In this document: positions 1 to 64,000 of the stretch, piece after piece
How positions within the stretch are numbered: the first letter of the stretch is position 1
Layout: each line of letters starts with the position of its first letter
Origin: Aliikangiella marina
Lineage (GTDB): Bacteria > Pseudomonadota > Gammaproteobacteria > Enterobacterales > Kangiellaceae
Direction of reading: 5' to 3'
NCBI RefSeq assembly: GCF_007004765.1
Contig: NZ_VIKR01000005.1
Span: forward strand, 372,001 to 436,000
Length of the DNA: 64,000 nt
Notes under the pieces: generated by a model
What the model was told of the DNA's origin: nothing
Database searches by the model: none
Seen by the model: only the letters and a program-made list of their open reading frames with translations
Translations under genes and position numbers: made by a program

Positions 1-1602
1 AAGTTTATCTCCTACATCGCGGTCGATTTTTGTATGCCCAAGAACATATACCTCATCATCGAGGCGAAGAACTTTCTCTGTGTATCGATATTGTCCACGT
101 CTTTCGACTTTCTTATGCTGAGAGATGACTTCGGCATGAAGTGGCATAACCTTGATTTGTCCATGCGCGTCTTGGCATAAAAAAGGTTTAAAATCGATTC
201 GCTTTTCTATCGTCACCCACTCTGTTTCTTTGCCTCGTTGACGCTTTTCTTCAACCTTATAGAAGTACCAATAGCAGCGTGTATTAGTTAATGGACTGCG
301 CAATGGCGACTCTTCAGCGATTGGCTTAATGCGTCCCTTTACTTCTGACAAACCAAAAACTACCCCAGAAGTTTTTGACGTAGGAATGTTTTCGATATGG
401 CGTTTTAGCCTAATCAATCTGAATCCAAGCCAAGTCATTAATATGCAAATTGCCAGACCTACACCAATAGATATCTGTGGCAAGATGCCATCTGTTTTGG
501 TTTTTTGATAATCAAGTAGCCGGCTCGTGACTCTCGATTTTGATGGGGCAATTAAACTATCAAATAATAATTCATTGGGTTCGGTGTACAGGAAGGCAAT
601 CAGATTGTTAGGAAATACTTTAAGCTGCCTAAGGTACTGTTTCTCTCCATAGGCGATGTTTTCTAAAATTTCATTAGTAATATTGAGCGTTGTTTGAGAC
701 AGGTTTTCCGCTGAATTAACCAGACGAGAAGCGTCGTGTGTCGATTGAATATCGAGGCCGGTCAGTTGGTTAATTCGTAAGATTGAAGCGGACATTTGAG
801 TTTTAATTCGAGACTGCCCTGATAGGACATCGTCATATAACATTGATATGCCTAGATGCGTCAATGGGATGAATACTGCTAGAGACAATAAAATGAGAAA
901 CGCGAGAACTCGGTGAATACTGAGCCCGCTCGTAAGAAAGAAAACCGCTAAGGCAATCAGCGATATTCCCCCAGCAATCATCAGTATGATGCTCATTCCA
1001 ATAGAAGATTTCTCATAGCTCTCATCATATTTTGAAATCGTTGGAGTATATTGTCCTTTATCTAAGAAACTAAGATATTGCGTCGCGGCGGCTTTTCTTA
1101 AGTAAGCCATCACAAACACGTGATCATCAGGCTCAATTCGCCATTCAGTGTGTCTAACATCACCGTAGGTATCTTGACTAGTGATGGGGAGAGAAAAGTG
1201 AATATCAGTATCGAGTAGTGTCGAAACGTCAACGTAGATTTCGCCGGTTTTATCTTTTAAATAGAAATTACTCGCTTGTGAATTTTCAAATTTAGTATCC
1301 CAATACCGGTTGCCATCTGAATCCACTTCCTCTTCCTCATAGCGATAAAGATAGTAGATACTGGGTATCTTGTAATGACGACTACTGACATATTTGTCAG
1401 CATGACTAACGGTTGCGTTGATTTTTACCTCCCCTGGAATTGCCGCAGCAATGGAAGCGTTTGGTAGACGATCAATTTGGCGGATTTTTTGAATAGAATC
1501 GAAACCATAATTCGCTAAAGTCCATCCGCCGACGGAAAAGATAACGGCAATAAATAATAAAAGAATTTTTACTAATGGGTTATCTGTATTCATTTTTGTC
1601 AT
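1..1602 (-). CDS. Membrane protein with two GIDE-like domains (partial, C-terminus outside window)
   Basis: An open frame reads leftward from ATG at 1602 (a second in-frame ATG is at 1593) and runs off the window edge after 534 codons, so it is incomplete. A hydrophobic helix lies near residues 10-31, a helical pair near 199-250 and another helix near 380-400. Two segments, about residues 55-175 and 415-534, both look like the GIDE fold (PF12483, known from MULAN/MUL1 and from bacterial proteins labelled E3 ubiquitin ligase-like). Each has a YxYxVEE-type strand (YLYRYEEEE; YFYKVEEK), a D-x-x-G strand, and a closing element with V(F/Y)V. The second ends with the very GIDE-like DDEVYVLG. No RING domain is visible. 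Bacterial GIDE proteins have no proven role. The family call is by eye. No Shine-Dalgarno site is obvious. Confidence 0.6.
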   Translation of the reverse strand, partial: MTKMNTDNPLVKILLLFIAVIFSVGGWTLANYGFDSIQKIRQIDRLPNASIAAAIPGEVKINATVSHADKYVSSRHYKIPSIYYLYRYEEEEVDSDGNRYWDTKFENSQASNFYLKDKTGEIYVDVSTLLDTDIHFSLPITSQDTYGDVRHTEWRIEPDDHVFVMAYLRKAAATQYLSFLDKGQYTPTISKYDESYEKSSIGMSIILMIAGGISLIALAVFFLTSGLSIHRVLAFLILLSLAVFIPLTHLGISMLYDDVLSGQSRIKTQMSASILRINQLTGLDIQSTHDASRLVNSAENLSQTTLNITNEILENIAYGEKQYLRQLKVFPNNLIAFLYTEPNELLFDSLIAPSKSRVTSRLLDYQKTKTDGILPQISIGVGLAICILMTWLGFRLIRLKRHIENIPTSKTSGVVFGLSEVKGRIKPIAEESPLRSPLTNTRCYWYFYKVEEKRQRGKETEWVTIEKRIDFKPFLCQDAHGQIKVMPLHAEVISQHKKVERRGQYRYTEKVLRLDDEVYVLGHTKIDRDVGDKL

Positions 1603-1839
1603 CGATTGTTTGTGTCATTGGTCATCAACTCGTCATTCTACACTGACATTTTGCCGCTAAGTTTAGGTAATCAAGTACAGCATTGTCTAGTCATTAGACC
1701 GCTGCTGATTAGTTTAGAATCATTCACGAGATTTTATTAACGACCGAGTTCTTTAATTATTCAAGTTGAAAGCTAGAATCTTCAACGCTAGATGTTACAA
1801 TAATTCAATCGACCTCTTGTTATCGATTGATATTGGGCT

Positions 1840-2412
1840 ATGGAAATAAAATTACGCAGAAATCTTGGCGATTTTGGTCCGTTTACGGGCTTAATTGGGC
1901 GCTGGTACGGTGAAACCGGTAAAGATGTATCTCCAGAGGAAGATGGCAGCACGGAACTCAACGACTACCAAGAGACCTTAACATTTGAAGCGATAGAAGA
2001 TGTCGATAATGCTGAGGAACAAGAACTAGTTGTTGTCCGATACGAGCAAGTTGTTATTCGAATTCGCGATGGCAAAATGATTCATAATGAGTCGGGTTAT
2101 TATTCGTGGGATGCTAAACAGTCTTTATTAATGAAGAGCTTTTCGATACCGCGAGGGGTATCAGTCGTCGCTGGTGGTAAAGTTGTTAATTCGAGTGATG
2201 ATATTTTATTCTCGGTATCAGCGTCAAACCAAAGTCAAGATTGGCGCATTGCAGAATCCCCTTTTATGCAACAAAAAGCTAAAACATTAAGCTACGATTT
2301 CATCCTTCGATTAAGCGGAGATACGTTAAGTTACTCTCAGCAGATTCTACTTGATATTTACGGCAATGAATTTCAGCACAGTGATGAAAACCAACTTAAA
2401 CGAGTCAGTTAA
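1840..2412 (+). CDS. Haem-binding beta-barrel (nitrobindin/THAP4-like, FABP-like) protein
   Basis: This 190-residue soluble protein matches the FABP-like beta-barrel family (PF08768, formerly DUF1794). The N-terminus has LIGRWYGETGKDVSPEEDG, close to the family signature GxWxGxGxxxxPE, and the C-terminus has FQHSDENQLKRV, like the family ending F-x-H-x-D-x-N-x-L. Family members bind ferric haem in the barrel and some isomerise peroxynitrite or react with nitric oxide; the reaction here is unknown. It is divergent from the GIDE-domain gene, and its stop lies 11 bases from the end of the convergent BLUF gene. The ATG at 1840 has only a weak ribosome site (TTGGG). Confidence 0.8.
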   Translation: MEIKLRRNLGDFGPFTGLIGRWYGETGKDVSPEEDGSTELNDYQETLTFEAIEDVDNAEEQELVVVRYEQVVIRIRDGKMIHNESGYYSWDAKQSLLMKSFSIPRGVSVVAGGKVVNSSDDILFSVSASNQSQDWRIAESPFMQQKAKTLSYDFILRLSGDTLSYSQQILLDIYGNEFQHSDENQLKRVS

Positions 2413-2423
2413 CCTGTCACGAG

Positions 2424-2837
2424 TCAATTTTTAATCAGTTCAGCAAACGCTTTAATAATTTTTCTGTAATCGCCTTGTCTAATTTTATTGAGTTCAATTT
2501 CACTCAGAAATGAGTTGGACACTGTTTTTGGGTCGACATAACCCATTTCCCAGTCGTTATAGCTTCTTTGTTCTAGTTCCGTATAGCTCACTAATTTGAT
2601 ATCGTAATGCCTTGCATCATGACAGATAGACTGAAATAACGGGTTGATAGCATTTGAGCACCCCTCAATGAGCTGCATAAACTGCTGGTTGTAATAAACT
2701 AAAACTCCCGTTATTCCAAGCTCTTTATTCTTTGCATATGCGCCCTTTAATATTTCTTGCACGTCGTGTTCGTCGAGCGTTGAAATTGAGCGGCTTGTGT
2801 AAACCAATTCAACCAGATGATCTTTAGAGTGAGTCAT
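2424..2837 (-). CDS. BLUF-domain blue-light photoreceptor
   Basis: The 137-residue protein is almost entirely one BLUF (FAD-binding blue-light) domain. The flavin-pocket residues all sit at a constant offset of 8 from those of AppA: Tyr13 (Y21), Asn37 (N45), Gln55 in FMQLIEG (Q63), Trp96 in DWEMGY (W104) and Met98 (M106). The photocycle residues are therefore complete. No output domain is fused; about 35 residues of helix follow the fold. I chose ATG 2837 over the upstream frame start at 2855 because AGGAGG (2845-2850) lies seven bases before it. The gene overlaps the 3' end of cheR by 14 bases, which implies translational coupling and membership of the che operon. Short BLUF proteins act by binding partners; the partner here is unknown, with the che proteins as first candidates. 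Confidence 0.9.
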   Translation of the reverse strand: MTHSKDHLVELVYTSRSISTLDEHDVQEILKGAYAKNKELGITGVLVYYNQQFMQLIEGCSNAINPLFQSICHDARHYDIKLVSYTELEQRSYNDWEMGYVDPKTVSNSFLSEIELNKIRQGDYRKIIKAFAELIKN

Positions 2838-3639
2838 TGGTGGGCCTCCTAGCAATAGAAGAGTTGATTAAGAAAGCAGAATCGATATGACCTCGCATTT
2901 GTTCTGTTTGGCTCACAAACAAGTGGCCGCCAGGATTGAGTTGTTGAAAAAGATTGTTGATTAAAGTTTTTTTAGTTTCTTCGTCAAAATAGATTAAAAC
3001 ATTTCGACAAAAAATGATATCAAAGGAATCTTTGAGTTTAGATGAGAGAATGTTATCCACGCTGAATTTGACATGTTCTCGTAAGTCCTTTTTTATCATG
3101 CATAGGCCTTCAGCGTCGTCTTTTCCCTTAAGCATGTACTTTTGTAAATAATTCTGAGGCACATTCTTGGCTCTTCTTTGCGAATAGAGCGCGCGCCTGG
3201 CTGTTTCAATCGTACCTTCCGCAATATCGGTGCCGATAATCGTCCAATTTGCTTTGCTACCAAAATACTCCATACACTCCATTGCGATAGAAAAAGTTTC
3301 TTCACCAGTTGAGCATGCGGCCGAGAGTATATCTAATTTCTTGCCTCTAAATTGAGGAAAAATTATTTGTTTGATAAAGTCAAAATGTTGCCCTTCTCTA
3401 AAAAAATAAGTTTCATGAGTCGTGAGAAGGTCGATAAAGTGTGCCCACTCTGGGTGGTTTTTTTTGAGCGATTCTAAATAGCTGAAGTAATCATCGATTT
3501 TACCGATATTTAGCTCTCTTAGACGACGATTGAGCCTTGATTGAACCAGCATTTGTCGATTATCACCGAGCTCTACGCCGGTCTTATCTTTTAACCATTT
3601 TCTCGCTTTGAGGTAACTTGCTTGAGAAATCTTGGTCAT
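2824..3639 (-). CDS. cheR: Chemoreceptor methyltransferase CheR
   Basis: CheR transfers methyl groups from S-adenosylmethionine to glutamates of chemoreceptors, which adapts the signalling array. The 271-residue protein has the all-alpha N-terminal domain (about 1-75), then LLTTHETYFFRE, the family's T-x-x-x-T-x-F-F-R-E element. The SAM loop is AACSTGEETFSIAM near residue 107, and IIFCRNVLIYFD near residue 210 is the CheR signature before the C-terminal strands. Length is normal. The stop of the cheW gene lies three bases upstream of the cheR start region, and the BLUF gene overlaps the cheR end. No CheB methylesterase is found in the window, so how the methylation would be reversed is not visible here. 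Confidence 0.95.
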   Translation of the reverse strand: MTKISQASYLKARKWLKDKTGVELGDNRQMLVQSRLNRRLRELNIGKIDDYFSYLESLKKNHPEWAHFIDLLTTHETYFFREGQHFDFIKQIIFPQFRGKKLDILSAACSTGEETFSIAMECMEYFGSKANWTIIGTDIAEGTIETARRALYSQRRAKNVPQNYLQKYMLKGKDDAEGLCMIKKDLREHVKFSVDNILSSKLKDSFDIIFCRNVLIYFDEETKKTLINNLFQQLNPGGHLFVSQTEQMRGHIDSAFLINSSIARRPTNDSL

Positions 3640-3642
3640 AAG

Positions 3643-4155
3643 TTAGGCTGACGCTTGGGCTTCTTCGTCATCTTTTAGGGACTCGAGCAACTCGATTAAT
3701 TGCTGGAGGTCGAGTAACTTGTCGACATTGAGAATAAGATAATCATCACCATCAATTCGAGTCATACCTTCAATGAGTTCAGCTGCAATACTATGACCAA
3801 ATTTAGGAGGAGGGGCGACTGATTCATGCTCGATCTCCAAAAAATCACTCACTTCATCGATGATAAGACCAACAGTAACGTTATCATCTTCGCTATGGCA
3901 TTCGGTGACTACAATACAAGTTTTCTCAGTAATCTCGATGTCTTTATCGATCACCAATCGTTTCGCCAAATCGATCACGGGAATGTATTTACCTCTGAGG
4001 TTCAGTACGCCATGGACGACTTCGGGAATTGTCGGTACCTTAGTGACCGGTTGATAGCGAAGAATTTCAGATATCACATCGATGGCAAGTAAATAATAGT
4101 CGCCAGCCAATGAGAATTTGAGTAACTTCATCTTCGTCTTAGTCTCTTCAGACAT
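3643..4155 (-). CDS. cheW: Chemotaxis coupling protein CheW
   Basis: CheW couples chemoreceptors to the CheA kinase in cytoplasmic arrays. The 170-residue protein is a single CheW domain: FSLAGDYYLLAIDVISEILR at the start, then VHGVLNLRGKYIPVIDL (the conserved N-L-R-G-x-x-x-P-V-I-D-L element), then GLIIDEVSDFLEI. The C-terminus is an acidic, Ala-rich tail (ESLKDDEEAQASA). It lies two bases from the receptor gene and three bases from cheR, so the three are surely co-transcribed. Confidence 0.95.
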   Translation of the reverse strand: MSEETKTKMKLLKFSLAGDYYLLAIDVISEILRYQPVTKVPTIPEVVHGVLNLRGKYIPVIDLAKRLVIDKDIEITEKTCIVVTECHSEDDNVTVGLIIDEVSDFLEIEHESVAPPPKFGHSIAAELIEGMTRIDGDDYLILNVDKLLDLQQLIELLESLKDDEEAQASA

Positions 4156-4157
4156 GA

Positions 4158-6170
4158 TTAAAACTCCTCAAAAGATGACTCATCCCATTCATCGCCATCA
4201 ATATCAGGCTCGGCATTCCGTTTTGAGTTTTTACTCGATGAAGGACTCGAGTGTATTTGAGGTTTAACGATTTTTATATTGCTAATGGAACTGCTCACAG
4301 TGTCTTCGCCAGTATTAAAAAACTCGACCGCGGTGTAAAGCTCGCGAGCTCTCTCGGTCAAGTTCTCACTGGTCGCAGCAAGTTCTTCACTCATTGCGGC
4401 ATTTGACTGGGTGGCAGAATCCATATGTTGAACGGCTTCTTTAATTTCATTGATACCAACCGCCTGTTCTGATGAAGCTTGTGAGATTGATTGCACAAGT
4501 TCAGCGGTTTCCTCGATTTCAGGTACCATGTTGCCAAGTAGATGACCGGATTCCTCGGCGATCTCTCGACAACGTTTGGCAAGCTCATTGATTTCACCTG
4601 CAGACTCTCTACTAGACGCTGCTAATGCCCCGACTTCATCGGCAACAACCGTAAAGCCTTTACCATGTTCACCAGCTCTTGCTGCTTCGATAGATGCGTT
4701 TAAGGCGAGAATTTTAGTTTGATAGGCGATGTCTTCAATCAGCGAAACCTTTTTAGTGATTGCACGCATCGCTTCAACAGTTTCCATTACCGCGCTACTG
4801 GTTTCGGAGGCGTTTTTCGCCGCTGAAGTCGCTATTGCTAGCGTTTTATTCGCACTTTCAGCATTACCTTGGACCGCAGCACTTAACTCTTCCAATGCTG
4901 CCGCCGATTCTTCTAGGTTTGCCGCTTGTTCAGTCACTGAAGAACTTAAACTCATAGATGCATCACTAATTTCTGGTGCAGCCTGGGCTACGTCGGATGT
5001 ATTCGATTTAACGCCTCTGATAATATTCAGTAAATCTTGGCGATAAGAATCTATATATTCTGAAATGTCACCAAATTCGTCTTCAGAGTTTTTCTTAAAT
5101 TCAATATCAAGATGACCTTCACTCAAAGACTTCAGTGTTTTGCTCACGTTACTAACGCTTTGTCTTACTTGTTCTACTACGGTGTAAGTAATGAAAATGG
5201 TTGCAAATAGCGCTGCCAAAGTACCTATTACGGTCCAGATTAAAATGTTCTTTAAACTTGATAAGTTTGTCGTATTATATTCTCTGGATTCGTTCCCTAA
5301 ACTAATTTCTTTGTTTCTTTTTAAGTCGATTACTTTTGTCGCCGCGCCAAACCAGCCTGGGGAATCGACACCAAATCCGCTATCTTTTTCAGTAGCGATA
5401 GCGCGCATAGATTGAACTTCTCCATAAGCAGAGTTTGATTCTATATCAACGATGTCTCCCATTGAGTCTTTACCAAGGTACAATTTCATAATTGACCAAT
5501 AGGTTTCGGATTCTGCATTGAGTTTAATAAAACGGCTTTTTTGTGGTCCTTTAAATTCATCCTGGGCAAAAACGCCGCTCATCAAACCCCGCTCTAAGCC
5601 TGCTTTTTCTTTGCTTAGGGTGACGTTCCACAATGCATTGGCGCCATTAGCTGTGATTCGAGACGGCGCGTGAGAAACTGCGTAGGCATTAATGGTTAGG
5701 ATTTTTTCGATAATAGCCGTATAGGCTGCAAGAGAAGTACTGACATTGTATTGAAATGCATCAACATTTGATCGAACGTTATTCACTTCTGACAAGCCTG
5801 TAATCACGTTTTCAATGAGCGTTCGCGTTTCCTCACGAAGTGCATCTTTTTCACTTTCGAAATCAGCTTTGAAAGCGGTAATCATATCGTTGACTTTAAT
5901 CCGCTGCGCTGGAAGCTCTTGCTGAAATTTTTGTCCATTAGAGCCAATAAAGCTTGCGGTCATGCCTCGTTCTTTTTGCATGTCATGAATGATACTGAGT
6001 CCAGAAATACCAATCTCTGACACCGCGCTAAACTCAGAATAATCTTGATAAGCATCGTAGCTTTCAATCACTCGTTCAACCGCTAACCAAAGTAGAATCA
6101 ACACCGGTAAAGCAATCAGGTAAATTAACTTTCTTTTTACTGGTTGATTGGCTATGAATTGTCTCAGCAT
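4158..6170 (-). CDS. Methyl-accepting chemotaxis protein with NIT sensor domain
   Basis: The 670-residue receptor has TM1 (about 13-33), a periplasmic helical NIT-type domain (PF08376, nitrate/nitrite-sensing-like; [21 protein letters not shown] region, then QRIKVNDM), TM2 (about 308-330), HAMP and a cytoplasmic signalling hairpin. The hairpin tip reads [20 protein letters not shown] followed by [17 protein letters not shown], the universal MCP signature. The last five residues, SFEEF, fit the x-aromatic-x-x-aromatic CheR-docking pentapeptide (NWETF in E. coli receptors), behind a long flexible Ser/Lys/Asp-rich linker. This makes it the likely methylation substrate of the adjacent CheR. Ligand specificity cannot be told from sequence; many NIT domains do not bind nitrate. 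It lies 12 bases after cheA. Confidence 0.93.
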
Positions 6171-6182
6171 TTTTGCTTTCCT

Positions 6183-8522
6183 CTATAACTCGGAATTACT
6201 TTCACTTTTAAAATTGGCAGACCGCATCAATAACTGATGAATGTCGAGAACAAATCCTAAATCACCGGAAGACAGCTTAATAATGCCCGAGAAGTGATTG
6301 GATTGTTTTAAAATGGGATCAAGTGGCTTAACCACAGTTTCGATTTCGCCTTGCAGTTGATCGGCAAGCAAAGCTATCGGCCCGTGCTGGCTAAATACGA
6401 TAAGAGCCTCGTGTTCTTGGGTTCGGCTATTCAAATGAAGTTGTTTATCAATCCTGATTAAGGGAATATACTCGCCTCTCAGTAGCAAACAGTCTTGATC
6501 TTGAACCAGCGCATTGGAGAACTCATCTTTGCGGATACACTCAAGCACTTGATCCATTTGTACGATAAGGGTCGCGTCGCCCATCCTAAAGCTAAAGCCA
6601 TTAAGAATTGCAGTCGTGAGTGGCAAGCGAATATCGAGAGTGGTACCTTGACCTTCTTTGGAGTCGATAATGACTTCACCGCCGATTTGATTGATATTTT
6701 TACGGACAACGTCCATACCAACTCCGCGGCCCGATAAATCAGTAACTTTTTCTGCCGTGGAAAGACCGGCATGGAATATTAGTTGAAAAATGGCGCGATC
6801 GGAGAGCTCATCAGTCGCTCTAACAAGGCCGCGACTCAATGCTTTTTCAAGAATTTTTTCTTTGTTTAAACCTTTGCCGTCATCGCGAACTTTTAAAGAG
6901 ACGCCAGAACCTAGATACTGTGCAGAAATTGTAATTTTGCCTTTCTCGGGTTTACCCGCGGCGATTCTATCTTGAGGCGCTTCTATTCCATGGTCACAAC
7001 TATTGCGAATAATATGAGTGAGCGGGTCTACGATTTTTTCAACCGTTACTCGATCAAGTTCGGTGTGTCCGCCGATAATATCCATTTCGATTTGCTTGCC
7101 AGTGGTTCGTGCCGCTTCTCTAACTACGCGATGAAAACGACTGAGGGTATTGCCGAGCGGAACCAGTCTCAAGGCAAGCGCAGTATCTCTCAAATCATTA
7201 AGGCCTTTAGTGAGCTCTTTGACAGCTTGTGCCATTTCTTCCCACGAGTTGTGTTCTAAAGCGGCATTGAGCTGGACTTTTTGAGAAATTAGCTCACCAA
7301 CATCATCAACCAGTTGATCGAGCTTCAGTGAATTAACTTTAATGAGTTGACCAACCTCAGCTGGTTTTTTCTTCGCTGTTGTGGCGGATTGATTTGCTGG
7401 GGACTCAGTTACCGCATTTGGGATTGGTTGATTAGACGTTGGCTCGGAAAGCGCTGGGTTCTCATTTAATACGGCAGCATCACTGGCGATAATTTTGCCT
7501 TCGACACCGGCAGAGAAGCTTAGTAACTCTTCAACATCGTCTTCAGTAAACTTGGGTGATGCAGACACGGTGACGGCTAAATTTAACTGCAGTGGATTGA
7601 GTTTGCTAAATTCGGGTCCGAAATACTCCAACTCGATCGCACGAATCGTTTTCGATTCTTCAATTTCTTTTAAAAGCGGTTCCATTCTGAAACCAAAATT
7701 TAAGGCTTCTTTTTCGATCTCCATCAAGAGATCATTGGATTGGCCAGGTGCTTTTCCGTCATTTTCCGCACTGGATATAATCTTACCTTCGACGCCTGCA
7801 GAGAAACTCAGTAGCTCTTCAACGTCTTCTTCGGTAAACCCTGGTGACGCAGATACCGAGACTGACAAGTCCATTTCTAAAGGGTTGAAGTGCTCAAATT
7901 TTGGGCCTGAATAGTCGAGATGAATACTATTGATTGTTTTAGTATCTTCAATTTCTTTAAGCAGCGGTTCCATTCTAAACCCAAAATGGAGAGCTTCTTT
8001 TTCGATTTCCATTAACAAAGTATTAGCGTCATCGCTGACTGAGGTATTACTGACAGAGGTATCACTGCTTTGCGCGGTGTCAAAATCATTCGTCTGTGAA
8101 CTAGCCGCCGTTTCGGTTTCGCTCGAGGTCGGGATAGCGCCACCATCGAGATAAGCTTGTAAAATATCAATGATCGGAGCGGCAGCAGCAATCGGCTCTA
8201 CCGCACCAGTGTTTAACTGTTGCAAATACTGTTCGGTGAAATCTTTGGCATCGAAGAATGTGTCCAGAAGTTCATCGGTGATTTCTACAGTTCCTTTGCG
8301 AGCCAAGTCTAAAACCGATTCGGCGATATGCACCAGATCCACCAAAGGCTGTGCGTCAAACATGCCCGCGCCGCCTTTGATCGAGTGGATTGCTCGGAAA
8401 CTCGTATTAATTAATTCATCATCGCGACTACCGTTTGACATCTCAACAAGAGAATCTTCAAATATTTGAAGGTTGTCTTCTGATTCAGAGATGAAAGCTG
8501 GTAGAAAGTCCGATAAATCCAT
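6183..8522 (-). CDS. cheA: Chemotaxis histidine kinase CheA with tandemly duplicated internal domain
   Basis: The 779-residue kinase has an HPt domain with phospho-acceptor His46 in FRAIHSIKGGAG, and a dimerisation region around 390-455. The ATPase domain shows N-box HIIRNSCDHGIE, G1 VRDDGKGL and G2 LSGRGVGMDVV, followed by a CheW-like regulatory domain from about 640. All catalytic motifs look intact. Between HPt and dimerisation lie two copies of an 83-residue module (168-250 and 264-346). They are about three-quarters identical by eye and both begin LLMEIEKEAL and end LSFSAGVEGKII. The module resembles the small alpha/beta domain repeated in other large CheA proteins. No receiver domain is fused and no cheY is in the window, so the phosphate target is not visible. 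It sits 12 bases from both neighbours in the operon. Confidence 0.95.
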   Translation of the reverse strand: MDLSDFLPAFISESEDNLQIFEDSLVEMSNGSRDDELINTSFRAIHSIKGGAGMFDAQPLVDLVHIAESVLDLARKGTVEITDELLDTFFDAKDFTEQYLQQLNTGAVEPIAAAAPIIDILQAYLDGGAIPTSSETETAASSQTNDFDTAQSSDTSVSNTSVSDDANTLLMEIEKEALHFGFRMEPLLKEIEDTKTINSIHLDYSGPKFEHFNPLEMDLSVSVSASPGFTEEDVEELLSFSAGVEGKIISSAENDGKAPGQSNDLLMEIEKEALNFGFRMEPLLKEIEESKTIRAIELEYFGPEFSKLNPLQLNLAVTVSASPKFTEDDVEELLSFSAGVEGKIIASDAAVLNENPALSEPTSNQPIPNAVTESPANQSATTAKKKPAEVGQLIKVNSLKLDQLVDDVGELISQKVQLNAALEHNSWEEMAQAVKELTKGLNDLRDTALALRLVPLGNTLSRFHRVVREAARTTGKQIEMDIIGGHTELDRVTVEKIVDPLTHIIRNSCDHGIEAPQDRIAAGKPEKGKITISAQYLGSGVSLKVRDDGKGLNKEKILEKALSRGLVRATDELSDRAIFQLIFHAGLSTAEKVTDLSGRGVGMDVVRKNINQIGGEVIIDSKEGQGTTLDIRLPLTTAILNGFSFRMGDATLIVQMDQVLECIRKDEFSNALVQDQDCLLLRGEYIPLIRIDKQLHLNSRTQEHEALIVFSQHGPIALLADQLQGEIETVVKPLDPILKQSNHFSGIIKLSSGDLGFVLDIHQLLMRSANFKSESNSEL

Positions 8523-8534
8523 TGAGAATGCTCG

Positions 8535-8774
8535 CTAGGCTAAGTATTTTTCTAAGCGATAAAGTTTTAAATATTCTGTTAATCCGTCTGATGGTTCGGC
8601 AAACGTAAATGACTTGCCCGTTTTTTCGAGCGCAAGCAGTAACTGCACGAATGAAATATCAAACTTTTCCACATCCTTGGCATTCATCACTAAAATCTCT
8701 TCTTCCATTAATTTGCTGATATTCGCGTGTATCGTTTCGATAGACTCGACGGTGCAATTTTTTGGCAGCTTCAT
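8535..8774 (-). CDS. STAS-domain protein, first gene of the che operon
   Basis: The 79-residue protein consists of one STAS (anti-sigma-antagonist-like) domain: TVESIETIHANISKLM, a short strand ILVMNAKDVEKFD, then ISFVQLLLALEKTGKSFTFAEP and a C-terminal helix. The Ser in KFDIS occupies the place of the phosphorylatable Ser of SpoIIAA-like proteins. ATG at 8774 was chosen over a TTG 30 bases upstream because AGGGA precedes it by five bases and the shorter form matches the domain. STAS genes open several known gammaproteobacterial chemosensory clusters. Its role there is poorly understood; binding of CheA or a regulator is inference. Confidence 0.8.
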   Translation of the reverse strand: MKLPKNCTVESIETIHANISKLMEEEILVMNAKDVEKFDISFVQLLLALEKTGKSFTFAEPSDGLTEYLKLYRLEKYLA

Positions 8775-9054
8775 ACGGATCCCTGGGTTGTGCAAACCTA
8801 TCAATCAAGCGTCGGGCGCTCTGGTTAGGTCGAATAGAGTAACTACTCGTTATTCAGTGTAGTACGGAAGTAGAGAATACGCAGAGTAAACTTTTACAAA
8901 ATTTAGACACAGAACAGTTGCCCTAAGCCTATTTGGCCCGTACGCAGAAACATTAACCATTCCGTTAGATTCTTGTTTTACAAAGTTTCGATCCCTCAGC
9001 CGAATCGAAACTGGCTTTAAGTTAACTGCGTAATGACTAATCACAGGAGTTGTT

Positions 9055-9303
9055 ATGAAATCAGAAGCGCAAATTTCGCGAATTATTGAAATGGCTTGGG
9101 AAGATCGCACCCCATTCGAAGCAATCGAGAAAAACTATGGACTCAATGAAGCGCAGGTTATCAAACTGATGCGTCGGGAGTTGCGCTTGAGTAGTTTTAA
9201 GCTTTGGCGCAAACGGGTCTCAGGTCGCAAGACTAAGCATGTTAACCTTCGGTCGCCTGCTGTGAGTCGGGGTTATTGCGCCACGCAGTACAAGCAGCGA
9301 TAG
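9055..9303 (+). CDS. TIGR03643/DUF2805 family small protein
   Basis: This is an 82-residue basic protein. The core, IIEMAWEDRTPFEAIEKNYG followed by LNEAQVIKLMRRELRLSSFKLWRKRV and GRKTKH, matches the TIGR03643 (DUF2805) family as I know it. The helical pattern with Ala-Ile-x-x-x-Tyr-Gly-Leu-x-Glu suggests a helix-turn-helix-like fold, but the function is unknown. ATG 9055 is well supported by AGGAG at 9043-9047. My recollection that relatives often lie near photolyase genes cannot be checked here; a blue-light BLUF gene is about 6 kb away. The COQ7-like gene starts 13 bases downstream, so the two are likely co-transcribed. Confidence 0.8.
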   Translation: MKSEAQISRIIEMAWEDRTPFEAIEKNYGLNEAQVIKLMRRELRLSSFKLWRKRVSGRKTKHVNLRSPAVSRGYCATQYKQR

Positions 9304-9316
9304 GCAATGATCGAAA

Positions 9317-9871
9317 ATGCGTAAATCTACTGCTTCAACTGCCACTCATTGGCAACAAATTCCCTCGGTGATTCAGAATGAACTCAGGAGCAGTCATGCG
9401 GGAGAACTCGGCGCTGTATGGATTTATCGTGGGATATTGCTGGCGAGTCAATTTAATCAGGTGCGCGCATTTGCTCGTCAGCATTTAGCGACAGAGAAAA
9501 CCCATCTTGCGCTGTTTGAAGAGTCGATTCATCTTTATCGGGGAAGTTTATTGTTGCCGGTATGGATAGTCGCGGGTTTTCTTACTGGTTTTATACCGGC
9601 ACTATTTGGCAGAAAGGCGGTTTTCAAAACCATAGAGACCGTCGAATCATTTGTCGAGAAACATTATCAACATCAGATTCAGTTGTTGAGCCAGTTTCCT
9701 CATCTGCGTGCTCTGCAGGGAATGTTGGAGTTTTGTCAGCAGGATGAGATTGCCCACAAGCAAGAAGCGAGTGAATTAGCCCAGGAGTCGTCAGGGCTGA
9801 TATTAAGTACTTGGTGTTGGTTGGTGAGTCACGGCTCCAAGATTGCTGTGAGCATTGCTAAACGAGTCTAG
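9317..9871 (+). CDS. coq7: Demethoxyubiquinone hydroxylase (COQ7) family protein
   Basis: The 184-residue protein has the carboxylate-bridged di-iron pattern of COQ7/Cat5: SSHAGELGAVWIYRG, then TEKTHLALFEE, ETVESFVEKHY, and finally QQDEIAHKQEA, which supply the two E-x-x-H pairs and bridging Glu residues. COQ7 hydroxylates demethoxyubiquinone in ubiquinone synthesis and associates with the membrane through hydrophobic helices; the stretch LLLPVWIVAGFLTGFIPALF fits that. At 184 residues it is slightly shorter than many bacterial forms. The ATG at 9317 has a poor ribosome site, consistent with coupling to the preceding TIGR03643 gene. Confidence 0.85.
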   Translation: MRKSTASTATHWQQIPSVIQNELRSSHAGELGAVWIYRGILLASQFNQVRAFARQHLATEKTHLALFEESIHLYRGSLLLPVWIVAGFLTGFIPALFGRKAVFKTIETVESFVEKHYQHQIQLLSQFPHLRALQGMLEFCQQDEIAHKQEASELAQESSGLILSTWCWLVSHGSKIAVSIAKRV

Positions 9872-9920
9872 TCGTAAAGTTTCTCTTAGAGCGATGATTG
9901 GGATTACTGAGGCTCGGCGA

Positions 9921-10697
9921 TTAGCTTTCTGCGAAGGCCCTCTCGATTACATAGTCACCTTGTTCGCCTAAACGAGGGCTGATGTTAAATCCTCTTTGAT
10001 TCAAGATAGTTTGCATGTCTTCAAGCAGCCCAGGACTACCACAAAGCATAAATCGATCAGTGTCTGGATTAAGCTCATCTAATTGAATATCTCGAACAAA
10101 TTTGCCGGATTCAATCAGGTCGGTTACACGTCCTGTGTTTTTGAATTCTTCTCGCGTTACGCAAGGGTAGTAAATGAGCTTTTGCTTAACATTTTCACCA
10201 ATGTAAGGATTGTCTGGAAGTTCATTCTCAATGAGTTCTCGATACGCTAATTCAGAAACATTTCGCACACCGTGAAAGAGAATGATATTGTCAAATTTGT
10301 CATAAATCTCGAGGTCAAAAATGATGCTCATAAACGGTGCTAAGCCAGTACCCGTGGCGATCAGGTATAAGTTTTTTCCAGGTTTGAGGTCATCAGCAAC
10401 CAAGGTACCTGTGGGCTTACGACTGACGTAGATTTCATCACCAGGCTGGATATGTTGTAGACGAGAAGTTAGCTCCCCATTAGGAACTTTAATGCTTAAA
10501 AATTCCAAGTGTTCTTCATAATTTGAACTAGCGATACTGTAGGCGCGTAAAATCGGGCGTTTTTCGCCAGGCAAACCGAGTAAGACGAACTCGCCGTTTC
10601 TGAATCGTAAACTGGTGTCGCGGGTGGTTCTGAAACTGAATAACTTGTCATTCCAGTGATGAACACTAAGAACGCTTTCAAGGCCAATCTTTGCCAT
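9921..10697 (-). CDS. fpr: Ferredoxin--NADP(+) reductase
   Basis: The 258-residue FAD protein moves electrons between NADPH and ferredoxin or flavodoxin. FAD-binding RAYSIASSNYEEHLEF (R-x-Y-S) precedes KVPNGELTSRL; the NADP site is IATGTGLAPFMSI, and FMLCGSPGLLEDM is the nucleotide-binding C-terminal element. It ends VIERAFAES, the aromatic-containing tail typical of the Azotobacter/Pseudomonas Fpr subclass. Length is normal. It stands alone on the minus strand, convergent with the COQ7-like gene. Fpr enzymes of this class often serve oxidative-stress defence; nothing in the upstream region proves that here. Confidence 0.93.
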   Translation of the reverse strand: MAKIGLESVLSVHHWNDKLFSFRTTRDTSLRFRNGEFVLLGLPGEKRPILRAYSIASSNYEEHLEFLSIKVPNGELTSRLQHIQPGDEIYVSRKPTGTLVADDLKPGKNLYLIATGTGLAPFMSIIFDLEIYDKFDNIILFHGVRNVSELAYRELIENELPDNPYIGENVKQKLIYYPCVTREEFKNTGRVTDLIESGKFVRDIQLDELNPDTDRFMLCGSPGLLEDMQTILNQRGFNISPRLGEQGDYVIERAFAES

Positions 10698-10846
10698 AAA
10701 CTTCTAAATATCAATAAAGGTGAATCACTTAATGCGAAGGATTCTCATTTAAGTTAGCGCTGAAGTCAAGTGAAACTGCTGCGCTATAAGGCCTATCTTT
10801 GGGCTTAATAGCGCGGGTCTATGAAGGTCTGCTTAGCCGGAATTGA

Positions 10847-11881
10847 TTAGTTACCCAAGGACACCAGATCCTCTCGGCTTTTTGGTTGGTAGTTATCAAT
10901 CTGATCATAAAAACAAAAGGGTAACGAATTTTCTTTGGCGACGTACATGGCTTGATCGGCAAGTTCTAAGATTTCGGCATCGTCATCAGATTGGCTTATC
11001 CGGGCTTGATTAAAATTCGCTTTGTCCTTTAAATCATCAGGGTAGACACTGATGCCAATTGAAGCAGATAGATTAATTTCAAGATTCTCCGCTATCTGAA
11101 TAGGTGGAGATAATCGCTTGAGAATTCTATTAGCAATGGATTCAAGCATGTAGCGAGCACTTACTCTCGGCATAAGAACAACGAACTCATCACCGCCGAT
11201 CCTTGCTGCCGTATCTTCGGTTCGAACGGCACGTGCAATTCTTTCGGCGACTTCAACTAACAAGTTATCGCCGGCTCGGTGGCCATATTGATCGTTAATG
11301 GCTTTGAATTTATTCAAGTCGATAAATAGCAGGGCGACTTTTGAGTCGTGTCGTTTGCTCATTTCTAAAGACTGCTTCAAGTTGGCAGAAAAGTAATGTC
11401 GATTGGGTAGTTGAGTTAAAGCGTCGTAATTGGCCAGTTCGCTCAATGCTTGCTGTTGCTGTTTGAGCTCAGTCATGTCGGTCATAGCACTCACGTAGTG
11501 GGTGATGTTGTTGGCCTTGTCTTGGATCGCAGTAATCGTCTCCCAAACATAGAACAAGCCACCTTGGCGGTGCCGATAGCAAATCTCGCCTTGCCAAAAA
11601 CCATCTTGATGGAGAACTTTCCAAATTCGATTGTAGAAAGATTCATCGTGTTCACCAGAGCGAAGTAAAAAAGGCTTACGACCAACGATTTCAGCCTCTT
11701 TGAATCCCGAAATACGACAAAAGGCAGGGTTGACTTGTAAGATTGTGTTGTCGGCATCGGTAACGACTATCCCGTTGCCGGCATGCTGGATAGCGATGCT
11801 AGAGAGATCGTTAGTCGGCTCATTTGTCGGGTGATCAATATCCATCACATAATTTTGTCTGCTTGCAGCACTGGTATTCAT
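10847..11881 (-). CDS. PAS-GGDEF diguanylate cyclase
   Basis: The 344-residue cytosolic protein has a PAS/PAC domain (IVVTDADNTILQVNPAFCRISG onward, about 25-140) and a GGDEF domain with intact GGDEF at about 229-233. It should therefore make cyclic di-GMP. The inhibitory I-site RTED lies five residues before the motif, so product inhibition is expected. The start was set at ATG 11881, where AAGGGAG lies about five bases upstream, instead of a TTG at 11911. It is transcribed away from the efflux operon and shares the 446-base upstream region with it. The PAS ligand is unknown. Confidence 0.92.
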   Translation of the reverse strand: MNTSAASRQNYVMDIDHPTNEPTNDLSSIAIQHAGNGIVVTDADNTILQVNPAFCRISGFKEAEIVGRKPFLLRSGEHDESFYNRIWKVLHQDGFWQGEICYRHRQGGLFYVWETITAIQDKANNITHYVSAMTDMTELKQQQQALSELANYDALTQLPNRHYFSANLKQSLEMSKRHDSKVALLFIDLNKFKAINDQYGHRAGDNLLVEVAERIARAVRTEDTAARIGGDEFVVLMPRVSARYMLESIANRILKRLSPPIQIAENLEINLSASIGISVYPDDLKDKANFNQARISQSDDDAEILELADQAMYVAKENSLPFCFYDQIDNYQPKSREDLVSLGN

Positions 11882-12040
11882 GACAACTCCCTTTGGTCTA
11901 GGTGTATTCAATTCGATTATTTTTGCTTAAAGACTGACTACTTGTTCACTATTGTTCGAAGTCTAAGTTTAGCGAGCAAATTTGCTGAAACCGCTGGTTG
12001 GGTCACAAAATAAGCAGAACAAATATCGGCCTAATTAATT

Positions 12041-12056
12041 TGGGAACTGGTTCCCA
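12041..12056. promoter_or_regulatory. Palindrome 1 (possible enhancer-binding site)
   Basis: TGGGAACTGGTTCCCA is a perfect inverted repeat: arms TGGGAAC and GTTCCCA around TG. It uses the same TGGGA/TCCCA half-sites as the two palindromes nearer the promoter but in inverted order. It lies about 230 bases upstream of the -24 element and could be a distal or unrelated operator. Confidence 0.45.
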
Positions 12057-12160
12057 TTAAGTTGAGATTTTTTATTCTATTGAGCTGCGGTTGGCTGAAT
12101 GTCTGCGATTAGCGTTCCCGGTTTTATCGAAGAAATATCGAATGCATTTTTCCTAAAATG

Positions 12161-12178
12161 AATCCCAATAATGGGATT
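12161..12178. promoter_or_regulatory. Palindrome 2 (probable enhancer-binding site)
   Basis: AATCCCA-ATAA-TGGGATT is a perfect 7-base inverted repeat with a 4-base spacer. Its centre lies 33 bases (three helical turns) from the centre of palindrome 3, so two activator dimers would bind on the same face. The position, about 130 bases before the predicted start of transcription, is typical for NtrC-type activators. Confidence 0.6.
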
Positions 12179-12194
12179 TTATTCGCAATGAATT

Positions 12195-12210
12195 TTCCCA
12201 TAAATGGGAA
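12195..12210. promoter_or_regulatory. Palindrome 3 (probable enhancer-binding site)
   Basis: TTCCCA-TAAA-TGGGAA is a perfect 6-base inverted repeat with a 4-base spacer, the same architecture as palindrome 2. It lies about 97 bases upstream of the predicted transcription start of the efflux operon. The likely ligand is the sigma-54 activator encoded at 16946-18310 (inference from gene neighbourhood). Confidence 0.6.
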
Positions 12211-12272
12211 GGTACGAGCGCTTTTTAATACTGAATAATGAAATTTTTAGTTAATTCAATAAGTTAAAAATC

Positions 12273-12288
12273 TGGCATGAGCTCTGCA
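12273..12288 (+). promoter_or_regulatory. Sigma-54 (-24/-12) promoter of the efflux operon
   Basis: TGGCATG-AGCT-CTGCA fits the sigma-54 consensus TGGCACG-N4-TTGCA with the invariant GG and GC at the correct 12-base pitch and only two mismatches. Transcription should start near 12299, about 29 bases before the TTG start of the adaptor gene. A cognate activator is encoded in the same cluster, which strengthens the call. Confidence 0.82.
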
Positions 12289-12327
12289 CTAGTAATAGTG
12301 AATTAATTTTTTCATGGAGCTATTCAA

Positions 12328-13584
12328 TTGGATATCGCAAGAACTCCTCCAAAGACATCTAACATCAAACGCTATTTACTGATTGGCCTGGCGGTTTTAT
12401 CGAGTGTTATTGCAATGCGTTATTTGTGGGTATTCGGTCAGGCTGATTTCGTTGCTAATTCTGATGCGATGGTATTTAGCGAAGTGAAGCGCGGAGACTT
12501 TAAAGTTTCCGTGAGAGGCAATGGGGTATTGGTCCCAGCAAATATTCAATGGTTATCGACCAACGTTGAAGCACGAGTCGAGCGGCTGGTTGTGAAGCCG
12601 GGCAAGATGGTTACCCAGGGAGAGCTTATTGTTGAATTAAGCAATCCGCAATTACTACAACAACTAGAAGAAACCATGTGGGAGCTTGAAGCGCTGGAAG
12701 CTGATGCACAAGCGCAACAAGTTGCCCAAGAATCGGCTTTGCTCGACCAAAAGTCAGCAATGTTAAACGCGCAGTTAGATTTTGAAAGTAGTCAACTTAA
12801 ACAAAAAGCACAGGCGAAATTGTATCAGCAAAAGTCTGGCGCGGTTTCGCGGATCGATTATGAAAATACACTGATGGAAACAAAACAGCTAAAGCAGCGG
12901 TGGCAAATTCAGCAAGAACGCTACGCGAAGATGCAAGAAAACTTAGACGCCCAAAACAATGCTCGCCAAGCGCGATTAAATAAAATGAAAAAAACTTTAG
13001 AGCGGATCCAACATCAAGTTGATGGTCTCAATGTTCGCGCGACAATGAATAGTGTCGTCCAAGAAATTCCGCTTGAGCCAGGACAACAGGTTCCGGTGGG
13101 TAGTAACATCGCAAAACTGGCTCAATTGGATTCACTAATTGCGGAGCTTCAAGTTCCTGAATTGCAAATTCGCGATGTTGCCATTGGACAAAAAGTATTA
13201 ATCGATACGCGTAATAGCCATATTGAAGGTTTTGTTTCGCGAGTTGATCCAGCAGTTATCAATGGCAATGTTCAAGTGGATGTGGAGTTTTCAATTAGTC
13301 TACCAGCGGAAGCACGACCTGATTTAACTGTTGACGGTGAAATTAGAGTCGCCGAGATAGCGAATACACTTCATGTTAGTCGCCCACTGTTTGCCCAAAG
13401 TGAGAGCCAAACGGGTGTTTACCGGCTTACTGATGATGGCCAGTTTGCTGAACGCGTCATCGTTAAATTAGGTAAAGGCTCGGTTAACCAAATCCAGATT
13501 ATCGACGGTCTAACCGCGGGTGATCGCATTATTATTTCCGACTCGACTAGTTGGGAAACCTATCAAAGAATTCGTATTAACTAA
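12328..13584 (+). CDS. Periplasmic adaptor (HlyD/MacA-like) of an ABC efflux pump
   Basis: The 418-residue membrane fusion protein has one N-terminal anchor helix (about 15-35) and a split lipoyl/barrel-sandwich fold (GNGVLVPANIQWLSTNVEARVERL and later VRATMNSVVQEIPLEPGQQV). A long Gln-rich coiled-coil hairpin lies between (about 110-230), followed by beta-barrel and membrane-proximal domains. Such adaptors link an inner-membrane ABC transporter to an outer-membrane channel; no TolC gene is in the window. The start is TTG at 12328 with GGAG about nine bases upstream; no in-frame ATG is better. It is the first gene after the sigma-54 promoter. Confidence 0.9.
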   Translation: MDIARTPPKTSNIKRYLLIGLAVLSSVIAMRYLWVFGQADFVANSDAMVFSEVKRGDFKVSVRGNGVLVPANIQWLSTNVEARVERLVVKPGKMVTQGELIVELSNPQLLQQLEETMWELEALEADAQAQQVAQESALLDQKSAMLNAQLDFESSQLKQKAQAKLYQQKSGAVSRIDYENTLMETKQLKQRWQIQQERYAKMQENLDAQNNARQARLNKMKKTLERIQHQVDGLNVRATMNSVVQEIPLEPGQQVPVGSNIAKLAQLDSLIAELQVPELQIRDVAIGQKVLIDTRNSHIEGFVSRVDPAVINGNVQVDVEFSISLPAEARPDLTVDGEIRVAEIANTLHVSRPLFAQSESQTGVYRLTDDGQFAERVIVKLGKGSVNQIQIIDGLTAGDRIIISDSTSWETYQRIRIN

Positions 13585-13607
13585 TTTTATACTTGAAGGA
13601 CTTAATC

Positions 13608-14351
13608 ATGAGTAATGAACTAATTGTGTTAAACCAAATACAGAAAATATTTTATACCGAAGAAGTAGAGACTCATGCGTTGAGTAACATCAGCTTAACA
13701 ATAAAAGAAGGCGAGTATGTATCAATTTCTGGACCTTCCGGTTGTGGAAAATCAACACTTTTATCGCTCTTAGGGCTGCTGGATACTTCAACCGGTGGCG
13801 AATACAAGTTGGCGGGGCATGATGTCTCTAATATCTCTAAGGAAGAGAGGGCAAGGATTCGCAATAAGGAAATTGGTTTTATTTTTCAGTCTTTCAATTT
13901 GATTAGTGATTTGGATGTTGAAGAGAACGTCGAGTTGCCGCTTACTTACCGCAAAGATCTTTCTAAATCACAAAGACAGGAGATGGTAAAAGATGCATTA
14001 CAAAAAGTTGATATGTCACATCGCGGTAAGCATTTTCCTTCTCAACTATCAGGTGGTCAGCAACAAAGAGTTGCCGTAGCAAGAGCAATTGCCGGTAATC
14101 CTTCAATCATTTTAGCGGATGAACCTACCGGCAACCTCGACTCAAAAAACGCACAAGCGGTTATGGCACTATTAGATAAATTACATTCGGAAGGCGCGAC
14201 GATTTGTATGGTCACTCATGATCCTCGCTCGGCAGAGAGAGCAGAACGAAATATTGATGTGCTAGATGGACAAGTGATTGCCGATAAAAAAGTTTTACCG
14301 AATCACTCAGAAAGTACATCAATAACTGCTGAAGAAGCGGTTGCGGTTTAG
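13608..14351 (+). CDS. ABC transporter ATP-binding protein (MacB/LolD type)
   Basis: The 247-residue ATPase shows Walker A SGPSGCGKSTLL, Q-loop in GFIFQSFNLI, signature LSGGQQQRVAVARAIA, Walker B IILADEPTGNLD and the His switch in MVTHD. The LSGGQQQRVA and GNLDS elements place it in the MacB/LolD/FtsE group, which powers lipoprotein, peptide or drug efflux rather than import. The ATG at 13608 follows AAGGA by seven bases and is preferred to a TTG 15 bases upstream. It lies 23 bases after the adaptor gene, and its stop lies 10 bases before the permease start, so the genes form an operon. Confidence 0.93.
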   Translation: MSNELIVLNQIQKIFYTEEVETHALSNISLTIKEGEYVSISGPSGCGKSTLLSLLGLLDTSTGGEYKLAGHDVSNISKEERARIRNKEIGFIFQSFNLISDLDVEENVELPLTYRKDLSKSQRQEMVKDALQKVDMSHRGKHFPSQLSGGQQQRVAVARAIAGNPSIILADEPTGNLDSKNAQAVMALLDKLHSEGATICMVTHDPRSAERAERNIDVLDGQVIADKKVLPNHSESTSITAEEAVAV

Positions 14352-14361
14352 GAGAAAAGTG

Positions 14362-16794
14362 ATGCTCAATTTTCAAGATTTTAAATATGCCATACGCTTA
14401 CTCTCCAAGCGGCCTGGGTTTACGGCTTTAACCATTTCAGTCATGGCTGTGGGGTTAGGGTTGAGTATTTATTTATTCTCTTTCTTAAATACGATGGCGT
14501 TTAAACCCCTTCCTTTTAAAGATGCGGAAAACCTTATCATTATGGATTCTAAAGTAAACGGCATGCTGTATAACGGCGGCTCTTTAGATTTACATGATTA
14601 TCATGAAATTCGTACCAACTTAAAGGGAATTGCTGAGTTTAGTGCTGTCGATGAAACAAGTGCCAATGTTTCTGGTCGAGATGGTGCGCGCCGCTACAAT
14701 GCTGCGCTTATGGAAACTAACATGTTTCAAATCACTCGTACTCAGCCATTGATGGGACGAAGTTTCACCGAAACTGAAAATCAAGTCGGTGCGGAAAACG
14801 TTGCGGTTATTGGGTATGACATGTGGCGTAATCATTTTGGTGGCGATCCTGAAGTACTCAGCCAAAGTGTTAGAGTGAACGGTGTCACCACGAAAATAAT
14901 CGGCGTGATGCCAGAGGGATACTTTTTTCCGAGAAACGCAGAAATTTGGATGCCTGCACGGCAGGATGCGACTCAAATGCAGCGCGGAGAAGGCGGCAGT
15001 TATACTGGACTGGCCCACCTTGCTCCAGGAACAACCCTTGCAGACATCAACCGTCAACTCGAAGTGATTATGAAGCGGCTGGAGGAGCGTTATCCGAAAA
15101 CGAACAATGGGCAAAGCGCCTATGCAACAACTTTTCCAATGTCGACAATGGGCAATGGTGGAAATGCTTTTTTAGCGGCGATGTATATCGTTGCAATTTT
15201 GTTGTTAATCTTAGCTTCGATTAATGTTGGAAATTTACTGCTCTCACGAGCAATAGAGCGCAGCAAGGAAACCGCCATCAGAGTAGCGCTTGGCGCGCCG
15301 CGTTCGCGACTTATTGGTCAGATGTTATGGGAGAGTATTATCATCTGCAGTGTTGGCGGTATTATCGGTTTGTTAGTCGCTGCCTGGGGGCTAGAAGTCA
15401 CTGAATCGATTACAGCGACTTTTACTGATGACAAACCGTTTTTCTGGTGGAAGTTTGGTGTTGATAGCTTCACGATTAAAATTTTCTTTGTATTTGTGAT
15501 AGGTACTATTTTAGTAACTGGTTTGCTTCCCGCTTGGAAAAATTCTGGCGCTGATTTCAACAGTGTATTACGTGACGGAACTCGCGGGGCGTTAGGTAAA
15601 AAGTCTGGTCGATTGAATAGACTTTTGGTCATGAGTGAAGTGTTTCTATCGTTAACCGTGTTAATTGCGGCGTCAGTGATGGTCGTTGGAACCTATATCG
15701 CGACCAACGCAGATTATGGTGCTGATACCGATGATGTTCTAACTGCGAGAGTTCGTTTAACACAAGCTCAGTATGATACGCCGGAAAAACGCGCTCAATT
15801 TGTGGAAGTTCTAGAGTCCCGTTTGCAAAATACGGTGGGAATTTCCAAGGTATCGATAAGTTCTGACTTACCGGGGGAGTATGCATGGCGACCGACAGTC
15901 GCTATTGAGGGCAAAGAATATGTTGATGAAAAATCTTTCCCCAGAGCGACGTATATTGCGACCTCGCACAATGCATTAAAAAATCTAGGTGTCGAATTAC
16001 GTCAGGGAAGATATTTTGATTCCAGTGATAAAGGGTTGGACAAATCGACAGTGGTTGTCACTGAATCATTTGTCGAGCGACACTTTGATAGTGAATCACC
16101 GATCGGCAAACGAATTAGAATTGTTGAGGTAGATGGTGAGACACCGCGCTGGTTAACTATTGTCGGAGTGGTCGAGCACACCATTCAGGGGCAATCCTTT
16201 TCGCCTGTTCGCAGAGATCCCTCAGTATTTAGGCCGATTTCTCAAGCACCTCGATTGAACTTAATTGTCGCGATGAAACTGACCGCAGAACAAACGGTCG
16301 CGATCAGAAGTTTGCGTAAGACCTTAGAGTCGATAGATAGTGATTTACCGGCTTATTTAATTAAACCTTATCAAACCATGATCGACCGTAATACTGCCGG
16401 GATTGGCTTTGCCAGTAAAATATTCTTGATGTTTGCTATCGTCGCGGTAATTCTTGCTTCGAGTGGAATTTATGGGGTGATGTCTAATACCGTCGTCCAA
16501 CGTACTCAGGAGATCGGTGTTAAACGAGCGCTGGGAGCCAGCGATGAAAAAGTGACTCGAGAATTTTTATGGAAGGGAGCAAAACAATTTATCTGGGGCG
16601 GTATACCTGGATTGCTCGCAGGCGGCGGTTTAGGTTTTATGTTGGGGCAATTAATGGCGACGGGAGTCGTTGCGTTGGGAAGCATTTCAATCGTTATTGT
16701 TGTGATCATCGGTAGCGTTGTTTTATTTGCGACCTATTTACCGACTAAGAAAGCGCTCCAATTAGAGCCAAGCGAAGCGCTTCGATATGAATAA
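14362..16794 (+). CDS. ABC transporter permease with two FtsX domains (MacB_PCD)
   Basis: The 810-residue permease begins FKYAIRLLSKRPGFTALTIS, typical of the ADOP/MacB-like permeases, with TM1 near 20-42. A periplasmic MacB-type domain follows, then FtsX domain 1 (NVGNLLLSRAIERSKETAIRVALGA). A second periplasmic domain precedes FtsX domain 2, which has the parallel element VVQRTQEIGVKRALGAS and ends PSEALRYE. The duplicated layout means one polypeptide may form most of the transmembrane unit. ATG 14362 has AGGAG seven bases upstream and is preferred to a TTG 21 bases earlier. The substrate is unknown. A terminator-like hairpin follows at 16891. Confidence 0.92.
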   Translation: MLNFQDFKYAIRLLSKRPGFTALTISVMAVGLGLSIYLFSFLNTMAFKPLPFKDAENLIIMDSKVNGMLYNGGSLDLHDYHEIRTNLKGIAEFSAVDETSANVSGRDGARRYNAALMETNMFQITRTQPLMGRSFTETENQVGAENVAVIGYDMWRNHFGGDPEVLSQSVRVNGVTTKIIGVMPEGYFFPRNAEIWMPARQDATQMQRGEGGSYTGLAHLAPGTTLADINRQLEVIMKRLEERYPKTNNGQSAYATTFPMSTMGNGGNAFLAAMYIVAILLLILASINVGNLLLSRAIERSKETAIRVALGAPRSRLIGQMLWESIIICSVGGIIGLLVAAWGLEVTESITATFTDDKPFFWWKFGVDSFTIKIFFVFVIGTILVTGLLPAWKNSGADFNSVLRDGTRGALGKKSGRLNRLLVMSEVFLSLTVLIAASVMVVGTYIATNADYGADTDDVLTARVRLTQAQYDTPEKRAQFVEVLESRLQNTVGISKVSISSDLPGEYAWRPTVAIEGKEYVDEKSFPRATYIATSHNALKNLGVELRQGRYFDSSDKGLDKSTVVVTESFVERHFDSESPIGKRIRIVEVDGETPRWLTIVGVVEHTIQGQSFSPVRRDPSVFRPISQAPRLNLIVAMKLTAEQTVAIRSLRKTLESIDSDLPAYLIKPYQTMIDRNTAGIGFASKIFLMFAIVAVILASSGIYGVMSNTVVQRTQEIGVKRALGASDEKVTREFLWKGAKQFIWGGIPGLLAGGGLGFMLGQLMATGVVALGSISIVIVVIIGSVVLFATYLPTKKALQLEPSEALRYE

Positions 16795-16890
16795 GCCTCA
16801 AGTAACAATGTTTTATAAGAAGCTATATGGATTGCCTGAAAAGCGATCAAGCAGTTGTATTTATTAGTTTTGCTCTCTAAACTAAATCAA

Positions 16891-16919
16891 GCCGCGGTTG
16901 ATGATCGCGGCCTATTTTT
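16891..16919 (+). terminator. Probable intrinsic terminator after the efflux operon
   Basis: GCCGCG-GTTGATGAT-CGCGGC forms a GC-rich 6-base stem and is followed by CTATTTTT. It lies about 97 bases after the permease stop and just before the response-regulator gene. It would end or attenuate the sigma-54 transcript, so the regulator genes are probably expressed at least partly on their own. Confidence 0.65.
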
Positions 16920-16945
16920 CGCCGCCTTTTCAGAACCAGAAACAG

Positions 16946-18310
16946 ATGAATCACACTATCCTTATCGTCGACGATGATGTCGGAATTCTTTCAGCATTGC
17001 AGATGTTGCTGAAAACTCAAGGTTTCAAAGTTGTTAGTGCGGAGTCCCCAAAGGAGGCACTCGCAGCATTTAGTCGGCAAAGTTTTGATTTAATCGTTAT
17101 GGATCTCAACTACTCGATGGACACGACTTCTGGGGATGAAGGGATACAACTGATTGAAAAGATCCGTCAATCTGACGATCTGGTGCCGATTGTTGTCATG
17201 ACGGGTTGGGGAACTATCGAATTAGCTGTCAACACAATGCAAAAAGGCGCTAATGATTTTATTCAAAAGCCTTGGAAAAATGAGCGGCTGCTGGCGATTA
17301 TCAACAATCAGCTTAAGCTTGCCACTAGCCAGAAACAGTCGCAAAAATTGTCCGCTCACAATCAAATCTTGCAAGCCGAAATTGATACTGCGGAAGATCT
17401 TATTGCGCAGTCATCAGCGATGCAACGAGTGATGCAAATTGTTAATCAAGTAGCTCAAAGCGATATCAATGTTTTGTTAACGGGTGAAAATGGTACCGGA
17501 AAGAGTTTACTTGCGCGTTATATTCACAGGATCTCTAAGCGAAAGGAAGCTCCACAAGTTTCGGTAAATATGGGCGCGGTTGCCGAGTCGTTATTTGAAA
17601 GTGAAATGTTCGGTCATGTTAAAGGCGCATTCACCGATGCAAAATCAACTCGTATTGGTCGGTTCGAACTTGCCGACAGCGGCACATTATTTTTGGATGA
17701 AATAGCGAATACGCCGGTTTCCCAACAAGGCAAACTATTAAGGGTATTAGAAGAGCGACAGTTTGAAAAAGTGGGGGCCAGTAGAACGCAAACAGTTGAT
17801 GTAAGAATTATTAGTGCGACTAATGCCAATTTAAATGAGGCGGTTGAGCTAGGGCTTTTTAGAAAAGATTTGTTGTATCGATTAAACACGATTGAAATTG
17901 AAATTCCGCCGCTCCGTGAAAGGAAAGCAGATATTTTGCCTTTGGCTCAGAGGTTTCTTGCACAAGTTGCCGCAAAGTATGGCCAGTCACCAGCAACTAT
18001 CGATGAAGCTGCAACACAAGCATTGCTTGATTATAATTGGCCCGGTAATGTGAGGGAGTTATCCCACGTACTAGAAAGAGCACATATATTATCAATCGAT
18101 GACTTGATAGGCGTTAAAGCACTGGGATTAGTTGAATTACCAGCTGGGTCGAGTGAGCCTGACGACGAGGAAGTTGATTTGCGTCCGCTTGAGATGCTTG
18201 AGTCAGAAATTATTCGGACACGATTGGAGTACTTTGAGGGGAATGCAGTCGAAGCAGCAAAATCTTTGGGATTGAGCCGCAGCGCTTTTTATCGTAGATT
18301 GGAAAAATAA
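16946..18310 (+). CDS. Sigma-54-dependent response regulator (NtrC family)
   Basis: The 454-residue activator has a receiver domain (MNHTILIVDDDVG; acidic pair near the start; phospho-acceptor about Asp53 in VMDLNYS). Its AAA+ domain has Walker A GENGTGKS near 180 and GAFTDA at about 227-232, the sigma-54 contact loop (canonically GAFTGA). Walker B is GTLFLDEIAN, and a Fis-type helix-turn-helix closes the protein (NAVEAAKSLGLSRSAFYRRL). I chose ATG 16946 because upstream starts at 16898/16901 lie inside the terminator-like hairpin; no good ribosome site is visible for any of them. The likely target is the -24/-12 promoter at 12273 with palindromes 1-3. The partner kinase is the next gene. Confidence 0.92.
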   Translation: MNHTILIVDDDVGILSALQMLLKTQGFKVVSAESPKEALAAFSRQSFDLIVMDLNYSMDTTSGDEGIQLIEKIRQSDDLVPIVVMTGWGTIELAVNTMQKGANDFIQKPWKNERLLAIINNQLKLATSQKQSQKLSAHNQILQAEIDTAEDLIAQSSAMQRVMQIVNQVAQSDINVLLTGENGTGKSLLARYIHRISKRKEAPQVSVNMGAVAESLFESEMFGHVKGAFTDAKSTRIGRFELADSGTLFLDEIANTPVSQQGKLLRVLEERQFEKVGASRTQTVDVRIISATNANLNEAVELGLFRKDLLYRLNTIEIEIPPLRERKADILPLAQRFLAQVAAKYGQSPATIDEAATQALLDYNWPGNVRELSHVLERAHILSIDDLIGVKALGLVELPAGSSEPDDEEVDLRPLEMLESEIIRTRLEYFEGNAVEAAKSLGLSRSAFYRRLEK

Positions 18311-18338
18311 TTTAACGAAAGCTACGTCTCCGACCCGC

Positions 18339-19712
18339 ATGCGCAAAAAGCAATCCTTTGAAGCACAACTCACGCGACTCTCATTAATTGCTTCTATACC
18401 CACATTACTATTGCTATTGTGGGTTATGCTTTATGCGAACATTTCGATCTATTTAACACTTCTTGTCGGTTTTATCGGCAGTATTCTAGTAATTTATTGC
18501 AATTATCGTATTCACGAAAAATCTGCGTACCAGTTTCGTAGTCTGAGCAACCTACTTGAAGCAATGGTTCAAGGCGACTATAGCTTGAGGGCAAGAAGTA
18601 GTGTTACAAGTATTGGAAACGCAAGCGGTGGAAATGACACAGGTAACCGTATCAATAGCGCTCTCGATGACCTGGTTGAATCAATTAACCGTTTAGCGAA
18701 ACGTTTAAGTGATCAGAAGTTAGCCTCAATCGAGAGTCAGCTCCTCTTGCAGACGGTTATCGATCATATTGATGTCGCGATTATTGCATTAGATAGCGAT
18801 AATACTATTCGCTTAATAAATCCTGCGGCTCGAAAGCTTTTACAAATCGAACAAAGAGATTCGACGACGACGCTTGTTCAACAACTTCAGTCAGTTCAAA
18901 GTTTTTCCAGTGGACACAATCAAGTACTCGAATTGAGTTTTGGACAGCAGCAAGGAAAATTTAATGTTCATGTGGAAACCTACCGTGAAGGCGGTGAAGA
19001 ACAAAAACTGTTATTTATCACGGATGTGAGTAGTCTTTTACGTCGTGAAGAGCGTAAAGCTTGGCAAAATCTGGTAAGGGTTATTAGTCACGAAATTAAC
19101 AATTCGCTCACGCCGATCGCTTCCATCAGTCAAACCCTTTTGAGCGTTGTCGCTGCTGAGACGAGCCAGCAAAAAGGTCGTGCAGACTTATTGGATGGGT
19201 TAAAGCTGATTTCGCAAAGGGCGAATAATTTAAGTTCGTTCGTCAATAGCTATCGCCAAATTACCCGTTTGCCCGAACCAACTTTGACGCAAGTGGATTT
19301 TAAACAGTTGCTGCAAAAGGTTGTTGGGCTGTTTGATGATTCAAATATCACAATGCTCAGTGATGTTGAGGTCAGTTTTAAATGTGATAGTGTCCAGCTA
19401 GAGCAAGTTTTGATAAACCTGCTTAAGAATGCGACCGAGGCCATGGCTGAACAGTCACCGCTGGGAACAATTGCCGTTGATTGGCAGATTGACGCTGGGA
19501 ACTTTCGCTTTCGCATTATGGATGAGGGCTGTGGTATCAAAAATCCCGAGAACCTATTTGTACCCTTTTATACAACCAAGAAGTCAGGTACGGGTATTGG
19601 TTTGGTGCTTTGTCGGCAGATAATCGAGGCGCATGGTGGGAGTTTGAATCTTAACAACCGTGAAGATGGTCTGGGGAGTCAAGCGGTGATTGAAATCCCC
19701 ATTAGGCACTGA
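18339..19712 (+). CDS. NtrY-like sensor histidine kinase
   Basis: The 457-residue kinase has two adjacent transmembrane helices near residues 15-60 with almost no periplasmic loop, so it probably senses within the membrane or cytoplasm. A linker, then a PAS domain (VIDHIDVAIIALDSDNTIRL) precede the HisKA segment with His251 in VISHEINNSLTPIASIS. The ATPase has N-box LINLLKNATEAM, G1 DEGCGI, F-box FVPFYTTK and G2 SGTGIGLVLCRQI. The SHEINNSLTPI form of the H-box is usual in NtrY-type kinases. It starts 28 bases after the sigma-54 activator and is its obvious partner. Kinases next to MacAB-like pumps often respond to envelope-active compounds, but the signal here is unknown. Confidence 0.92.
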   Translation: MRKKQSFEAQLTRLSLIASIPTLLLLLWVMLYANISIYLTLLVGFIGSILVIYCNYRIHEKSAYQFRSLSNLLEAMVQGDYSLRARSSVTSIGNASGGNDTGNRINSALDDLVESINRLAKRLSDQKLASIESQLLLQTVIDHIDVAIIALDSDNTIRLINPAARKLLQIEQRDSTTTLVQQLQSVQSFSSGHNQVLELSFGQQQGKFNVHVETYREGGEEQKLLFITDVSSLLRREERKAWQNLVRVISHEINNSLTPIASISQTLLSVVAAETSQQKGRADLLDGLKLISQRANNLSSFVNSYRQITRLPEPTLTQVDFKQLLQKVVGLFDDSNITMLSDVEVSFKCDSVQLEQVLINLLKNATEAMAEQSPLGTIAVDWQIDAGNFRFRIMDEGCGIKNPENLFVPFYTTKKSGTGIGLVLCRQIIEAHGGSLNLNNREDGLGSQAVIEIPIRH

Positions 19713-19864
19713 TATATTGCCCCCAATTCTGTTAGTCAGTAGTCATTATCAAGGCAAGGAGGTCGAGATAATTTCAAATTGCGGCTATTCTAATACTCAA
19801 TATTGAATTTATTGGTTTATCTGGCTCATGAAGATTTAGCTAGACTTTGAGCGCATAAAGCAGC

Positions 19865-22600
19865 ATGCATGAAATAAACTCGGACTCACCATCCGCCAAA
19901 TACACACAAAGCGAGTTTGAAAAGGTATTAAAAAACCTTTTGCATTCGACCGCAGGGCGTCTTGAGGAAGACTTTTTGCAAGGTATTGCCAAGGAACTCT
20001 CGGCGAGCCTGGGCTTAGATGCCGTTTTGATTACCGAGGCAAACCCTGAAGGCTCAGCGCTGGTGTCGACTGTGGTTGTATACTCTGGTGATGAAGTCCA
20101 CGAAAACTTTGATATCCATGCACCACAAACCTTAATCGAGCGAGTTCTCGAAAATCAGATAGTCGTTGTTAAAAAAGATCTACCGATAGCATTCCCCGAG
20201 GATAATGTCTTAATCGAATCAGGCGCGCAAGCTTGTATCGCTTTACCATTAAAAGACTCCAATGAACGCGTGATTGGCGCGCTTATCGCCTTGAGCTTGA
20301 AGTCATTTGAGAATACTGACCTGACTTCCAGTGTCTTGCAGCTGTTTGCATTTCGCATTGCCTCAGAGCTGGAAAGGCAGCGTATTAATGCCATTCTGCG
20401 CAATGAAGTTGTTATCAATCAAACTCAGCTAGACTCTGTTCCTGCTTTAATGTTTATGGTCGACATGAAAGGTAAGTTTTTGCGTTGGAACCAGTATTTT
20501 GTCAGCAAATTCGGTTATTCCCTTGAACAAATGGAGCGAGAGAGTTTGTTTATGGTTGTCCACAAAACAGACCATAAGCGCATAGAGCTCGAACTGAAAG
20601 CTATCCTCGAAGAGGGGTTTGGATCGGTCTTTCTCAATGGCGTCACCATCGAAGGCGAGTTAGTTCCAATGTTGGCGACCGCAGAGTCTACCGTTTACAA
20701 GGGTGAAAAAGTTATTGTTGGTGTTGCTTTAGATATGACCGAGCAACAAAGTGTTGAACGTAACCTTTTACGCTCTCAGGGGCGGCTTGCTCGCAAGAAT
20801 TCACAATTGAGTTTAATCAACGCTTTAGTTGAAAAGCTTCATGCGAGTCATAGCGTCAAACATATCGCCGAAGAAGTCGTTGCGCTGTTGCACACTATTC
20901 AAATCAGCTCATCAATTGGCTTCTCTGTACTCGATGAATCAGGACAGAACTTGGTCGTCACCGCTAGCTCTAATATCAGTGACAATTTTATCAAAGCCCG
21001 CGGCACATTTCCGCTCAAAGAATCTGGTTCGCCAACAAGTCTTGCGGTTGCATCTCAGCGGCTGGAACTGTTTCCTGATGTTTGTAATGACTCGAGAATA
21101 GACCAAGCTATCAGGGATATTTTTGCGAAAGAAGGCATTTGGGGCTTGGTTGTATTGCCGCTTATTTATAAACAAGAGATTCTTGGTAGTATTTCGATCG
21201 GCTACAAGCCTGATGCCCACTTGCCTCCAGATGAACTTGAGTTTTATCAAACGATTTGCAGTAGCATCGCGTTGGCACTTTCAAACGCGAAACAGTACCA
21301 ACGACTTGAAAGTCTGGCGACGAAGGATAACCTGACACAACTTCCCAATCGTAACGCCTTTAATCAAGATTGTCCTGCAGCGTTGGAACGGATCAAGTTA
21401 AGCGACCGTCATGTTGGGGTTGTGTTAGTGGATTTAGATCGGTTCAAAGAAATCAATGATACGCTCGATCATCAAATTGGCGACAAATTATTAAAGTTGA
21501 TTGGCCCGAGACTGTCAGCTGTTATAAAAGATCCAGACTCACAAATTTATCGGCTAGGTGGAGATGAGTTTTTGTTGCTGATTGGGAATAAAGCTGATGC
21601 CCAGCAAGTCGTTAATATTGCTCAAAAGGTTGAGCAACTGATAGCTCAACCCTTTGTTGTCGATGGCCTCAACCTGGAGATTTCATCAAGTATCGGTGTG
21701 GCAACTACCCATGGTGCAGCTCAGTCATCGAGCGAGATGCTACGGTGTGCTGAATTAGCGATGTATCGTGCTAAAAGCGACGGCGGGGGCACTGTTCTTT
21801 ATTCACCTGAGTTAGATGCCAATACCAATCAACGGTTTGTAATCATGGCTGAAATGGCTGAGGCTATCCGCAACGATGATCTAGTATTGCACTTTCAACC
21901 CAAGTTTGACTTACGTACTAACCAGATTATCGGTAGCGAAGCATTAGTTCGCTGGCAGCATAAACGCTATGGCTTGCTGCCACCGGCGAAATTTATTCCA
22001 CAAGTTGAATTAACGCAACTGATTAATCCGTTAACTTTTTGGGTGATGAAAACAGCGATGATTCAGCTTCAATCTTGGAAAAAACAAGGGATTAGCGTCA
22101 CTATGGCGATCAACTTGTCCACCCGAAATCTAACTGACGAAGGATTTATTGAACAAGTTGATCGATTGATGGAACAGTATCATATTGAGCCGAATGAGCT
22201 TGAATTTGAAGTGACGGAAACCGCGTTAATGAATAACCTAGAACAAGCTAAACAACAACTAAGCAAGTTTAGTGAACGAGGCATTCAATGTGCTTTGGAT
22301 GATTATGGCACGGGCTATTCTTCGCTGACCTATATTAAAAAGTTACCGCTTGATACCTTAAAAATCGATCGCTCCTTTATCTCACAAATGCTTGAGGATA
22401 AGGATGATCATATTATTGCAAAGTCGACAATTAATTTGGCTCATAGCCTTGGATTACAAGTGATTGCCGAGGGTGTCGAAGATGAAAAAACGCTTCAAGC
22501 TCTGGCTGATCAAGGATGTGATTTTATTCAAGGCTATCACATCAGCGAGCCGATAGATGGCGAGAGTTTCTCTAAGCTTTACTGGCAACGTCAGGGTTAG
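19865..22600 (+). CDS. GAF-PAS-GAF-GGDEF-EAL cyclic di-GMP enzyme
   Basis: The 911-residue soluble protein carries, in order, a GAF domain (about 15-175), PAS (190-300; FMVDMKGKFLRWNQYFVSKFG), a second GAF (330-480), GGDEF and EAL. The GGDEF motif is intact near 563-567, but the I-site position reads KDPD, so product inhibition is probably lost. The EAL domain keeps SEALVRW near 692 and the DDYGTGYSSLTYIKKLP loop and ends QGYHISEP. Both cyclase and phosphodiesterase activities are therefore possible; which one dominates cannot be told. It has its own upstream region (152 bases) after the kinase gene and ends near a strong hairpin. Confidence 0.93.
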   Translation: MHEINSDSPSAKYTQSEFEKVLKNLLHSTAGRLEEDFLQGIAKELSASLGLDAVLITEANPEGSALVSTVVVYSGDEVHENFDIHAPQTLIERVLENQIVVVKKDLPIAFPEDNVLIESGAQACIALPLKDSNERVIGALIALSLKSFENTDLTSSVLQLFAFRIASELERQRINAILRNEVVINQTQLDSVPALMFMVDMKGKFLRWNQYFVSKFGYSLEQMERESLFMVVHKTDHKRIELELKAILEEGFGSVFLNGVTIEGELVPMLATAESTVYKGEKVIVGVALDMTEQQSVERNLLRSQGRLARKNSQLSLINALVEKLHASHSVKHIAEEVVALLHTIQISSSIGFSVLDESGQNLVVTASSNISDNFIKARGTFPLKESGSPTSLAVASQRLELFPDVCNDSRIDQAIRDIFAKEGIWGLVVLPLIYKQEILGSISIGYKPDAHLPPDELEFYQTICSSIALALSNAKQYQRLESLATKDNLTQLPNRNAFNQDCPAALERIKLSDRHVGVVLVDLDRFKEINDTLDHQIGDKLLKLIGPRLSAVIKDPDSQIYRLGGDEFLLLIGNKADAQQVVNIAQKVEQLIAQPFVVDGLNLEISSSIGVATTHGAAQSSSEMLRCAELAMYRAKSDGGGTVLYSPELDANTNQRFVIMAEMAEAIRNDDLVLHFQPKFDLRTNQIIGSEALVRWQHKRYGLLPPAKFIPQVELTQLINPLTFWVMKTAMIQLQSWKKQGISVTMAINLSTRNLTDEGFIEQVDRLMEQYHIEPNELEFEVTETALMNNLEQAKQQLSKFSERGIQCALDDYGTGYSSLTYIKKLPLDTLKIDRSFISQMLEDKDDHIIAKSTINLAHSLGLQVIAEGVEDEKTLQALADQGCDFIQGYHISEPIDGESFSKLYWQRQG

Positions 22601-22620
22601 TATATTATCGGTTGGATACA

Positions 22621-22654
22621 AGGACTAAGTTCTCAGCATTGAGAACTTAGTCCT
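22621..22654. terminator. Perfect 15-base hairpin between convergent genes
   Basis: Arms AGGACTAAGTTCTCA and TGAGAACTTAGTCCT match perfectly around the loop GCAT. It lies 20 bases after the EAL-protein stop and 14 bases before the end of the convergent gene, as expected of a two-way terminator. No run of T follows on either strand, so Rho-independent release is not certain. Confidence 0.55.
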
Positions 22655-22668
22655 AGCTAGTGATTATC

Positions 22669-23736
22669 TTATTCTGGTTTGAAATGAATTTCGCCAGTGC
22701 CGGGTAGCCGCTCAACCAGCTTGTTGTCTACTAATTTAGATGGCGTAAAAGCACCGCCTTCAATCTCATTGGCTAATAGATGTTCGGCGACTGCTACAGC
22801 ACCTAAGTAGGTCAGCTCATAGCCATTTGCCGTCTCAAAATGTCCCGTGACCCAAGCGCCTTTATCGTTGCGTACCTCACCCCAAACATAGGTCTTTAAT
22901 TTTTCCCGCTGCTGTTCGTTTGGTCCGCGCGATTTACCTGCCTGCTTTTTCAAAAAGTTTTGTACCAGTTTGGTGCCAAGTAACCATTTAAACGCATTTA
23001 ATCGTTTAATTTTTTTGGCGCCTTTGGGAGAGATTGGAATATAAACCTCGATATTTGGAATACCGGTTGAGTAATAGGCGGTAGAAACATCGCCCCAAGG
23101 AATTGTCATGGCATTTTTTTCGCCGTTACCAAAATCAATCGTTTTAGTCTTAAATGCGAGCGGCACTTGAATAATTTTTCCGTTCTCACGAATTTTTCCG
23201 CCTTGGGCTAAGCCTTCGACAGAGGTTTTCGCGGTGCCCGGACTCATACTACTTCCCGAGTCAAAGCCAAGTTTCAAATGTGTTGCGTCGGGTAATTTGT
23301 CTTTTAATTGGCTAGCAAGACAATCTGTTGGAATTACGTCAAAACCCACCCCAGGACAAATAACAACGCCTGCTTCTTTGGCTTGCGCGTCATAAGACTG
23401 CCCCAATTCAAACACCACTATCTCTCCGGTTATATCGGTGTAGTGAGTTTTGCTCTTGATACAAGCTTCCATCATCGGTTTAGCTGTCGCAGAAAAAGGG
23501 CCTGCACAGTGAATCACAACGGCGATATCATTCAGGTTGTTGGCTACTTGCTCGACTGAGTCCAAATCAAACACTCTAGCAGGTAGTCCCTTTTCTTCTG
23601 CAATTTGTTTGACCTGTTCCTTATTACGGCCGGCAACGATGGGTTTGAGTCCTTTTTCGAGTGCATGGTCAACGATTAGTCTGCCAGTATAACCGTTGGC
23701 GCCATATATCATGATGAGTTTATCTTGTGAATGCAT
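22669..23736 (-). CDS. Saccharopine dehydrogenase-like NAD(P)-dependent reductase
   Basis: The 355-residue protein begins with a Rossmann fold: MIYGANGYTGRLIVDHALEK, then IVAGRNKEQ. HCAGPFSATAKPMMEACI and HYTDITGE are typical of the saccharopine-dehydrogenase/trans-acting enoyl reductase family, as is the cysteine-containing GVGFDVIPTDCLAS. It probably uses NADP(H) to reduce or oxidise a lipid-like or amino-acid-derived substrate; the actual substrate is unknown. The start ATG is at 23736. The XRE-type regulator about 250 bases upstream is read in the same direction but is probably a separate unit. Confidence 0.85.
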   Translation of the reverse strand: MHSQDKLIMIYGANGYTGRLIVDHALEKGLKPIVAGRNKEQVKQIAEEKGLPARVFDLDSVEQVANNLNDIAVVIHCAGPFSATAKPMMEACIKSKTHYTDITGEIVVFELGQSYDAQAKEAGVVICPGVGFDVIPTDCLASQLKDKLPDATHLKLGFDSGSSMSPGTAKTSVEGLAQGGKIRENGKIIQVPLAFKTKTIDFGNGEKNAMTIPWGDVSTAYYSTGIPNIEVYIPISPKGAKKIKRLNAFKWLLGTKLVQNFLKKQAGKSRGPNEQQREKLKTYVWGEVRNDKGAWVTGHFETANGYELTYLGAVAVAEHLLANEIEGGAFTPSKLVDNKLVERLPGTGEIHFKPE

Positions 23737-23990
23737 AAGCTTTATTCTTCTGTTGTGGTTTTTTTATCTCGATAGCCAGGTAGTTGTGTGTCTTCCCAAT
23801 AAGACCTAATGAGCGAACAACTAAGCTCTGGTCAGGCCTGTTGGCATTAAGAATAACATAATCCGTTAAATTTAATATCCCTTAACTTAGCCAAATCTTG
23901 CGTGTATCACCGCTGAACAAGTTTTTGCGGTAATTCAACAGGGAAGCGGGATACCGCGGGTTACTGCTGGGTCGCCAACTGTAGGGGTTA

Positions 23991-24725
23991 TTATCGGCGA
24001 CGAAACTGTGAAAATAAACTAAACTCCCAAGGGCGCATAGCACCCACAATGCCACAGCCAATTCGCTCACTAAAAGGCAAACTCGCATCTTGCTGGGCAA
24101 GTTCGTTAAACTCTGCGATAAGCTTTTCGATTTTTGTATGCATTTGTAATATAGTGGCACGCGAAACCAGTGCGCCACCAAATTGCATGCAATCGTCTGC
24201 TTTCGCAAACTTGGACTGAAAAAATTCGGCTCTAATTTGTTCGTTAAATAGTTTTTCAATCGCACCATGCTTGCGCCAGCGAAAGTTCCGCGACGTGAGT
24301 AGTTTGACTCGATTGCCGGGGAGTAGATCGATGAATTTGATACGGTCAAGGTGAGCTAACAGCTGAATGCCTTCATGTTCACTAATGTCGTAATGGGCCT
24401 TGATCGCATCGAAATCCATCTCATTAAGTAGCATGTATGCGACAAATAATAGTTTGGGTTGTTTGACAAATTCGGCTTCCTGCTCCTCGGTAAGTTCGCT
24501 GATTTCATCCTGCTTTTTTTCTGCGATTTTGCTTAGGTCGGTTATTTCCATATTCATCATCGCGCAGATTTGATCGAGTCGCTGTAAGGAAATATTTTCT
24601 TCTGAAAAAATTCGTTTAACACTCGCTTCGCTTAAATCTAGCCGTTTAGCGACCTGAGCATAAGTAATGCCCTTTTGTTTCAAGCAGCCCTTGAGAGCTT
24701 GAAGGATCAAGGTAGTTTGTGCCAT
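23991..24725 (-). CDS. XRE-family transcriptional regulator
   Basis: The 244-residue protein has an N-terminal Cro/CI-type helix-turn-helix (GITYAQVAKRLDLSEASVKRIFSE, about 18-45), then DQICAMMNMEITDLS. A larger C-terminal domain of about 180 residues, rich in charged helices, has no motif I recognise. This arrangement (XRE plus unassigned helical domain) is common in marine gammaproteobacteria, where its effector is unknown. Its stop lies about 254 bases before the start of the reductase gene. A second minus-strand frame at 23882-24349 overlaps its 3' half and was rejected. Confidence 0.8.
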   Translation of the reverse strand: MAQTTLILQALKGCLKQKGITYAQVAKRLDLSEASVKRIFSEENISLQRLDQICAMMNMEITDLSKIAEKKQDEISELTEEQEAEFVKQPKLLFVAYMLLNEMDFDAIKAHYDISEHEGIQLLAHLDRIKFIDLLPGNRVKLLTSRNFRWRKHGAIEKLFNEQIRAEFFQSKFAKADDCMQFGGALVSRATILQMHTKIEKLIAEFNELAQQDASLPFSERIGCGIVGAMRPWEFSLFSQFRRR

Positions 24726-24965
24726 AAACTTTGTCTTCCCAGAATGTGTGAAAGTCAGTGCTAATGTATAGAAGCAGGCATCAGCTTTGTTTTGAAGATT
24801 ATAAGCGCAAAAGTTACCAAAAGAGAATGCTTTGAGTGAGCTCTCTCAAATGAGAGAAAAACGACAATCGGAAATCACCACCTTGGCAACAGTCACGCTG
24901 CGCTTTGACATTATCGAGATATCTGCCTACAGTGGAGGGCTAATTATAAGCAGTACCCCGAATCA

Positions 24966-25871
24966 ATGAATTTATTAGTCATTTATAATCCTCATGCCGC
25001 TAGCGGAAAAGCGCGAAAATTACTTCCTCATATCCTGTCATATATCAAACAAGCCGGCCTAAATGCTACCTTGTTAACCACCGAATACTCGGGTCATGCG
25101 GTGGAGTTGGTGAGCCACAAAAATCTGAATGAATTTGATGCTGTGGTTGCGTCTGGTGGCGATGGAACACTGTTTGAAGTACTGAACGGTTATCAAAAAA
25201 ATCCAGCCAAAGACAAACCACCTTTGGGTTTAATTCCCAATGGTACTGGCAATGCCTTTATGAAAGAGTTGCGGCTGCATCGGGCCGATTGGCGGAAAGC
25301 GATCGATATCATCGCGCGTAATCAAACGAGAAGTATTGATATCGGCCGCTTTGAAACAGAGGGAAATAGCTATCATTTTATTAATATCGTTGGTATGGGG
25401 TTTGTTTCCGATGTTGCTGAGTCCGCTGTTTCGTTCAAATGGATGGGTAATGCCGCTTATACAGTCGCGACGTTGAGAAATTTAGTTAAACTCCAATCTC
25501 AGAAAATGATCATTGAAGTCGATGGTAAAAAATTTGAGCGGCAAGGCGTTTTCGTCGAAGTCGCTAATTCAACCTACACCGGGACGACTTTTTTAATGGC
25601 GCCGAAAGCAAAACTCGATGATGGGCTGCTTGATGTGATTATTCTCAACGATATAACCAAGTTCAGAATGCTCAAGCTTTTCAGAAGTATTTATGATGGA
25701 TCTCATATCCATTACGACGAAGTCGAGTACCTTCAAGCAAAGTCAATTAAGATTATTGAAGAAAAACCGGGACAACTCATCCCAGATGGTGAGGTATTAG
25801 GCAAAACGCCGGTTGCGTTTGAGTGTTTACCCAACGCGATAGAGTTTCTCTGGGATCCCGATTTACTCTAA
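24966..25871 (+). CDS. YegS/DagK-type lipid kinase
   Basis: The 301-residue soluble protein belongs to the diacylglycerol-kinase catalytic family (PF00781). It starts LLVIYNPHAASGKARK, has VVASGGDGTLFEVLNG (nucleotide-binding GGDGT) and PNGTGNAFMKEL (substrate-binding P-x-G-T-x-N). The C-terminal beta-domain carries ILNDITKFRML and a final LIPDGEVLG element, in the place of the usual DGE. Members phosphorylate diacylglycerol, phosphatidylglycerol or sphingoid-like lipids with ATP; which one is not readable from the sequence. It is a single-gene unit with a hairpin 28 bases after its stop. Confidence 0.88.
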   Translation: MNLLVIYNPHAASGKARKLLPHILSYIKQAGLNATLLTTEYSGHAVELVSHKNLNEFDAVVASGGDGTLFEVLNGYQKNPAKDKPPLGLIPNGTGNAFMKELRLHRADWRKAIDIIARNQTRSIDIGRFETEGNSYHFINIVGMGFVSDVAESAVSFKWMGNAAYTVATLRNLVKLQSQKMIIEVDGKKFERQGVFVEVANSTYTGTTFLMAPKAKLDDGLLDVIILNDITKFRMLKLFRSIYDGSHIHYDEVEYLQAKSIKIIEEKPGQLIPDGEVLGKTPVAFECLPNAIEFLWDPDLL

Positions 25872-25898
25872 AAATACGCAATGTTTTAAACAGGATGA

Positions 25899-25919
25899 TT
25901 ATCAGTGGGATACTGATAA
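25899..25919 (+). terminator. Possible terminator hairpin after the lipid-kinase gene
   Basis: TTATCAGT and ACTGATAA form a perfect 8-base stem with loop GGGAT, 28 bases after the stop codon. The stem is AT-rich and no T-run follows, so it may be a weak terminator or an operator. Confidence 0.35.
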
Positions 25920-26104
25920 ATAGTGAACTGTTAAATCAATCTAAGACCAAAACCCTATTTGCAATTTTAAGGTAGAGATCGTAAATTGAGCGAGAAATTG
26001 ATCCAGGTAGTAGGGCCATCGGTTGCTGTTTTATCGGGATAGACAAGAATAAAAAGCATCATAATTACAAAGGCCTTCGGGTAAATCTGCTGTGCGAAAT
26101 ATGA

Positions 26105-26125
26105 TTCGACAACTCGGTTGTCGAA
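26105..26125. promoter_or_regulatory. Perfect 9-base palindrome upstream of pntA
   Basis: TTCGACAAC-TCG-GTTGTCGAA is a perfect inverted repeat centred about 100 bases before the pntA start. The size and symmetry suit a dimeric repressor or activator. No regulator is identified. Confidence 0.5.
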
Positions 26126-26214
26126 AATGATACTCGTCGAAAAGTAGATTTGCAGAAATCACTGGGCCTATCATAAGCAAGCAGTTTTTAGGTCCTTATT
26201 CGTAGGGCACAACC

Positions 26215-27753
26215 ATGCAAATTGGGATTATCAAAGAAACCACAGTCAATGAAGCGCGAGTGGCGGCTTCACCTTCGAGTGTAAAACAACTCGTTAAGCT
26301 AAATTTCGAGGTACTTGTCGAGTCAGGTGCGGGCAGTTTGGCGAGCTTTTCTGATGCGATGTATGAAGAAGCGGGTGCTGAAATTAGTAACGCTCAAGCG
26401 GTAATGCAAGCGGATTTAATTTTTAAAGTTAACCCACCAACTGAGCCTGAGCTTGATTCTATAAAGTCCGGCGCGACCCTAATCAGCTTTTTCTACCCCG
26501 CACAAAACGAAGCGCTATTGAAAAAAGTCGCTGAGAAAAATATCAACTTACTTGCCATGGATATGGTTCCGCGAATATCGCGAGCGCAGTCCATGGATGC
26601 GTTGAGCTCAATGGCGAATATCGCAGGGTATCGGGCAGTAGTTGAGGCGTCCCATCAATTTGGCAGCTTCTTCACTGGACAGATCACCGCTGCCGGAAAG
26701 GTACCCCCTGCGAAAGTTATGATAATCGGCGCTGGTGTTGCCGGGCTTGCTGCTCTTGGGACTGCAGGGAGTTTAGGGGCAATTGTTAGAGCCTTCGACA
26801 CGCGTCCCGAGGTAAAAGAGCAAATTGAGAGTATGGGCGCTGAGTTCCTTGAGCTTGATTTTGAAGAAGAGGAAGAAGCGGGTAGTGGCGATGGTTACGC
26901 CAAGGTGATGAGTAAAGCATTCATAGAAGCCGAGATGGCTTTGTTTGCTGAACAGGCAAAAGAAGTCGATATTATTATCACCACAGCGATGATTCCAGGA
27001 AAGCCTGCGCCAAAGTTGATCACAGCGGAAATGGTGCGCTCGATGAAACGCGGCAGCGTTATCGTTGATCTGGCCGCTCTTGGAGGCGGCAACTGTGAAT
27101 TAACTGAGAAGGATAAATCGGTTGAAGTTGACGGTGTAACCATTATCGGATACAGCGATATGCCTTCTCGGTTACCGACTCAAGCGAGCCAACTTTTTTC
27201 AAATAATATTTTAAATTTAGTTAAATTACTGTGCCCCGAGAAAAATGGTGAAATCGCCCTAAATTTCGATGATGAAATTATTCGAAACGTGACGGTGACC
27301 AAAGCCGGTGAGGTAACCTGGCCACCCCCCCCAGTAAAAGTGAGTGCCGCACCGCCGCCAAAAGTTGCAGAACCGCCCAAGGTCGAAAAGGTTGAAAAAA
27401 AGTCATCGGGTATGGGCAAACATATCATGTTGCTTTTAGGTGGCTTGTTCTTCGGTTGGTTGTCGATGGTTGCGCCGGCAGATTTCATGCAACACTTCAC
27501 TATTTTTGTTCTCGCCTGCATTATCGGTTATTACGTTGTTTGGAATGTTTCTCACTCCTTGCATACGCCTCTGATGAGCGTGACCAATGCCATCAGTGGA
27601 ATTATTGTTGTTGGGGCTTTATTACAAATATCGAGTAGTAACCAAGTCGTTATGTGGATCTCGATATTTGCTGTCTTAATCGCCTTTATCAATGTTGTTG
27701 GCGGGTTCGTTGTGACCAAGCGGATGTTAAAAATGTTTAGGAAGGAGGACTAG
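26215..27753 (+). CDS. pntA: NAD(P) transhydrogenase subunit alpha
   Basis: PntA with PntB forms the inner-membrane transhydrogenase, which uses proton import to reduce NADP+ with NADH. The 512-residue protein has the alanine-dehydrogenase-like NAD(H) domain: [20 protein letters not shown] at the start, the QDQ-equivalent loop around [10 protein letters not shown], and the Rossmann element [23 protein letters not shown] Pro/Lys-rich linker (about 360-398) leads to four C-terminal membrane helices. Length matches E. coli PntA (about 510). pntB starts three bases after its stop codon. The NADPH supply it provides fits with the reductases in the window, although no direct link is shown. Confidence 0.97.
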
Positions 27754-27756
27754 GCG

Positions 27757-29199
27757 ATGAGTGAAGTAACAGTAAAAGCTGCAGATCTAGTTCAAAAAAC
27801 AGCGGAGTCTAGCAGTATGTTTGAAGGCGATATGGCACTGATCAACGGCGCTTATTTTGTCGCTGCGGTACTATTTATATTCAGTCTTGCGGGTTTGAGC
27901 AAACAAGAGTCTGCTGAGCATGGCAACTGGTATGGCATTATCGGTATGACGATTGCGCTGGTCGCAACGATTTTAAATCCATCAGTGACTAATCTTGAAT
28001 ACATCATTGTGGCGATGGTGATAGGTGGCGCCATTGGCGCTCGGTTCGCGTTGAAAGTAGAAATGACTCAAATGCCTGAACTTGTGGCAATGCTTCATAG
28101 TTTTGTCGGCTTAGCTGCGGTTGCGGTTGGATTTAACAGCTTTCTTGATCACGCAGCGATGTCCGGAATGATGCTCAATATTCATTTAGTCGAGGTGTTT
28201 CTCGGTGTGTTCATTGGTGCCGTGACATTTACTGGCTCTGTTGTTGCTTTTGGCAAACTTCGCGGAATCATCAGTAGCTCACCATTAATGTTACCGCACA
28301 GACATAAAATGAATTTGCTTGCGGGGATCGTCAGCTTTTCCCTAATGGTATATTTCGTCCAGCAAGAAGGACATATGATTGCTTTGATGATCATGACCGT
28401 AATCGCCTTAGTCTTTGGCTGGCATTTAGTTGCTTCAATTGGCGGTGCTGACATGCCTGTGGTCGTCTCAATGCTTAATTCCTATTCGGGGTGGGCCGCT
28501 GCCGCCGCTGGATTTATGTTAGGGAATGATCTGTTAATTGTTACGGGTGCATTGGTGGGCTCTTCAGGCGCCATCTTAAGTTATATCATGTGCCGAGCAA
28601 TGAATCGTTCTTTTATCAGCGTGATCGCCGGTGGTTTTGGCACCGAAGTGACCATTAGTACTGACCAAGAATACGGAGAATATATCGAAACCAATGCTGA
28701 GGATGTTGCTGATATGCTAACTAATGCCAAGTCGGTAATCATCACTCCCGGTTATGGAATGGCGGTAGCCCATGCTCAGTACCCGGTTTATGAAATTACC
28801 AAGACACTTCGCGATCGTGGAGTTGAGGTTCGCTTTGGCATCCACCCTGTCGCGGGACGTCTACCGGGTCATATGAATGTATTGCTCGCAGAAGCGAAAG
28901 TGCCCTATGATATCGTGTTGGAAATGGATGAAATAAACGATGATTTTCCAGAGACCGATGTTGTTTTAGTCATCGGTGCCAACGACACAGTAAACCCGTC
29001 TGCGGCTGAAGATCCTAATAGTCCGATTGCGGGAATGCCGGTGTTGGAAGTATGGAACGCCAAACAAGTGATTGTCTTTAAGCGCTCAATGAATCCCGGA
29101 TATGCAGGTGTGCAAAACCCGCTATTCTTTAAAGAGAATACCAATATGCTTTTTGGCGATGCGCGCGAGAGTGTTGAAAATATCGCTAAGGCTCTCTAA
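27757..29199 (+). CDS. pntB: NAD(P) transhydrogenase subunit beta
   Basis: PntB supplies the proton channel helices and the NADP(H)-binding domain. The 480-residue protein has about nine membrane helices in residues 20-290, including the [14 protein letters not shown] region with the conserved membrane His. The soluble dIII domain follows: [20 protein letters not shown] (GYGMAVAQAQ motif of the family), [20 protein letters not shown], and [15 protein letters not shown]. It is slightly longer than E. coli PntB because of an N-terminal extension of about 20 residues. The ATG at 27757 follows GGAGG (27746-27750) within the pntA end. Confidence 0.97.
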
Positions 29200-29237
29200 G
29201 GGGGGCACTTGTTTCAATCAACAGGAGTATTGACTCA

Positions 29238-29543
29238 GTGAAAGTGGGTTTTGTCATCGTCATCGCCGCTGTTTTCGGGTTTACCGCATTGGTTTACTTC
29301 GATTCGGCGACCCAACAAAACGTCTATGATTTTTGCCAGCTTAATTCTTCTGGGAACACTGTAGTAGAATTGAAAACACGAGCTGATGAACAGGGCTTTA
29401 CTTTTGTCGAAGTGGATCCTAGGACTATCGAATTAACCGCTGATGGTAGCTTCAGCTTACTCAATGAGCATGTATGTGAAGTTAAGGTCAATGATGGGAG
29501 GGTGGTTTCTCAAGCATTGGTCGCTCGCAGTAAAATATTTTAG
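29238..29543 (+). CDS. Small exported or membrane-anchored protein of unknown function
   Basis: The 101-residue product has an N-terminal hydrophobic segment (VGFVIVIAAVFGFTALVYF) that could be an anchor or signal, then a polar domain with two Cys residues and no motif I know. The GTG start at 29238 follows AGGAG at 29223-29227, a rather long spacing of 10. It starts 38 bases after pntB and so may be the last gene of that operon. Its stop overlaps by four bases the stop of the convergent GGDEF gene. Confidence 0.6.
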   Translation: MKVGFVIVIAAVFGFTALVYFDSATQQNVYDFCQLNSSGNTVVELKTRADEQGFTFVEVDPRTIELTADGSFSLLNEHVCEVKVNDGRVVSQALVARSKIF

Positions 29544-31606
29544 TCAAAGATTTGAAAGGTTAGCCTATTTCGACCTTCCGTTTTGCTTTTGTAGAGCAAT
29601 TGGTCTGCTCTTGTATAGAGTTCTTTTGCGGTAATATCGGGTGGCGGAATAATAAATAAGGCACCGATGCTAATACTGATGCCAAGTTTTTTATCATTGA
29701 CATCAAGTTTTATCGACATTGCAGCAGCACGACATGATTCAAGTTTCGACTGACAGGCAGTTGGACTATCGGCATGAAATAAAATAGCGAACTCCTCTCC
29801 GCCAACTCTAGCTACAATATCGGTGTTTCTTTGCATATTCTGCTTTAAACTTTTTCCAAGGAACTGAATGAATTTGTCACCGACGGGGTGTCCATAAGAA
29901 TCATTAATATTTTTAAAATGATCAATATCAACCAGGGCAAGACACATTGGCGTTTGAAATCGAATCGACTTTTTGAGATCGTTGACGAGTTCTTCGTCGA
30001 ATGCGCGCCGATTTAACAACTTTGTCAAACTGTCTTCTCTCGATAGTTTTTCCAATTTAATATTAGCATCTGATAGTTCGCGAGTTCGCTTTTCAACTTC
30101 GAGTTGCAACTCGTTTTGGAAGTCGAGATAAACGCGTTTTGCTTGGCGTAGTCTTTGTTTAATTGAGAATATTTCTGCTGTAAATGAGTCTTCTTTATCC
30201 GATCTTTTATCCAAGCTATCAAGCGTGAGATTATTAACAATATTTTCGAGTGGACCGGTAAGGTTTTTTGACAGTAATCGTGAAATAATAAAAGTTAAAA
30301 GAAAAATAATTGAAAAGAGAATGACCAGATATCGATAATAAGCCTCAACAATATTATTGATTTGAGCGGTGTCACGGAGTATGAAAGTCGTCCAGCCATT
30401 GACAGTCGGCTTCGACTCGAAGAAAAAATCTCGCCTATTTGTCGCTTGATTGATTTGCAGTAATTGTGCGATTTCTGAATAGTTGGTGTCGGGAATTATA
30501 TATTCCAATTGGTCCATGACATTCAGCTGTGCGGCTTTGGAAGCATAAAGAATATTGTTATTTTTATCGAGAAGAATAAAGAAATCTTGAGAGTTCTCTC
30601 CAAGGTTGTTCTCAATTTGTTGAAAACTTTTTAAATTTAATGAGCCTTCAATAACGCCTTTAAATTGATTGTCTTCATAAACTGGCGCACTAATCGCGAC
30701 AATAATATCATTGCCAAATCCCCGTCCTTTAAAAGCTTGAGAAATATAACTGCGTCCCGTCGCCTTAGCTTCAATGAAATAGTCACGATCAATGACTGAA
30801 CGTTGGTTCTCAGGCGCATCCTTAAGTACCTCATAAAAATTATTAGGCGCTCCCGCAATAATGCCGCCGTTTTCATCGGCAATGAGCATTGTCAAGAAGC
30901 CTGGATAAGTTTTTTGAGTTGTATTAAGAAAAGTTAAAGTGTCGGTTGATAATAGACGATATAAACCCAAACTATCCGCACTTTGCTGGATCTTTGCTTG
31001 ATGCGACTCAATGTAGTTCCTGATGAAAGCGCTGGCTTGATAGGCTTTGTTACTTAAACTATTTTGCAGTTGTCTACCGCTATCTCTTACTGAAAGCTCA
31101 ACCAATACAAGCCCAATCATAATACCGGTGATGGCCGTAATGGTACTAAATTGCTCGAAGATTTTAATAGACATCGCCGGTAACTCACCATTCCAAGTTA
31201 CCGCGCTCTCAGATTTGACTAAAAAAGGTGCCACGACTGACGCAATAGCCGCGTACAGTACGCCGTTGATAGCTTGTTTCATGATCAGCAACTGATTATT
31301 GTAGGCAAATTCTGGATCATTAAAATAAAGAATCACGAAAGTGAGCGGAGCGCCAATTAACAACCAATAAATGATATCGGCGAATAATAGAAATAACCCA
31401 CGGGATAAAAGTAATCCAATAACGATCACTTCCATCCCTAATAGAAGAAAAAAGTAAGGATTATCAAATATAATCAGTAGCGAGAGCGAAGAGATGGTAG
31501 ATGCAATTAAACCGGGCAAATAGCCAAAACGCAGTAAACATAGGAGTACTAATGAACTACCTAGGTGAAATGACATATTGCCATACACAGATATTTTAAA
31601 AAACAC
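29540..31606 (-). CDS. Membrane GGDEF protein with multi-helix, Cache-like and HAMP-like modules (5' end uncertain)
   Basis: From GTG 31606 the protein is 688 residues. It has several N-terminal membrane helices (5TM/MASE-like), then a periplasmic Cache-like sensor (about 190-420; RDYFIEAKATGRSYIS, AISAPVYEDNQFKGVIEGSL). A further helix, a HAMP-like linker and coiled coil lead to a GGDEF domain with GGEEF near 602-606. The I-site RNTD is present. It should synthesise cyclic di-GMP in response to an external ligand. Hydrophobic coding sequence continues upstream of 31606 in the same frame (LIIIGCAFGLGAALVN) but finds no ATG/GTG/TTG before a stop, so the 5' end may be shifted; see findings. Its stop overlaps the stop of the convergent small gene. 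Confidence 0.85.
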   Translation of the reverse strand: MFFKISVYGNMSFHLGSSLVLLCLLRFGYLPGLIASTISSLSLLIIFDNPYFFLLLGMEVIVIGLLLSRGLFLLFADIIYWLLIGAPLTFVILYFNDPEFAYNNQLLIMKQAINGVLYAAIASVVAPFLVKSESAVTWNGELPAMSIKIFEQFSTITAITGIMIGLVLVELSVRDSGRQLQNSLSNKAYQASAFIRNYIESHQAKIQQSADSLGLYRLLSTDTLTFLNTTQKTYPGFLTMLIADENGGIIAGAPNNFYEVLKDAPENQRSVIDRDYFIEAKATGRSYISQAFKGRGFGNDIIVAISAPVYEDNQFKGVIEGSLNLKSFQQIENNLGENSQDFFILLDKNNNILYASKAAQLNVMDQLEYIIPDTNYSEIAQLLQINQATNRRDFFFESKPTVNGWTTFILRDTAQINNIVEAYYRYLVILFSIIFLLTFIISRLLSKNLTGPLENIVNNLTLDSLDKRSDKEDSFTAEIFSIKQRLRQAKRVYLDFQNELQLEVEKRTRELSDANIKLEKLSREDSLTKLLNRRAFDEELVNDLKKSIRFQTPMCLALVDIDHFKNINDSYGHPVGDKFIQFLGKSLKQNMQRNTDIVARVGGEEFAILFHADSPTACQSKLESCRAAAMSIKLDVNDKKLGISISIGALFIIPPPDITAKELYTRADQLLYKSKTEGRNRLTFQIFD

Positions 31607-31863
31607 ATTGACGAGGGCTGCGCCTAAACCAAATGCACAGCCGATGATAATCAGTTGAAAAAGTTGCTTGTTAATAATTGAAAACTGCCTAAATATCGAT
31701 ATTGCTATTATTCATTATAGATTACTTACGGCGAGTTAAGCGGGAAATGAGTTATTCGCGGAATTGAATTAGACAATCTTTATGATCGTAATACTTGGTA
31801 TTTGTCTGTCATCAGTTTCATATTCAGCTAGTTAGACGACACCATTAAAAGAAACCTCTTAGG

Positions 31864-32964
31864 TTATTCAGCTATCTCTATTCGATTTCGGCCGTTTTCT
31901 TTAGCACGGTATAGCGCTTTGTCGGCTTCTCGCATGACCGATGCGACTCCTTCTCTGTCTCTAAATCGAGCAATGCCAATACTCACGGTAATCGAAAATT
32001 GTTGGTTGCCTTGTGAGAGTCTTATATCCGCAACAGCCTGCCTAATTCGCTCATAAACTCTTTCGCTAGAAATGTCGATAATTTCAGTTAAAATCACCAG
32101 AAACTCCTCGCCTCCCCAGCGGGCGACGTAGTCATTATGGCGTACGGTATTGGTAAGACACTTTGCGACCATTCTGATCGAGTTATCGCCTGCGGCATGA
32201 CCATATTGATCATTCACTTTTTTGAAGTGATCGATATCAATTATTGCAACGGAAGCATAGCGTTTACTACGAATACCTCTAAGGTACTCGCGATATAGTG
32301 CCTCCTCAGCGCCGCGTCGATTCATAAGACCTGATAGCTCATCGGTTCTGGCGACCACTTCGAGTTTTTCGGTCAATAGCTTGTTGTGTTCATCAACTCG
32401 ATAACGAGAAAGCTCTTGGATAAACAATAAAAAACAAACTACCGCAAATATGATCGGAAACCGGGTTTTTACTGTTTCGGGATAGTCAGCTTGCAAGAGA
32501 ATAAAGTCATCAACATTTAGTATCAATAAGGAAATCGTTGATAGTACTAAAGTGATGAGCAATCCCCAGCGATGACCCAGAAAAAAGAAAAACAACGGAG
32601 CAATCGCAAAACACCAAAAGAGTCCTGTTTGATTTAAGCCACCGGTTAAAAACAAGTAAAAAAATACAATTAGAATTAAAATTGCAGCGATAGTCGCAGC
32701 GGCCCAAATATTTTTTGTTGTACGCAATAAAAAATAGTTGCCAATGTTCGCTACCGAAAGCATCGCCAAGAAGTAACCTCTTGAGTCCGCTTGATTGACG
32801 AAAGAAACATAAGCAAATATCGATATAATGACAAAACCAAAAACGGATAAAAAAGAGACACTAAAAAATAGTCGGATAGAGTCTGTATTAGCGTTATTAG
32901 CAGGTGGTTGGATCAAAAAAATATCCAACATTTTACGCAGCAACTTTTCGAGTTTTCGAATCAT
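31864..32964 (-). CDS. Membrane GGDEF diguanylate cyclase
   Basis: The 366-residue protein has about six membrane helices (residues 28-195) with short loops, a coiled linker (YRVDEHNKLLTEKLEVV) and a GGDEF domain. The active site is GGEEF at about 284-288 and the I-site RHND lies five residues before it, so an active, product-inhibited cyclase is expected. The membrane module looks MASE-like, but I cannot name the class. ATG 32964 has no clear ribosome site. It lies about 260 bases from the preceding GGDEF gene on the same strand; separate transcription is likely. Confidence 0.9.
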   Translation of the reverse strand: MIRKLEKLLRKMLDIFLIQPPANNANTDSIRLFFSVSFLSVFGFVIISIFAYVSFVNQADSRGYFLAMLSVANIGNYFLLRTTKNIWAAATIAAILILIVFFYLFLTGGLNQTGLFWCFAIAPLFFFFLGHRWGLLITLVLSTISLLILNVDDFILLQADYPETVKTRFPIIFAVVCFLLFIQELSRYRVDEHNKLLTEKLEVVARTDELSGLMNRRGAEEALYREYLRGIRSKRYASVAIIDIDHFKKVNDQYGHAAGDNSIRMVAKCLTNTVRHNDYVARWGGEEFLVILTEIIDISSERVYERIRQAVADIRLSQGNQQFSITVSIGIARFRDREGVASVMREADKALYRAKENGRNRIEIAE

Positions 32965-33109
32965 GAAGTGGTAAGTGCTTGTGCTATGTCGTTAGGCCTT
33001 TAATTGGCGACTCTAATGGTTAACTAAAAGATAGCAGTCGAAACCTAATACCACCACTAATTGCCAATAATTAGCGCGTTTATTCAGATTGCATCTATGG
33101 TGCAAGGTT

Positions 33110-33877
33110 TTATAGTCGATTAAAGAACCAGCCGGGAAGTAGCATTAAAAGCCAAGCAATCAGTCTCCATCGCTTGGTAACATATGCCACCGACCTTTTT
33201 TTATGAATCGCGCTAACAATCTGCTTTGCGGCTTTTTTAGGGCTCGCTTTCCAAAACTGGCCATCGCCCTTCGCCATAGCAGTATCAACGAAGCCGGCTT
33301 TGATGTCGGTTATGTGAATGTTGCTGTTAGTTTTAACAGCCTTCTTTTGTAATCCTTGCAGGTAATTTGATTGATAGCTTTTACTCGCATTGTAGCTCGG
33401 CGATACGTCACCCCCTCGCAACCCTGCTATTGATGTTATAGCGGCCAATTGGCCGGATTTCCGTTCTAAAAAATATTTAAAACCGCGATTCGCAATAGCG
33501 GTAAAGCCTTGTACGTTGGTTTCGATGGTTCTGTCTGAGATCGACCAGTCAAGTTCAGGGTCGATATCTCCGGTTCCTGCGCAGATAATCAAAACCTCCA
33601 TACCCTGCATGTGGTCAATTAAGTAGTCCAGTTGAATACAGGCTTTTATCGGGTTGGTGACATCGATTTGTTTGATAAAGGCTTGGCCAAGGTGTTTTTG
33701 TTGGAATGCTTTGAGGCGCTCGAGACGGCGACCAGCAACGCCAACACGCCAACCCATATCGGCATACTGTTCTGCCAAGGCCAGCCCAATGCCGCTAGTG
33801 GCTCCAACGACCACCACTTTTCGTGGCAACTCTTCTTGTTTAGCTTGGCTTCGTGATTTTTGGTGATCATTTATCAT
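33110..33877 (-). CDS. Short-chain dehydrogenase/reductase
   Basis: The protein has the classical SDR pattern: cofactor loop VVVVGATSGIGLALAEQYAD (T-G-x-x-x-G-I-G form), ICAGTGDIDP in place of NNAG, and catalytic Ser in AITSIAGLRGG followed by Y-N-A-S-K (YNASKSYQS). A hydrophobic C-terminus (LIAWLLMLLPGWFF) suggests membrane association. The frame opens further upstream, but those codons lie inside the WYL-regulator gene; ATG 33877 overlaps that gene's end by 11 bases and gives a normal length (255 residues). A start at 33892 is possible. Substrate unknown. The overlap implies co-transcription with the regulator. Confidence 0.85.
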   Translation of the reverse strand: MINDHQKSRSQAKQEELPRKVVVVGATSGIGLALAEQYADMGWRVGVAGRRLERLKAFQQKHLGQAFIKQIDVTNPIKACIQLDYLIDHMQGMEVLIICAGTGDIDPELDWSISDRTIETNVQGFTAIANRGFKYFLERKSGQLAAITSIAGLRGGDVSPSYNASKSYQSNYLQGLQKKAVKTNSNIHITDIKAGFVDTAMAKGDGQFWKASPKKAAKQIVSAIHKKRSVAYVTKRWRLIAWLLMLLPGWFFNRL

Positions 33878-34592
33878 AGGCCATAGACTCATCAAAATGA
33901 TTTTCTTTCTCGTAGATAGCTTTCTGAATCGCGATATAGTCGTCGAGTGATTGTCCTTTAACATCAGCAATAGGCGTATTGCTTGGTTCAATCTGACTCA
34001 TTCTGTCGATTCTAAACACTCTGAATGCGTTTCTTAAATGGCACCATGCAACCAATGTCCAAACCTTCCCCCAATAGTAAAGACCTAACGGTGATAAAGC
34101 GCGTTGGGAGTGCTCTCCGTTGAGTTTTTGGTAGTCCACTAACACCTGTCGCTTGTTGTTGATCGCTTGACGCAGGCTTTCGAAATTGGCTTTGTGCTGG
34201 TTAGGGATGGCAAATGTCGGCACAAATAGCTTGCTATTTTGGAGGTTAGTGCGCAATTCTGGTGGAATCACGGCTTCAATTTTGTCGAGTGCCGATAGCG
34301 CTGATTTAGCTAACTCGTTACCAGACCAGGCGGTAATCATTTTAACACCAAGAATCATCGCTTCTAGCTCGTCGGCATCAAACATAATCGGTGGTATATC
34401 GAGTGAATGGCGCAGCATATAGCCAACTCCAGCTTCCGACTCAATTGGAACGCCTGATAGGGATAGGTCTTGAATATCACGATAAATAGTGCGCTCGGAA
34501 ACCTCCAAACGTTCGGCGAGCTGTTTTGCTGTGACTAAGCGCTTGTTGCGTAAAATCTGGGTGATTTGAAATAATCTATCAGCGCGCCGCAT
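33867..34592 (-). CDS. YafY-type transcriptional regulator (HTH_11 + WYL)
   Basis: The 241-residue regulator has an N-terminal winged helix (MRRADRLFQITQILRNKR, then AKQLAERLEVSERTIYRDI) and a central DELEAMILG helix region. A C-terminal WYL domain follows (RQVLVDYQKL, then SPLGLYYWGKVWTLVAWCHLR and FRVFRIDRM). WYL domains sense small ligands or nucleic acids. It is co-directional and overlapping with the SDR gene, so it most likely regulates that gene or the shared operon. The start at 34592 was accepted because MRRADRLFQI is the usual family start. Confidence 0.92.
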   Translation of the reverse strand: MRRADRLFQITQILRNKRLVTAKQLAERLEVSERTIYRDIQDLSLSGVPIESEAGVGYMLRHSLDIPPIMFDADELEAMILGVKMITAWSGNELAKSALSALDKIEAVIPPELRTNLQNSKLFVPTFAIPNQHKANFESLRQAINNKRQVLVDYQKLNGEHSQRALSPLGLYYWGKVWTLVAWCHLRNAFRVFRIDRMSQIEPSNTPIADVKGQSLDDYIAIQKAIYEKENHFDESMAYDK

Positions 34593-34902
34593 CGAGTATC
34601 ATCCGAAATATTTGCCACAAAATATTTGATAGGTGGATCGGCAGTTTAACCTGCCTATTTATTGATTAAAAGCTGATTAACTAAATCTGTTGCTTGAGCA
34701 ATCGTTTGCGGATTATAGGTGGTTTACAATTAATGCAGAGTTTCCCTGCAATAGTTATTGCTCCTAATTCTTAACCTCGGTATGGTATAGCCAAACGATA
34801 AAAATATCGCTGGTCGACTATGGCGTATACACGGCCTAACGCAAAGACACTGTTGAAGCAACGTACCAGTGGTTTTACCAACAATTATAAGCAGTAGGAC
34901 GA
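34593..34902. other. 310-base divergent gap with no recognised feature
   Basis: The region lies between the WYL-regulator gene (leftward) and the membrane part of the spermidine-synthase-like pair (rightward). I found no coding frame, strong palindrome or clear -35/-10 pair. A short AT-rich element near 34620 (TATTTGCCACAAAATATTTG) has a loose direct repeat and could hold the regulator's own promoter. Confidence 0.5.
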
Positions 34903-35520
34903 ATGAAAAAAGCAACCATTCTGTTACTCGCCTTCAGCGCGGGCTTTTCGATTATGTGTTTCCAATTATTGGGCGGACGTATGTTAGCGCCTTATTTTGG
35001 GAGTAGTGTTTATGTTTGGGGGAGTATTATTACGGTATTTATGCTGGCGCTGTCCATAGGTTACTTGAGCGGCGGTAAGTTTTCACTCTATAAGCCGAAC
35101 TTGATCCGCTATGGGGGGATATTCGTTTCTGCAGCGCTCACCTTATTGCCAACAATTTTTTTCTCAGAATCTATATTTGAGTTTGTATTTCAACGAATTG
35201 AAGATCCTCGCTACGGTTCGTTAGTTGCTTCGACACTCATATTTTTGGTGCCTAGTATCATTATGGGGATGATTGCGCCGTATTCGGTAAGAATATTAAC
35301 GGTTTCCGCAGACTCGTCAGGGCATACTGCCGGTTTCTTATACTTCGTCTCAACAATGGGAAGTGCTATTGGGACGATTTTGACATCATTCTATTTGGTG
35401 CTTTGGTTGGAAGTAAATCAAATTCTTTGGTTAACCTTTTCAACTTTGTTTATCGCTGGTTGTCTAGCCTGGATAGTTTCAAGTATTGACAAAAACGCGG
35501 CTCAACCTTCGGTAGCTTAA
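34903..35520 (+). CDS. Membrane half of a split MFS/spermidine-synthase-like pair
   Basis: The 205-residue protein has about six membrane helices and matches the N-terminal part of the fused MFS/spermidine synthase family. Evidence is FSAGFSIMCFQLLGGRMLAPYFGSS with the family's conserved E/Q-x-x-x-x-R-x-L-A-P-x-F-G-S element, WGSIITVFMLALSIGYLSGG, and GMIAPYSVRIL. The catalytic domain usually fused downstream is here a separate gene starting 47 bases after the stop. It may anchor or supply substrate to the partner protein. No ribosome site better than AGGACGA precedes the ATG. Confidence 0.8.
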   Translation: MKKATILLLAFSAGFSIMCFQLLGGRMLAPYFGSSVYVWGSIITVFMLALSIGYLSGGKFSLYKPNLIRYGGIFVSAALTLLPTIFFSESIFEFVFQRIEDPRYGSLVASTLIFLVPSIIMGMIAPYSVRILTVSADSSGHTAGFLYFVSTMGSAIGTILTSFYLVLWLEVNQILWLTFSTLFIAGCLAWIVSSIDKNAAQPSVA

Positions 35521-35567
35521 ATCACTCACTGTTTTTAAATGTATATTAATTGAGAATAAAACGTATC

Positions 35568-36446
35568 ATGAAAAAAATTCTTTTAATGGTTCTGGCTGCT
35601 AGCGTCACTTGGACAGTTAACGCAAAAGAAATAGTTAAAGAGCGGTCGATATATCGAAATGTCGTGATAGTCGAAGAAGGTGATTTGCGTTGCATGCGGT
35701 TTGAAACTCGCCGTCGACAAATAACCAATCAAGCTTGCATGGATATGACCGACAGCAATCGTCTCGTTTTTGAGTATGCACACGGGGCACTTGCAGCCTA
35801 TGCAATTAATCCGCAACCTAAACGAATTTTGGTCTTGGGTCTGGGAGGAGGAACGCTGTCGAATGTACTGCATGAGTTGTCACCCGAGGCGGAAATTGTA
35901 AACGTAGATATTGATCCGGTCGTGGTTAAGCTAGCCAAACAATACTTTGATTATCGAGAAGATGAACGGGTCACTTCAGAGATAAAAGATGGTCGTGTTT
36001 ATGTTAAACGTGCGATGTTAAAGAAAGAAAAATTTGATTGGATTATTTTAGACGCTTTCAATGGTGATTACATTCCTGAGCATTTGATGACCAGAGAGTT
36101 TTTAACTGAAGTAAAAAGCTTACTCAATGAAGGCGGTGTTCTGAGCGCCAACACCTTTAGTAATAGTCTCTTGTATGATTATGAATCTGTCACTTATCAA
36201 AATGTATTCGGTAAGTTGCATATCTTTAAAGCACCAACAAAGGGGAATCGAGTCATTTTTGCATGTAATTGTGATTTTGAAAAATTCCCAGAGTTTGATC
36301 AGCAGCTGGCCCAAAGAGTTAAAAAGTATGGAGTGGACTTAGCAAAAGTTTGGAGTCGTATTAGCGATAGAGTTGATTGGAATACTGATAGTCAGATTCT
36401 TACTGATCAATATTCACCAGCCAATTTGTTAAAGCAGCAAAACTAG
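35568..36446 (+). CDS. Exported spermidine-synthase-like protein
   Basis: The 292-residue protein starts with a clear Sec signal peptide (MKKILLMVLAASVTWTVNA, cleavage after Ala19 is plausible). The mature part is the methyltransferase-like fold of aminopropyltransferases: RILVLGLGGGTLSNVLHEL (SAM/dcSAM loop), VNVDIDPVVVKLAKQYF, VTSEIKDGRVYVKR and FDWIILDAFNGDYIPEHL (D-x-x-x-P region). Enzymes of this fold move aminopropyl or methyl groups. With a signal peptide it should act in the periplasm, where decarboxylated SAM is not expected, so the reaction may differ. ATG 35568 was chosen over a TTG 18 bases earlier because it opens the signal peptide. It pairs with the membrane gene upstream. Confidence 0.8.
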   Translation: MKKILLMVLAASVTWTVNAKEIVKERSIYRNVVIVEEGDLRCMRFETRRRQITNQACMDMTDSNRLVFEYAHGALAAYAINPQPKRILVLGLGGGTLSNVLHELSPEAEIVNVDIDPVVVKLAKQYFDYREDERVTSEIKDGRVYVKRAMLKKEKFDWIILDAFNGDYIPEHLMTREFLTEVKSLLNEGGVLSANTFSNSLLYDYESVTYQNVFGKLHIFKAPTKGNRVIFACNCDFEKFPEFDQQLAQRVKKYGVDLAKVWSRISDRVDWNTDSQILTDQYSPANLLKQQN

Positions 36447-36567
36447 GTTGTTTCAATCAACGCTTTTAAAGGTTGAAGTTTAGTCCGAGCCCAGGGTTAG
36501 TGGATTTATGCGCTAACTTGGGCTATAAGGGTTAAGAGTCGTATTTAATCGGTAGTCAATAATTATA

Positions 36568-38679
36568 ATGAAGACTTTGGTAAACACTTGCATACTTGTT
36601 GCACTTTGGCTAAGTATCTCGTGCCAAGTCAGCGCTGAATCTGAAACCAATGATGACAGTCAACTTTCCGAAGCACTAACCTATCAACATGTTAATCCTC
36701 GACGAGCTATCCAGTTGCTTGAACAAGCGATAGCAACCGCCAGCCAACAAGATCAATTTATCGGAGAACCTGAAGCCATTAAGCGTCTTTGGTTAATTTA
36801 CTTGCTTTATAAAGTCGGTTTAGAACAACAAGCCGAAAAGTATGGAGTACAGCTGTCTTCGAGAGAGGCTACCAGCAAAGCAAAACCCTGGGTCAATCTA
36901 GCCGAAGCGGTTGTTGAACTGAATAAGCAAGAAATCAATAACGCTCAACGGCTTTTGGATAAGGTCGCTTTATATTTAGATGAACATAACAATGAACGTC
37001 TCACTATGTGGCATTCACTCAGTTTAGGAGCGATTGAATCGAGAGGTAGTCAGTACGAAAAAGCCCTAATTCATCTTAATCAAGCAGAAAAACTAGCCAG
37101 TGAATTTAAGAATGCACTAGTACTTATGAACGTATTGTCGCAGCAGATTAATATCGAGTATTACATGAGACAATACAGCAAAGCTTTGGAGCATAATGAG
37201 AATTTTTTAAAGCAATCTAAACGCCTTCAAGATGAGTTTTATGAAGTTTTTGCCTATTCAAATGCAATGAATATTCACTATATGCTGGCACTTCAAGCGG
37301 AACAAGCAGCAGCCGAGATAATCGATGAATCTCTGCAAAAAACTAAGCTTCAAACTGCTGAACGTCACCGTAAGTTATCAGAGAAATACCGTGATTTGGT
37401 GCTTACCGTTGGGGAGGAAGTCGGAGCATTCAAACCCAGAATGCGAGCCTTAATCCAATTACAGAATCAGTTTATTCGAGATGAAAATTTAGACCAAGTA
37501 AAAGCCCTTGTTGCAAAGACGATAGAGATTGCCGATGAGCAAGGTGTTTTATATGAGAAAGGTGTTTCACTGAATAATCTTGCGATAGCCTATCGAACTG
37601 CCGGTTTATATCAAGAGGCACTTGAAGCTCTGGCTGAAGCCGACAAAATCTACCAGACGATACAGCATCCTCAATCAATGCTATGGGCACTAGAAGACTA
37701 TTCTATTATTTATGAGTTAGCCGGCGACCATGAAAACGCTCTAAACTATTATAAACAGTACCATCAGAAGTCACTTGAGTTAATTCAAGAAACCAACAGC
37801 GAGAGAGTTCTTGAATTACAAGAAATTTTTGAAGCTGAGAAAAGTCGCCAGGAAATCCAGCGTCTCAATCAAGACAATACGCTTAAAGCGAGCGAGCTGA
37901 AAGCTCAGCAGCTGCAAACTGCGGTTTTTGTTGGCTTAGGGCTATTCTTGGCGACGGTATTGATATTTTTCTATAGTCGTAACAAATTGATAACAGAGAA
38001 AAATACCAAACTCGATCAGCTAAATGCTAAGTTGCAAGAACAAGCTTTTAGAGATCCGTTGACTAAATTACAGAATCGCCGCTTCCTCAAAGAAATTCAG
38101 CCACGAATGGAGAGTTCAGTTATTCGTCGCGTTCACAAGGATAGCGACTCAAAACAAAAGTTAGGAATAGTTATATTGGACATCGATCATTTTAAAAACA
38201 TTAACGATCAATTTGGTCATGATATTGGAGATACCGTGATTAAAAACTTTGCCGATATACTGACGACAAACCTTAGAGAGGGGGATATTGCGATACGTTG
38301 GGGAGGCGAAGAGTTTTTTGTGACCTTATTTGATACAGACATCCTAGGCGTAGAAACATTTTGTCAGCGGATCATGCAAACTTGTAATCAAGAAACAATG
38401 AAAATCGATGAGCATGAGATTAAAGTGACAGCTTCCCTCGGCTACGCACTGTTTCCTTTAATCAGTGACAACCCTGATTGGTTTAACTGGAATGAAGCAA
38501 TGCGATTGATCGATACTTATCTTTATGCGGCGAAAAAAGAAGGGCGAAACTGCAGTGTGACGGTGGATTTAGAAGCACTTGACGATAGTTTGAGAAGTAA
38601 ACAAGTCATTCTTAGCGCGGACTTTATTGACAAGATTAGTACCACGAGCAGTTATAAAAAACTCACTATTCGCTATTAG
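36568..38679 (+). CDS. Exported TPR-sensor diguanylate cyclase
   Basis: The 703-residue protein has a signal peptide (ILVALWLSISCQVSAES), a large periplasmic helical-repeat domain of TPR type (about 40-420; NNLAIAYRTAGLYQEALEAL and ENALNYYKQYHQKS are clear repeats), a coiled coil and one membrane helix near 450-470. A cytoplasmic GGDEF domain with GGEEF at about 579-583 and I-site REGD completes it. A periplasmic TPR sensor with a cyclase is a known design in marine gammaproteobacteria; the partner protein it binds is unknown. It follows the spermidine-synthase-like gene by 121 bases. The C-terminus extends about 30 residues past the domain. Confidence 0.9.
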   Translation: MKTLVNTCILVALWLSISCQVSAESETNDDSQLSEALTYQHVNPRRAIQLLEQAIATASQQDQFIGEPEAIKRLWLIYLLYKVGLEQQAEKYGVQLSSREATSKAKPWVNLAEAVVELNKQEINNAQRLLDKVALYLDEHNNERLTMWHSLSLGAIESRGSQYEKALIHLNQAEKLASEFKNALVLMNVLSQQINIEYYMRQYSKALEHNENFLKQSKRLQDEFYEVFAYSNAMNIHYMLALQAEQAAAEIIDESLQKTKLQTAERHRKLSEKYRDLVLTVGEEVGAFKPRMRALIQLQNQFIRDENLDQVKALVAKTIEIADEQGVLYEKGVSLNNLAIAYRTAGLYQEALEALAEADKIYQTIQHPQSMLWALEDYSIIYELAGDHENALNYYKQYHQKSLELIQETNSERVLELQEIFEAEKSRQEIQRLNQDNTLKASELKAQQLQTAVFVGLGLFLATVLIFFYSRNKLITEKNTKLDQLNAKLQEQAFRDPLTKLQNRRFLKEIQPRMESSVIRRVHKDSDSKQKLGIVILDIDHFKNINDQFGHDIGDTVIKNFADILTTNLREGDIAIRWGGEEFFVTLFDTDILGVETFCQRIMQTCNQETMKIDEHEIKVTASLGYALFPLISDNPDWFNWNEAMRLIDTYLYAAKKEGRNCSVTVDLEALDDSLRSKQVILSADFIDKISTTSSYKKLTIRY

Positions 38680-38798
38680 TGTTACCAGCAAACTATGTCC
38701 AATTGAAGTTAGCTTTGTTCTCTTTACCTAATTCTGGATGCATCCCGCTTGGTGGACTACACTTGAAAGACTGAACTGTCGATAGAGCCTTTTCGTTA

Positions 38799-39881
38799 GT
38801 GACTCAAACGCTGCCAACCCATTCCGAATCCTTTAATGTTACCCGCGTAAGGGTCGTCTTAGCGATTGGTGGGTTCATGATTCTGGCGTTTATGTTCGCG
38901 GATCTCAGTTTAATTCCACAAGGATTGAAGGACACTTATATCGTCAGTCGGCTCGGGCTCCAGCTACCAGTCGTCATTGTTTTTTTTGCGCTTTCCTATT
39001 GGCGTCACTTCAAGCCGATTTATCAACCAGCGCTTTGCTTCGTATTGTTATGGCTTTCCTTTGTCAATTATGGATTTACCGTCATTTGTTGGCAGCAGGT
39101 TGGCTTTGTTTTTCCCTATGAAGGCGTACTGATGTATGCTTTTTTCGGCTTCTTTGCAATGCGTTTATCGTTTCGTTTTGCAATATATTTTGTGACAATC
39201 AATACGGTTGCTTTTTATTTTATTGTTCAGCTTTATCCGATTTACGGCGAGCGCAGCTGGGTTAACCTTGGGTTTGTGTTTGGCGCACAGCTGGTGGGAC
39301 TAGTGGGCTTATATGATTTAAAACGAAAAATAAGCTCACTGAATGAAGCAAATTCTCGATTAAAGTCGTTAAGTGAAATTGATCAACTCACGGGGATCTA
39401 TAATCGGCGCTATTATGAAAATAAATCGAAGGACTTATTTTCTTGGTGTAAAAGAGCTGGCGACACGCTCGCTGTATTTATGGTGGATATTGACCATTTT
39501 AAAGATTTTAATGATGGTTATGGACATCAGAAAGGCGATGAAACTATCGCCTTGCAGGCAAAGATATTACAGCAAATATTCAAACGAGATTGGGATCTCG
39601 TTGCACGATATGGCGGCGAAGAGTTTGTTATCGTTGCACCGCAATTAACCAGTGACCAAGCTCAGCATCAAGCAGAGCGAATTATCGCTGCTTGGCAGAA
39701 AAAAGCGGTTGAGCATACTCACGGTAATGGCACCGGATTAGTGAGTTGCTCGATAGGTATATTTTGTGGCGTGCCGAGTCAGACTCAAAATATCGAAGCT
39801 TTCGTCGACCATGCGGATCAAGCGCTTTATCAAGCTAAAGCTGATGGACGCGCTAGATTTTGTATTACGACCAATCCTTAA
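38799..39881 (+). CDS. Membrane GGDEF diguanylate cyclase
   Basis: The 360-residue protein has about six membrane helices in residues 18-172, a coiled linker (KISSLNEANSRLKSLSEIDQL) and a GGDEF domain with GGEEF at about 272-276 and an I-site (RDWD). It should be an active, product-inhibited cyclase. The GTG start at 38799 has no visible ribosome site, and a shorter form is possible, but the hydrophobic helices begin soon after. Its last codons and stop lie in a perfect 17-base tandem duplication (see repeat entry). Confidence 0.88.
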   Translation: MTQTLPTHSESFNVTRVRVVLAIGGFMILAFMFADLSLIPQGLKDTYIVSRLGLQLPVVIVFFALSYWRHFKPIYQPALCFVLLWLSFVNYGFTVICWQQVGFVFPYEGVLMYAFFGFFAMRLSFRFAIYFVTINTVAFYFIVQLYPIYGERSWVNLGFVFGAQLVGLVGLYDLKRKISSLNEANSRLKSLSEIDQLTGIYNRRYYENKSKDLFSWCKRAGDTLAVFMVDIDHFKDFNDGYGHQKGDETIALQAKILQQIFKRDWDLVARYGGEEFVIVAPQLTSDQAQHQAERIIAAWQKKAVEHTHGNGTGLVSCSIGIFCGVPSQTQNIEAFVDHADQALYQAKADGRARFCITTNP

Positions 39882-39899
39882 ATACGACCAATCCTTAAA
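39866..39899. repeat. Perfect 17-base tandem duplication across a stop codon
   Basis: TACGACCAATCCTTAAA occurs twice with no gap, at 39866-39882 and 39883-39899. The first copy holds the last codons and TAA stop of the GGDEF gene. It looks like a recent slippage duplication with no effect on the protein. Confidence 0.9.
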
Positions 39900-40053
39900 A
39901 TCGATCTCATTCCACACTCACTCGCAGATTAAGATATCTCAATATTTTTTGATTTTTGTTTGCCACTGACATTTACGGCTAAATAAATGACACGTTCAGC
40001 CATGTAGCGTTTTTCATCTCTATGTTAGCGTCTTATTACACTTTTCCGTTTTT

Positions 40054-40076
40054 ACTCGTCCTAACAAACGACGAGT
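40054..40076. repeat. Inverted repeat in the leader of the protease gene
   Basis: ACTCGTC and GACGAGT are perfect 7-base arms around CTAACAAAC; a third GGACGAG half-site follows at 40083-40089. It lies about 80 bases before the protease start and could be an operator or a leader hairpin. Confidence 0.4.
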
Positions 40077-40157
40077 ATTTAACGGACGAGACAAGATGGA
40101 TCGTAAATCTAAAAAATAATCGAATCGATAATAAAAAATTATTTCACGAGGCTGAAC

Positions 40158-42332
40158 ATGAGCAAAAAAATAATACTGGCTAGCGGGTTGTGCCTTGGCA
40201 TACTCTTTTCTGTTACTTCAATCGCAAATTCTTCGAGCTCAAAATCTTCAGGTTTTACCGCTTCGCAAACTCGAAATTTGGCGAGCCTAGATAACTTACA
40301 GTCGCAAAAAGTGCGAACAGCAAAACCGCTAGATTTTAAAGCGTTGATTACCGATAAAAGCTTTGTCAGTAGCGATAAAATTTCCCAATACAGTGCGATT
40401 AATCATAAAAAGATCAAGATTCATCGTCCTGGCGCGAGCTTTATTAAAATTCATTTTAGCCGTCTATATTTATCTGAAGGCACTTATATTGAAGTTAGAA
40501 ATTCTGATGGCACTCAAGTACATCGATATGGTAACGAGAATCCGTCTTTATATACGTTGCGCGATGGAGACAACGGAGTAACTTCATTTTCGGCATTAAC
40601 AGTATTTGGAGAGACTGTGATCATTGAGCTCATAGATCCGAATAATTTAGCCGCTAATTATCATATTGAAGTTGATTCAATCATGGAAGGACTTCCAGAA
40701 AACGAACTGGAAAACGCCTATATTGAGTCGGATAGTTTAGATCTTGTTCCTCTCTCAACGTGTGGCGTCAATGAGCGTCGTGATGTTGCTTGCTTTGAGG
40801 ATTCTCATCCGATTGAGTTTGAACGGTCGCGACCTGTTGCTCGGCTGCTGATTAATGGTTCTAGTTCCTGCTCTGCGTGGCGAGTTGGTGAGGATAATCG
40901 ACTTTTCACGAATAACCACTGTATCTCTGGCGTTGCAGGTCCAAGTAAGACAGAAGTATGGTTCAACTACCAAAAATCTGGCTGTAACTCTGGTTCGACA
41001 TCGGGAAGGGTGATTGTCACTGGTGATCAATTACTAGCGACCAATAAAGAGCTTGATTTTACTTTATTCACGGTTAAGAACTTTGAACAGATTCAACAGT
41101 TTGGGCATTTTGGTTTAGATGTTAGGGACCCGATTGAACAGGAAAGGATTTTTATTCCGCAACATGGTCGAGGACAGCCGAAACAGCTCTCTATCGTCAG
41201 TGATCAAAATAGCGATGGTATGTGCCGAGTTGATGTGACTTTGGCTGATGGTTCAGCGCCAAACACTGATATGGGATATATGTGCGATACCATTGGAGGA
41301 AGTTCTGGTTCACCTGTTTTAGCGGCAAGCTCAAATAATGTGATCGCGCTACACCATTTTGGCGGGTGTCCCAACCAAGGGGTGCTAATTAACCAAATAT
41401 GGCCACAAGTCGCAGAGTTTTTTAACTATCAAATACCGGTTGGCGACAATTCGCCGGTTGTTGGTCGACCGAATGCAGATTTTGAGTATTCCGCGAACTC
41501 GTTATCAGTCTCCTTTACCGATAGAAGTAGTGATGATGGCAGTATCGTAAATTATCTATGGGACTTCGGTGACGGTCAGCAGAGCAGCTTAAGAAATCCG
41601 ACTCACAATTTTAATCGTTCAGGGACTTATTCAGTGAGCTTAACGGTTACTGACAATGATAATCTCAATGATACATATACTGTCGATATAACCGTCGAAA
41701 ATGAGCTCGACGGTATGTTACTGAAAGGAGTACCGGTAGAGGGGGTATCGGGGGCGACTGGTGATGAGGTCGAATTTTATTTTGATGTACCTGAAAATGC
41801 GCGCACTGCTTCATTTAAAATTTTGGGTGGAAGCGGTGACGCGGACATTTATGTGAGGTTTGGCGCCGAACCAACGACAAGTCGTTATGATTGTCGTCCG
41901 TATAAAAGTGGTAATAGCGAAACTTGTAGCTTTAATCCCGCTCAAGCGGGCCGCTATTTTGTCATGCTCAGAGCTTATCGAAGTTATTCCAATGTTTCAC
42001 TAGTCGCGGATTACACTGAAGGTTCTGGTGATGAATTGCGATTCGATGAAACTGGATTGTCTGGGGCACGTGGCAGTTGGCAGCACTTTACCCTCGAGCT
42101 GCCAGAGGGTATGACTGAACTTTCAGCCGTAATGTCCGGCGGTAGTGGTGATGCTGATTTGTATGTGCGATATGGCTCTCAACCGACAACCTCTGGCTAT
42201 CAGTGCCGTCCGTATAAAAACGGTAACAATGAATCTTGCAAGATTAATAATCCTAGTGCTGGAACTTGGTTTATTAGTGTTAGAGCGTACAGCAGTTTCT
42301 CGAATGTAGATTTAACGGGCGAAGCCCTTTAG
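40158..42332 (+). CDS. Secreted trypsin-like serine protease with PKD and two PPC domains
   Basis: The 724-residue exported protein has a signal peptide (about 1-23), a propeptide (about 24-200) and a chymotrypsin-fold domain. His254 in TNNHCI, Asp300 in ELDFTLF and Ser383 in GGSSGSPV form the triad; the GSSGSP form and NNHC resemble lysyl-endopeptidase-like enzymes, but specificity is not proven. A PKD domain follows (about 430-515; WDFGDGQ, DNDNLNDTYTVDITV). Two pre-peptidase C-terminal (PPC) domains come last, both with GGSGDADxYVR and DCRPYK or QCRPYK and ending FSNVDL or YSNVSL. PKD and PPC domains usually help binding of insoluble substrates or secretion and are often removed. Paired Cys in the C-terminal domains suggest disulphides. 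Confidence 0.93.
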   Translation: MSKKIILASGLCLGILFSVTSIANSSSSKSSGFTASQTRNLASLDNLQSQKVRTAKPLDFKALITDKSFVSSDKISQYSAINHKKIKIHRPGASFIKIHFSRLYLSEGTYIEVRNSDGTQVHRYGNENPSLYTLRDGDNGVTSFSALTVFGETVIIELIDPNNLAANYHIEVDSIMEGLPENELENAYIESDSLDLVPLSTCGVNERRDVACFEDSHPIEFERSRPVARLLINGSSSCSAWRVGEDNRLFTNNHCISGVAGPSKTEVWFNYQKSGCNSGSTSGRVIVTGDQLLATNKELDFTLFTVKNFEQIQQFGHFGLDVRDPIEQERIFIPQHGRGQPKQLSIVSDQNSDGMCRVDVTLADGSAPNTDMGYMCDTIGGSSGSPVLAASSNNVIALHHFGGCPNQGVLINQIWPQVAEFFNYQIPVGDNSPVVGRPNADFEYSANSLSVSFTDRSSDDGSIVNYLWDFGDGQQSSLRNPTHNFNRSGTYSVSLTVTDNDNLNDTYTVDITVENELDGMLLKGVPVEGVSGATGDEVEFYFDVPENARTASFKILGGSGDADIYVRFGAEPTTSRYDCRPYKSGNSETCSFNPAQAGRYFVMLRAYRSYSNVSLVADYTEGSGDELRFDETGLSGARGSWQHFTLELPEGMTELSAVMSGGSGDADLYVRYGSQPTTSGYQCRPYKNGNNESCKINNPSAGTWFISVRAYSSFSNVDLTGEAL

Positions 42333-42362
42333 CGATGTATTGTGCCAAGGAGGGCATTCTAG

Positions 42363-42392
42363 ACCGACTAATTAACAGGGTGACTAGTCGGT
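42363..42392. terminator. Inverted repeat between convergent genes
   Basis: ACCGACTA and TAGTCGGT are perfect 8-base arms around a 15-base loop, 30 bases after the protease stop and 9 bases before the convergent esterase end. It could serve both genes as a terminator, although no T-run follows. Confidence 0.4.
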
Positions 42393-42400
42393 TGATCACT

Positions 42401-43009
42401 TTAATCAATCGCTCCGCTGGTTTGCATTAGTTGATAGATCCGATTAGCAAGCGCTTGGTATCCCGCGCCGTTTAAGTGGATGGGGTCAGACTTGTACTGT
42501 CTTGAGCGGAGCAGCTCAGAAAGCGAGTCACCGTCATAGACTAGGGCGTACTGTTCTGCCAGTTCTTGATAAAATGGTGCGCTATCTGAAAACAATTTCT
42601 TTTCTGGAACTCCCATAAAAATAATTCTAATCTCTCTCGCTTGTGCAATTTCGATCATCGTTGCTAGATTTTGTTTAGTCGTTTTGGGGTTGTGGTTTCG
42701 TAGGATGTCGTTACCGCCTTCCATCAAAATCACCATGTCTGGCTGATGCTTATCTAAGACTTGAGCAAATCGTTGTAAGCCACCGGTTGTTGTTTCGCCA
42801 GAGATGCCTTCATTGACCACTTCAAATCCTGTTAACTCGGCGAGAGCTTGCGGATAAGTCGGCCCGTTTCCTGAGCCGACGCCATAGGTTAAGCTATCGC
42901 CAAAAGCCACAATTTTTGAGCCATACGCTAAGGGGGGGAGTTTTGGCTCGCTGCAGCCGATGACCGCAAAAGTAAAAATAATCAGTAAAACAGATTTTAG
43001 TTTTAACAT
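42401..43009 (-). CDS. GDSL/SGNH arylesterase, probable lipoprotein
   Basis: The 202-residue hydrolase has block I FGDSLTYGVG (catalytic Ser), block II NEGISGETTTGGL (Gly), block III GGND (Asn) and block V DPIHLNGAGYQAL (Asp/His). The closest family as I recall is TesA/arylesterase, which cleaves acyl esters and thioesters in the periplasm. The N-terminus (LLIIFTFAVIGC) ends in a lipobox with Cys19, followed by Ser-Glu, so outer-membrane attachment is expected. ATG 43009 is the natural start. It is a single-gene unit. Confidence 0.9.
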   Translation of the reverse strand: MLKLKSVLLIIFTFAVIGCSEPKLPPLAYGSKIVAFGDSLTYGVGSGNGPTYPQALAELTGFEVVNEGISGETTTGGLQRFAQVLDKHQPDMVILMEGGNDILRNHNPKTTKQNLATMIEIAQAREIRIIFMGVPEKKLFSDSAPFYQELAEQYALVYDGDSLSELLRSRQYKSDPIHLNGAGYQALANRIYQLMQTSGAID

Positions 43010-43213
43010 TTGAGCGTCCTAAACTTTCAGCACTAAATGGTTGTTTGCGGATAATAGAGGAATCTACGGATTAAATCGATAATTGGGCCAAATTGGGAAC
43101 ACCATTGAACAGAAAAGCGATTGTTTCGGGTTTACAACCAATTCGATTAGTAAAGCGTGTTGATAAGACTCCACCAACTGACGTAGGTTGACGGAGCCCA
43201 GTTGGTAAAGTGC

Positions 43214-43585
43214 TTATTGTTTTGAGTAAAGACCGACTCGGTTGCCTTCACTATCAATAAATTGCGCGAAATATCCGCCAGCGCCATCTTGAATAGCGGT
43301 TTTAGGGACGACAACTTGGTTGCCCAGTTTAGTAATTTTGCTCAAGGGCTCGCTGATATCGTCACCGCCATTAAGGTAAATTACCGTGCCTTGAGCACTG
43401 GGTGAATAACCTTCACCTGCTACGAGCGCGCCTGATACCAAATCTTCGTCAGTCGCGAACATAGCGTAATCGTATCCGCTCATATCTTCTCGTTTAAACT
43501 CGACATTCAAGATATCTTTGTAGAATTTCATTGCTCTTTCCATGTCATTGACAGGTAGTTCTGACCAAGTAACCATGTGATCCAT
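43214..43585 (-). CDS. VOC-family (glyoxalase-like) protein
   Basis: The 123-residue protein is a single VOC-type fold: VTWSELPVNDMERAMKFYKDIL at the start and AQFIDSEGNRVGLYSKQ at the end. It resembles the predicted enzymes related to lactoylglutathione lyase and the bleomycin-resistance group, with both halves present. The metal ligand and function are not clear from sequence. The ATG at 43585 opens directly upstream of a divergent region with a strong palindrome. Confidence 0.85.
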   Translation of the reverse strand: MDHMVTWSELPVNDMERAMKFYKDILNVEFKREDMSGYDYAMFATDEDLVSGALVAGEGYSPSAQGTVIYLNGGDDISEPLSKITKLGNQVVVPKTAIQDGAGGYFAQFIDSEGNRVGLYSKQ

Positions 43586-43897
43586 ATTTTTATCCTCGTG
43601 ATTATGTATTGAAAAGTGAATCAGGGGTGTGTCGAGTAGGTTAGCCTGAGCCTCCTGACAGGGTAGTGTCAGGAGGTTATAAAAAATTTTTTCAATAACA
43701 AAAAATTATCAAATTGAAGAGAACCAATTATTGGCTTACGCATACGAATCACTTAAAATACCCCTTCAGGTTTGGGAAACGCCTGCCCTACAAAAGAGTT
43801 ATGCTCACTCCTTAGAAAGAAATAAACTTTACATGAGTGTTTATTTTTAAACGTAATCGATTGCTTTGGTAGGGGAAAGCGATAGTAGGAGACGTTT
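43586..43897. other. Divergent gap with a perfect 10-base palindrome
   Basis: This 312-base gap separates the VOC gene (leftward) from an unknown gene (rightward). CCTCCTGACA-GGGTAG-TGTCAGGAGG (43651-43676) is a perfect 10-base inverted repeat and is followed by an A6T6 tract. The rest is AT-rich, and AGGAG at 43886-43890 serves the rightward gene. Confidence 0.6.
43651..43676. promoter_or_regulatory. Perfect 10-base inverted repeat (operator or attenuator)
   Basis: Arms CCTCCTGACA and TGTCAGGAGG enclose GGGTAG, with TTATAAAAAATTTTTT following. Being upstream of both divergent genes, it is more likely an operator or a leader hairpin than a normal terminator, although its shape would also fit one for rightward transcription. 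Confidence 0.5.
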
Positions 43898-44473
43898 ATG
43901 AATCATTCATTTCCACAAAGAAATACCCTCACTGAACCCGCGATTCTTTTGGGCAAAAATCTTAATTTTTATAAAGCACAAGCGGCTAAACTACACAAAC
44001 AAATTAAGCAGTCTGATTTGATTTTGCAAAGCGATCTCAATATTAGGCTTGCCCAATTTAATATGGAGTATTGGCTAGAATCACCGAGTACTGTTAAGCG
44101 TAAACAAGTGTTGAACCTTATTGCCTTAGAGAACGGGTTTGCTAATTGGCAGGCACTCAAGTCAAGAGTGGAATTGGAAACTGCGCTGGATTTCCAAACC
44201 TTTTTCTGTCGTCACGGATTAGGTGGCTATTTAAATCATTGGTTCACAAATTACGCTGAAGCAAAAGCGCATCAAAATGCCTACGGTGGAATTTTGCTGC
44301 CATATAGACAGCAATTTTTTGTGACGCCGATAAACTTTTTGGACAAACTCGGTTTTGACCAGTCAGATGAAGAATGGCGAGCAATTGGCTTTGATTGGGT
44401 CGTTCCAAAATCAAATAGAGCCAAGTTAAGGATCATCAAAACGATTGTCACTCAATTTACCAGCGAGGAGTAA
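43898..44473 (+). CDS. Conserved protein of unknown function
   Basis: I do not recognise this 191-residue soluble protein with certainty. Residues 45-90 contain a motif common in several small uncharacterised families, GFANWQALKSRVE (A-x-E-x-G-F-x-x-W-x-x-L-K), after a Lys/Leu-rich helix. The C-terminal half is rich in aromatic residues and has no known motif. The start at ATG 43898 is firm because AGGAG lies eight bases upstream. No partner gene is close on the same strand. Confidence 0.6.
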   Translation: MNHSFPQRNTLTEPAILLGKNLNFYKAQAAKLHKQIKQSDLILQSDLNIRLAQFNMEYWLESPSTVKRKQVLNLIALENGFANWQALKSRVELETALDFQTFFCRHGLGGYLNHWFTNYAEAKAHQNAYGGILLPYRQQFFVTPINFLDKLGFDQSDEEWRAIGFDWVVPKSNRAKLRIIKTIVTQFTSEE

Positions 44474-44550
44474 TGAGAGAGGAGCAAGCTGTTCTCGAGA
44501 CCCATTGGCTCGATCCTTAATCTTTGCGTTCCGGTGTTCTCAATCAAAGA

Positions 44551-44576
44551 TTAAAAATGCCCGGCTTTCGCCGGGC
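44551..44576 (-). terminator. Rho-independent terminator on the minus strand
   Basis: Read leftward, GCCCGGC-GAAA-GCCGGGC is a perfect 7-base GC stem with a GAAA tetraloop, followed by ATTTTTAA. It is well placed to end transcription of the minus-strand small gene at 44685-44915. The stem could also stop rightward transcripts from 44473, although no T-run follows on that strand. Confidence 0.8.
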
Positions 44577-44684
44577 TGACAAACCATAACCGAGTAGAGA
44601 TGGGGTCACCGTTGGTTACGGTTTATATAGGCAACATAAAGCTTCAACAGTAAGGTAGGTCGATAATTGAGATGCCTGACTAAT

Positions 44685-44915
44685 CTAACTATCGAAATGA
44701 CAAGGAGTGATGTTGAAAACCCTAACATTGCATATATCCTGTTTACAGGTGAGCAGCAAAAGCTGCCTAAATAGTTGACGGATTTCTTGGTTACTCTGAG
44801 AGCCCTCGTTCGAGCCACTGTAAGTCCAAGATAAACAAAGTGATTGCTTAGTTACGTCATAGATTTTTAATGACGGTTTACCATCGTCCAAAAATGCTTC
44901 TATTTGATAACTCAT
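44685..44915 (-). CDS. Small conserved-looking protein next to Fur-like boxes
   Basis: The 76-residue product has no motif I can name. MSYQIEAFLDDGKPSLKIYD and the QEIRQLFRQLLLLTCKQDI stretch followed by VRVFNITP look like a real, compact alpha/beta protein rather than chance. A strong terminator lies downstream on the same strand and two Fur-box-like sites lie upstream, so it is probably expressed and iron-controlled. Two Cys residues occur within the last 20 residues of the core. The ribosome site (GAGACGAAT) is weak. An overlapping frame at 44606-44818 was rejected. Confidence 0.6.
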   Translation of the reverse strand: MSYQIEAFLDDGKPSLKIYDVTKQSLCLSWTYSGSNEGSQSNQEIRQLFRQLLLLTCKQDICNVRVFNITPCHFDS

Positions 44916-44952
44916 CTATTCGTCTCGCGTATTCACAGTTTACCGCTTAACC

Positions 44953-44971
44953 TGAATGAGAATCATTCTAA
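44953..44971. promoter_or_regulatory. Fur-box-like site 1
   Basis: TGAGAATCATTCTAA (44957-44971) matches the 7-1-7 Fur consensus TGATAATNATTATCA at 11 of 14 positions by eye. It lies 42 bases upstream of the minus-strand small gene, a suitable place for an iron-responsive operator. Confidence 0.55.
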
Positions 44972-44994
44972 ACAAGAAAAAATAAAAATGCAAA

Positions 44995-45009
44995 TGATAA
45001 TTGTTCGCA
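44995..45009. promoter_or_regulatory. Fur-box-like site 2
   Basis: TGATAATTGTTCGCA matches the 7-1-7 Fur consensus at 11 of 14 positions, with a perfect left half. It lies 23 bases to the right of site 1, so two dimers could bind side by side between the divergent genes. Confidence 0.5.
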
Positions 45010-45090
45010 ATAAGGTTTTAGGCCAATAAGATAATTGATGAGATGTTTTAATATGCGCTCGACTTAGGTAGAGTGAGGCTTTAAATATAC

Positions 45091-45190
45091 CTGTAGGCAC
45101 GATTTTTAAGCTGTAGGCAATATTTTTAAGCTGTAGGCACTATTTTTAGGCTGTAGGCACGATTTTTAAGCTGTAGGCACTATTTTGAGG
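45091..45190. repeat. Five 20-base tandem repeats next to a start codon
   Basis: The unit CTGTAGGCACGATTTTTAAG is repeated five times exactly every 20 bases, with few substitutions (units start at 45091, 45111, 45131, 45151, 45171). The last unit ends in GAGG and continues to the GAGGAG ribosome site (45187-45192) of the gene at 45200. No spacers exist, so this is not a CRISPR array. A set of protein-binding sites or a slippage-prone VNTR is more likely. Confidence 0.95.
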
Positions 45191-45199
45191 AGTAGCTGA

Positions 45200-45736
45200 T
45201 TGTCCCCCGATGAATTCCCCATAAGGCTTAATGAGCCACGAGAGCGCCATTACGTGATGGCACATTATGCGTTCAGGCAAATTTGTCTCGATGATAGTGA
45301 TTATTTTTTTTCCCTCATGGCCAGTAACCATCAACAGCAATTTTTAAACAATCTGATTCAACAGGTCGAATCGAATTGCCCTGATGATACCACTACTTTG
45401 CAAGCCACGGATTTTGATGTTGTTACTTCACGAGCTGGTGATCATCCCTTGGTATTGATCAAGATGCCTCCCCCGCAAGCGCATGCTGAGGCTGCTTTTG
45501 TGGGAGTAGTGTCAACACTAGATTTAACAACGCCTTTAGATGAGCAGTCACCAGAAGTGAGATATTTTACGTTGGAGCTTGGTGAGGGTGAGCAAGGAGC
45601 CTGTTTTTTCTTTTGTCAGTGGCACTTGGATAATCATTTAAATCTTGGTGAGTTGCAAGGCGAGTGCACTCGTGAAGCTTTTGCGACGTTAATCGAACAG
45701 AGAATGGAACAGTTAGCACAACGAACAGCGCACTAG
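45200..45736 (+). CDS. Protein of unknown function behind a tandem-repeat leader
   Basis: I do not recognise this 178-residue soluble protein. The frame opens with TTG at 45200, seven bases after GAGGAG. The product is acidic, with many His, Phe and Gln residues and the segments VRYFTLELGEGEQGACFFFCQWHLD and FATLIEQRMEQLAQRT. No signal or membrane helix is seen. It diverges from the small Fur-box gene and could share its iron control, but the tandem repeats lie between the Fur-like boxes and this start. Confidence that it is coding comes from the good ribosome site and length. Confidence 0.65.
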   Translation: MSPDEFPIRLNEPRERHYVMAHYAFRQICLDDSDYFFSLMASNHQQQFLNNLIQQVESNCPDDTTTLQATDFDVVTSRAGDHPLVLIKMPPPQAHAEAAFVGVVSTLDLTTPLDEQSPEVRYFTLELGEGEQGACFFFCQWHLDNHLNLGELQGECTREAFATLIEQRMEQLAQRTAH

Positions 45737-45979
45737 CGTATAGCATAGACCTACTTGACTGGCTGGTACGTTCCAATCTGGTGCCGGCTATAAAGGCTGA
45801 TGAAATAACTAAGTTTTGAGACTTAGATGAAACTTAGGAAAAACCCGAAATCGACGAAAAAATTGGAACTTTAGAGAAAACAGAAATATTACCAACAACA
45901 CCATGCTTAAATCGGGCATTCGACTAGGGTAAAAAAATATCGAAAGCCAGAAAATACCTTAAAACAAGGAGTTCAAACA

Positions 45980-46708
45980 ATGAGCAATACGAGCGAAAAC
46001 TCACCACTGATTCCTGCCGCACTCTTTCTGGCGATCGGTATTGCGGTCGGAGGCTATTTTATTTCGCAGACGCTTTATAACTCGCGAGTCGCACTAAATA
46101 CAGCCGATGTTAAAGGGCTTGCGGAGCGCAGAGTCGAAGCCGATAAAGCCTATTGGACAATTAGTTATACGGTTACGGGCTCCAGTAAAAATGAAATCCC
46201 CGCGCTCTATGAGAAATCCGAGGTCGATAAAAACACGATTGTCTCAACGCTGAAACAAAGTGGATTCACCGAGACTGAGATCTCACCAGGAATTATCCGC
46301 TACAACAAAGAAGAGTATCGTGATGAGAATCAGAAACTCGTCGAAGAAAAGCATTTTTTAATTGGCGAAATCGAAGTCGAAACCGAGAAAGTTAAACTTG
46401 TCGCTGAAGGCAGAGCAAAGCTTAACAAACTGATTGCCCAAGGCTTAGATGTTATTAATAATGAGCCTGCTTATCACTACACAAAGCTGAACGATATTAA
46501 ACCAGACATGGTCAAAGAGGCGACCAAGAATGCGCGCATTGCGGCCAATGAGTTTGCGAGTAATGCAGGCGTTAAAGTCGGAGGGATACGTTCGGCCCGG
46601 CAAGGAGGTTTTGTGATTAGAGATGTAGGCGAAAGATATGGCGATACGCGAAAAATCGAGAAAGAAGTCAGAGTGGTTACCAATGTGACTTTCTTTTTGA
46701 CAGATTAA
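45980..46708 (+). CDS. SIMPL-domain (DUF541) protein, membrane-anchored
   Basis: The 242-residue protein has one N-terminal membrane helix (LIPAALFLAIGIAVGGYFI) and a periplasmic SIMPL/DUF541 domain. It begins VKGLAERRVEADKAYWTISYTVTG and ends EKEVRVVTNVTFFL. The middle has the typical SALN-equivalent stretch EIPALYEKSEVDKNTIVSTLKQ and later ATKNARIAANEFASNAGVKVG. SIMPL proteins form oligomers in the periplasm; their role (oxidative-stress related in E. coli YggE) is not settled. ATG 45980 follows AAGGAG by nine bases. Confidence 0.9.
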   Translation: MSNTSENSPLIPAALFLAIGIAVGGYFISQTLYNSRVALNTADVKGLAERRVEADKAYWTISYTVTGSSKNEIPALYEKSEVDKNTIVSTLKQSGFTETEISPGIIRYNKEEYRDENQKLVEEKHFLIGEIEVETEKVKLVAEGRAKLNKLIAQGLDVINNEPAYHYTKLNDIKPDMVKEATKNARIAANEFASNAGVKVGGIRSARQGGFVIRDVGERYGDTRKIEKEVRVVTNVTFFLTD

Positions 46709-46850
46709 CTTTGCTGTTATCAAGGTCACTCGGGGTTAACTTAACAGGTAATGAACAATAATCCTCGGTAAGTGGACTGGCGCAATAACAACTACCTATA
46801 CGTTAAAAAAAATGCTACGGTGAAGCCATCTTCTATGTTTGGAGAATCTT

Positions 46851-47090
46851 ATGTCATTGACACCGCACCTTATTGAAGAGCTAGAGTTGCTGAATCTGTT
46901 TAACCTCAACTCAACTCAAGAGGGCATCAAAGTTCATCATGATGCTGATCCCAAAATGGTTGCTGCCGCGCATCGTCTCTTTGATAAAGGGATTATCTCC
47001 CAAATGGACGGTGGTTATTTAACCGATAGAGGCGTAGAGACGGCGGAGCATGTTCAACTATTGGTGAAAATGCTCCAAGCGGAAAGTTAA
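46851..47090 (+). CDS. TIGR02647 family small protein
   Basis: The 79-residue protein matches TIGR02647 (DUF2375) as I recall the family: LIEELELLNLFNLNSTQEGIKVHHDADPKMVAAAHRLFDKGII (shown by its segments LNLFNL and KVHHDA) and a C-terminal LTDRGVETAEHVQ helix. The function is unknown. ATG 46851 has GGAG about seven bases upstream; a TTG 12 bases earlier would put the ribosome site inside the gene. Convergent with tesB. Confidence 0.85.
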   Translation: MSLTPHLIEELELLNLFNLNSTQEGIKVHHDADPKMVAAAHRLFDKGIISQMDGGYLTDRGVETAEHVQLLVKMLQAES

Positions 47091-47106
47091 CCTTCGTTAC
47101 ATTGTT

Positions 47107-47967
47107 TTATTTACGCTTCCGCATCACGCCTTCTTGCGCGGTGCTGGCAACTAATCTTCCCTGTTGGTCAAAAAACTGACCGCGAACAAAGCCTCTATCA
47201 TGACTAGCGGAGGGGCTTTCAATTACGTGAAGTAACCAATCATCGAATCGGAAGTCACGGTGAAACCACATACTATGGTCAATAGTCGCCATCTGAAACT
47301 CGGGGAGCATGAAAGAAACTTTGTGTGGCTGACCAGCGACTGGTAAAAAGGCAAAGTCAGATGCATAGGCTAAAACGTATTTATGAACTCTTAAATCGTT
47401 TGGAAGTGGGCCATTGGCTTTCATCCAAATATGTCGTTTTGCAGGCGCCTGTTCTGGACTCAGTGGATTGAAAAACTCAACCGGGCGAATTTCTATCGGC
47501 TTTTCACAAGTAACGATGTTTCGAATCCGCTCTGGCACTTTATCGGCAAATTTTCGAGCGATATCGAGCTCAGACATGAGGTTCTCTGGGCCGGCAACAT
47601 TAGGCATCTCTGCTTGATGTTCAAAACCATCGCTGGCTTCATGAAATGATGCGGTCATAAAGAAAATGCGTTTGCCATTTTGAATTGCTTTTACCCGGCG
47701 AGTTGAAATGCTGGCGCCATCACGGATATTTTCGACATCGTATACTATCGGTTTGGTCGCGTCGCCTGGCCGCAAAAAATAACTATGAAATGAGTGACAA
47801 GGGCGCTCTGATGCAAGCGTCCGTTTGGCGGCTGAGAGCGCTTGGCCAATGACCTGGCCGCCAAATACGTGGCCGAGTGCAATATCCTGGCTATCGCCTC
47901 GGTAGAGGCCTTCTTCAATTTTTTCCAAACTCAACAAGTCGAGTAACTCTTCCAAAACTTGTGACAT
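47107..47967 (-). CDS. tesB: Acyl-CoA thioesterase II
   Basis: TesB hydrolyses medium- to long-chain acyl-CoA. The 286-residue double-hotdog protein has [22 protein letters not shown] at the start, [15 protein letters not shown] (hotdog core), then [18 protein letters not shown] with the conserved Asp of the active site. [12 protein letters not shown] at the end carries the catalytic Gln. Length equals E. coli TesB (286). It is a single-gene unit facing the TIGR02647 gene. Confidence 0.95.
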
Positions 47968-48116
47968 AAGCGTCAGAGATCCTACAAAGTTAATTGATTA
48001 GTGGGTCTATTTTAGGTGAAAACGCCCTTCAGTCGCAAAATAAAAGTAAAAATGGAATAATGGGGTAATTTTTTACCCAAGTGCTTTAATTTTAATTATT
48101 TATTTAGGAGACTGAA

Positions 48117-50180
48117 TTGAATCCTATCAATCAACTCAAAAGTCATCATTATTCTCGTGGCTCATTGTTAATCGCTTTAAGTGCTTTGCTTCTGAGCTTC
48201 GTAGTGACCACAAGCACTCAAGCAAAAAAGCTTCCCGGTTTGTCGCCAGATGACTATTTTGATTTCAAGTTTGTTGCTGATCCACAAATCTCTCCAGATG
48301 CATCGAAAATTTTGTTTGTAAAAAGGCAAGTAAGTGAAGACGGCCGAAAGCGCCATGCTTCGTTGTGGATGATTGAAGGAAATTCAGAGCCAAGACCATT
48401 TACCTTTGGCAACAATGATAGTAACCCCAAATGGTCACCCGATGGAAAACAGATTACTTTTACTCGTAAAAAAGATAAACAAACACAAATTTGGATGATG
48501 CCTGCTTCCGGCGGTGAGCCCAATGTAGCCACTGACATTGAAGATGTTTTACTAGATTATGAGTGGTTGCCCGATAATTCAGGTTTTATTTTGACTCTAG
48601 AGTCAGACCCGGAAAAAACGCATAAAGAAAATACAAAGAAAAATAACAAAGCAGCTGACAAAAAAAGTAAGCGTGCTAAGCCAGATATTATCGAAGTTAA
48701 ACATGCGTTGTACCAATCTAATAGTATTGGTTTTTTAGATGAGAAACGAAGCCATATTTGGACCTTTGATCTCAGCACAAAAAAATTAACAAGACTCACT
48801 TCGGGTAAAGACTGGAATGACAATCATGCGCGACTTTCTAGCGATGGGAAGTTTATTTATTTCGACTCTAACCGAACTGGCGAAGAGTATGATGGAAGCG
48901 AAAACTCTGATATTTGGCGAGTTGCGACTAAAGGTGGTAACCCTCAAAAGATAACTGACCATGCCCATCGCGACAGTTCTCCAACGCCATCACCTGACGG
49001 CCGGTTAATTGCCTATTATCACGCTGAGGATACTTACGAACAAACCGATTTATGGGTGATGGACGCAGACGGAAAAAATAAAAAGAATCTAACGGAAAAG
49101 TTTGATAGACAACCTCAAAGTATTATTTGGTCGCCCGATGGTCAGCTGATTTATTTTATTGCTGCTGATCACGGCGCTACTCGATTATTTAAGGTTGATA
49201 TTGCCAGCAAAGAAGTCAGCAAAGTCTTTGAGAAAAACATGTCTGTTTCTAATCTGGCGGTCGCAGCTAATCACCGCTTTTTAGTCTTTTCACTAGAAGA
49301 CGCTACTCAACTGGCAGAGCTTTATCAGTTTGATTTAAGCAGTAAAAAATTAAAGAAGATAACGAGCTTCAATGATTCGCTATTAAAAAATCGTCAATTA
49401 ACGACTTTAGAAGAGTTTTGGTTTACCAACGATAAAGGGATGAGAGTTCAGGGGTTTTACCAAAAACCAATTAATTTTAAAAAGGGTAAAAAGTATCCAT
49501 TAGTGCTTAATATCAAGGGTGGTCCTGGCGGGATGTGGGGACATCGTTGGTTTCAAGAGAATCAAATGTATGCGGCGAAAGGTTACGCTGTTGCGTTTGT
49601 TAATTATCGTGGAAGTAGTGGCTATGGTATTGAGCATGCCAAAGCAGTGAGACTTGATTACGGTGGTGCTGATTATCAAGATAATATACAGTTTCTCGAT
49701 AAGTTATTGGCCGAAAAAAAATGGTTGAATGCTAACAAACTCTATTTGACGGGTGGCAGTCATGGAGGTTTTTTAACCAATTGGATTACCACGAAAACCG
49801 ATCGGTTTAAGGCGGCGGTAACGCAGCGTAGCGTAAGCTCATGGATATCTGAAGCGGGTACGCAAGAATTTACACCAAGAGCCATGCGTAAAGAGTTTGG
49901 TGGTAATTTATGGGAAAACTTTGACTACTACTGGAATCGTTCACCGTTACAGTTTGCCAATCAAGTTAAAACACCGACCTTGATTATTCATAGCGATAAA
50001 GATCTGATTACGCCTTTAGGTCAAGGGCAGGAATGGTTTTATGCCCTGAAAAACAATAATGTTGATACCGAAATGGTGATATTTAAAAATGAGACGCACA
50101 GCCTATCCCGTAGTGGAAAACCAATAAATTTAGTTGAGAGAATAAAAAGAATTATTGAATGGTTCGAACGCTATCAATAG
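48117..50180 (+). CDS. S9-family serine peptidase, exported
   Basis: The 687-residue protein has a long signal peptide (hydrophobic core about 17-36), a WD-like beta-propeller (repeats with SPDG: NPKWSPDGKQITF, SPTPSPDGRLIAYY, IIWSPDGQLIYFIA) and a C-terminal prolyl-oligopeptidase domain. Ser548 in GGSHGGF, Asp629 in SDKDLITP and His661 in NETHSLS form the triad. The family (prolyl oligopeptidase/acylaminoacyl peptidase) cleaves short peptides. A Lys-rich insert, about residues 165-190, breaks the propeller and looks like a flexible loop. TTG 48117 is used, with AGGAG six bases upstream. Confidence 0.93.
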   Translation: MNPINQLKSHHYSRGSLLIALSALLLSFVVTTSTQAKKLPGLSPDDYFDFKFVADPQISPDASKILFVKRQVSEDGRKRHASLWMIEGNSEPRPFTFGNNDSNPKWSPDGKQITFTRKKDKQTQIWMMPASGGEPNVATDIEDVLLDYEWLPDNSGFILTLESDPEKTHKENTKKNNKAADKKSKRAKPDIIEVKHALYQSNSIGFLDEKRSHIWTFDLSTKKLTRLTSGKDWNDNHARLSSDGKFIYFDSNRTGEEYDGSENSDIWRVATKGGNPQKITDHAHRDSSPTPSPDGRLIAYYHAEDTYEQTDLWVMDADGKNKKNLTEKFDRQPQSIIWSPDGQLIYFIAADHGATRLFKVDIASKEVSKVFEKNMSVSNLAVAANHRFLVFSLEDATQLAELYQFDLSSKKLKKITSFNDSLLKNRQLTTLEEFWFTNDKGMRVQGFYQKPINFKKGKKYPLVLNIKGGPGGMWGHRWFQENQMYAAKGYAVAFVNYRGSSGYGIEHAKAVRLDYGGADYQDNIQFLDKLLAEKKWLNANKLYLTGGSHGGFLTNWITTKTDRFKAAVTQRSVSSWISEAGTQEFTPRAMRKEFGGNLWENFDYYWNRSPLQFANQVKTPTLIIHSDKDLITPLGQGQEWFYALKNNNVDTEMVIFKNETHSLSRSGKPINLVERIKRIIEWFERYQ

Positions 50181-50416
50181 CTTTTAGCGTAAAATGGCGG
50201 CAATAGTGTGATATATTATTTTCATCGCATCTTTGCACAAACGTAATTTGGTAAAATAACATTCGGCGAACCAATGCCAAGTCATTGATCATAGATCATT
50301 GATCATTGTGATTAAAGCAGTTCAAAGGCTCGCGCTTTTCCAATAGTGTGAGCGTTTTTATAAACGTTACTATCCAAAAATAACTAGCATGAAAAAACAT
50401 TTGGAGGTAGTTGCCA

Positions 50417-50875
50417 ATGCTGTGGGAAGAATACAAATCAGAATTTATCCCCAATGGTTTACAGCGAGATTTGTTGATTAGAGATGTTGATACTCAAGAT
50501 TGGCAGTCTGTGATTCACTTTCTAAAAAGTAGTCATGCTCGGCTTATATTTTATGTCGATGGTAAAGAAGCTCCATTGCCGAATAATTTTGCCGCGTTTA
50601 TCAATGATCCTTCCCACCAATATCTATTGTCAGTAAATTTAGGCGGGGTGGATATGAATTGTCCGTTTAACTCAGCCGATCAAATTGAATTACTATTTGA
50701 CCCGGTAATGATTGACGATGAATTTAAGGCAAACTTAATCTTTCGATTAATGTCGACTATTGGCCGTACTTTGGATAAGCCTGTTTATTGTGCTCACGTC
50801 GACGAATATCGCGATCCTGTTTTTCAGTATACGCCGGGACAAAGTGTCGAATACCTCGCTAAACTCAAAAAATAA
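50417..50875 (+). CDS. Protein of unknown function
   Basis: I do not recognise this 152-residue cytosolic protein. It begins MLWEEYKSEFIPNGLQRDLLIRD and has alternating hydrophobic strands (HARLIFYVDGKEAPLP, YLLSVNLGGVDMNCPF), suggesting an alpha/beta fold that could be a small immunity- or chaperone-like protein. The ATG at 50417 follows GGAGG (50403-50407) by nine bases and is preferred to a TTG six bases earlier. The next gene, a membrane hydrolase, begins 17 bases after its stop, so they are probably co-transcribed. Confidence 0.6.
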   Translation: MLWEEYKSEFIPNGLQRDLLIRDVDTQDWQSVIHFLKSSHARLIFYVDGKEAPLPNNFAAFINDPSHQYLLSVNLGGVDMNCPFNSADQIELLFDPVMIDDEFKANLIFRLMSTIGRTLDKPVYCAHVDEYRDPVFQYTPGQSVEYLAKLKK

Positions 50876-50892
50876 TTACATAGGCAATTTTT

Positions 50893-53058
50893 ATGAACTT
50901 TAATCTGTATTCCGTAGCGCTATTAGCAACCTTGATGATATTTTCAGTTAGTGCCATTTCTGCAGAGTCTCGCTCATTAGAAATGAATTCCAATGACAAT
51001 GCCAGTATTGACAGTTCGCTGGATAATGTTACATCCGAATCAAGCGTTGATATTTTTGCTCGCGATACTTTCAAGCTAGATACAATCGTTTGTCCTTTTA
51101 AAGCTGAGCTTGATTATGAGCCGGGTGAAATCGAATGTAGTTTGCTCGAGGTCCCAGAAAATCGGGAGGATCCGAAATCAAGATATATTGAGTTACACGT
51201 TGTTAAAATAAGCGCGCAATGGTCGGAAGAAGACGAGGAGAAAAGCGCTAAGTTAGAAGCGGAGGACCCAGAAAAAGCAAAAGCCAAACCTGCCGCAGGC
51301 AAACGAAGCGATCCCGTAGTTTATCTCACAGGAGGTCCTGGCGCGCATGCGCTAACTTATGTTAAGCGATTTAAAGACCATGGACTAGTCAAACATCGCG
51401 ATTTATATATTCTCGAGCAAAGAGGTATCGGTTTTTCAGATGACTTTTGTGAGTTTTACAATGCACGAAATCCCAAATTGAGCGATGTAGATACTTTTGC
51501 CGCTAACCAAATGGCCGGCGTTGAAGCGGCGGCGCAATGTGCGCGAAATGCCGCCAAATCAGGGGTTGATTTAAGTGGGTATAGTACAACCGAAAATGCC
51601 CGCGATGTGAAAGCGTTAAGAATGGCTTTGGGGTTTGAGCAATGGAATGTGTGGGGAATTTCTTACGGATCGATCCTTGGTCAAGCTTATATTAAACAAG
51701 ACCCACAGGGTATAAAAGCGATTGCGCTCGACGCTATTATGCCGCTATTTGCTCGTGACGATGCGTTATTTTGGCGAGTTGCTAAATGGTATGACAGAGA
51801 CCTAAAAAAGCTCGATGAGGCCTGTGTGGCACACGGCGATTGTGCAGAGCGCTTTCCTGAACTGGGGCAAAGAATACGACAAGCGGCTCAATCGGTGATG
51901 GGTAACCCAATTGTGGTAGAAGTGAAAGATACGGAAGTTTATCCAAGCGGCAAGGCATACGTGTTCGAAGATATGGCAGCAATGCTGCCTTTTATGATGC
52001 TGTATGAACAATCGAATTACCCCGCTTTGCCAGCGATTATTTATGCTTGGTCAGACATTGTTGAGCGAAGAGATGAGACTTATTTTAAGTTGCTTACCCA
52101 AATGACCAGTAACTTTTTCACCTCGAGTCCTGGAATGAGAGACGCCATCTTGTGTAATGACGGGGGCAAGGATTCAATCAAAAACTCGGGACTGCTGGAT
52201 ATTAAAGAGCTTCCGATATTGGGGGCTGCCATAGGTACAGAAGAAGCGTTAAAACGATCCGCGGAGCTGTGTTCGATAGTCGGTGCAGAGCCTCGATCTG
52301 CTTCTGAATATACGATGACTGAAACAGACCTTCCAGCACTCATCATTGAAGGTGATATGGATCCCATCACCCCACCGCCGCTGGCCAAAGCAATTTTACC
52401 TGGCTTTAAAAATGCGACCTATGTCGAGTTCCCCTATGCAGGACATGGTCCGTCTCGATCAGTAAAATGCGCAGGAGACATGCTCAATTTATTTTATGAT
52501 TCGCCGAATACAACGCCCGATTTAAGCTGTGTTGAATCAATGGAATTACCCGACTTTGTTGGTCCACTGTTTCATACAACTTTTCCGGCAAAAATCGCTT
52601 TAACCGCAATTGAAGATAAGAAAAAGCTGGCAGGACCAGGTGGTTGGTTAGTGCTAAGTAGCCTAACGCTTCTGATTAGCTTTATTGTATTAACTATCGG
52701 TCCTATCGGCCGCTGGATAGATAATCGAGATGCTCCGCGCACATTTGGCGCGAGACGAGCTGCGTGGCTGACAAGCTCAGTTGCGGTTGCGACGATGATT
52801 GTGTTCGCAATTGCGGCAAGTCAAACGATGAAAGCCTCTGAATTTTTAATGCTTTTTGGAATGGTCGCCACGGCCAAATGGGGGGCTATCTTGGGCTTAT
52901 TTACAGGGTTGTTAGGTCTCATCACTGTTTGGTTGACGATAAGATCGCGATTAAGATTGCCAATGAGTTTTGCAAGTTTGAGCGGGTTCCTATTAACGGG
53001 TTTTGCGGCTATCAGCTTGTGTTTATTTATGATAGTTTGGGATTTATCGATATTTTAG
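50893..53058 (+). CDS. TAP-like alpha/beta hydrolase fused to a C-terminal membrane bundle
   Basis: The 721-residue protein starts with a signal peptide (about 1-24) and an acidic linker, then an alpha/beta-hydrolase domain. The oxyanion strand is VVYLTGGPGAHALTY. Ser257 in GISYGS, Asp490 in GDMDPITPPP and His518 in AGHGPS form the triad, and the TAP-like C-terminal cap is recognisable. Such enzymes are tripeptidyl aminopeptidases or related peptidases. Unusually, four membrane helices (about 590-715) follow the enzyme, anchoring it by the C-terminus. Several Cys in the cap suggest disulphides. It is preceded by an unknown gene at 17 bases and followed by DUF1569 at 19 bases. Confidence 0.88.
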   Translation: MNFNLYSVALLATLMIFSVSAISAESRSLEMNSNDNASIDSSLDNVTSESSVDIFARDTFKLDTIVCPFKAELDYEPGEIECSLLEVPENREDPKSRYIELHVVKISAQWSEEDEEKSAKLEAEDPEKAKAKPAAGKRSDPVVYLTGGPGAHALTYVKRFKDHGLVKHRDLYILEQRGIGFSDDFCEFYNARNPKLSDVDTFAANQMAGVEAAAQCARNAAKSGVDLSGYSTTENARDVKALRMALGFEQWNVWGISYGSILGQAYIKQDPQGIKAIALDAIMPLFARDDALFWRVAKWYDRDLKKLDEACVAHGDCAERFPELGQRIRQAAQSVMGNPIVVEVKDTEVYPSGKAYVFEDMAAMLPFMMLYEQSNYPALPAIIYAWSDIVERRDETYFKLLTQMTSNFFTSSPGMRDAILCNDGGKDSIKNSGLLDIKELPILGAAIGTEEALKRSAELCSIVGAEPRSASEYTMTETDLPALIIEGDMDPITPPPLAKAILPGFKNATYVEFPYAGHGPSRSVKCAGDMLNLFYDSPNTTPDLSCVESMELPDFVGPLFHTTFPAKIALTAIEDKKKLAGPGGWLVLSSLTLLISFIVLTIGPIGRWIDNRDAPRTFGARRAAWLTSSVAVATMIVFAIAASQTMKASEFLMLFGMVATAKWGAILGLFTGLLGLITVWLTIRSRLRLPMSFASLSGFLLTGFAAISLCLFMIVWDLSIF

Positions 53059-53077
53059 CATTCGAACTTTATACATC

Positions 53078-53623
53078 GTGAAGCGAAGAAAATTACTTAA
53101 AGCGGGATTATCGGCCAGTGGATTGTTGCTAGCGGGTGGCACCACTGGCTTTTACCTGGGCCGTGTTGAGGATAGGAGCATACTATCCCTAGACGTTTTG
53201 AGTGGAAAACTACAACAACTAAAAGGCGAAACTCTCAATAGCTCGGGCGACTGGAATCCGGTTAAAGTTTTTCTGCACTGTGCCAAAAGCATCGAGTTTT
53301 CGATGATAGGCTTTCCGGTTCATCGTTCATCGGCGTTTAAAAACGTGGTTGGTACGAGTGCCTTCTCTACTTTCGCTTCGCTTGGGAAGATGCATCATGC
53401 GCTCGATGAGCCAATTCCGGGAGAAGATTCACTAAGGCTTACTGACAGCAAAGTTACCTCGACTGCGGCAGCGATTAATATCTTATTAGATAGAATCAAT
53501 GCTTTTACCAGTTATCAAGGGGAACTGAAGGAACATTTTGCTTTTGGGAAACTCTCGAAGGACGAATATGAGCTAGCGCATGTGATGCATGTTTATAACC
53601 ATTTAGCTGAAATTGTGACCTGA
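53078..53623 (+). CDS. DUF1569 protein with Tat-like N-terminus
   Basis: The 181-residue protein begins MKRRKLLKAGLSASGLLLAGGT, a Tat-like or anchor signal with Arg-Arg-Lys. The domain matches DUF1569 (PF07606): GDWNPVKVFLHCAKSIEFSMIG (W-x-x-x-x-x-L-x-H-x-x-x-x-I-E), IPGEDSL, then HFAFGKLSKDEYELAHVMHVYNHL with the typical H-x-Y/F-G and closing His residues. A DinB-like four-helix metal-binding fold is likely. The GTG start at 53078 has no ribosome site, so translation may be coupled to the upstream hydrolase. Confidence 0.8.
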   Translation: MKRRKLLKAGLSASGLLLAGGTTGFYLGRVEDRSILSLDVLSGKLQQLKGETLNSSGDWNPVKVFLHCAKSIEFSMIGFPVHRSSAFKNVVGTSAFSTFASLGKMHHALDEPIPGEDSLRLTDSKVTSTAAAINILLDRINAFTSYQGELKEHFAFGKLSKDEYELAHVMHVYNHLAEIVT

Positions 53624-53869
53624 ATACGATTTACACAAGATTTTACATCCCAGATTAGTTAAATTAGATTGCTTAAATTAGATTACCCACATCAGGTTAC
53701 TTAAATCAGGTCACTACAACAACCTGACTCAAACAAAGCAACTTGAGTCGAATGATTGCCACTAAACCTGTTTGATAAGAGATTTCGATAAGGAAATTTC
53801 TTTCACTTACTGAGTTTCGTTGAGGTAGAACACGAGAGCTGTTCACTATCAATGCCATAAGGAAGCATT

Positions 53870-54244
53870 ATGAAGCTTGATCATCTGGTTATTCTGTTAA
53901 CAGATCTAAAAGCCAATATCGACTTTTATGATGCGCTTCTGCCGTTAATCGGTTTCGAGAAAACCCGCGATAATGTTTTTGTGAATCGAGAAGGCATTTA
54001 TCTTGATTTTAGACAAGCGGATGAACCTAATCATGAATATCGCCGTTATGCCCCTGGTTTAAATCATTTAGGGTTCACTTGCGAGAATAAGGCTGCCTTG
54101 ATACAAGTTAAAGAAAAGCTCACTGAAGCAGGTTTTCATTCGCCAGAGATTCAGGTCTTTCCTGATGGGGAAGCTATCTTCTTTAAGGACAAAGAGGGAA
54201 TGAGAGTTGAGCTCGCCTATTACGTCGACTCAAATGAAAATTGA
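53870..54244 (+). CDS. VOC-family (glyoxalase-like) protein
   Basis: The 124-residue protein is one VOC domain: KLDHLVILLTDLKANIDFYDAL at the start with His4, GLNHLGFTCENKAAL with a second His, and KDKEGMRVELAYYVD with the terminal Glu; these are the usual metal-ligand positions. Activity is unknown. ATG 53870 follows AAGGAAG. It is a monocistronic unit after a region with short AT-rich repeats. Confidence 0.88.
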   Translation: MKLDHLVILLTDLKANIDFYDALLPLIGFEKTRDNVFVNREGIYLDFRQADEPNHEYRRYAPGLNHLGFTCENKAALIQVKEKLTEAGFHSPEIQVFPDGEAIFFKDKEGMRVELAYYVDSNEN

Positions 54245-54445
54245 GTCTTTCATATCGATTCTCCTCCGCAGATCGCAGAGGGGGCAACCTTAAGCATTGA
54301 TGCAATCCGTTGCACTGATATTAGGGAGAGTCAAAAATCACGGGGTTAAAAGTTCGGTCAAAAGCTGAATATAATAGAGCAGACTTGAAATACTGAATTA
54401 TACTGTTAACAAGATAACTCAACTCAAATCAAGAATGGCTTTAAA

Positions 54446-54784
54446 ATGAAGCATGACTTACCTTTGCCTTTAGACAAAAAACTCAATGTACTATTTCGTG
54501 TTGAACCGGGTTGTTTAGGGCCTGACGGGCCAGAACATATTGAAGCTTTTTGTCAGTATGCAGAAAAATCCGTTGAAAATTTAGATGCCGACTTTGTTCA
54601 CTGGGAAATCGTTCCTCGCTTTGATAAAAATTTACCCGAGATGGAATATAAAGTGAATACTCGTCGACTTAATCACGACCAAGCTGAACGATATCTACAA
54701 GTGTTTAAAAAAGAACTCGACGAATTTGAAGCGCATCTCAATGATAAACTTGGTGAGTTGATAGAGGCTTATCTGGAAAGATAA
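54446..54784 (+). CDS. Conserved protein of unknown function
   Basis: I cannot name this 112-residue acidic protein, but its regular sequence (LNVLFRVEPGCLGPDGPEHIEAF, then FVHWEIVPRFDKNLPEMEYKVNTR and a C-terminal helix QVFKKELDEFEAHLNDKLGELIEAYL) looks conserved rather than random. One Cys sits in the RVEPGCLGPDG motif and a second in FCQYAEKS. The start is ATG 54446; the ribosome site is weak. It is alone between the VOC gene and the cold-shock leader. Confidence 0.65.
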   Translation: MKHDLPLPLDKKLNVLFRVEPGCLGPDGPEHIEAFCQYAEKSVENLDADFVHWEIVPRFDKNLPEMEYKVNTRRLNHDQAERYLQVFKKELDEFEAHLNDKLGELIEAYLER

Positions 54785-55272
54785 AAAGTTTTGAGATATT
54801 TGCAGAATAAAATTCTTTATCTTAATTATCGCTAGACCTAAAACTTAACAATTATTGCTAGTGATTCAGTTCACAAAATAAAAATTAGACACTTAACCTG
54901 CCCAAAATATTATGCTTGTTCGCACCATAAAGGTGAATGTAACTTACTGCTGTAAAACAAGTTTTTTGAATATTCATAACTAAAAATTCACCCCTTTTAA
55001 TGGCAATGTCACATTTTTTATGTATACTCGAAACAGTTAGAAGTTATCCTGCTTGACATTAAAAAGGCCTGAGCATTACTCAATAAGTTGCAACGCGAGA
55101 GTCATGTTTTAGCGCTAATTTAAGTCGAGTTGAATTAGTTTTAATCACTTGATGCTTGTCACCAAGGTCACTTCTATCGCAGACGGCGTTGAAGAATCGG
55201 TTTAAGATTTTGAATGCGTCATTACAAACAATAATTGAAGAAACAAAGCAAAGATAGTTAGGAAACAAAGTT
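54785..55272 (+). promoter_or_regulatory. Long AT-rich leader of the cold-shock gene
   Basis: This 488-base gap lacks genes and is AT-rich. Two promoter candidates appear: TATACT at 55023-55028, and TTGACA at 55053-55058 with a weak -10. Either gives a 5' leader of about 170-240 bases, as expected for cspA-type mRNAs whose folded leaders respond to cold. No cold box was verified. Confidence 0.5.
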
Positions 55273-55479
55273 ATGTCTACAATTACAGGCACCGTTAAAT
55301 GGTTCAACGAATCAAAAGGGTATGGTTTTATTTCTCAAGAAAGCGGACCAGATGTATTTGCACATTATAGTGCTATCCAATCTGAGGGATTTAAGACTTT
55401 AAAAGAAGGCCAAAAAGTTGAATTTACGGTTGCTAGTGGTCAAAAAGGCCCTCAAGCGGAAAATATTGTCGCGCTATAA
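55273..55479 (+). CDS. CspA-family cold-shock protein
   Basis: The 68-residue protein is a single cold-shock domain: [21 protein letters not shown] with RNP1 KGYGFI, then DVFAHYSAI (RNP2) and [23 protein letters not shown]. It binds single-stranded RNA/DNA and melts RNA structure. Length and motifs are full. A hairpin with a T-run follows (55499). The paralogue number in the genome cannot be told from this window, so no gene number is assigned. Confidence 0.95.
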
Positions 55480-55498
55480 TCATCGATCAAACCATAAG

Positions 55499-55524
55499 AA
55501 GCGTTATTAAGTTAGCGCTTTTTT
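55499..55524 (+). terminator. Terminator of the cold-shock gene
   Basis: AAGCG...CGCTT is a 5-base stem with a 12-base loop followed by TTTT, 20 bases after the stop. The stem is short, but the T-run and position fit. Confidence 0.5.
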
Positions 55525-55616
55525 ATTTGCATTACTATTCATTCGTCTCAGTCGATTTTGTTAAAACGACATAAAGCGTTATAGTGTGGTGTTTCCATTT
55601 TTAGGAGGGATCGCCT

Positions 55617-56552
55617 ATGACAAGTCGACGAGATGTGATCAAGTGGCTTACTGTAGCACCATGGGTGGCTGCAGCTCCTCCTGGTTTGTTCGCAAATCAG
55701 GCTCGGTCCTCTGTATCTCTTGCTCCTTCAATATTCCACAAAATACCTTCGACTGGGGAACGGTTGCCTGCAATTGGTATGGGTTCATTTCAAACCTTTA
55801 ATGTTGGTGATGAGCCGGCTGCTAAACAGAGGCTATTGGAGGTACTGAATACCTTTTTTACCATGGGAGGAAAGCTAATAGACTCATCGCCCATGTATGG
55901 TCAATCTGAAGCGGTGATCGGCGAATTAATTGGCCAACTAACACCAGAGCCATCCTTATTTGCCGCGAGCAAAGTGTGGACCAATGGACGACAAGAGGGG
56001 ATTTCTGCGATTGCTGAGACTCAACGAAGAATGCAAGTTAAAAAAATGGATTTAATGCAGGTGCATAATCTGCGCGACTGGCAAGTCCATTTGGACACAT
56101 TGGACGAATATAAGTCGCAAGGAAAGATTCGCTACACTGGAATCACGACCTCTCGTTTGGGGCAATACGACGATTTTGAGCGGGTTATGCAATCCCGTAA
56201 ACTGGATTTTGTGCAATTGAATTATAATATCAAAGTGACCGAAGCCGAAAAGCGATTACTGCCCCTCGCGCAAGACAAGGGCATTGCAGTTTTGGTTAAC
56301 CGTCCCTTCGAAAAAGGGCGTTTATTTAAGGCGGTTAAGAATAAGCCCTTGCCAGATTGGGCTAAAGAGTTTGATTGTCATTCTTGGGGGCAGTATTTCT
56401 TAAAATTTATCATTTCCCATCCGGCAGTGACCTGTGCGATTCCCGCTACTTCCAAGGTCGAACATATGAAAGACAATATGCTGGCTATGTCCGGGCGATT
56501 ACCGGATAGCAGTATGCGTAAAAAAATGCTGCATTACATGGAGAGCGTGTAA
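55617..56552 (+). CDS. Tat-exported aldo/keto reductase
   Basis: The 311-residue protein begins MTSRRDVIKWLTVAPWVAAAPPG, a Tat signal with SRRDVIK. The mature part is an aldo/keto reductase barrel: GMGSFQTFNVG, KLIDSSPMYGQSEAVIGELI with catalytic Asp and Tyr, ASKVW with the catalytic Lys and MQVHNLRDW with the His. NADP-binding IPATSKVEHMKDNM is near the end. Substrate unknown. A strong ribosome site (TAGGAGGGATCGCCT) precedes ATG 55617. It is an AKR that acts outside the cytoplasm, so its cofactor supply is unusual. Confidence 0.88.
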   Translation: MTSRRDVIKWLTVAPWVAAAPPGLFANQARSSVSLAPSIFHKIPSTGERLPAIGMGSFQTFNVGDEPAAKQRLLEVLNTFFTMGGKLIDSSPMYGQSEAVIGELIGQLTPEPSLFAASKVWTNGRQEGISAIAETQRRMQVKKMDLMQVHNLRDWQVHLDTLDEYKSQGKIRYTGITTSRLGQYDDFERVMQSRKLDFVQLNYNIKVTEAEKRLLPLAQDKGIAVLVNRPFEKGRLFKAVKNKPLPDWAKEFDCHSWGQYFLKFIISHPAVTCAIPATSKVEHMKDNMLAMSGRLPDSSMRKKMLHYMESV

Positions 56553-56611
56553 CTTGATTTAACCGAGTATGACAACTTGGAAGAACAAAAAATGATTCAA
56601 GGAGAAAAATT

Positions 56612-57211
56612 GTGGCTTATCAACTCGTTTTTCCAGAGTTAGCAGAAGCACTGCGTTTAGCGCTTAAGGAAGATGGTTTTTATAAGGCAATGGAAGATTC
56701 GGTGAGTGGAGAGCAAGCTGACAAGCATCAAGCCATGCTCGCGTATATGGACTATTCCATCGTTGAAGCTAAAGAGTTTGGTCGTTGCTTTATTCCTGAG
56801 CAACACTATGGCGTTTCGATTTGGTCTTTTCCTTTGGACAAAGAAAAAGAATCTTTAAAAACGGAACAAAAACGCCAATTCATTTCAAAACAAATGGGCG
56901 CATCAAGTCTCAACGCCTATCAATCAATGTGTGATTACATGGCAGCACAGTCTCGCTCGGTTATAGCCGATGATTCCTGGTATTTATCGATAATCGGCAT
57001 TCTCCCTGACTTTCAAGGTCAAGGCTTAGGGCCGGGCTTACTTGAAGGTACCTTAAGTGAATTAGATCAAACGGGAACTGGTTGTTATCTGGAGACTTTT
57101 ACGCCGCGTAATATGACATTCTACCAACGCCTGGGATTTGAAGTCGTGGCGGAATTTGACGAGCCGTTTTCTCATTCTAAATATTGGATAATGCAGCGGC
57201 TGCCCAAATAA
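56612..57211 (+). CDS. GNAT-family N-acetyltransferase
   Basis: The 199-residue protein has the GNAT core in its C-terminal half: WYLSIIGILPDFQGQGLGPGLLEG (V-x-P-x-x-Q-G-x-G-x-G acetyl-CoA loop, here ILPDFQGQGLG), then ETFTPRNMTFYQRLGFEVV, the usual N-x-x-x-Y-x-x-x-G-F element. The N-terminal half is long and helical. GTG 56612 follows AAGGAG by eight bases. The substrate is unknown. It follows the AKR gene by 59 bases and may be in the same operon. Confidence 0.88.
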   Translation: MAYQLVFPELAEALRLALKEDGFYKAMEDSVSGEQADKHQAMLAYMDYSIVEAKEFGRCFIPEQHYGVSIWSFPLDKEKESLKTEQKRQFISKQMGASSLNAYQSMCDYMAAQSRSVIADDSWYLSIIGILPDFQGQGLGPGLLEGTLSELDQTGTGCYLETFTPRNMTFYQRLGFEVVAEFDEPFSHSKYWIMQRLPK

Positions 57212-57446
57212 AAAATGGCGGTGCTTGCATTACAATCCTCTGACCAGTGAATAGGATGATGAATCTTAATAATTAATTCAGTGGCAAGCGATATTTTTCC
57301 GCTATAATGGCGCGTTTTTATTTTCAAGAAGTGTTGAAAACATGTTACACAGATTCTGATTGATAGTTAGTCATGAGAGTCGTTTTGATAGCTTTCGCAG
57401 GAAGTTAAGGTAATTATGTTTTTCGTGTAAGTGTAAAGAGTATTTT

Positions 57447-58550
57447 ATGTTTGATGATATTCGCCCGTATCGTGACTCAGAAGTCGTATCGGTGATTAAT
57501 AAATTAGTTGCAGAAAAAGAGCTACAAAATTCCGTGGCAATTTATACACTGCCATACATTTATAAATTTTTTCCGTCTTTAGCGAGACTAATCGTAAAAG
57601 TCTCACTAAAAATGCGTGTCAAGCAAGTAAGAAGTGTATCTGATGTGCAGAATGAAATGGCGAAATATTTGTTTCGTCTGATTAAAAAAAGCACGGACGG
57701 CTTTTCTTATTCTGGACTTGATAAACTTGATATGAATCAACCGACTTTATTTGTCAGTAATCATCGAGATATTGTTCTTGACCCCGCATTAGTAAACATG
57801 GCGCTTTTTGAATCCGGTGCCAACACGGTAGAAATTGCGATTGGTGATAATTTACTTACCAAAGAATGGATCTCTGATTTAATGCGCCTTAACAAAAGCT
57901 TTATTGTAAAGCGAAATGAAAAAACCAAGCGAGCGATGTTAACGGCATCAAAAACGCTATCGGCTTATATTCATCACGCACTCACGGATAATGGACAACA
58001 TATTTGGATTGCGCAGCGTGAAGGAAGAGCTAAAGACGGTTTGGATAAAACTAATGCCGCATTAATTTCGATGTTGCTGCTCAACAAACCTAAAGAGCTG
58101 TCGATTAGTGACTATCTTAAACAGTTGAATATTGTACCTGTTTCAATCTCTTATGAGCTTGATCCGTGTGACAGAGATAAAGCGATAGAATTAGCAACAA
58201 TTGAACAAACCGGCAGTTATCAAAAAAGTGAGCACGAAGATATTCAAAGTATTACACGCGGGCTAGTTGGCCAAAAAGGCAAAGTTCACATTGCTTTTGG
58301 TGAGATTATTGACGGGGATTTTCAGGATAGTAAATCGATTGCTGCCGCTATCGATAAGCAGATTATCAATAATTACCGCTTATTTGATAGCAATAATGCA
58401 GCTTATGAGTTGCTTAAGGACAATTCATCAGTACCTGATGAATCTCATCTAGAATCACGAATGGTGAACTTGGACGCCAATCAACGCCGCTGGTTGTTGA
58501 CAATGTATGCTAATCCGGTGGCCGCTAAAAAAGGTTTGCAGTTGAATTAA
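57447..58550 (+). CDS. Acyltransferase of the glycerol-3-phosphate/lysophospholipid (LPLAT) type
   Basis: The 367-residue protein has the LPLAT signature SNHRDIVLDPALVNMAL (catalytic His-Asp), then the glycerol-phosphate pocket LNKSFIVKRNEKTKR and the acceptor motif IWIAQREGRAKDG (E-G-R/T form). The last third is a helical extension without known motif. It likely transfers an acyl chain to a phospholipid precursor at the inner membrane; substrate specificity is not certain. Upstream a TATAAT box (57303-57308) lies about 140 bases before the start. It ends in a hairpin with T-run. Confidence 0.85.
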   Translation: MFDDIRPYRDSEVVSVINKLVAEKELQNSVAIYTLPYIYKFFPSLARLIVKVSLKMRVKQVRSVSDVQNEMAKYLFRLIKKSTDGFSYSGLDKLDMNQPTLFVSNHRDIVLDPALVNMALFESGANTVEIAIGDNLLTKEWISDLMRLNKSFIVKRNEKTKRAMLTASKTLSAYIHHALTDNGQHIWIAQREGRAKDGLDKTNAALISMLLLNKPKELSISDYLKQLNIVPVSISYELDPCDRDKAIELATIEQTGSYQKSEHEDIQSITRGLVGQKGKVHIAFGEIIDGDFQDSKSIAAAIDKQIINNYRLFDSNNAAYELLKDNSSVPDESHLESRMVNLDANQRRWLLTMYANPVAAKKGLQLN

Positions 58551-58571
58551 ACGCTGCTGAAATTGGCTTAA

Positions 58572-58597
58572 GGGGACTGACGTTTTAGTCCTCTTTT
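58572..58597 (+). terminator. Terminator of the acyltransferase gene
   Basis: GGGGACT...AGTCCTC is a 7-base stem with one G-T pair and is followed by TTTT, 22 bases after the stop. It overlaps the 3' end of the convergent lipoprotein gene by 13 bases. Confidence 0.6.
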
Positions 58598-59433
58598 CTG
58601 TCAGCGATATTGGCTTTTTCTGCAGCATGTGCCTCGGACCTCTGAGGCGAATCTGCCGTTATTTGCTCTGAATAAGGGCTCGATGGCTCTGGATTGGTTG
58701 GGCCCGCGTCCGAGGGACCTATTCTTCCGAAACCGGGCAACTCAATAGCCAGATCTAACAGATCCAGCTCGAAATTGAGCCCTAATAAATTAAACTCGAG
58801 CCCTTCTTCTGTACCCACAGCGATTCCCAATAACCCCCATAAAGAAGCTTGTACTCCGCTACCACTTGCAGAAAAACCGACAGACTCGCTGATTTCTCGA
58901 TAATCTTTACCGATGGCAGTAGAGGGAAGATCGAGTCCCATATCTGGAACTTGGCGGCCAATGTAGGCAGTAAAGGTATTGCTGTTTGGTCCAGGCCAAG
59001 CGTGATAATTATTTTTATGCGGGTAATTAGCAACCGCCTGTTTGATTTGCGGAATTAAACGCTGTGCTTCTTTGCCTCTAATATCAAGAATAAGTTCAGG
59101 TTGATGCCCCCACCAATCTCTATCGGGATTGCCCCTTCGCTCAACTAATGCGGTTCCAGTTCGCCGTAACCGCCAACCGATTATTTCATAAGAAGTGTAT
59201 TCAGCCTCTCCATCGGCTTTCATACTAATCCAAGTGTGAACCGCCAAAACTTTTTTAGTGCCTTTCGTTCGCGCTCCATAAACTTGGACTACTGCGTCGC
59301 TATAGGTTTGAGTATCGGGTGCGAGTGTTCCCGCTGTTTTGGTATGAGTTGATGCGCAGCTTGATAAAAGTACACTGCAAATGGCGCCAAACAGATAAAG
59401 GCTGACTAATTTAAAACTTCTTTTTAAAATCAT
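58585..59433 (-). CDS. DUF3750-family lipoprotein
   Basis: The 282-residue protein has a lipoprotein signal (LYLFGAICSVLLSSCAST, lipobox LSSC) and a DUF3750 domain (PF12570): VLAVHTWISMKADGEAEYTSYE, GNPDRDWWGHQPELILDIRG, YPHKNNYHAWPGPNSNTFTAYI and VPDMGLDLPSTAIGKDY. The C-terminus is an extra Pro/Ser-rich tail. Function unknown; the pattern H-x-W and W-P-G-P-N-S-N-T-F suggests an enzyme-like catalytic domain. ATG 59433 was chosen over TTG 59457. Confidence 0.85.
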   Translation of the reverse strand: MILKRSFKLVSLYLFGAICSVLLSSCASTHTKTAGTLAPDTQTYSDAVVQVYGARTKGTKKVLAVHTWISMKADGEAEYTSYEIIGWRLRRTGTALVERRGNPDRDWWGHQPELILDIRGKEAQRLIPQIKQAVANYPHKNNYHAWPGPNSNTFTAYIGRQVPDMGLDLPSTAIGKDYREISESVGFSASGSGVQASLWGLLGIAVGTEEGLEFNLLGLNFELDLLDLAIELPGFGRIGPSDAGPTNPEPSSPYSEQITADSPQRSEAHAAEKANIADRKED

Positions 59434-59580
59434 AGTAATTCGGTTTTTCACTATCAATTACCGCAAGGTTAATGTGCGGATCTATCTCATTCTACGTTGA
59501 ATAGTGTCGTTTAGTTTAAACAATTAAATCTCACTGACAATGTCTAATGCGCTAGTGCGAAAGATTTTAACGTCGATAAA

Positions 59581-59895
59581 CTAATTTGATTGATTGCGAT
59601 TTAGTGTAGCAACTTTGGCAAGTTTTGAATTGACTCGCTGGAGAATAAACAGGAGAAAGAGAAATAATAACGGTTGGATAACGAAACCATAGAATAGAGA
59701 AGGTTGCAAAAACACACTAATAATTAAGCATAAAACCATCCCAATAAAACACATTAAGCGGAGTCCCTGCAAAAATTGGAGATTGTTTAATACCTTGTTT
59801 GATATCCAGTTTCTAAAGTACTCGCTAGTCGATTTAGATCGATTGTTGGGTTGATAACTTGAAGCATTCATATTGACATTGATTTTGAAAAACAT
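59581..59895 (-). CDS. Small membrane protein of unknown function
   Basis: The 104-residue protein has two predicted membrane helices (about residues 47-65 and 70-87) separated by a short loop, a polar Ser/Asn-rich N-terminus and a basic C-terminus. I recognise no motif. ATG 59895 is preferred to ATG 59871 because a GAGACGATT ribosome site lies upstream. It stands between the lipoprotein gene and a 347-base gap. Confidence 0.5.
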   Translation of the reverse strand: MFFKINVNMNASSYQPNNRSKSTSEYFRNWISNKVLNNLQFLQGLRLMCFIGMVLCLIISVFLQPSLFYGFVIQPLLFLFLLFILQRVNSKLAKVATLNRNQSN

Positions 59896-60242
59896 TCAAT
59901 AATCGTCTCGTTGAGTTAATATTGACGCAAACAATGTGACTGATATTGCGTTCGATGACAAACGATAAGAATGCATGTGATAGTTGAAAAAAGTTCACTT
60001 ATCGTCTTTTAAGTTCTTAATACTGGGATGTTACCGATTAGAAACCTTTATGCAAAACTTGAAAGTTAGCGAACAAGACGATTTCCTAATTTGTTTCTTA
60101 TTGCAGGGAAGAACGGGACGAGTGTGTCGCACATGACAATAACGATTTTCGATTGATATTGCATAAAAAGTGAGACTGAAGCAGAGAAAAGAGCCAAGTA
60201 AATATCACTAGGCTCTTATTTTTAATCACTTAATCGAAAAAA
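59896..60242. other. 347-base gap with a terminator
   Basis: The gap contains the terminator of the epimerase-like gene (60189-60217). The rest is AT-rich; I see no coding frame, and no promoter was confirmed for the small membrane gene. Confidence 0.6.
60189..60217 (-). terminator. Terminator after the epimerase-like gene
   Basis: Read leftward, AAGAGCC and GGCTCTT form a 7-base stem around a 15-base loop, followed by TTCTCTG. It lies about 26 bases after the stop. Confidence 0.6.
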
Positions 60243-61409
60243 TTAAGCCGGTGAGTTTTGTTTTGATTTCCATTCACCGAGGACCTTCGCTTCTTTTTCT
60301 GCTTTTATTCCCCACTTAAGGTTAGCTTGTCGCTCCTCGGGTAAGGTGGTAAACCAGTCGTAACAGTCTTTAATGACAACCTCCATCGGACGCTCTTTTA
60401 AACCATTCGCATAAGCTTTAGCTGAACTCATCATACCGCTACCGCCGTATTCTCCCTCGGCAGGAATCCAAACTGGCATCTCTTGCCAAGGCGCAACCTC
60501 TTGCTCTTGGAGGAACGCTTTGTCTGCCCATACTAAATTAGCTGCTGGATTAATAACCTTAACGCAAGTATCCAGTAATTGCTTCATGGTAATATCACTA
60601 CCGTTTGTTTGCGCATTAAAAATGCCGTTAATATTTTGTTCAACGCAGTAAACCATCCACTCTGCTAAATCGCGAACATCAATATATTGAATAAAGTCGC
60701 TGCCGTCGCCTGGGGCTAAGACGTCACCGCCTTTTTTGATGCGCACGGGCCAGTAAGTAAAGCGGTCTGTTTTGTCTCTGGGGCCAACGATAAGTCCTGG
60801 GCGAATCGTACAGACTTTACCGGGCATCTGTTTTTCGGCTGCCTGTTCACAAAGTGCTTTCAGCGGGCCATAGGTCTGACCATTGACTTCTTCTACCGTT
60901 GGATCTTCTATAGTCCCGACAGGCGTTGATTCGTCCATTCCAGGCTTTGACCAATCAGCGTAAACCGAGATCGTCGAAACTAATAAGTACTGACTGATAT
61001 TTTCTTTTAACACTTCCATTGCCATATTAACTGACCTTGGGTAATAGGCGGAGGTATCGATAACAACATCCCATTTTCGGTTGGCTAATTTTTGAATGTC
61101 AGCGGTATTTCGATCACCTTTTATTTTTTCTAGCTCACTAAACATCTCAGGATTCGTTTTTCCACGATTAAACAAAGTCACTTCATGGCCTTGAGCGATA
61201 GCAGCGTTGACAGTATGTGGGCCAAGAAATCCTGTGCCCCCTAAAAACAAAATTTTGAGTTTTTTGGCGGGTTGGTTATTACTCGTTTCTTGCTCAGTTT
61301 TCCGGTCACTCTCTTTGCTACTTTCTTGCATACACGCGGTTAATGAGAGCGTTGATAGGGCAACGCCGGTCAAACTCGCATTTTTAATAAAATCTCGCCG
61401 TTTTGTCAT
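60243..61409 (-). CDS. Tat-exported NAD-dependent epimerase/dehydratase-like protein
   Basis: The 388-residue protein begins MTKRRDFIKNASLTGVALSTLSLTAC, a Tat signal with RRDFIK and a lipobox-like LTAC, so an exported lipoprotein is possible. The domain is an extended SDR/NmrA-type fold: ILFLGGTGFLGPHTVNAAI, HEVTLFNRGKTNPEMF, VVIDTSAYYPRSVNM and the catalytic Y-G-P-L-K (YGPLKALCEQ). The family includes plant chloroplast stem-loop-binding and reductase-type proteins; the substrate is unknown. ATG 61409 follows AGGAG by seven bases. Confidence 0.85.
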   Translation of the reverse strand: MTKRRDFIKNASLTGVALSTLSLTACMQESSKESDRKTEQETSNNQPAKKLKILFLGGTGFLGPHTVNAAIAQGHEVTLFNRGKTNPEMFSELEKIKGDRNTADIQKLANRKWDVVIDTSAYYPRSVNMAMEVLKENISQYLLVSTISVYADWSKPGMDESTPVGTIEDPTVEEVNGQTYGPLKALCEQAAEKQMPGKVCTIRPGLIVGPRDKTDRFTYWPVRIKKGGDVLAPGDGSDFIQYIDVRDLAEWMVYCVEQNINGIFNAQTNGSDITMKQLLDTCVKVINPAANLVWADKAFLQEQEVAPWQEMPVWIPAEGEYGGSGMMSSAKAYANGLKERPMEVVIKDCYDWFTTLPEERQANLKWGIKAEKEAKVLGEWKSKQNSPA

Positions 61410-61488
61410 TGTGATCTCCTGTTCCCGATTTTTGTTTTTCGGTTTTCTTTACCGATTTTATTAGTTATTTTATAACTTATTTTATTAC

Positions 61489-62808
61489 TCAACCTATTTG
61501 GCTTTCACCTTTAAGGGGAGTCTGCTGATCTTGTTGAGCGGCTTTCTTTCCGAGGTAAATGCCCACTGATGCCCAGACTCCAGCAATTCCAGCCCCGACA
61601 AGGGCGACACCTGCCATTCCCAGTCCAATTACCGTAGTCAGTAATGTAAAAGCCCAGCTCCAAAAAACATCCCCACCTCGGTAAACCACGACGTCAATAA
61701 CTTGCTTGGCTTTAAAGCGAGTTTCTTGATCAACATAAGTGAAAAGCATTTCTCTTGCTGGTTTGGTAATCGCATAGTTACCGCCGCGGCGGAAAATTTG
61801 TAAGCCGACGACAATTGAAAGTAGTGGCAACATAGCCACCGATAATAATCCGCCGAGCACGATAATCGGTAAAAATGCCAATGTCAGTCCCAATCCGAAT
61901 TTAGTCGCCAACCGCGATGTAACAAATAAACCTGCAATGATGGTTAGACTATTTGTGGCTAGATCCATAAAAGCCCAAATTTCTGTTCGTTGTTCCCGAG
62001 TAAAGTCTGCCATCAAATTTTTCAATTCAAAGTAAATGAACGAACCAATACCTGTGTACAAAAATAAGAATATCCCTATTCCGAGCAGAAATGGGTTAGT
62101 AAGAAATAATTTAAAACCTGCTAGTGGGTTACCCCCTAAAGCATTGAGTTCGTTGCGAGGAGGTGACGTGAAACTGTCTTGTTCCGGTGTGAAATCTAAA
62201 CGCCGTAAATAGATAACGACAGGTAGTGTAAAAAGCAAAACGACCGCTGCGAGCAGCATTAAATTGTAGGTACCTAAGTCAGAGAATAATAACGGTATTG
62301 ATGGGCCAATCATTGCGCCCACGCTGGCCCCTGTAGTAATGACGCCGAATAATCTTTTGGATTGTTCACGACTGTATATATCAGCCATAAAGCTCCAAAA
62401 CACAGAGAGAGGAAATAAACTAAAAACGCTTACCCAGACGTAAAAGCCTTTGTCGATATAGGTCGTATTATCAATAACTGTGGTAACTAAATAAAATAGG
62501 ATAAAAGTTGAAGCGAAAAAACCATAAACACTGGGTACTAACTTTTTAATTGAAATTTTTGAAGCGGCGAGACCGTAGAAGGCGACAATAGCGAAGCTAA
62601 AGAAAAAATTGATCGTCCAAAGGGTACTAACTTCCGCATCACTCCAATCACTGGCCATTGCATCTCTAACTGGGCGAAGGATGTAATAAGCCGCCATTAA
62701 GATCATCACGAGTAAGAAAGAAATGACAGTGGCTTTGATTTCGTGAGGCTCTATTTTGGAGAGCGCTTTAATCATTTTGGTGAAAGGGTTGGCGCTAGTG
62801 GCGTTCAC
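61489..62808 (-). CDS. NTP/NDP exchange-type MFS transporter
   Basis: The 439-residue protein has about eleven or twelve membrane helices. It resembles the NTP/NDP translocase (TlcC-like) branch of MFS proteins: MAAYYILRPVRDAMASDWSD near the first helices, WSFMADIYSREQSKRLFGVI, ANAGxxxP-equivalent GASVGAMIGPSIPLLF, and YAITKPAREMLFTYVDQETRFKAK toward the end. Family members exist in obligate intracellular bacteria but also in free-living marine ones, where their substrate is unknown. The GTG start at 62808 follows AAGG by about nine bases. It is probably not co-transcribed with the epimerase-like gene (79 bases away). Confidence 0.75.
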   Translation of the reverse strand: MNATSANPFTKMIKALSKIEPHEIKATVISFLLVMILMAAYYILRPVRDAMASDWSDAEVSTLWTINFFFSFAIVAFYGLAASKISIKKLVPSVYGFFASTFILFYLVTTVIDNTTYIDKGFYVWVSVFSLFPLSVFWSFMADIYSREQSKRLFGVITTGASVGAMIGPSIPLLFSDLGTYNLMLLAAVVLLFTLPVVIYLRRLDFTPEQDSFTSPPRNELNALGGNPLAGFKLFLTNPFLLGIGIFLFLYTGIGSFIYFELKNLMADFTREQRTEIWAFMDLATNSLTIIAGLFVTSRLATKFGLGLTLAFLPIIVLGGLLSVAMLPLLSIVVGLQIFRRGGNYAITKPAREMLFTYVDQETRFKAKQVIDVVVYRGGDVFWSWAFTLLTTVIGLGMAGVALVGAGIAGVWASVGIYLGKKAAQQDQQTPLKGESQIG

Positions 62809-62988
62809 TTTGTTATACCTTTTTTAATTGCGACGCAAAAATTTATTTCCCTGATGTTATCAGGGGTATTTCGACGAGGTTAGCAACTGTCTACTAATTG
62901 CTCAAGCGAGCTGATGTAAGACTATGTTTCGATTGTGGTCGAGTAAGCAAGAATAGTTGTTAACTGGGAACAAACTTGCGCTAAGAAT

Positions 62989-63024
62989 AGAGCTGAAGGT
63001 AGAGCTAAAGGTTGAGCTGAGAGT
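62989..63024. repeat. Three imperfect 12-base tandem repeats
   Basis: AGAGCTGAAGGT, AGAGCTAAAGGT and TGAGCTGAGAGT follow each other with no gap; copies two and three differ from the first at one and at three or four positions. Confidence 0.75.
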
Positions 63025-63084
63025 CGAGTTTTTCGTTGATTAAGAATTATGAACCGCAGGCGATTGGGCTCACAATAAAAGACG

Positions 63085-63105
63085 AGGGCGCTTAAACAGC
63101 GCCCT
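63085..63105 (-). terminator. Terminator of the fumarylacetoacetase gene
   Basis: Read leftward, AGGGCGC-TGTTTAA-GCGCCCT is a perfect 7-base GC-rich stem followed by CGTCTTTTATTG. It lies 12 bases after the stop codon. Confidence 0.75.
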
Positions 63106-63116
63106 TTATAACTTAT

Positions 63117-64000
63117 TTAGTCGGCAGCAATAACCGTTGAAGTGACTTCACCAAAGCCAATCCGTTTAGCGCCTTCTCTAGCACACCAACCGCGCATGAT
63201 AACGGTATCTCCATCTTCCAAGAAGGTGCGTTTTTCACCATTATCGAGACTTATTTGTTCCTTGCCACCGCGACTAAGCTCCAGCAAAGAGCCTGCTTCT
63301 TTATGCTCTGGCCCGGATTGTGTGCCGCTGCCAAACATATCGCCAGGCATTAAGTTACAGCCGTTCACGGTATGATGAGTGACCATTTGCGCGACCGTCC
63401 AATAAGAGTGTTTGAAATTAGATAATGATAAATGGCTGGCAGGCTCTCCAGCTTGTTTCATTTTTTCAGTTTCTAATTGAACTTCTAGTTCAATATCATA
63501 GCCGCCTTGCGCGCGATTGTTCTCAGATTCGAGGTAATCCAGCGGCTGAGGGTCAGCGGCGTCTCGCGTCCAGCTTGCTCTGAACGGTGCAAGCGCTTCG
63601 CTAGTGACAATCCACGGCGAAACTGTAGACGCAAAGTTCTTGGCGAGAAACGGTCCGAGTGGTTGATATTCCCACCCTTGGATGTCTCGTGCGGACCAGT
63701 CGTTGAATAAACATAAGCCAAATACATGATCTTCGGCCGCTTCAATCGAAATAGGCTCTCCTAGATCGTTACCTTTGCCGATGTAAATTCCGACTTCCAT
63801 TTCATAGTCTAATCTCTTGCAAGGTGCAAAACTTGGTTCAGTTGCGTCAGGAGCCTTTATTTGACCTTTCGGGCGCTTAAATGCCTGGCCTGACACGTCG
63901 ATTGAAGAAGAGCGTCCATGATAGCCAATAGGGATCCATTTGTAGTTAGGTAGTAACGGGTTGTCAGGGCGGAATAAACTGCCGACGGCTGTCGCATGGT
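63117..64000 (-). CDS. fahA: Fumarylacetoacetase (partial, N-terminus outside window)
   Basis: Fumarylacetoacetase hydrolyses fumarylacetoacetate to fumarate and acetoacetate, the last step of tyrosine degradation. The open frame continues to the window edge; the internal GTG at 63896 is not the true start, because coding sequence (HATAVGSLFRP, then LLPNYKWIPIGYHGRSSSIDVSGQ) continues upstream and matches the family. About 294 residues are seen. Conserved elements are YEMEVGIYIGKGN, FNDWSARDIQGWEYQPLGPF (metal and substrate site), LAKNFASTVSPWIV, NGCNLMPGDMFGSGTQSGPE and VIMRGWC. A terminator follows the stop. Homogentisate dioxygenase and maleylacetoacetate isomerase genes may lie just outside the window. 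Confidence 0.95.
   Translation of the reverse strand, partial: HATAVGSLFRPDNPLLPNYKWIPIGYHGRSSSIDVSGQAFKRPKGQIKAPDATEPSFAPCKRLDYEMEVGIYIGKGNDLGEPISIEAAEDHVFGLCLFNDWSARDIQGWEYQPLGPFLAKNFASTVSPWIVTSEALAPFRASWTRDAADPQPLDYLESENNRAQGGYDIELEVQLETEKMKQAGEPASHLSLSNFKHSYWTVAQMVTHHTVNGCNLMPGDMFGSGTQSGPEHKEAGSLLELSRGGKEQISLDNGEKRTFLEDGDTVIMRGWCAREGAKRIGFGEVTSTVIAAD

Follow-up and report, generated by a model that had tools for sequence, protein, structure and literature searches.

Why should a gene for a blue-light receptor close a chemosensory operon that carries no cheY, cheB or cheD, and on what could such a receptor act there? The question is raised by a locus in the 64-kb stretch of DNA that we analysed (the window). 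Open reading frames and Pfam domains place six genes head to tail on the minus strand, in the order STAS, cheA, a NIT-type methyl-accepting receptor (MCP), cheW, cheR and BLUF (Table 1). An earlier note on this DNA had described a contiguous, one-stranded set with gaps of 2-12 nt, an overlap at the BLUF end and no cheY, cheB or cheD, and the description holds: the spacing in gene order is 12, 12, 2, 3 and -14 nt, and tblastn with Shewanella CheY, CheB and CheD queries found none of these genes beside the operon. The sole match to these queries in the 64 kb is of CheY type, at 16946-17302 (25% identity), inside an ORF of 470 aa. The BLUF ATG lies within cheR, 7 nt downstream of AGGAGG, an arrangement that would suit coupled translation of the two genes, and we infer a single mRNA. 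Pattern scans of the operon for promoters and terminators did no better than on shuffled sequence.

Table 1 Features of the operon in the window (positions of the whole stretch)
Feature	Position	Strand	Basis
STAS-domain protein, first gene, CheS-like position	8535-8774	-	ATG at 8774 chosen by sequence
STAS, possible alternative TTG start at 8804	8535-8804	-	Pfam STAS_2 E 1.7e-8 on the TTG-start ORF
CheA kinase, 779 aa	6183-8522	-	Pfam Hpt, H-kinase_dim, HATPase_c, CheW; alignment with Algicola, G351, Shewanella
CheA middle module copy 1, residues 169-250	7773-8018	-	62/82 residues identical to copy 2
CheA middle module copy 2, residues 265-346, possible P2-like docking domain	7485-7730	-	AlphaFold fragment model
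NIT-type methyl-accepting receptor (MCP), 670 aa	4158-6170	-	Pfam NIT E 1e-41, MCPsignal E 3e-29
MCP C-terminal tail WDESSFEEF, candidate CheR tether	4161-4187	-	Similar tails in the other two operons
CheW adaptor	3643-4155	-	Pfam CheW E 8e-32
CheR methyltransferase	2824-3639	-	Pfam CheR E 1e-51 and CheR_N
Shine-Dalgarno-like AGGAGG for BLUF, within cheR	2845-2850	-	Sequence
Short BLUF blue-light receptor, 137 aa, ATG start	2424-2837	-	PF04940 E 5e-28, scored on the ORF from TTG at 2855

The same six-gene order was found in a second genome of the Kangiellaceae (G351) and in Algicola sagamiensis DSM 14643 (L099), again without a cheY, cheB or cheD being found next to the operon, and BLUF directly follows cheR in all three (-14, 0 and +8 nt). 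The synteny search proposed in the earlier note thus added two further lineages, and the recent insertion into a single genome that it had named as grounds for refutation is ruled out by a gene order shared among three. In best BLAST segments, the Algicola proteins are 62% (CheA), 54% (MCP), 64% (CheW), 51% (CheR), 43% (BLUF) and 36% (STAS) identical to those of the window, and the G351 proteins 40, 42, 56, 48, 41 and 28%, respectively. BLUF is not the best-kept part of the operon, since its window-Algicola identity is below that of the neighbouring Che proteins (51-64%). None of the six frames is interrupted in the window or in Algicola. The G351 CheA is split into two frames (L095:7515-7567), possibly by misassembly of this metagenome-derived genome.

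The operon, known in three genomes, is real: rare, conserved and tightly spaced. Among 394 genomes of the order, the top foreign BLUF match was that of G351, located in the same operon. A CheR search of the family gave a match at E <= 1e-30 in 31 of 40 genomes, with E < 1e-80 in the window genome and G351 only (next 3e-46). In the family of Algicola (395 genomes), CheR matched at E <= 1e-50 in 35, Algicola at 9e-94 and the next best at 2e-60 (42%). A plasmid search with CheR returned 232 records, all below 60% identity.

The gene that follows cheR, taken as the next one on the same strand within 800 nt, sets these operons apart. Genome contigs scanned with an alignment of two CheR sequences yielded 42 loci, in which CheR is followed by CheD/CheB in 35, by BLUF in two (Algicola L099 and G351 L100), by CheA in two and by no recognised gene in three; because the scan rested on exact matches to two peptide patterns, operon-bearing species may be more numerous than it shows. 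At the 30 CheR loci listed for the Algicola family, CheD/CheB comes next in 29 and BLUF in one. For the window family, CheD/CheB comes next in 11 of the 30 loci listed and BLUF in two, and the 17 CheRs with no recognised next gene appear to belong to other che classes. The three sets overlap in the operon loci, which hold the window once and G351 and Algicola twice each. Given the 35 of 42 and 29 of 30, BLUF holds the CheD-CheB slot within its cluster class. The order STAS-CheA-MCP-CheW-CheR on one strand is that of a STAS-type cluster, in which CheD and/or CheB would follow CheR, but BLUF stands there in all three operons. Shewanella sp. SR44-3 (L103) provides the comparison: its CheY-STAS-CheA-MCP-CheW-CheR-CheD-CheB cluster shares the central order, with 40% (CheA), 42% (CheR) and 40% (CheW) identity to the window in best segments and a related MCP tail, whereas the operon is without CheY, CheD and CheB, has BLUF in their slot and carries a NIT receptor. 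In the window and the G351 flanks, no cheY was found upstream of STAS, its place in Shewanella and others; on the Algicola contig only 652 nt precede STAS, and an upstream cheY could lie on another contig there.

How common is it for BLUF to lie near che genes? BLUF matches occurred in 76 of 394, 46 of 369 and 114 of 388 genomes, the window genome being counted each time. Neighbours within 1.5 kb on each side were read at the 92 BLUF loci among the matches listed (at most 30 per search, plus earlier ones) from the order, class, phylum and Algicola-genus searches, the last covering Algicola alone, with duplicates included and the window locus left out. Of these loci, those of the G351 and Algicola lineages were the only ones with cheR or cheW found next to BLUF, although more distant che genes could escape such a reading. 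Any che-type match was present at 9 of the 92, and we claim no general enrichment of BLUF beside che genes. Three of the nine are the operon loci (L008, L185 and L186). The others are a duplicate pair with a stand-alone receiver (L016/L191), a duplicate pair with an MCP (L026/L210), a receiver-like match (L040) and a BLUF convergent to a CheW-MCP-CheR-CheB-CheY row (L212). BLUF thus lies near che genes elsewhere too, and at the loci listed outside the three operon lineages it is never within the che row. A BLUF convergent to such a row is seen in G1241, of the same phylum (L217:9781-15684). In G011, of the same order, BLUF (L219:6603-7022, minus strand) is divergent from a plus-strand che row (7669-13742) that holds an MCP, two frames resembling STAS and receiver domains on visual inspection, CheY, CheA and CheW. 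The window genome has two other BLUFs, with no che gene alongside.

The earlier note had placed all flavin-pocket residues of the operon BLUF at a constant offset from AppA, and the alignment agrees. Y13, N37, Q55, W96 and M98 are all present, each 8 below its AppA counterpart (Y21, N45, Q63, W104 and M106), and none of the five varies across the alignment of 69 BLUF rows (69 of 69), which were chosen by similarity and length. BlrB and Slr1694/PixD were also aligned. K36 occupies the position of PixD N31 and AppA H44, where Lys occurs in 16 of the 69 rows, including all three operon rows. BLUF is the only Pfam domain above cut-off in the 137-aa protein, which has no effector domain, and its structural model (pLDDT 85, six sequences) has the BLUF fold with helices C-terminal after residue 103 and Slr1694 (PixD) as best structural match (TM 0.8 at 23% identity). 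With its pocket Tyr, Asn, Gln, Trp and Met and its short helical C-terminus, the protein is a predicted short BLUF photoreceptor of the PixD/BlsA kind. To our knowledge, signal relay by short BLUF proteins without an effector domain is understood in few cases. A short BLUF tied to taxis is PixD, of the PixD-PixE system of Synechocystis, whose structures come nearest to the window BLUF model; however, PixD works with a PATAN-CheY protein (as given in the available text of PMC5812497), and the operon showed no gene for a partner of this kind.

CheA retains its Hpt histidine and ATPase motifs in the alignment and is without a receiver domain by Pfam, and CheR matches the solved CheR structures 1bc5/1af7 (E 2e-42). 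The NIT part of the MCP matches the nitrate regulatory protein 4akk (E 3e-5), with QxERG and a second ER kept in the alignment. Because of this relationship to a solved nitrate regulatory protein, the ligand is probably nitrate or nitrite; we infer both the ligand and the methylation sites of the MCP from its sequence. One of the other two operon MCPs ends in WDESDFEEF. Among 32 other MCP-type frames from the 42-locus CheR contig scan, 18 end in F-x-R/K-F/Y (for example DESDFVRF) and 11 in TFF; the operon tails carry Glu where other cluster tails have Arg or Lys. The conserved aromatic tail would fit continued CheR docking, for which the E. coli receptor tail NWETF is a parallel.

Where, then, would the output of such an array go? 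The earlier note had suggested a partner encoded elsewhere or the STAS protein itself, and the second of these now seems less likely. At the position after the conserved STAS Asp, which corresponds to the SpoIIAA site, the three operons have I, V or F, where four canonical clusters have A, S, T or G; this argues against a STAS phospho-switch, without being proof. CheS of Sinorhizobium meliloti, another one-domain STAS protein whose gene lies in a che cluster, provides a precedent for a CheA-binding helper instead. CheS acts with two CheYs, whereas no cheY was found in the operon, and the review that describes it also speculates on sigma-factor control (available text of PMC12654446). Possible partners encoded elsewhere do exist. 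By tblastn, contig C2 of the window genome shows the gene row CheY-CheA-CheW-CheW-MCP-CheR-CheD-CheB (928152-936868) and, at 955965-960519, the set CheY...CheA-CheB. There are three CheB domains in this genome (two on C2 and one on C3, in a 1032-aa frame), three each in G351 and Algicola, and one CheD as well as flagellins in each of the three. Genes of the other che clusters could supply output and demethylation to the operon array.

A light input to the NIT-receptor array is the most economical reading of the operon, and one that we are inclined to accept. The six genes would build a dedicated STAS/CheA/MCP/CheW/CheR-class array that takes two inputs, the NIT receptor and a cytoplasmic PixD-like BLUF, and with its output in trans, an arrangement that, on balance, we would expect. 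Blue light would alter BLUF, which might then bind a component of the array. As BLUF stands in the CheD-CheB place beside cheR, it would most likely act on the adaptation branch, through CheR or its hold on the receptor tail, a proposal that we make tentatively and with clearly less confidence than that of a light input as such. Light would in this case shift receptor methylation and so change CheA activity, phosphate would pass to CheY and CheB would demethylate, both coming from other che clusters. A model for a small adaptor that controls CheR is MapZ of Pseudomonas aeruginosa, which binds CheR and lowers methylation; unlike BLUF, this PilZ adaptor binds c-di-GMP, not light (available text of PMC6370697). 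One could also imagine, though we consider it unlikely, that BLUF took over the adaptation role of CheD-CheB, so that blue light, not phosphorylated CheB, sets the methylation of the nitrate-type receptor via CheR. If true, the memory of the array would be written by light. By tying a short BLUF to one receptor, one kinase and one methyltransferase, the operon in any case narrows the candidate partners to a small, closed set, and it raises the question of how a methyltransferase functions without a neighbouring methylesterase.

It is also conceivable, if improbable, that BLUF feeds light directly into the array through CheA, CheW or the receptor tip and not through methylation. The photosensor Ppr binds CheW through its kinase domain (available text of PMC2993699), but BLUF adjoins cheR, not cheA or cheW, in all three operons, although adjacency by itself cannot decide. 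We likewise give little credence to the view that BLUF is merely co-expressed and has its role outside the array, in gene expression for instance, where the short BLUF BlsA is reported to act through Fur. The closest published case bears on this view. According to the available text of PMC8805636, the BLUF gene I6N98_15960 of Spongiibacter nanhainus CSC3.9 is directly followed downstream by a chemotaxis cluster and motAB; blue light raised che and motAB expression, an effect absent when BLUF was deleted, and the response of motility to blue light was BLUF-dependent. The authors suggest a route that leads from BLUF to CheA, CheW, CheY and CheR. An effect on che gene expression would need no contact with the array. 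Against mere co-expression in our operon stands the keeping of BLUF beside cheR in three lineages without local cheY, cheB or cheD. That the operon is a decaying che cluster with BLUF as a passenger is very improbable: no local cheY, cheB or cheD was found and the G351 CheA frame is broken in the assembly, but the six frames are open in the window and Algicola, the Hpt histidine, ATPase motifs and flavin residues are kept and the identical partial gene set recurs three times.

The S. nanhainus report also qualifies the novelty of light input to a che operon. The earlier note knew of no BLUF at the 3' end of such an operon, and in the open-access PMC literature we found no report of BLUF inside a cheA-cheW-cheR operon; the compact form without cheY, cheB and cheD is unreported in the literature searched. 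However, a BLUF gene that adjoins che genes and mediates a blue-light effect on motility had already been published. Compared by description, the S. nanhainus BLUF lies upstream of a large cluster said to contain all essential chemotaxis components and motAB, whereas that of the window comes after cheR in a compact operon (available text of PMC8805636).

In a tree of 67 CheR rows, those of the three operons make up a single clade (SH-aLRT 99), within which the pairing of window and Algicola has an SH-aLRT of only 8. The three operon BLUFs group among 69 rows of 90-260 aa with a support of 93/72, in 92% of 200 bootstrap trees and below the program's strong-support mark; here window and Algicola pair at 85/77. 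By identity, these two are closest in five of five proteins, although G351 shares the family of the window, which fits a transfer of the whole operon or quicker change in G351, the CheR tree being undecided.

Some further observations concern the genes and their surroundings. CheA of the window genome carries its middle module twice (7485-8018), that of Algicola and G351 only once. In an AlphaFold model of a 242-aa CheA fragment (mean pLDDT 60), blocks 111-190, which hold copy 2, reach 76-92, and copy 1 is poorly modelled. Copy 2 models as strand-helix-strand-strand-helix-strand, the fold of P2 docking domains; Foldseek with the middle-module model, poor for copy 1, gave no PDB match at E <= 0.001. 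In Algicola, a second BLUF gene (L099:6663-7085, minus strand) is convergent to the operon BLUF at a distance of 22 nt and falls outside the operon group in the BLUF tree. In the window, a convergent plus-strand gene (1840-2412), 11 nt from the BLUF end of the operon, codes for a THAP4-like heme-binding domain and is presumably nitrobindin kin.
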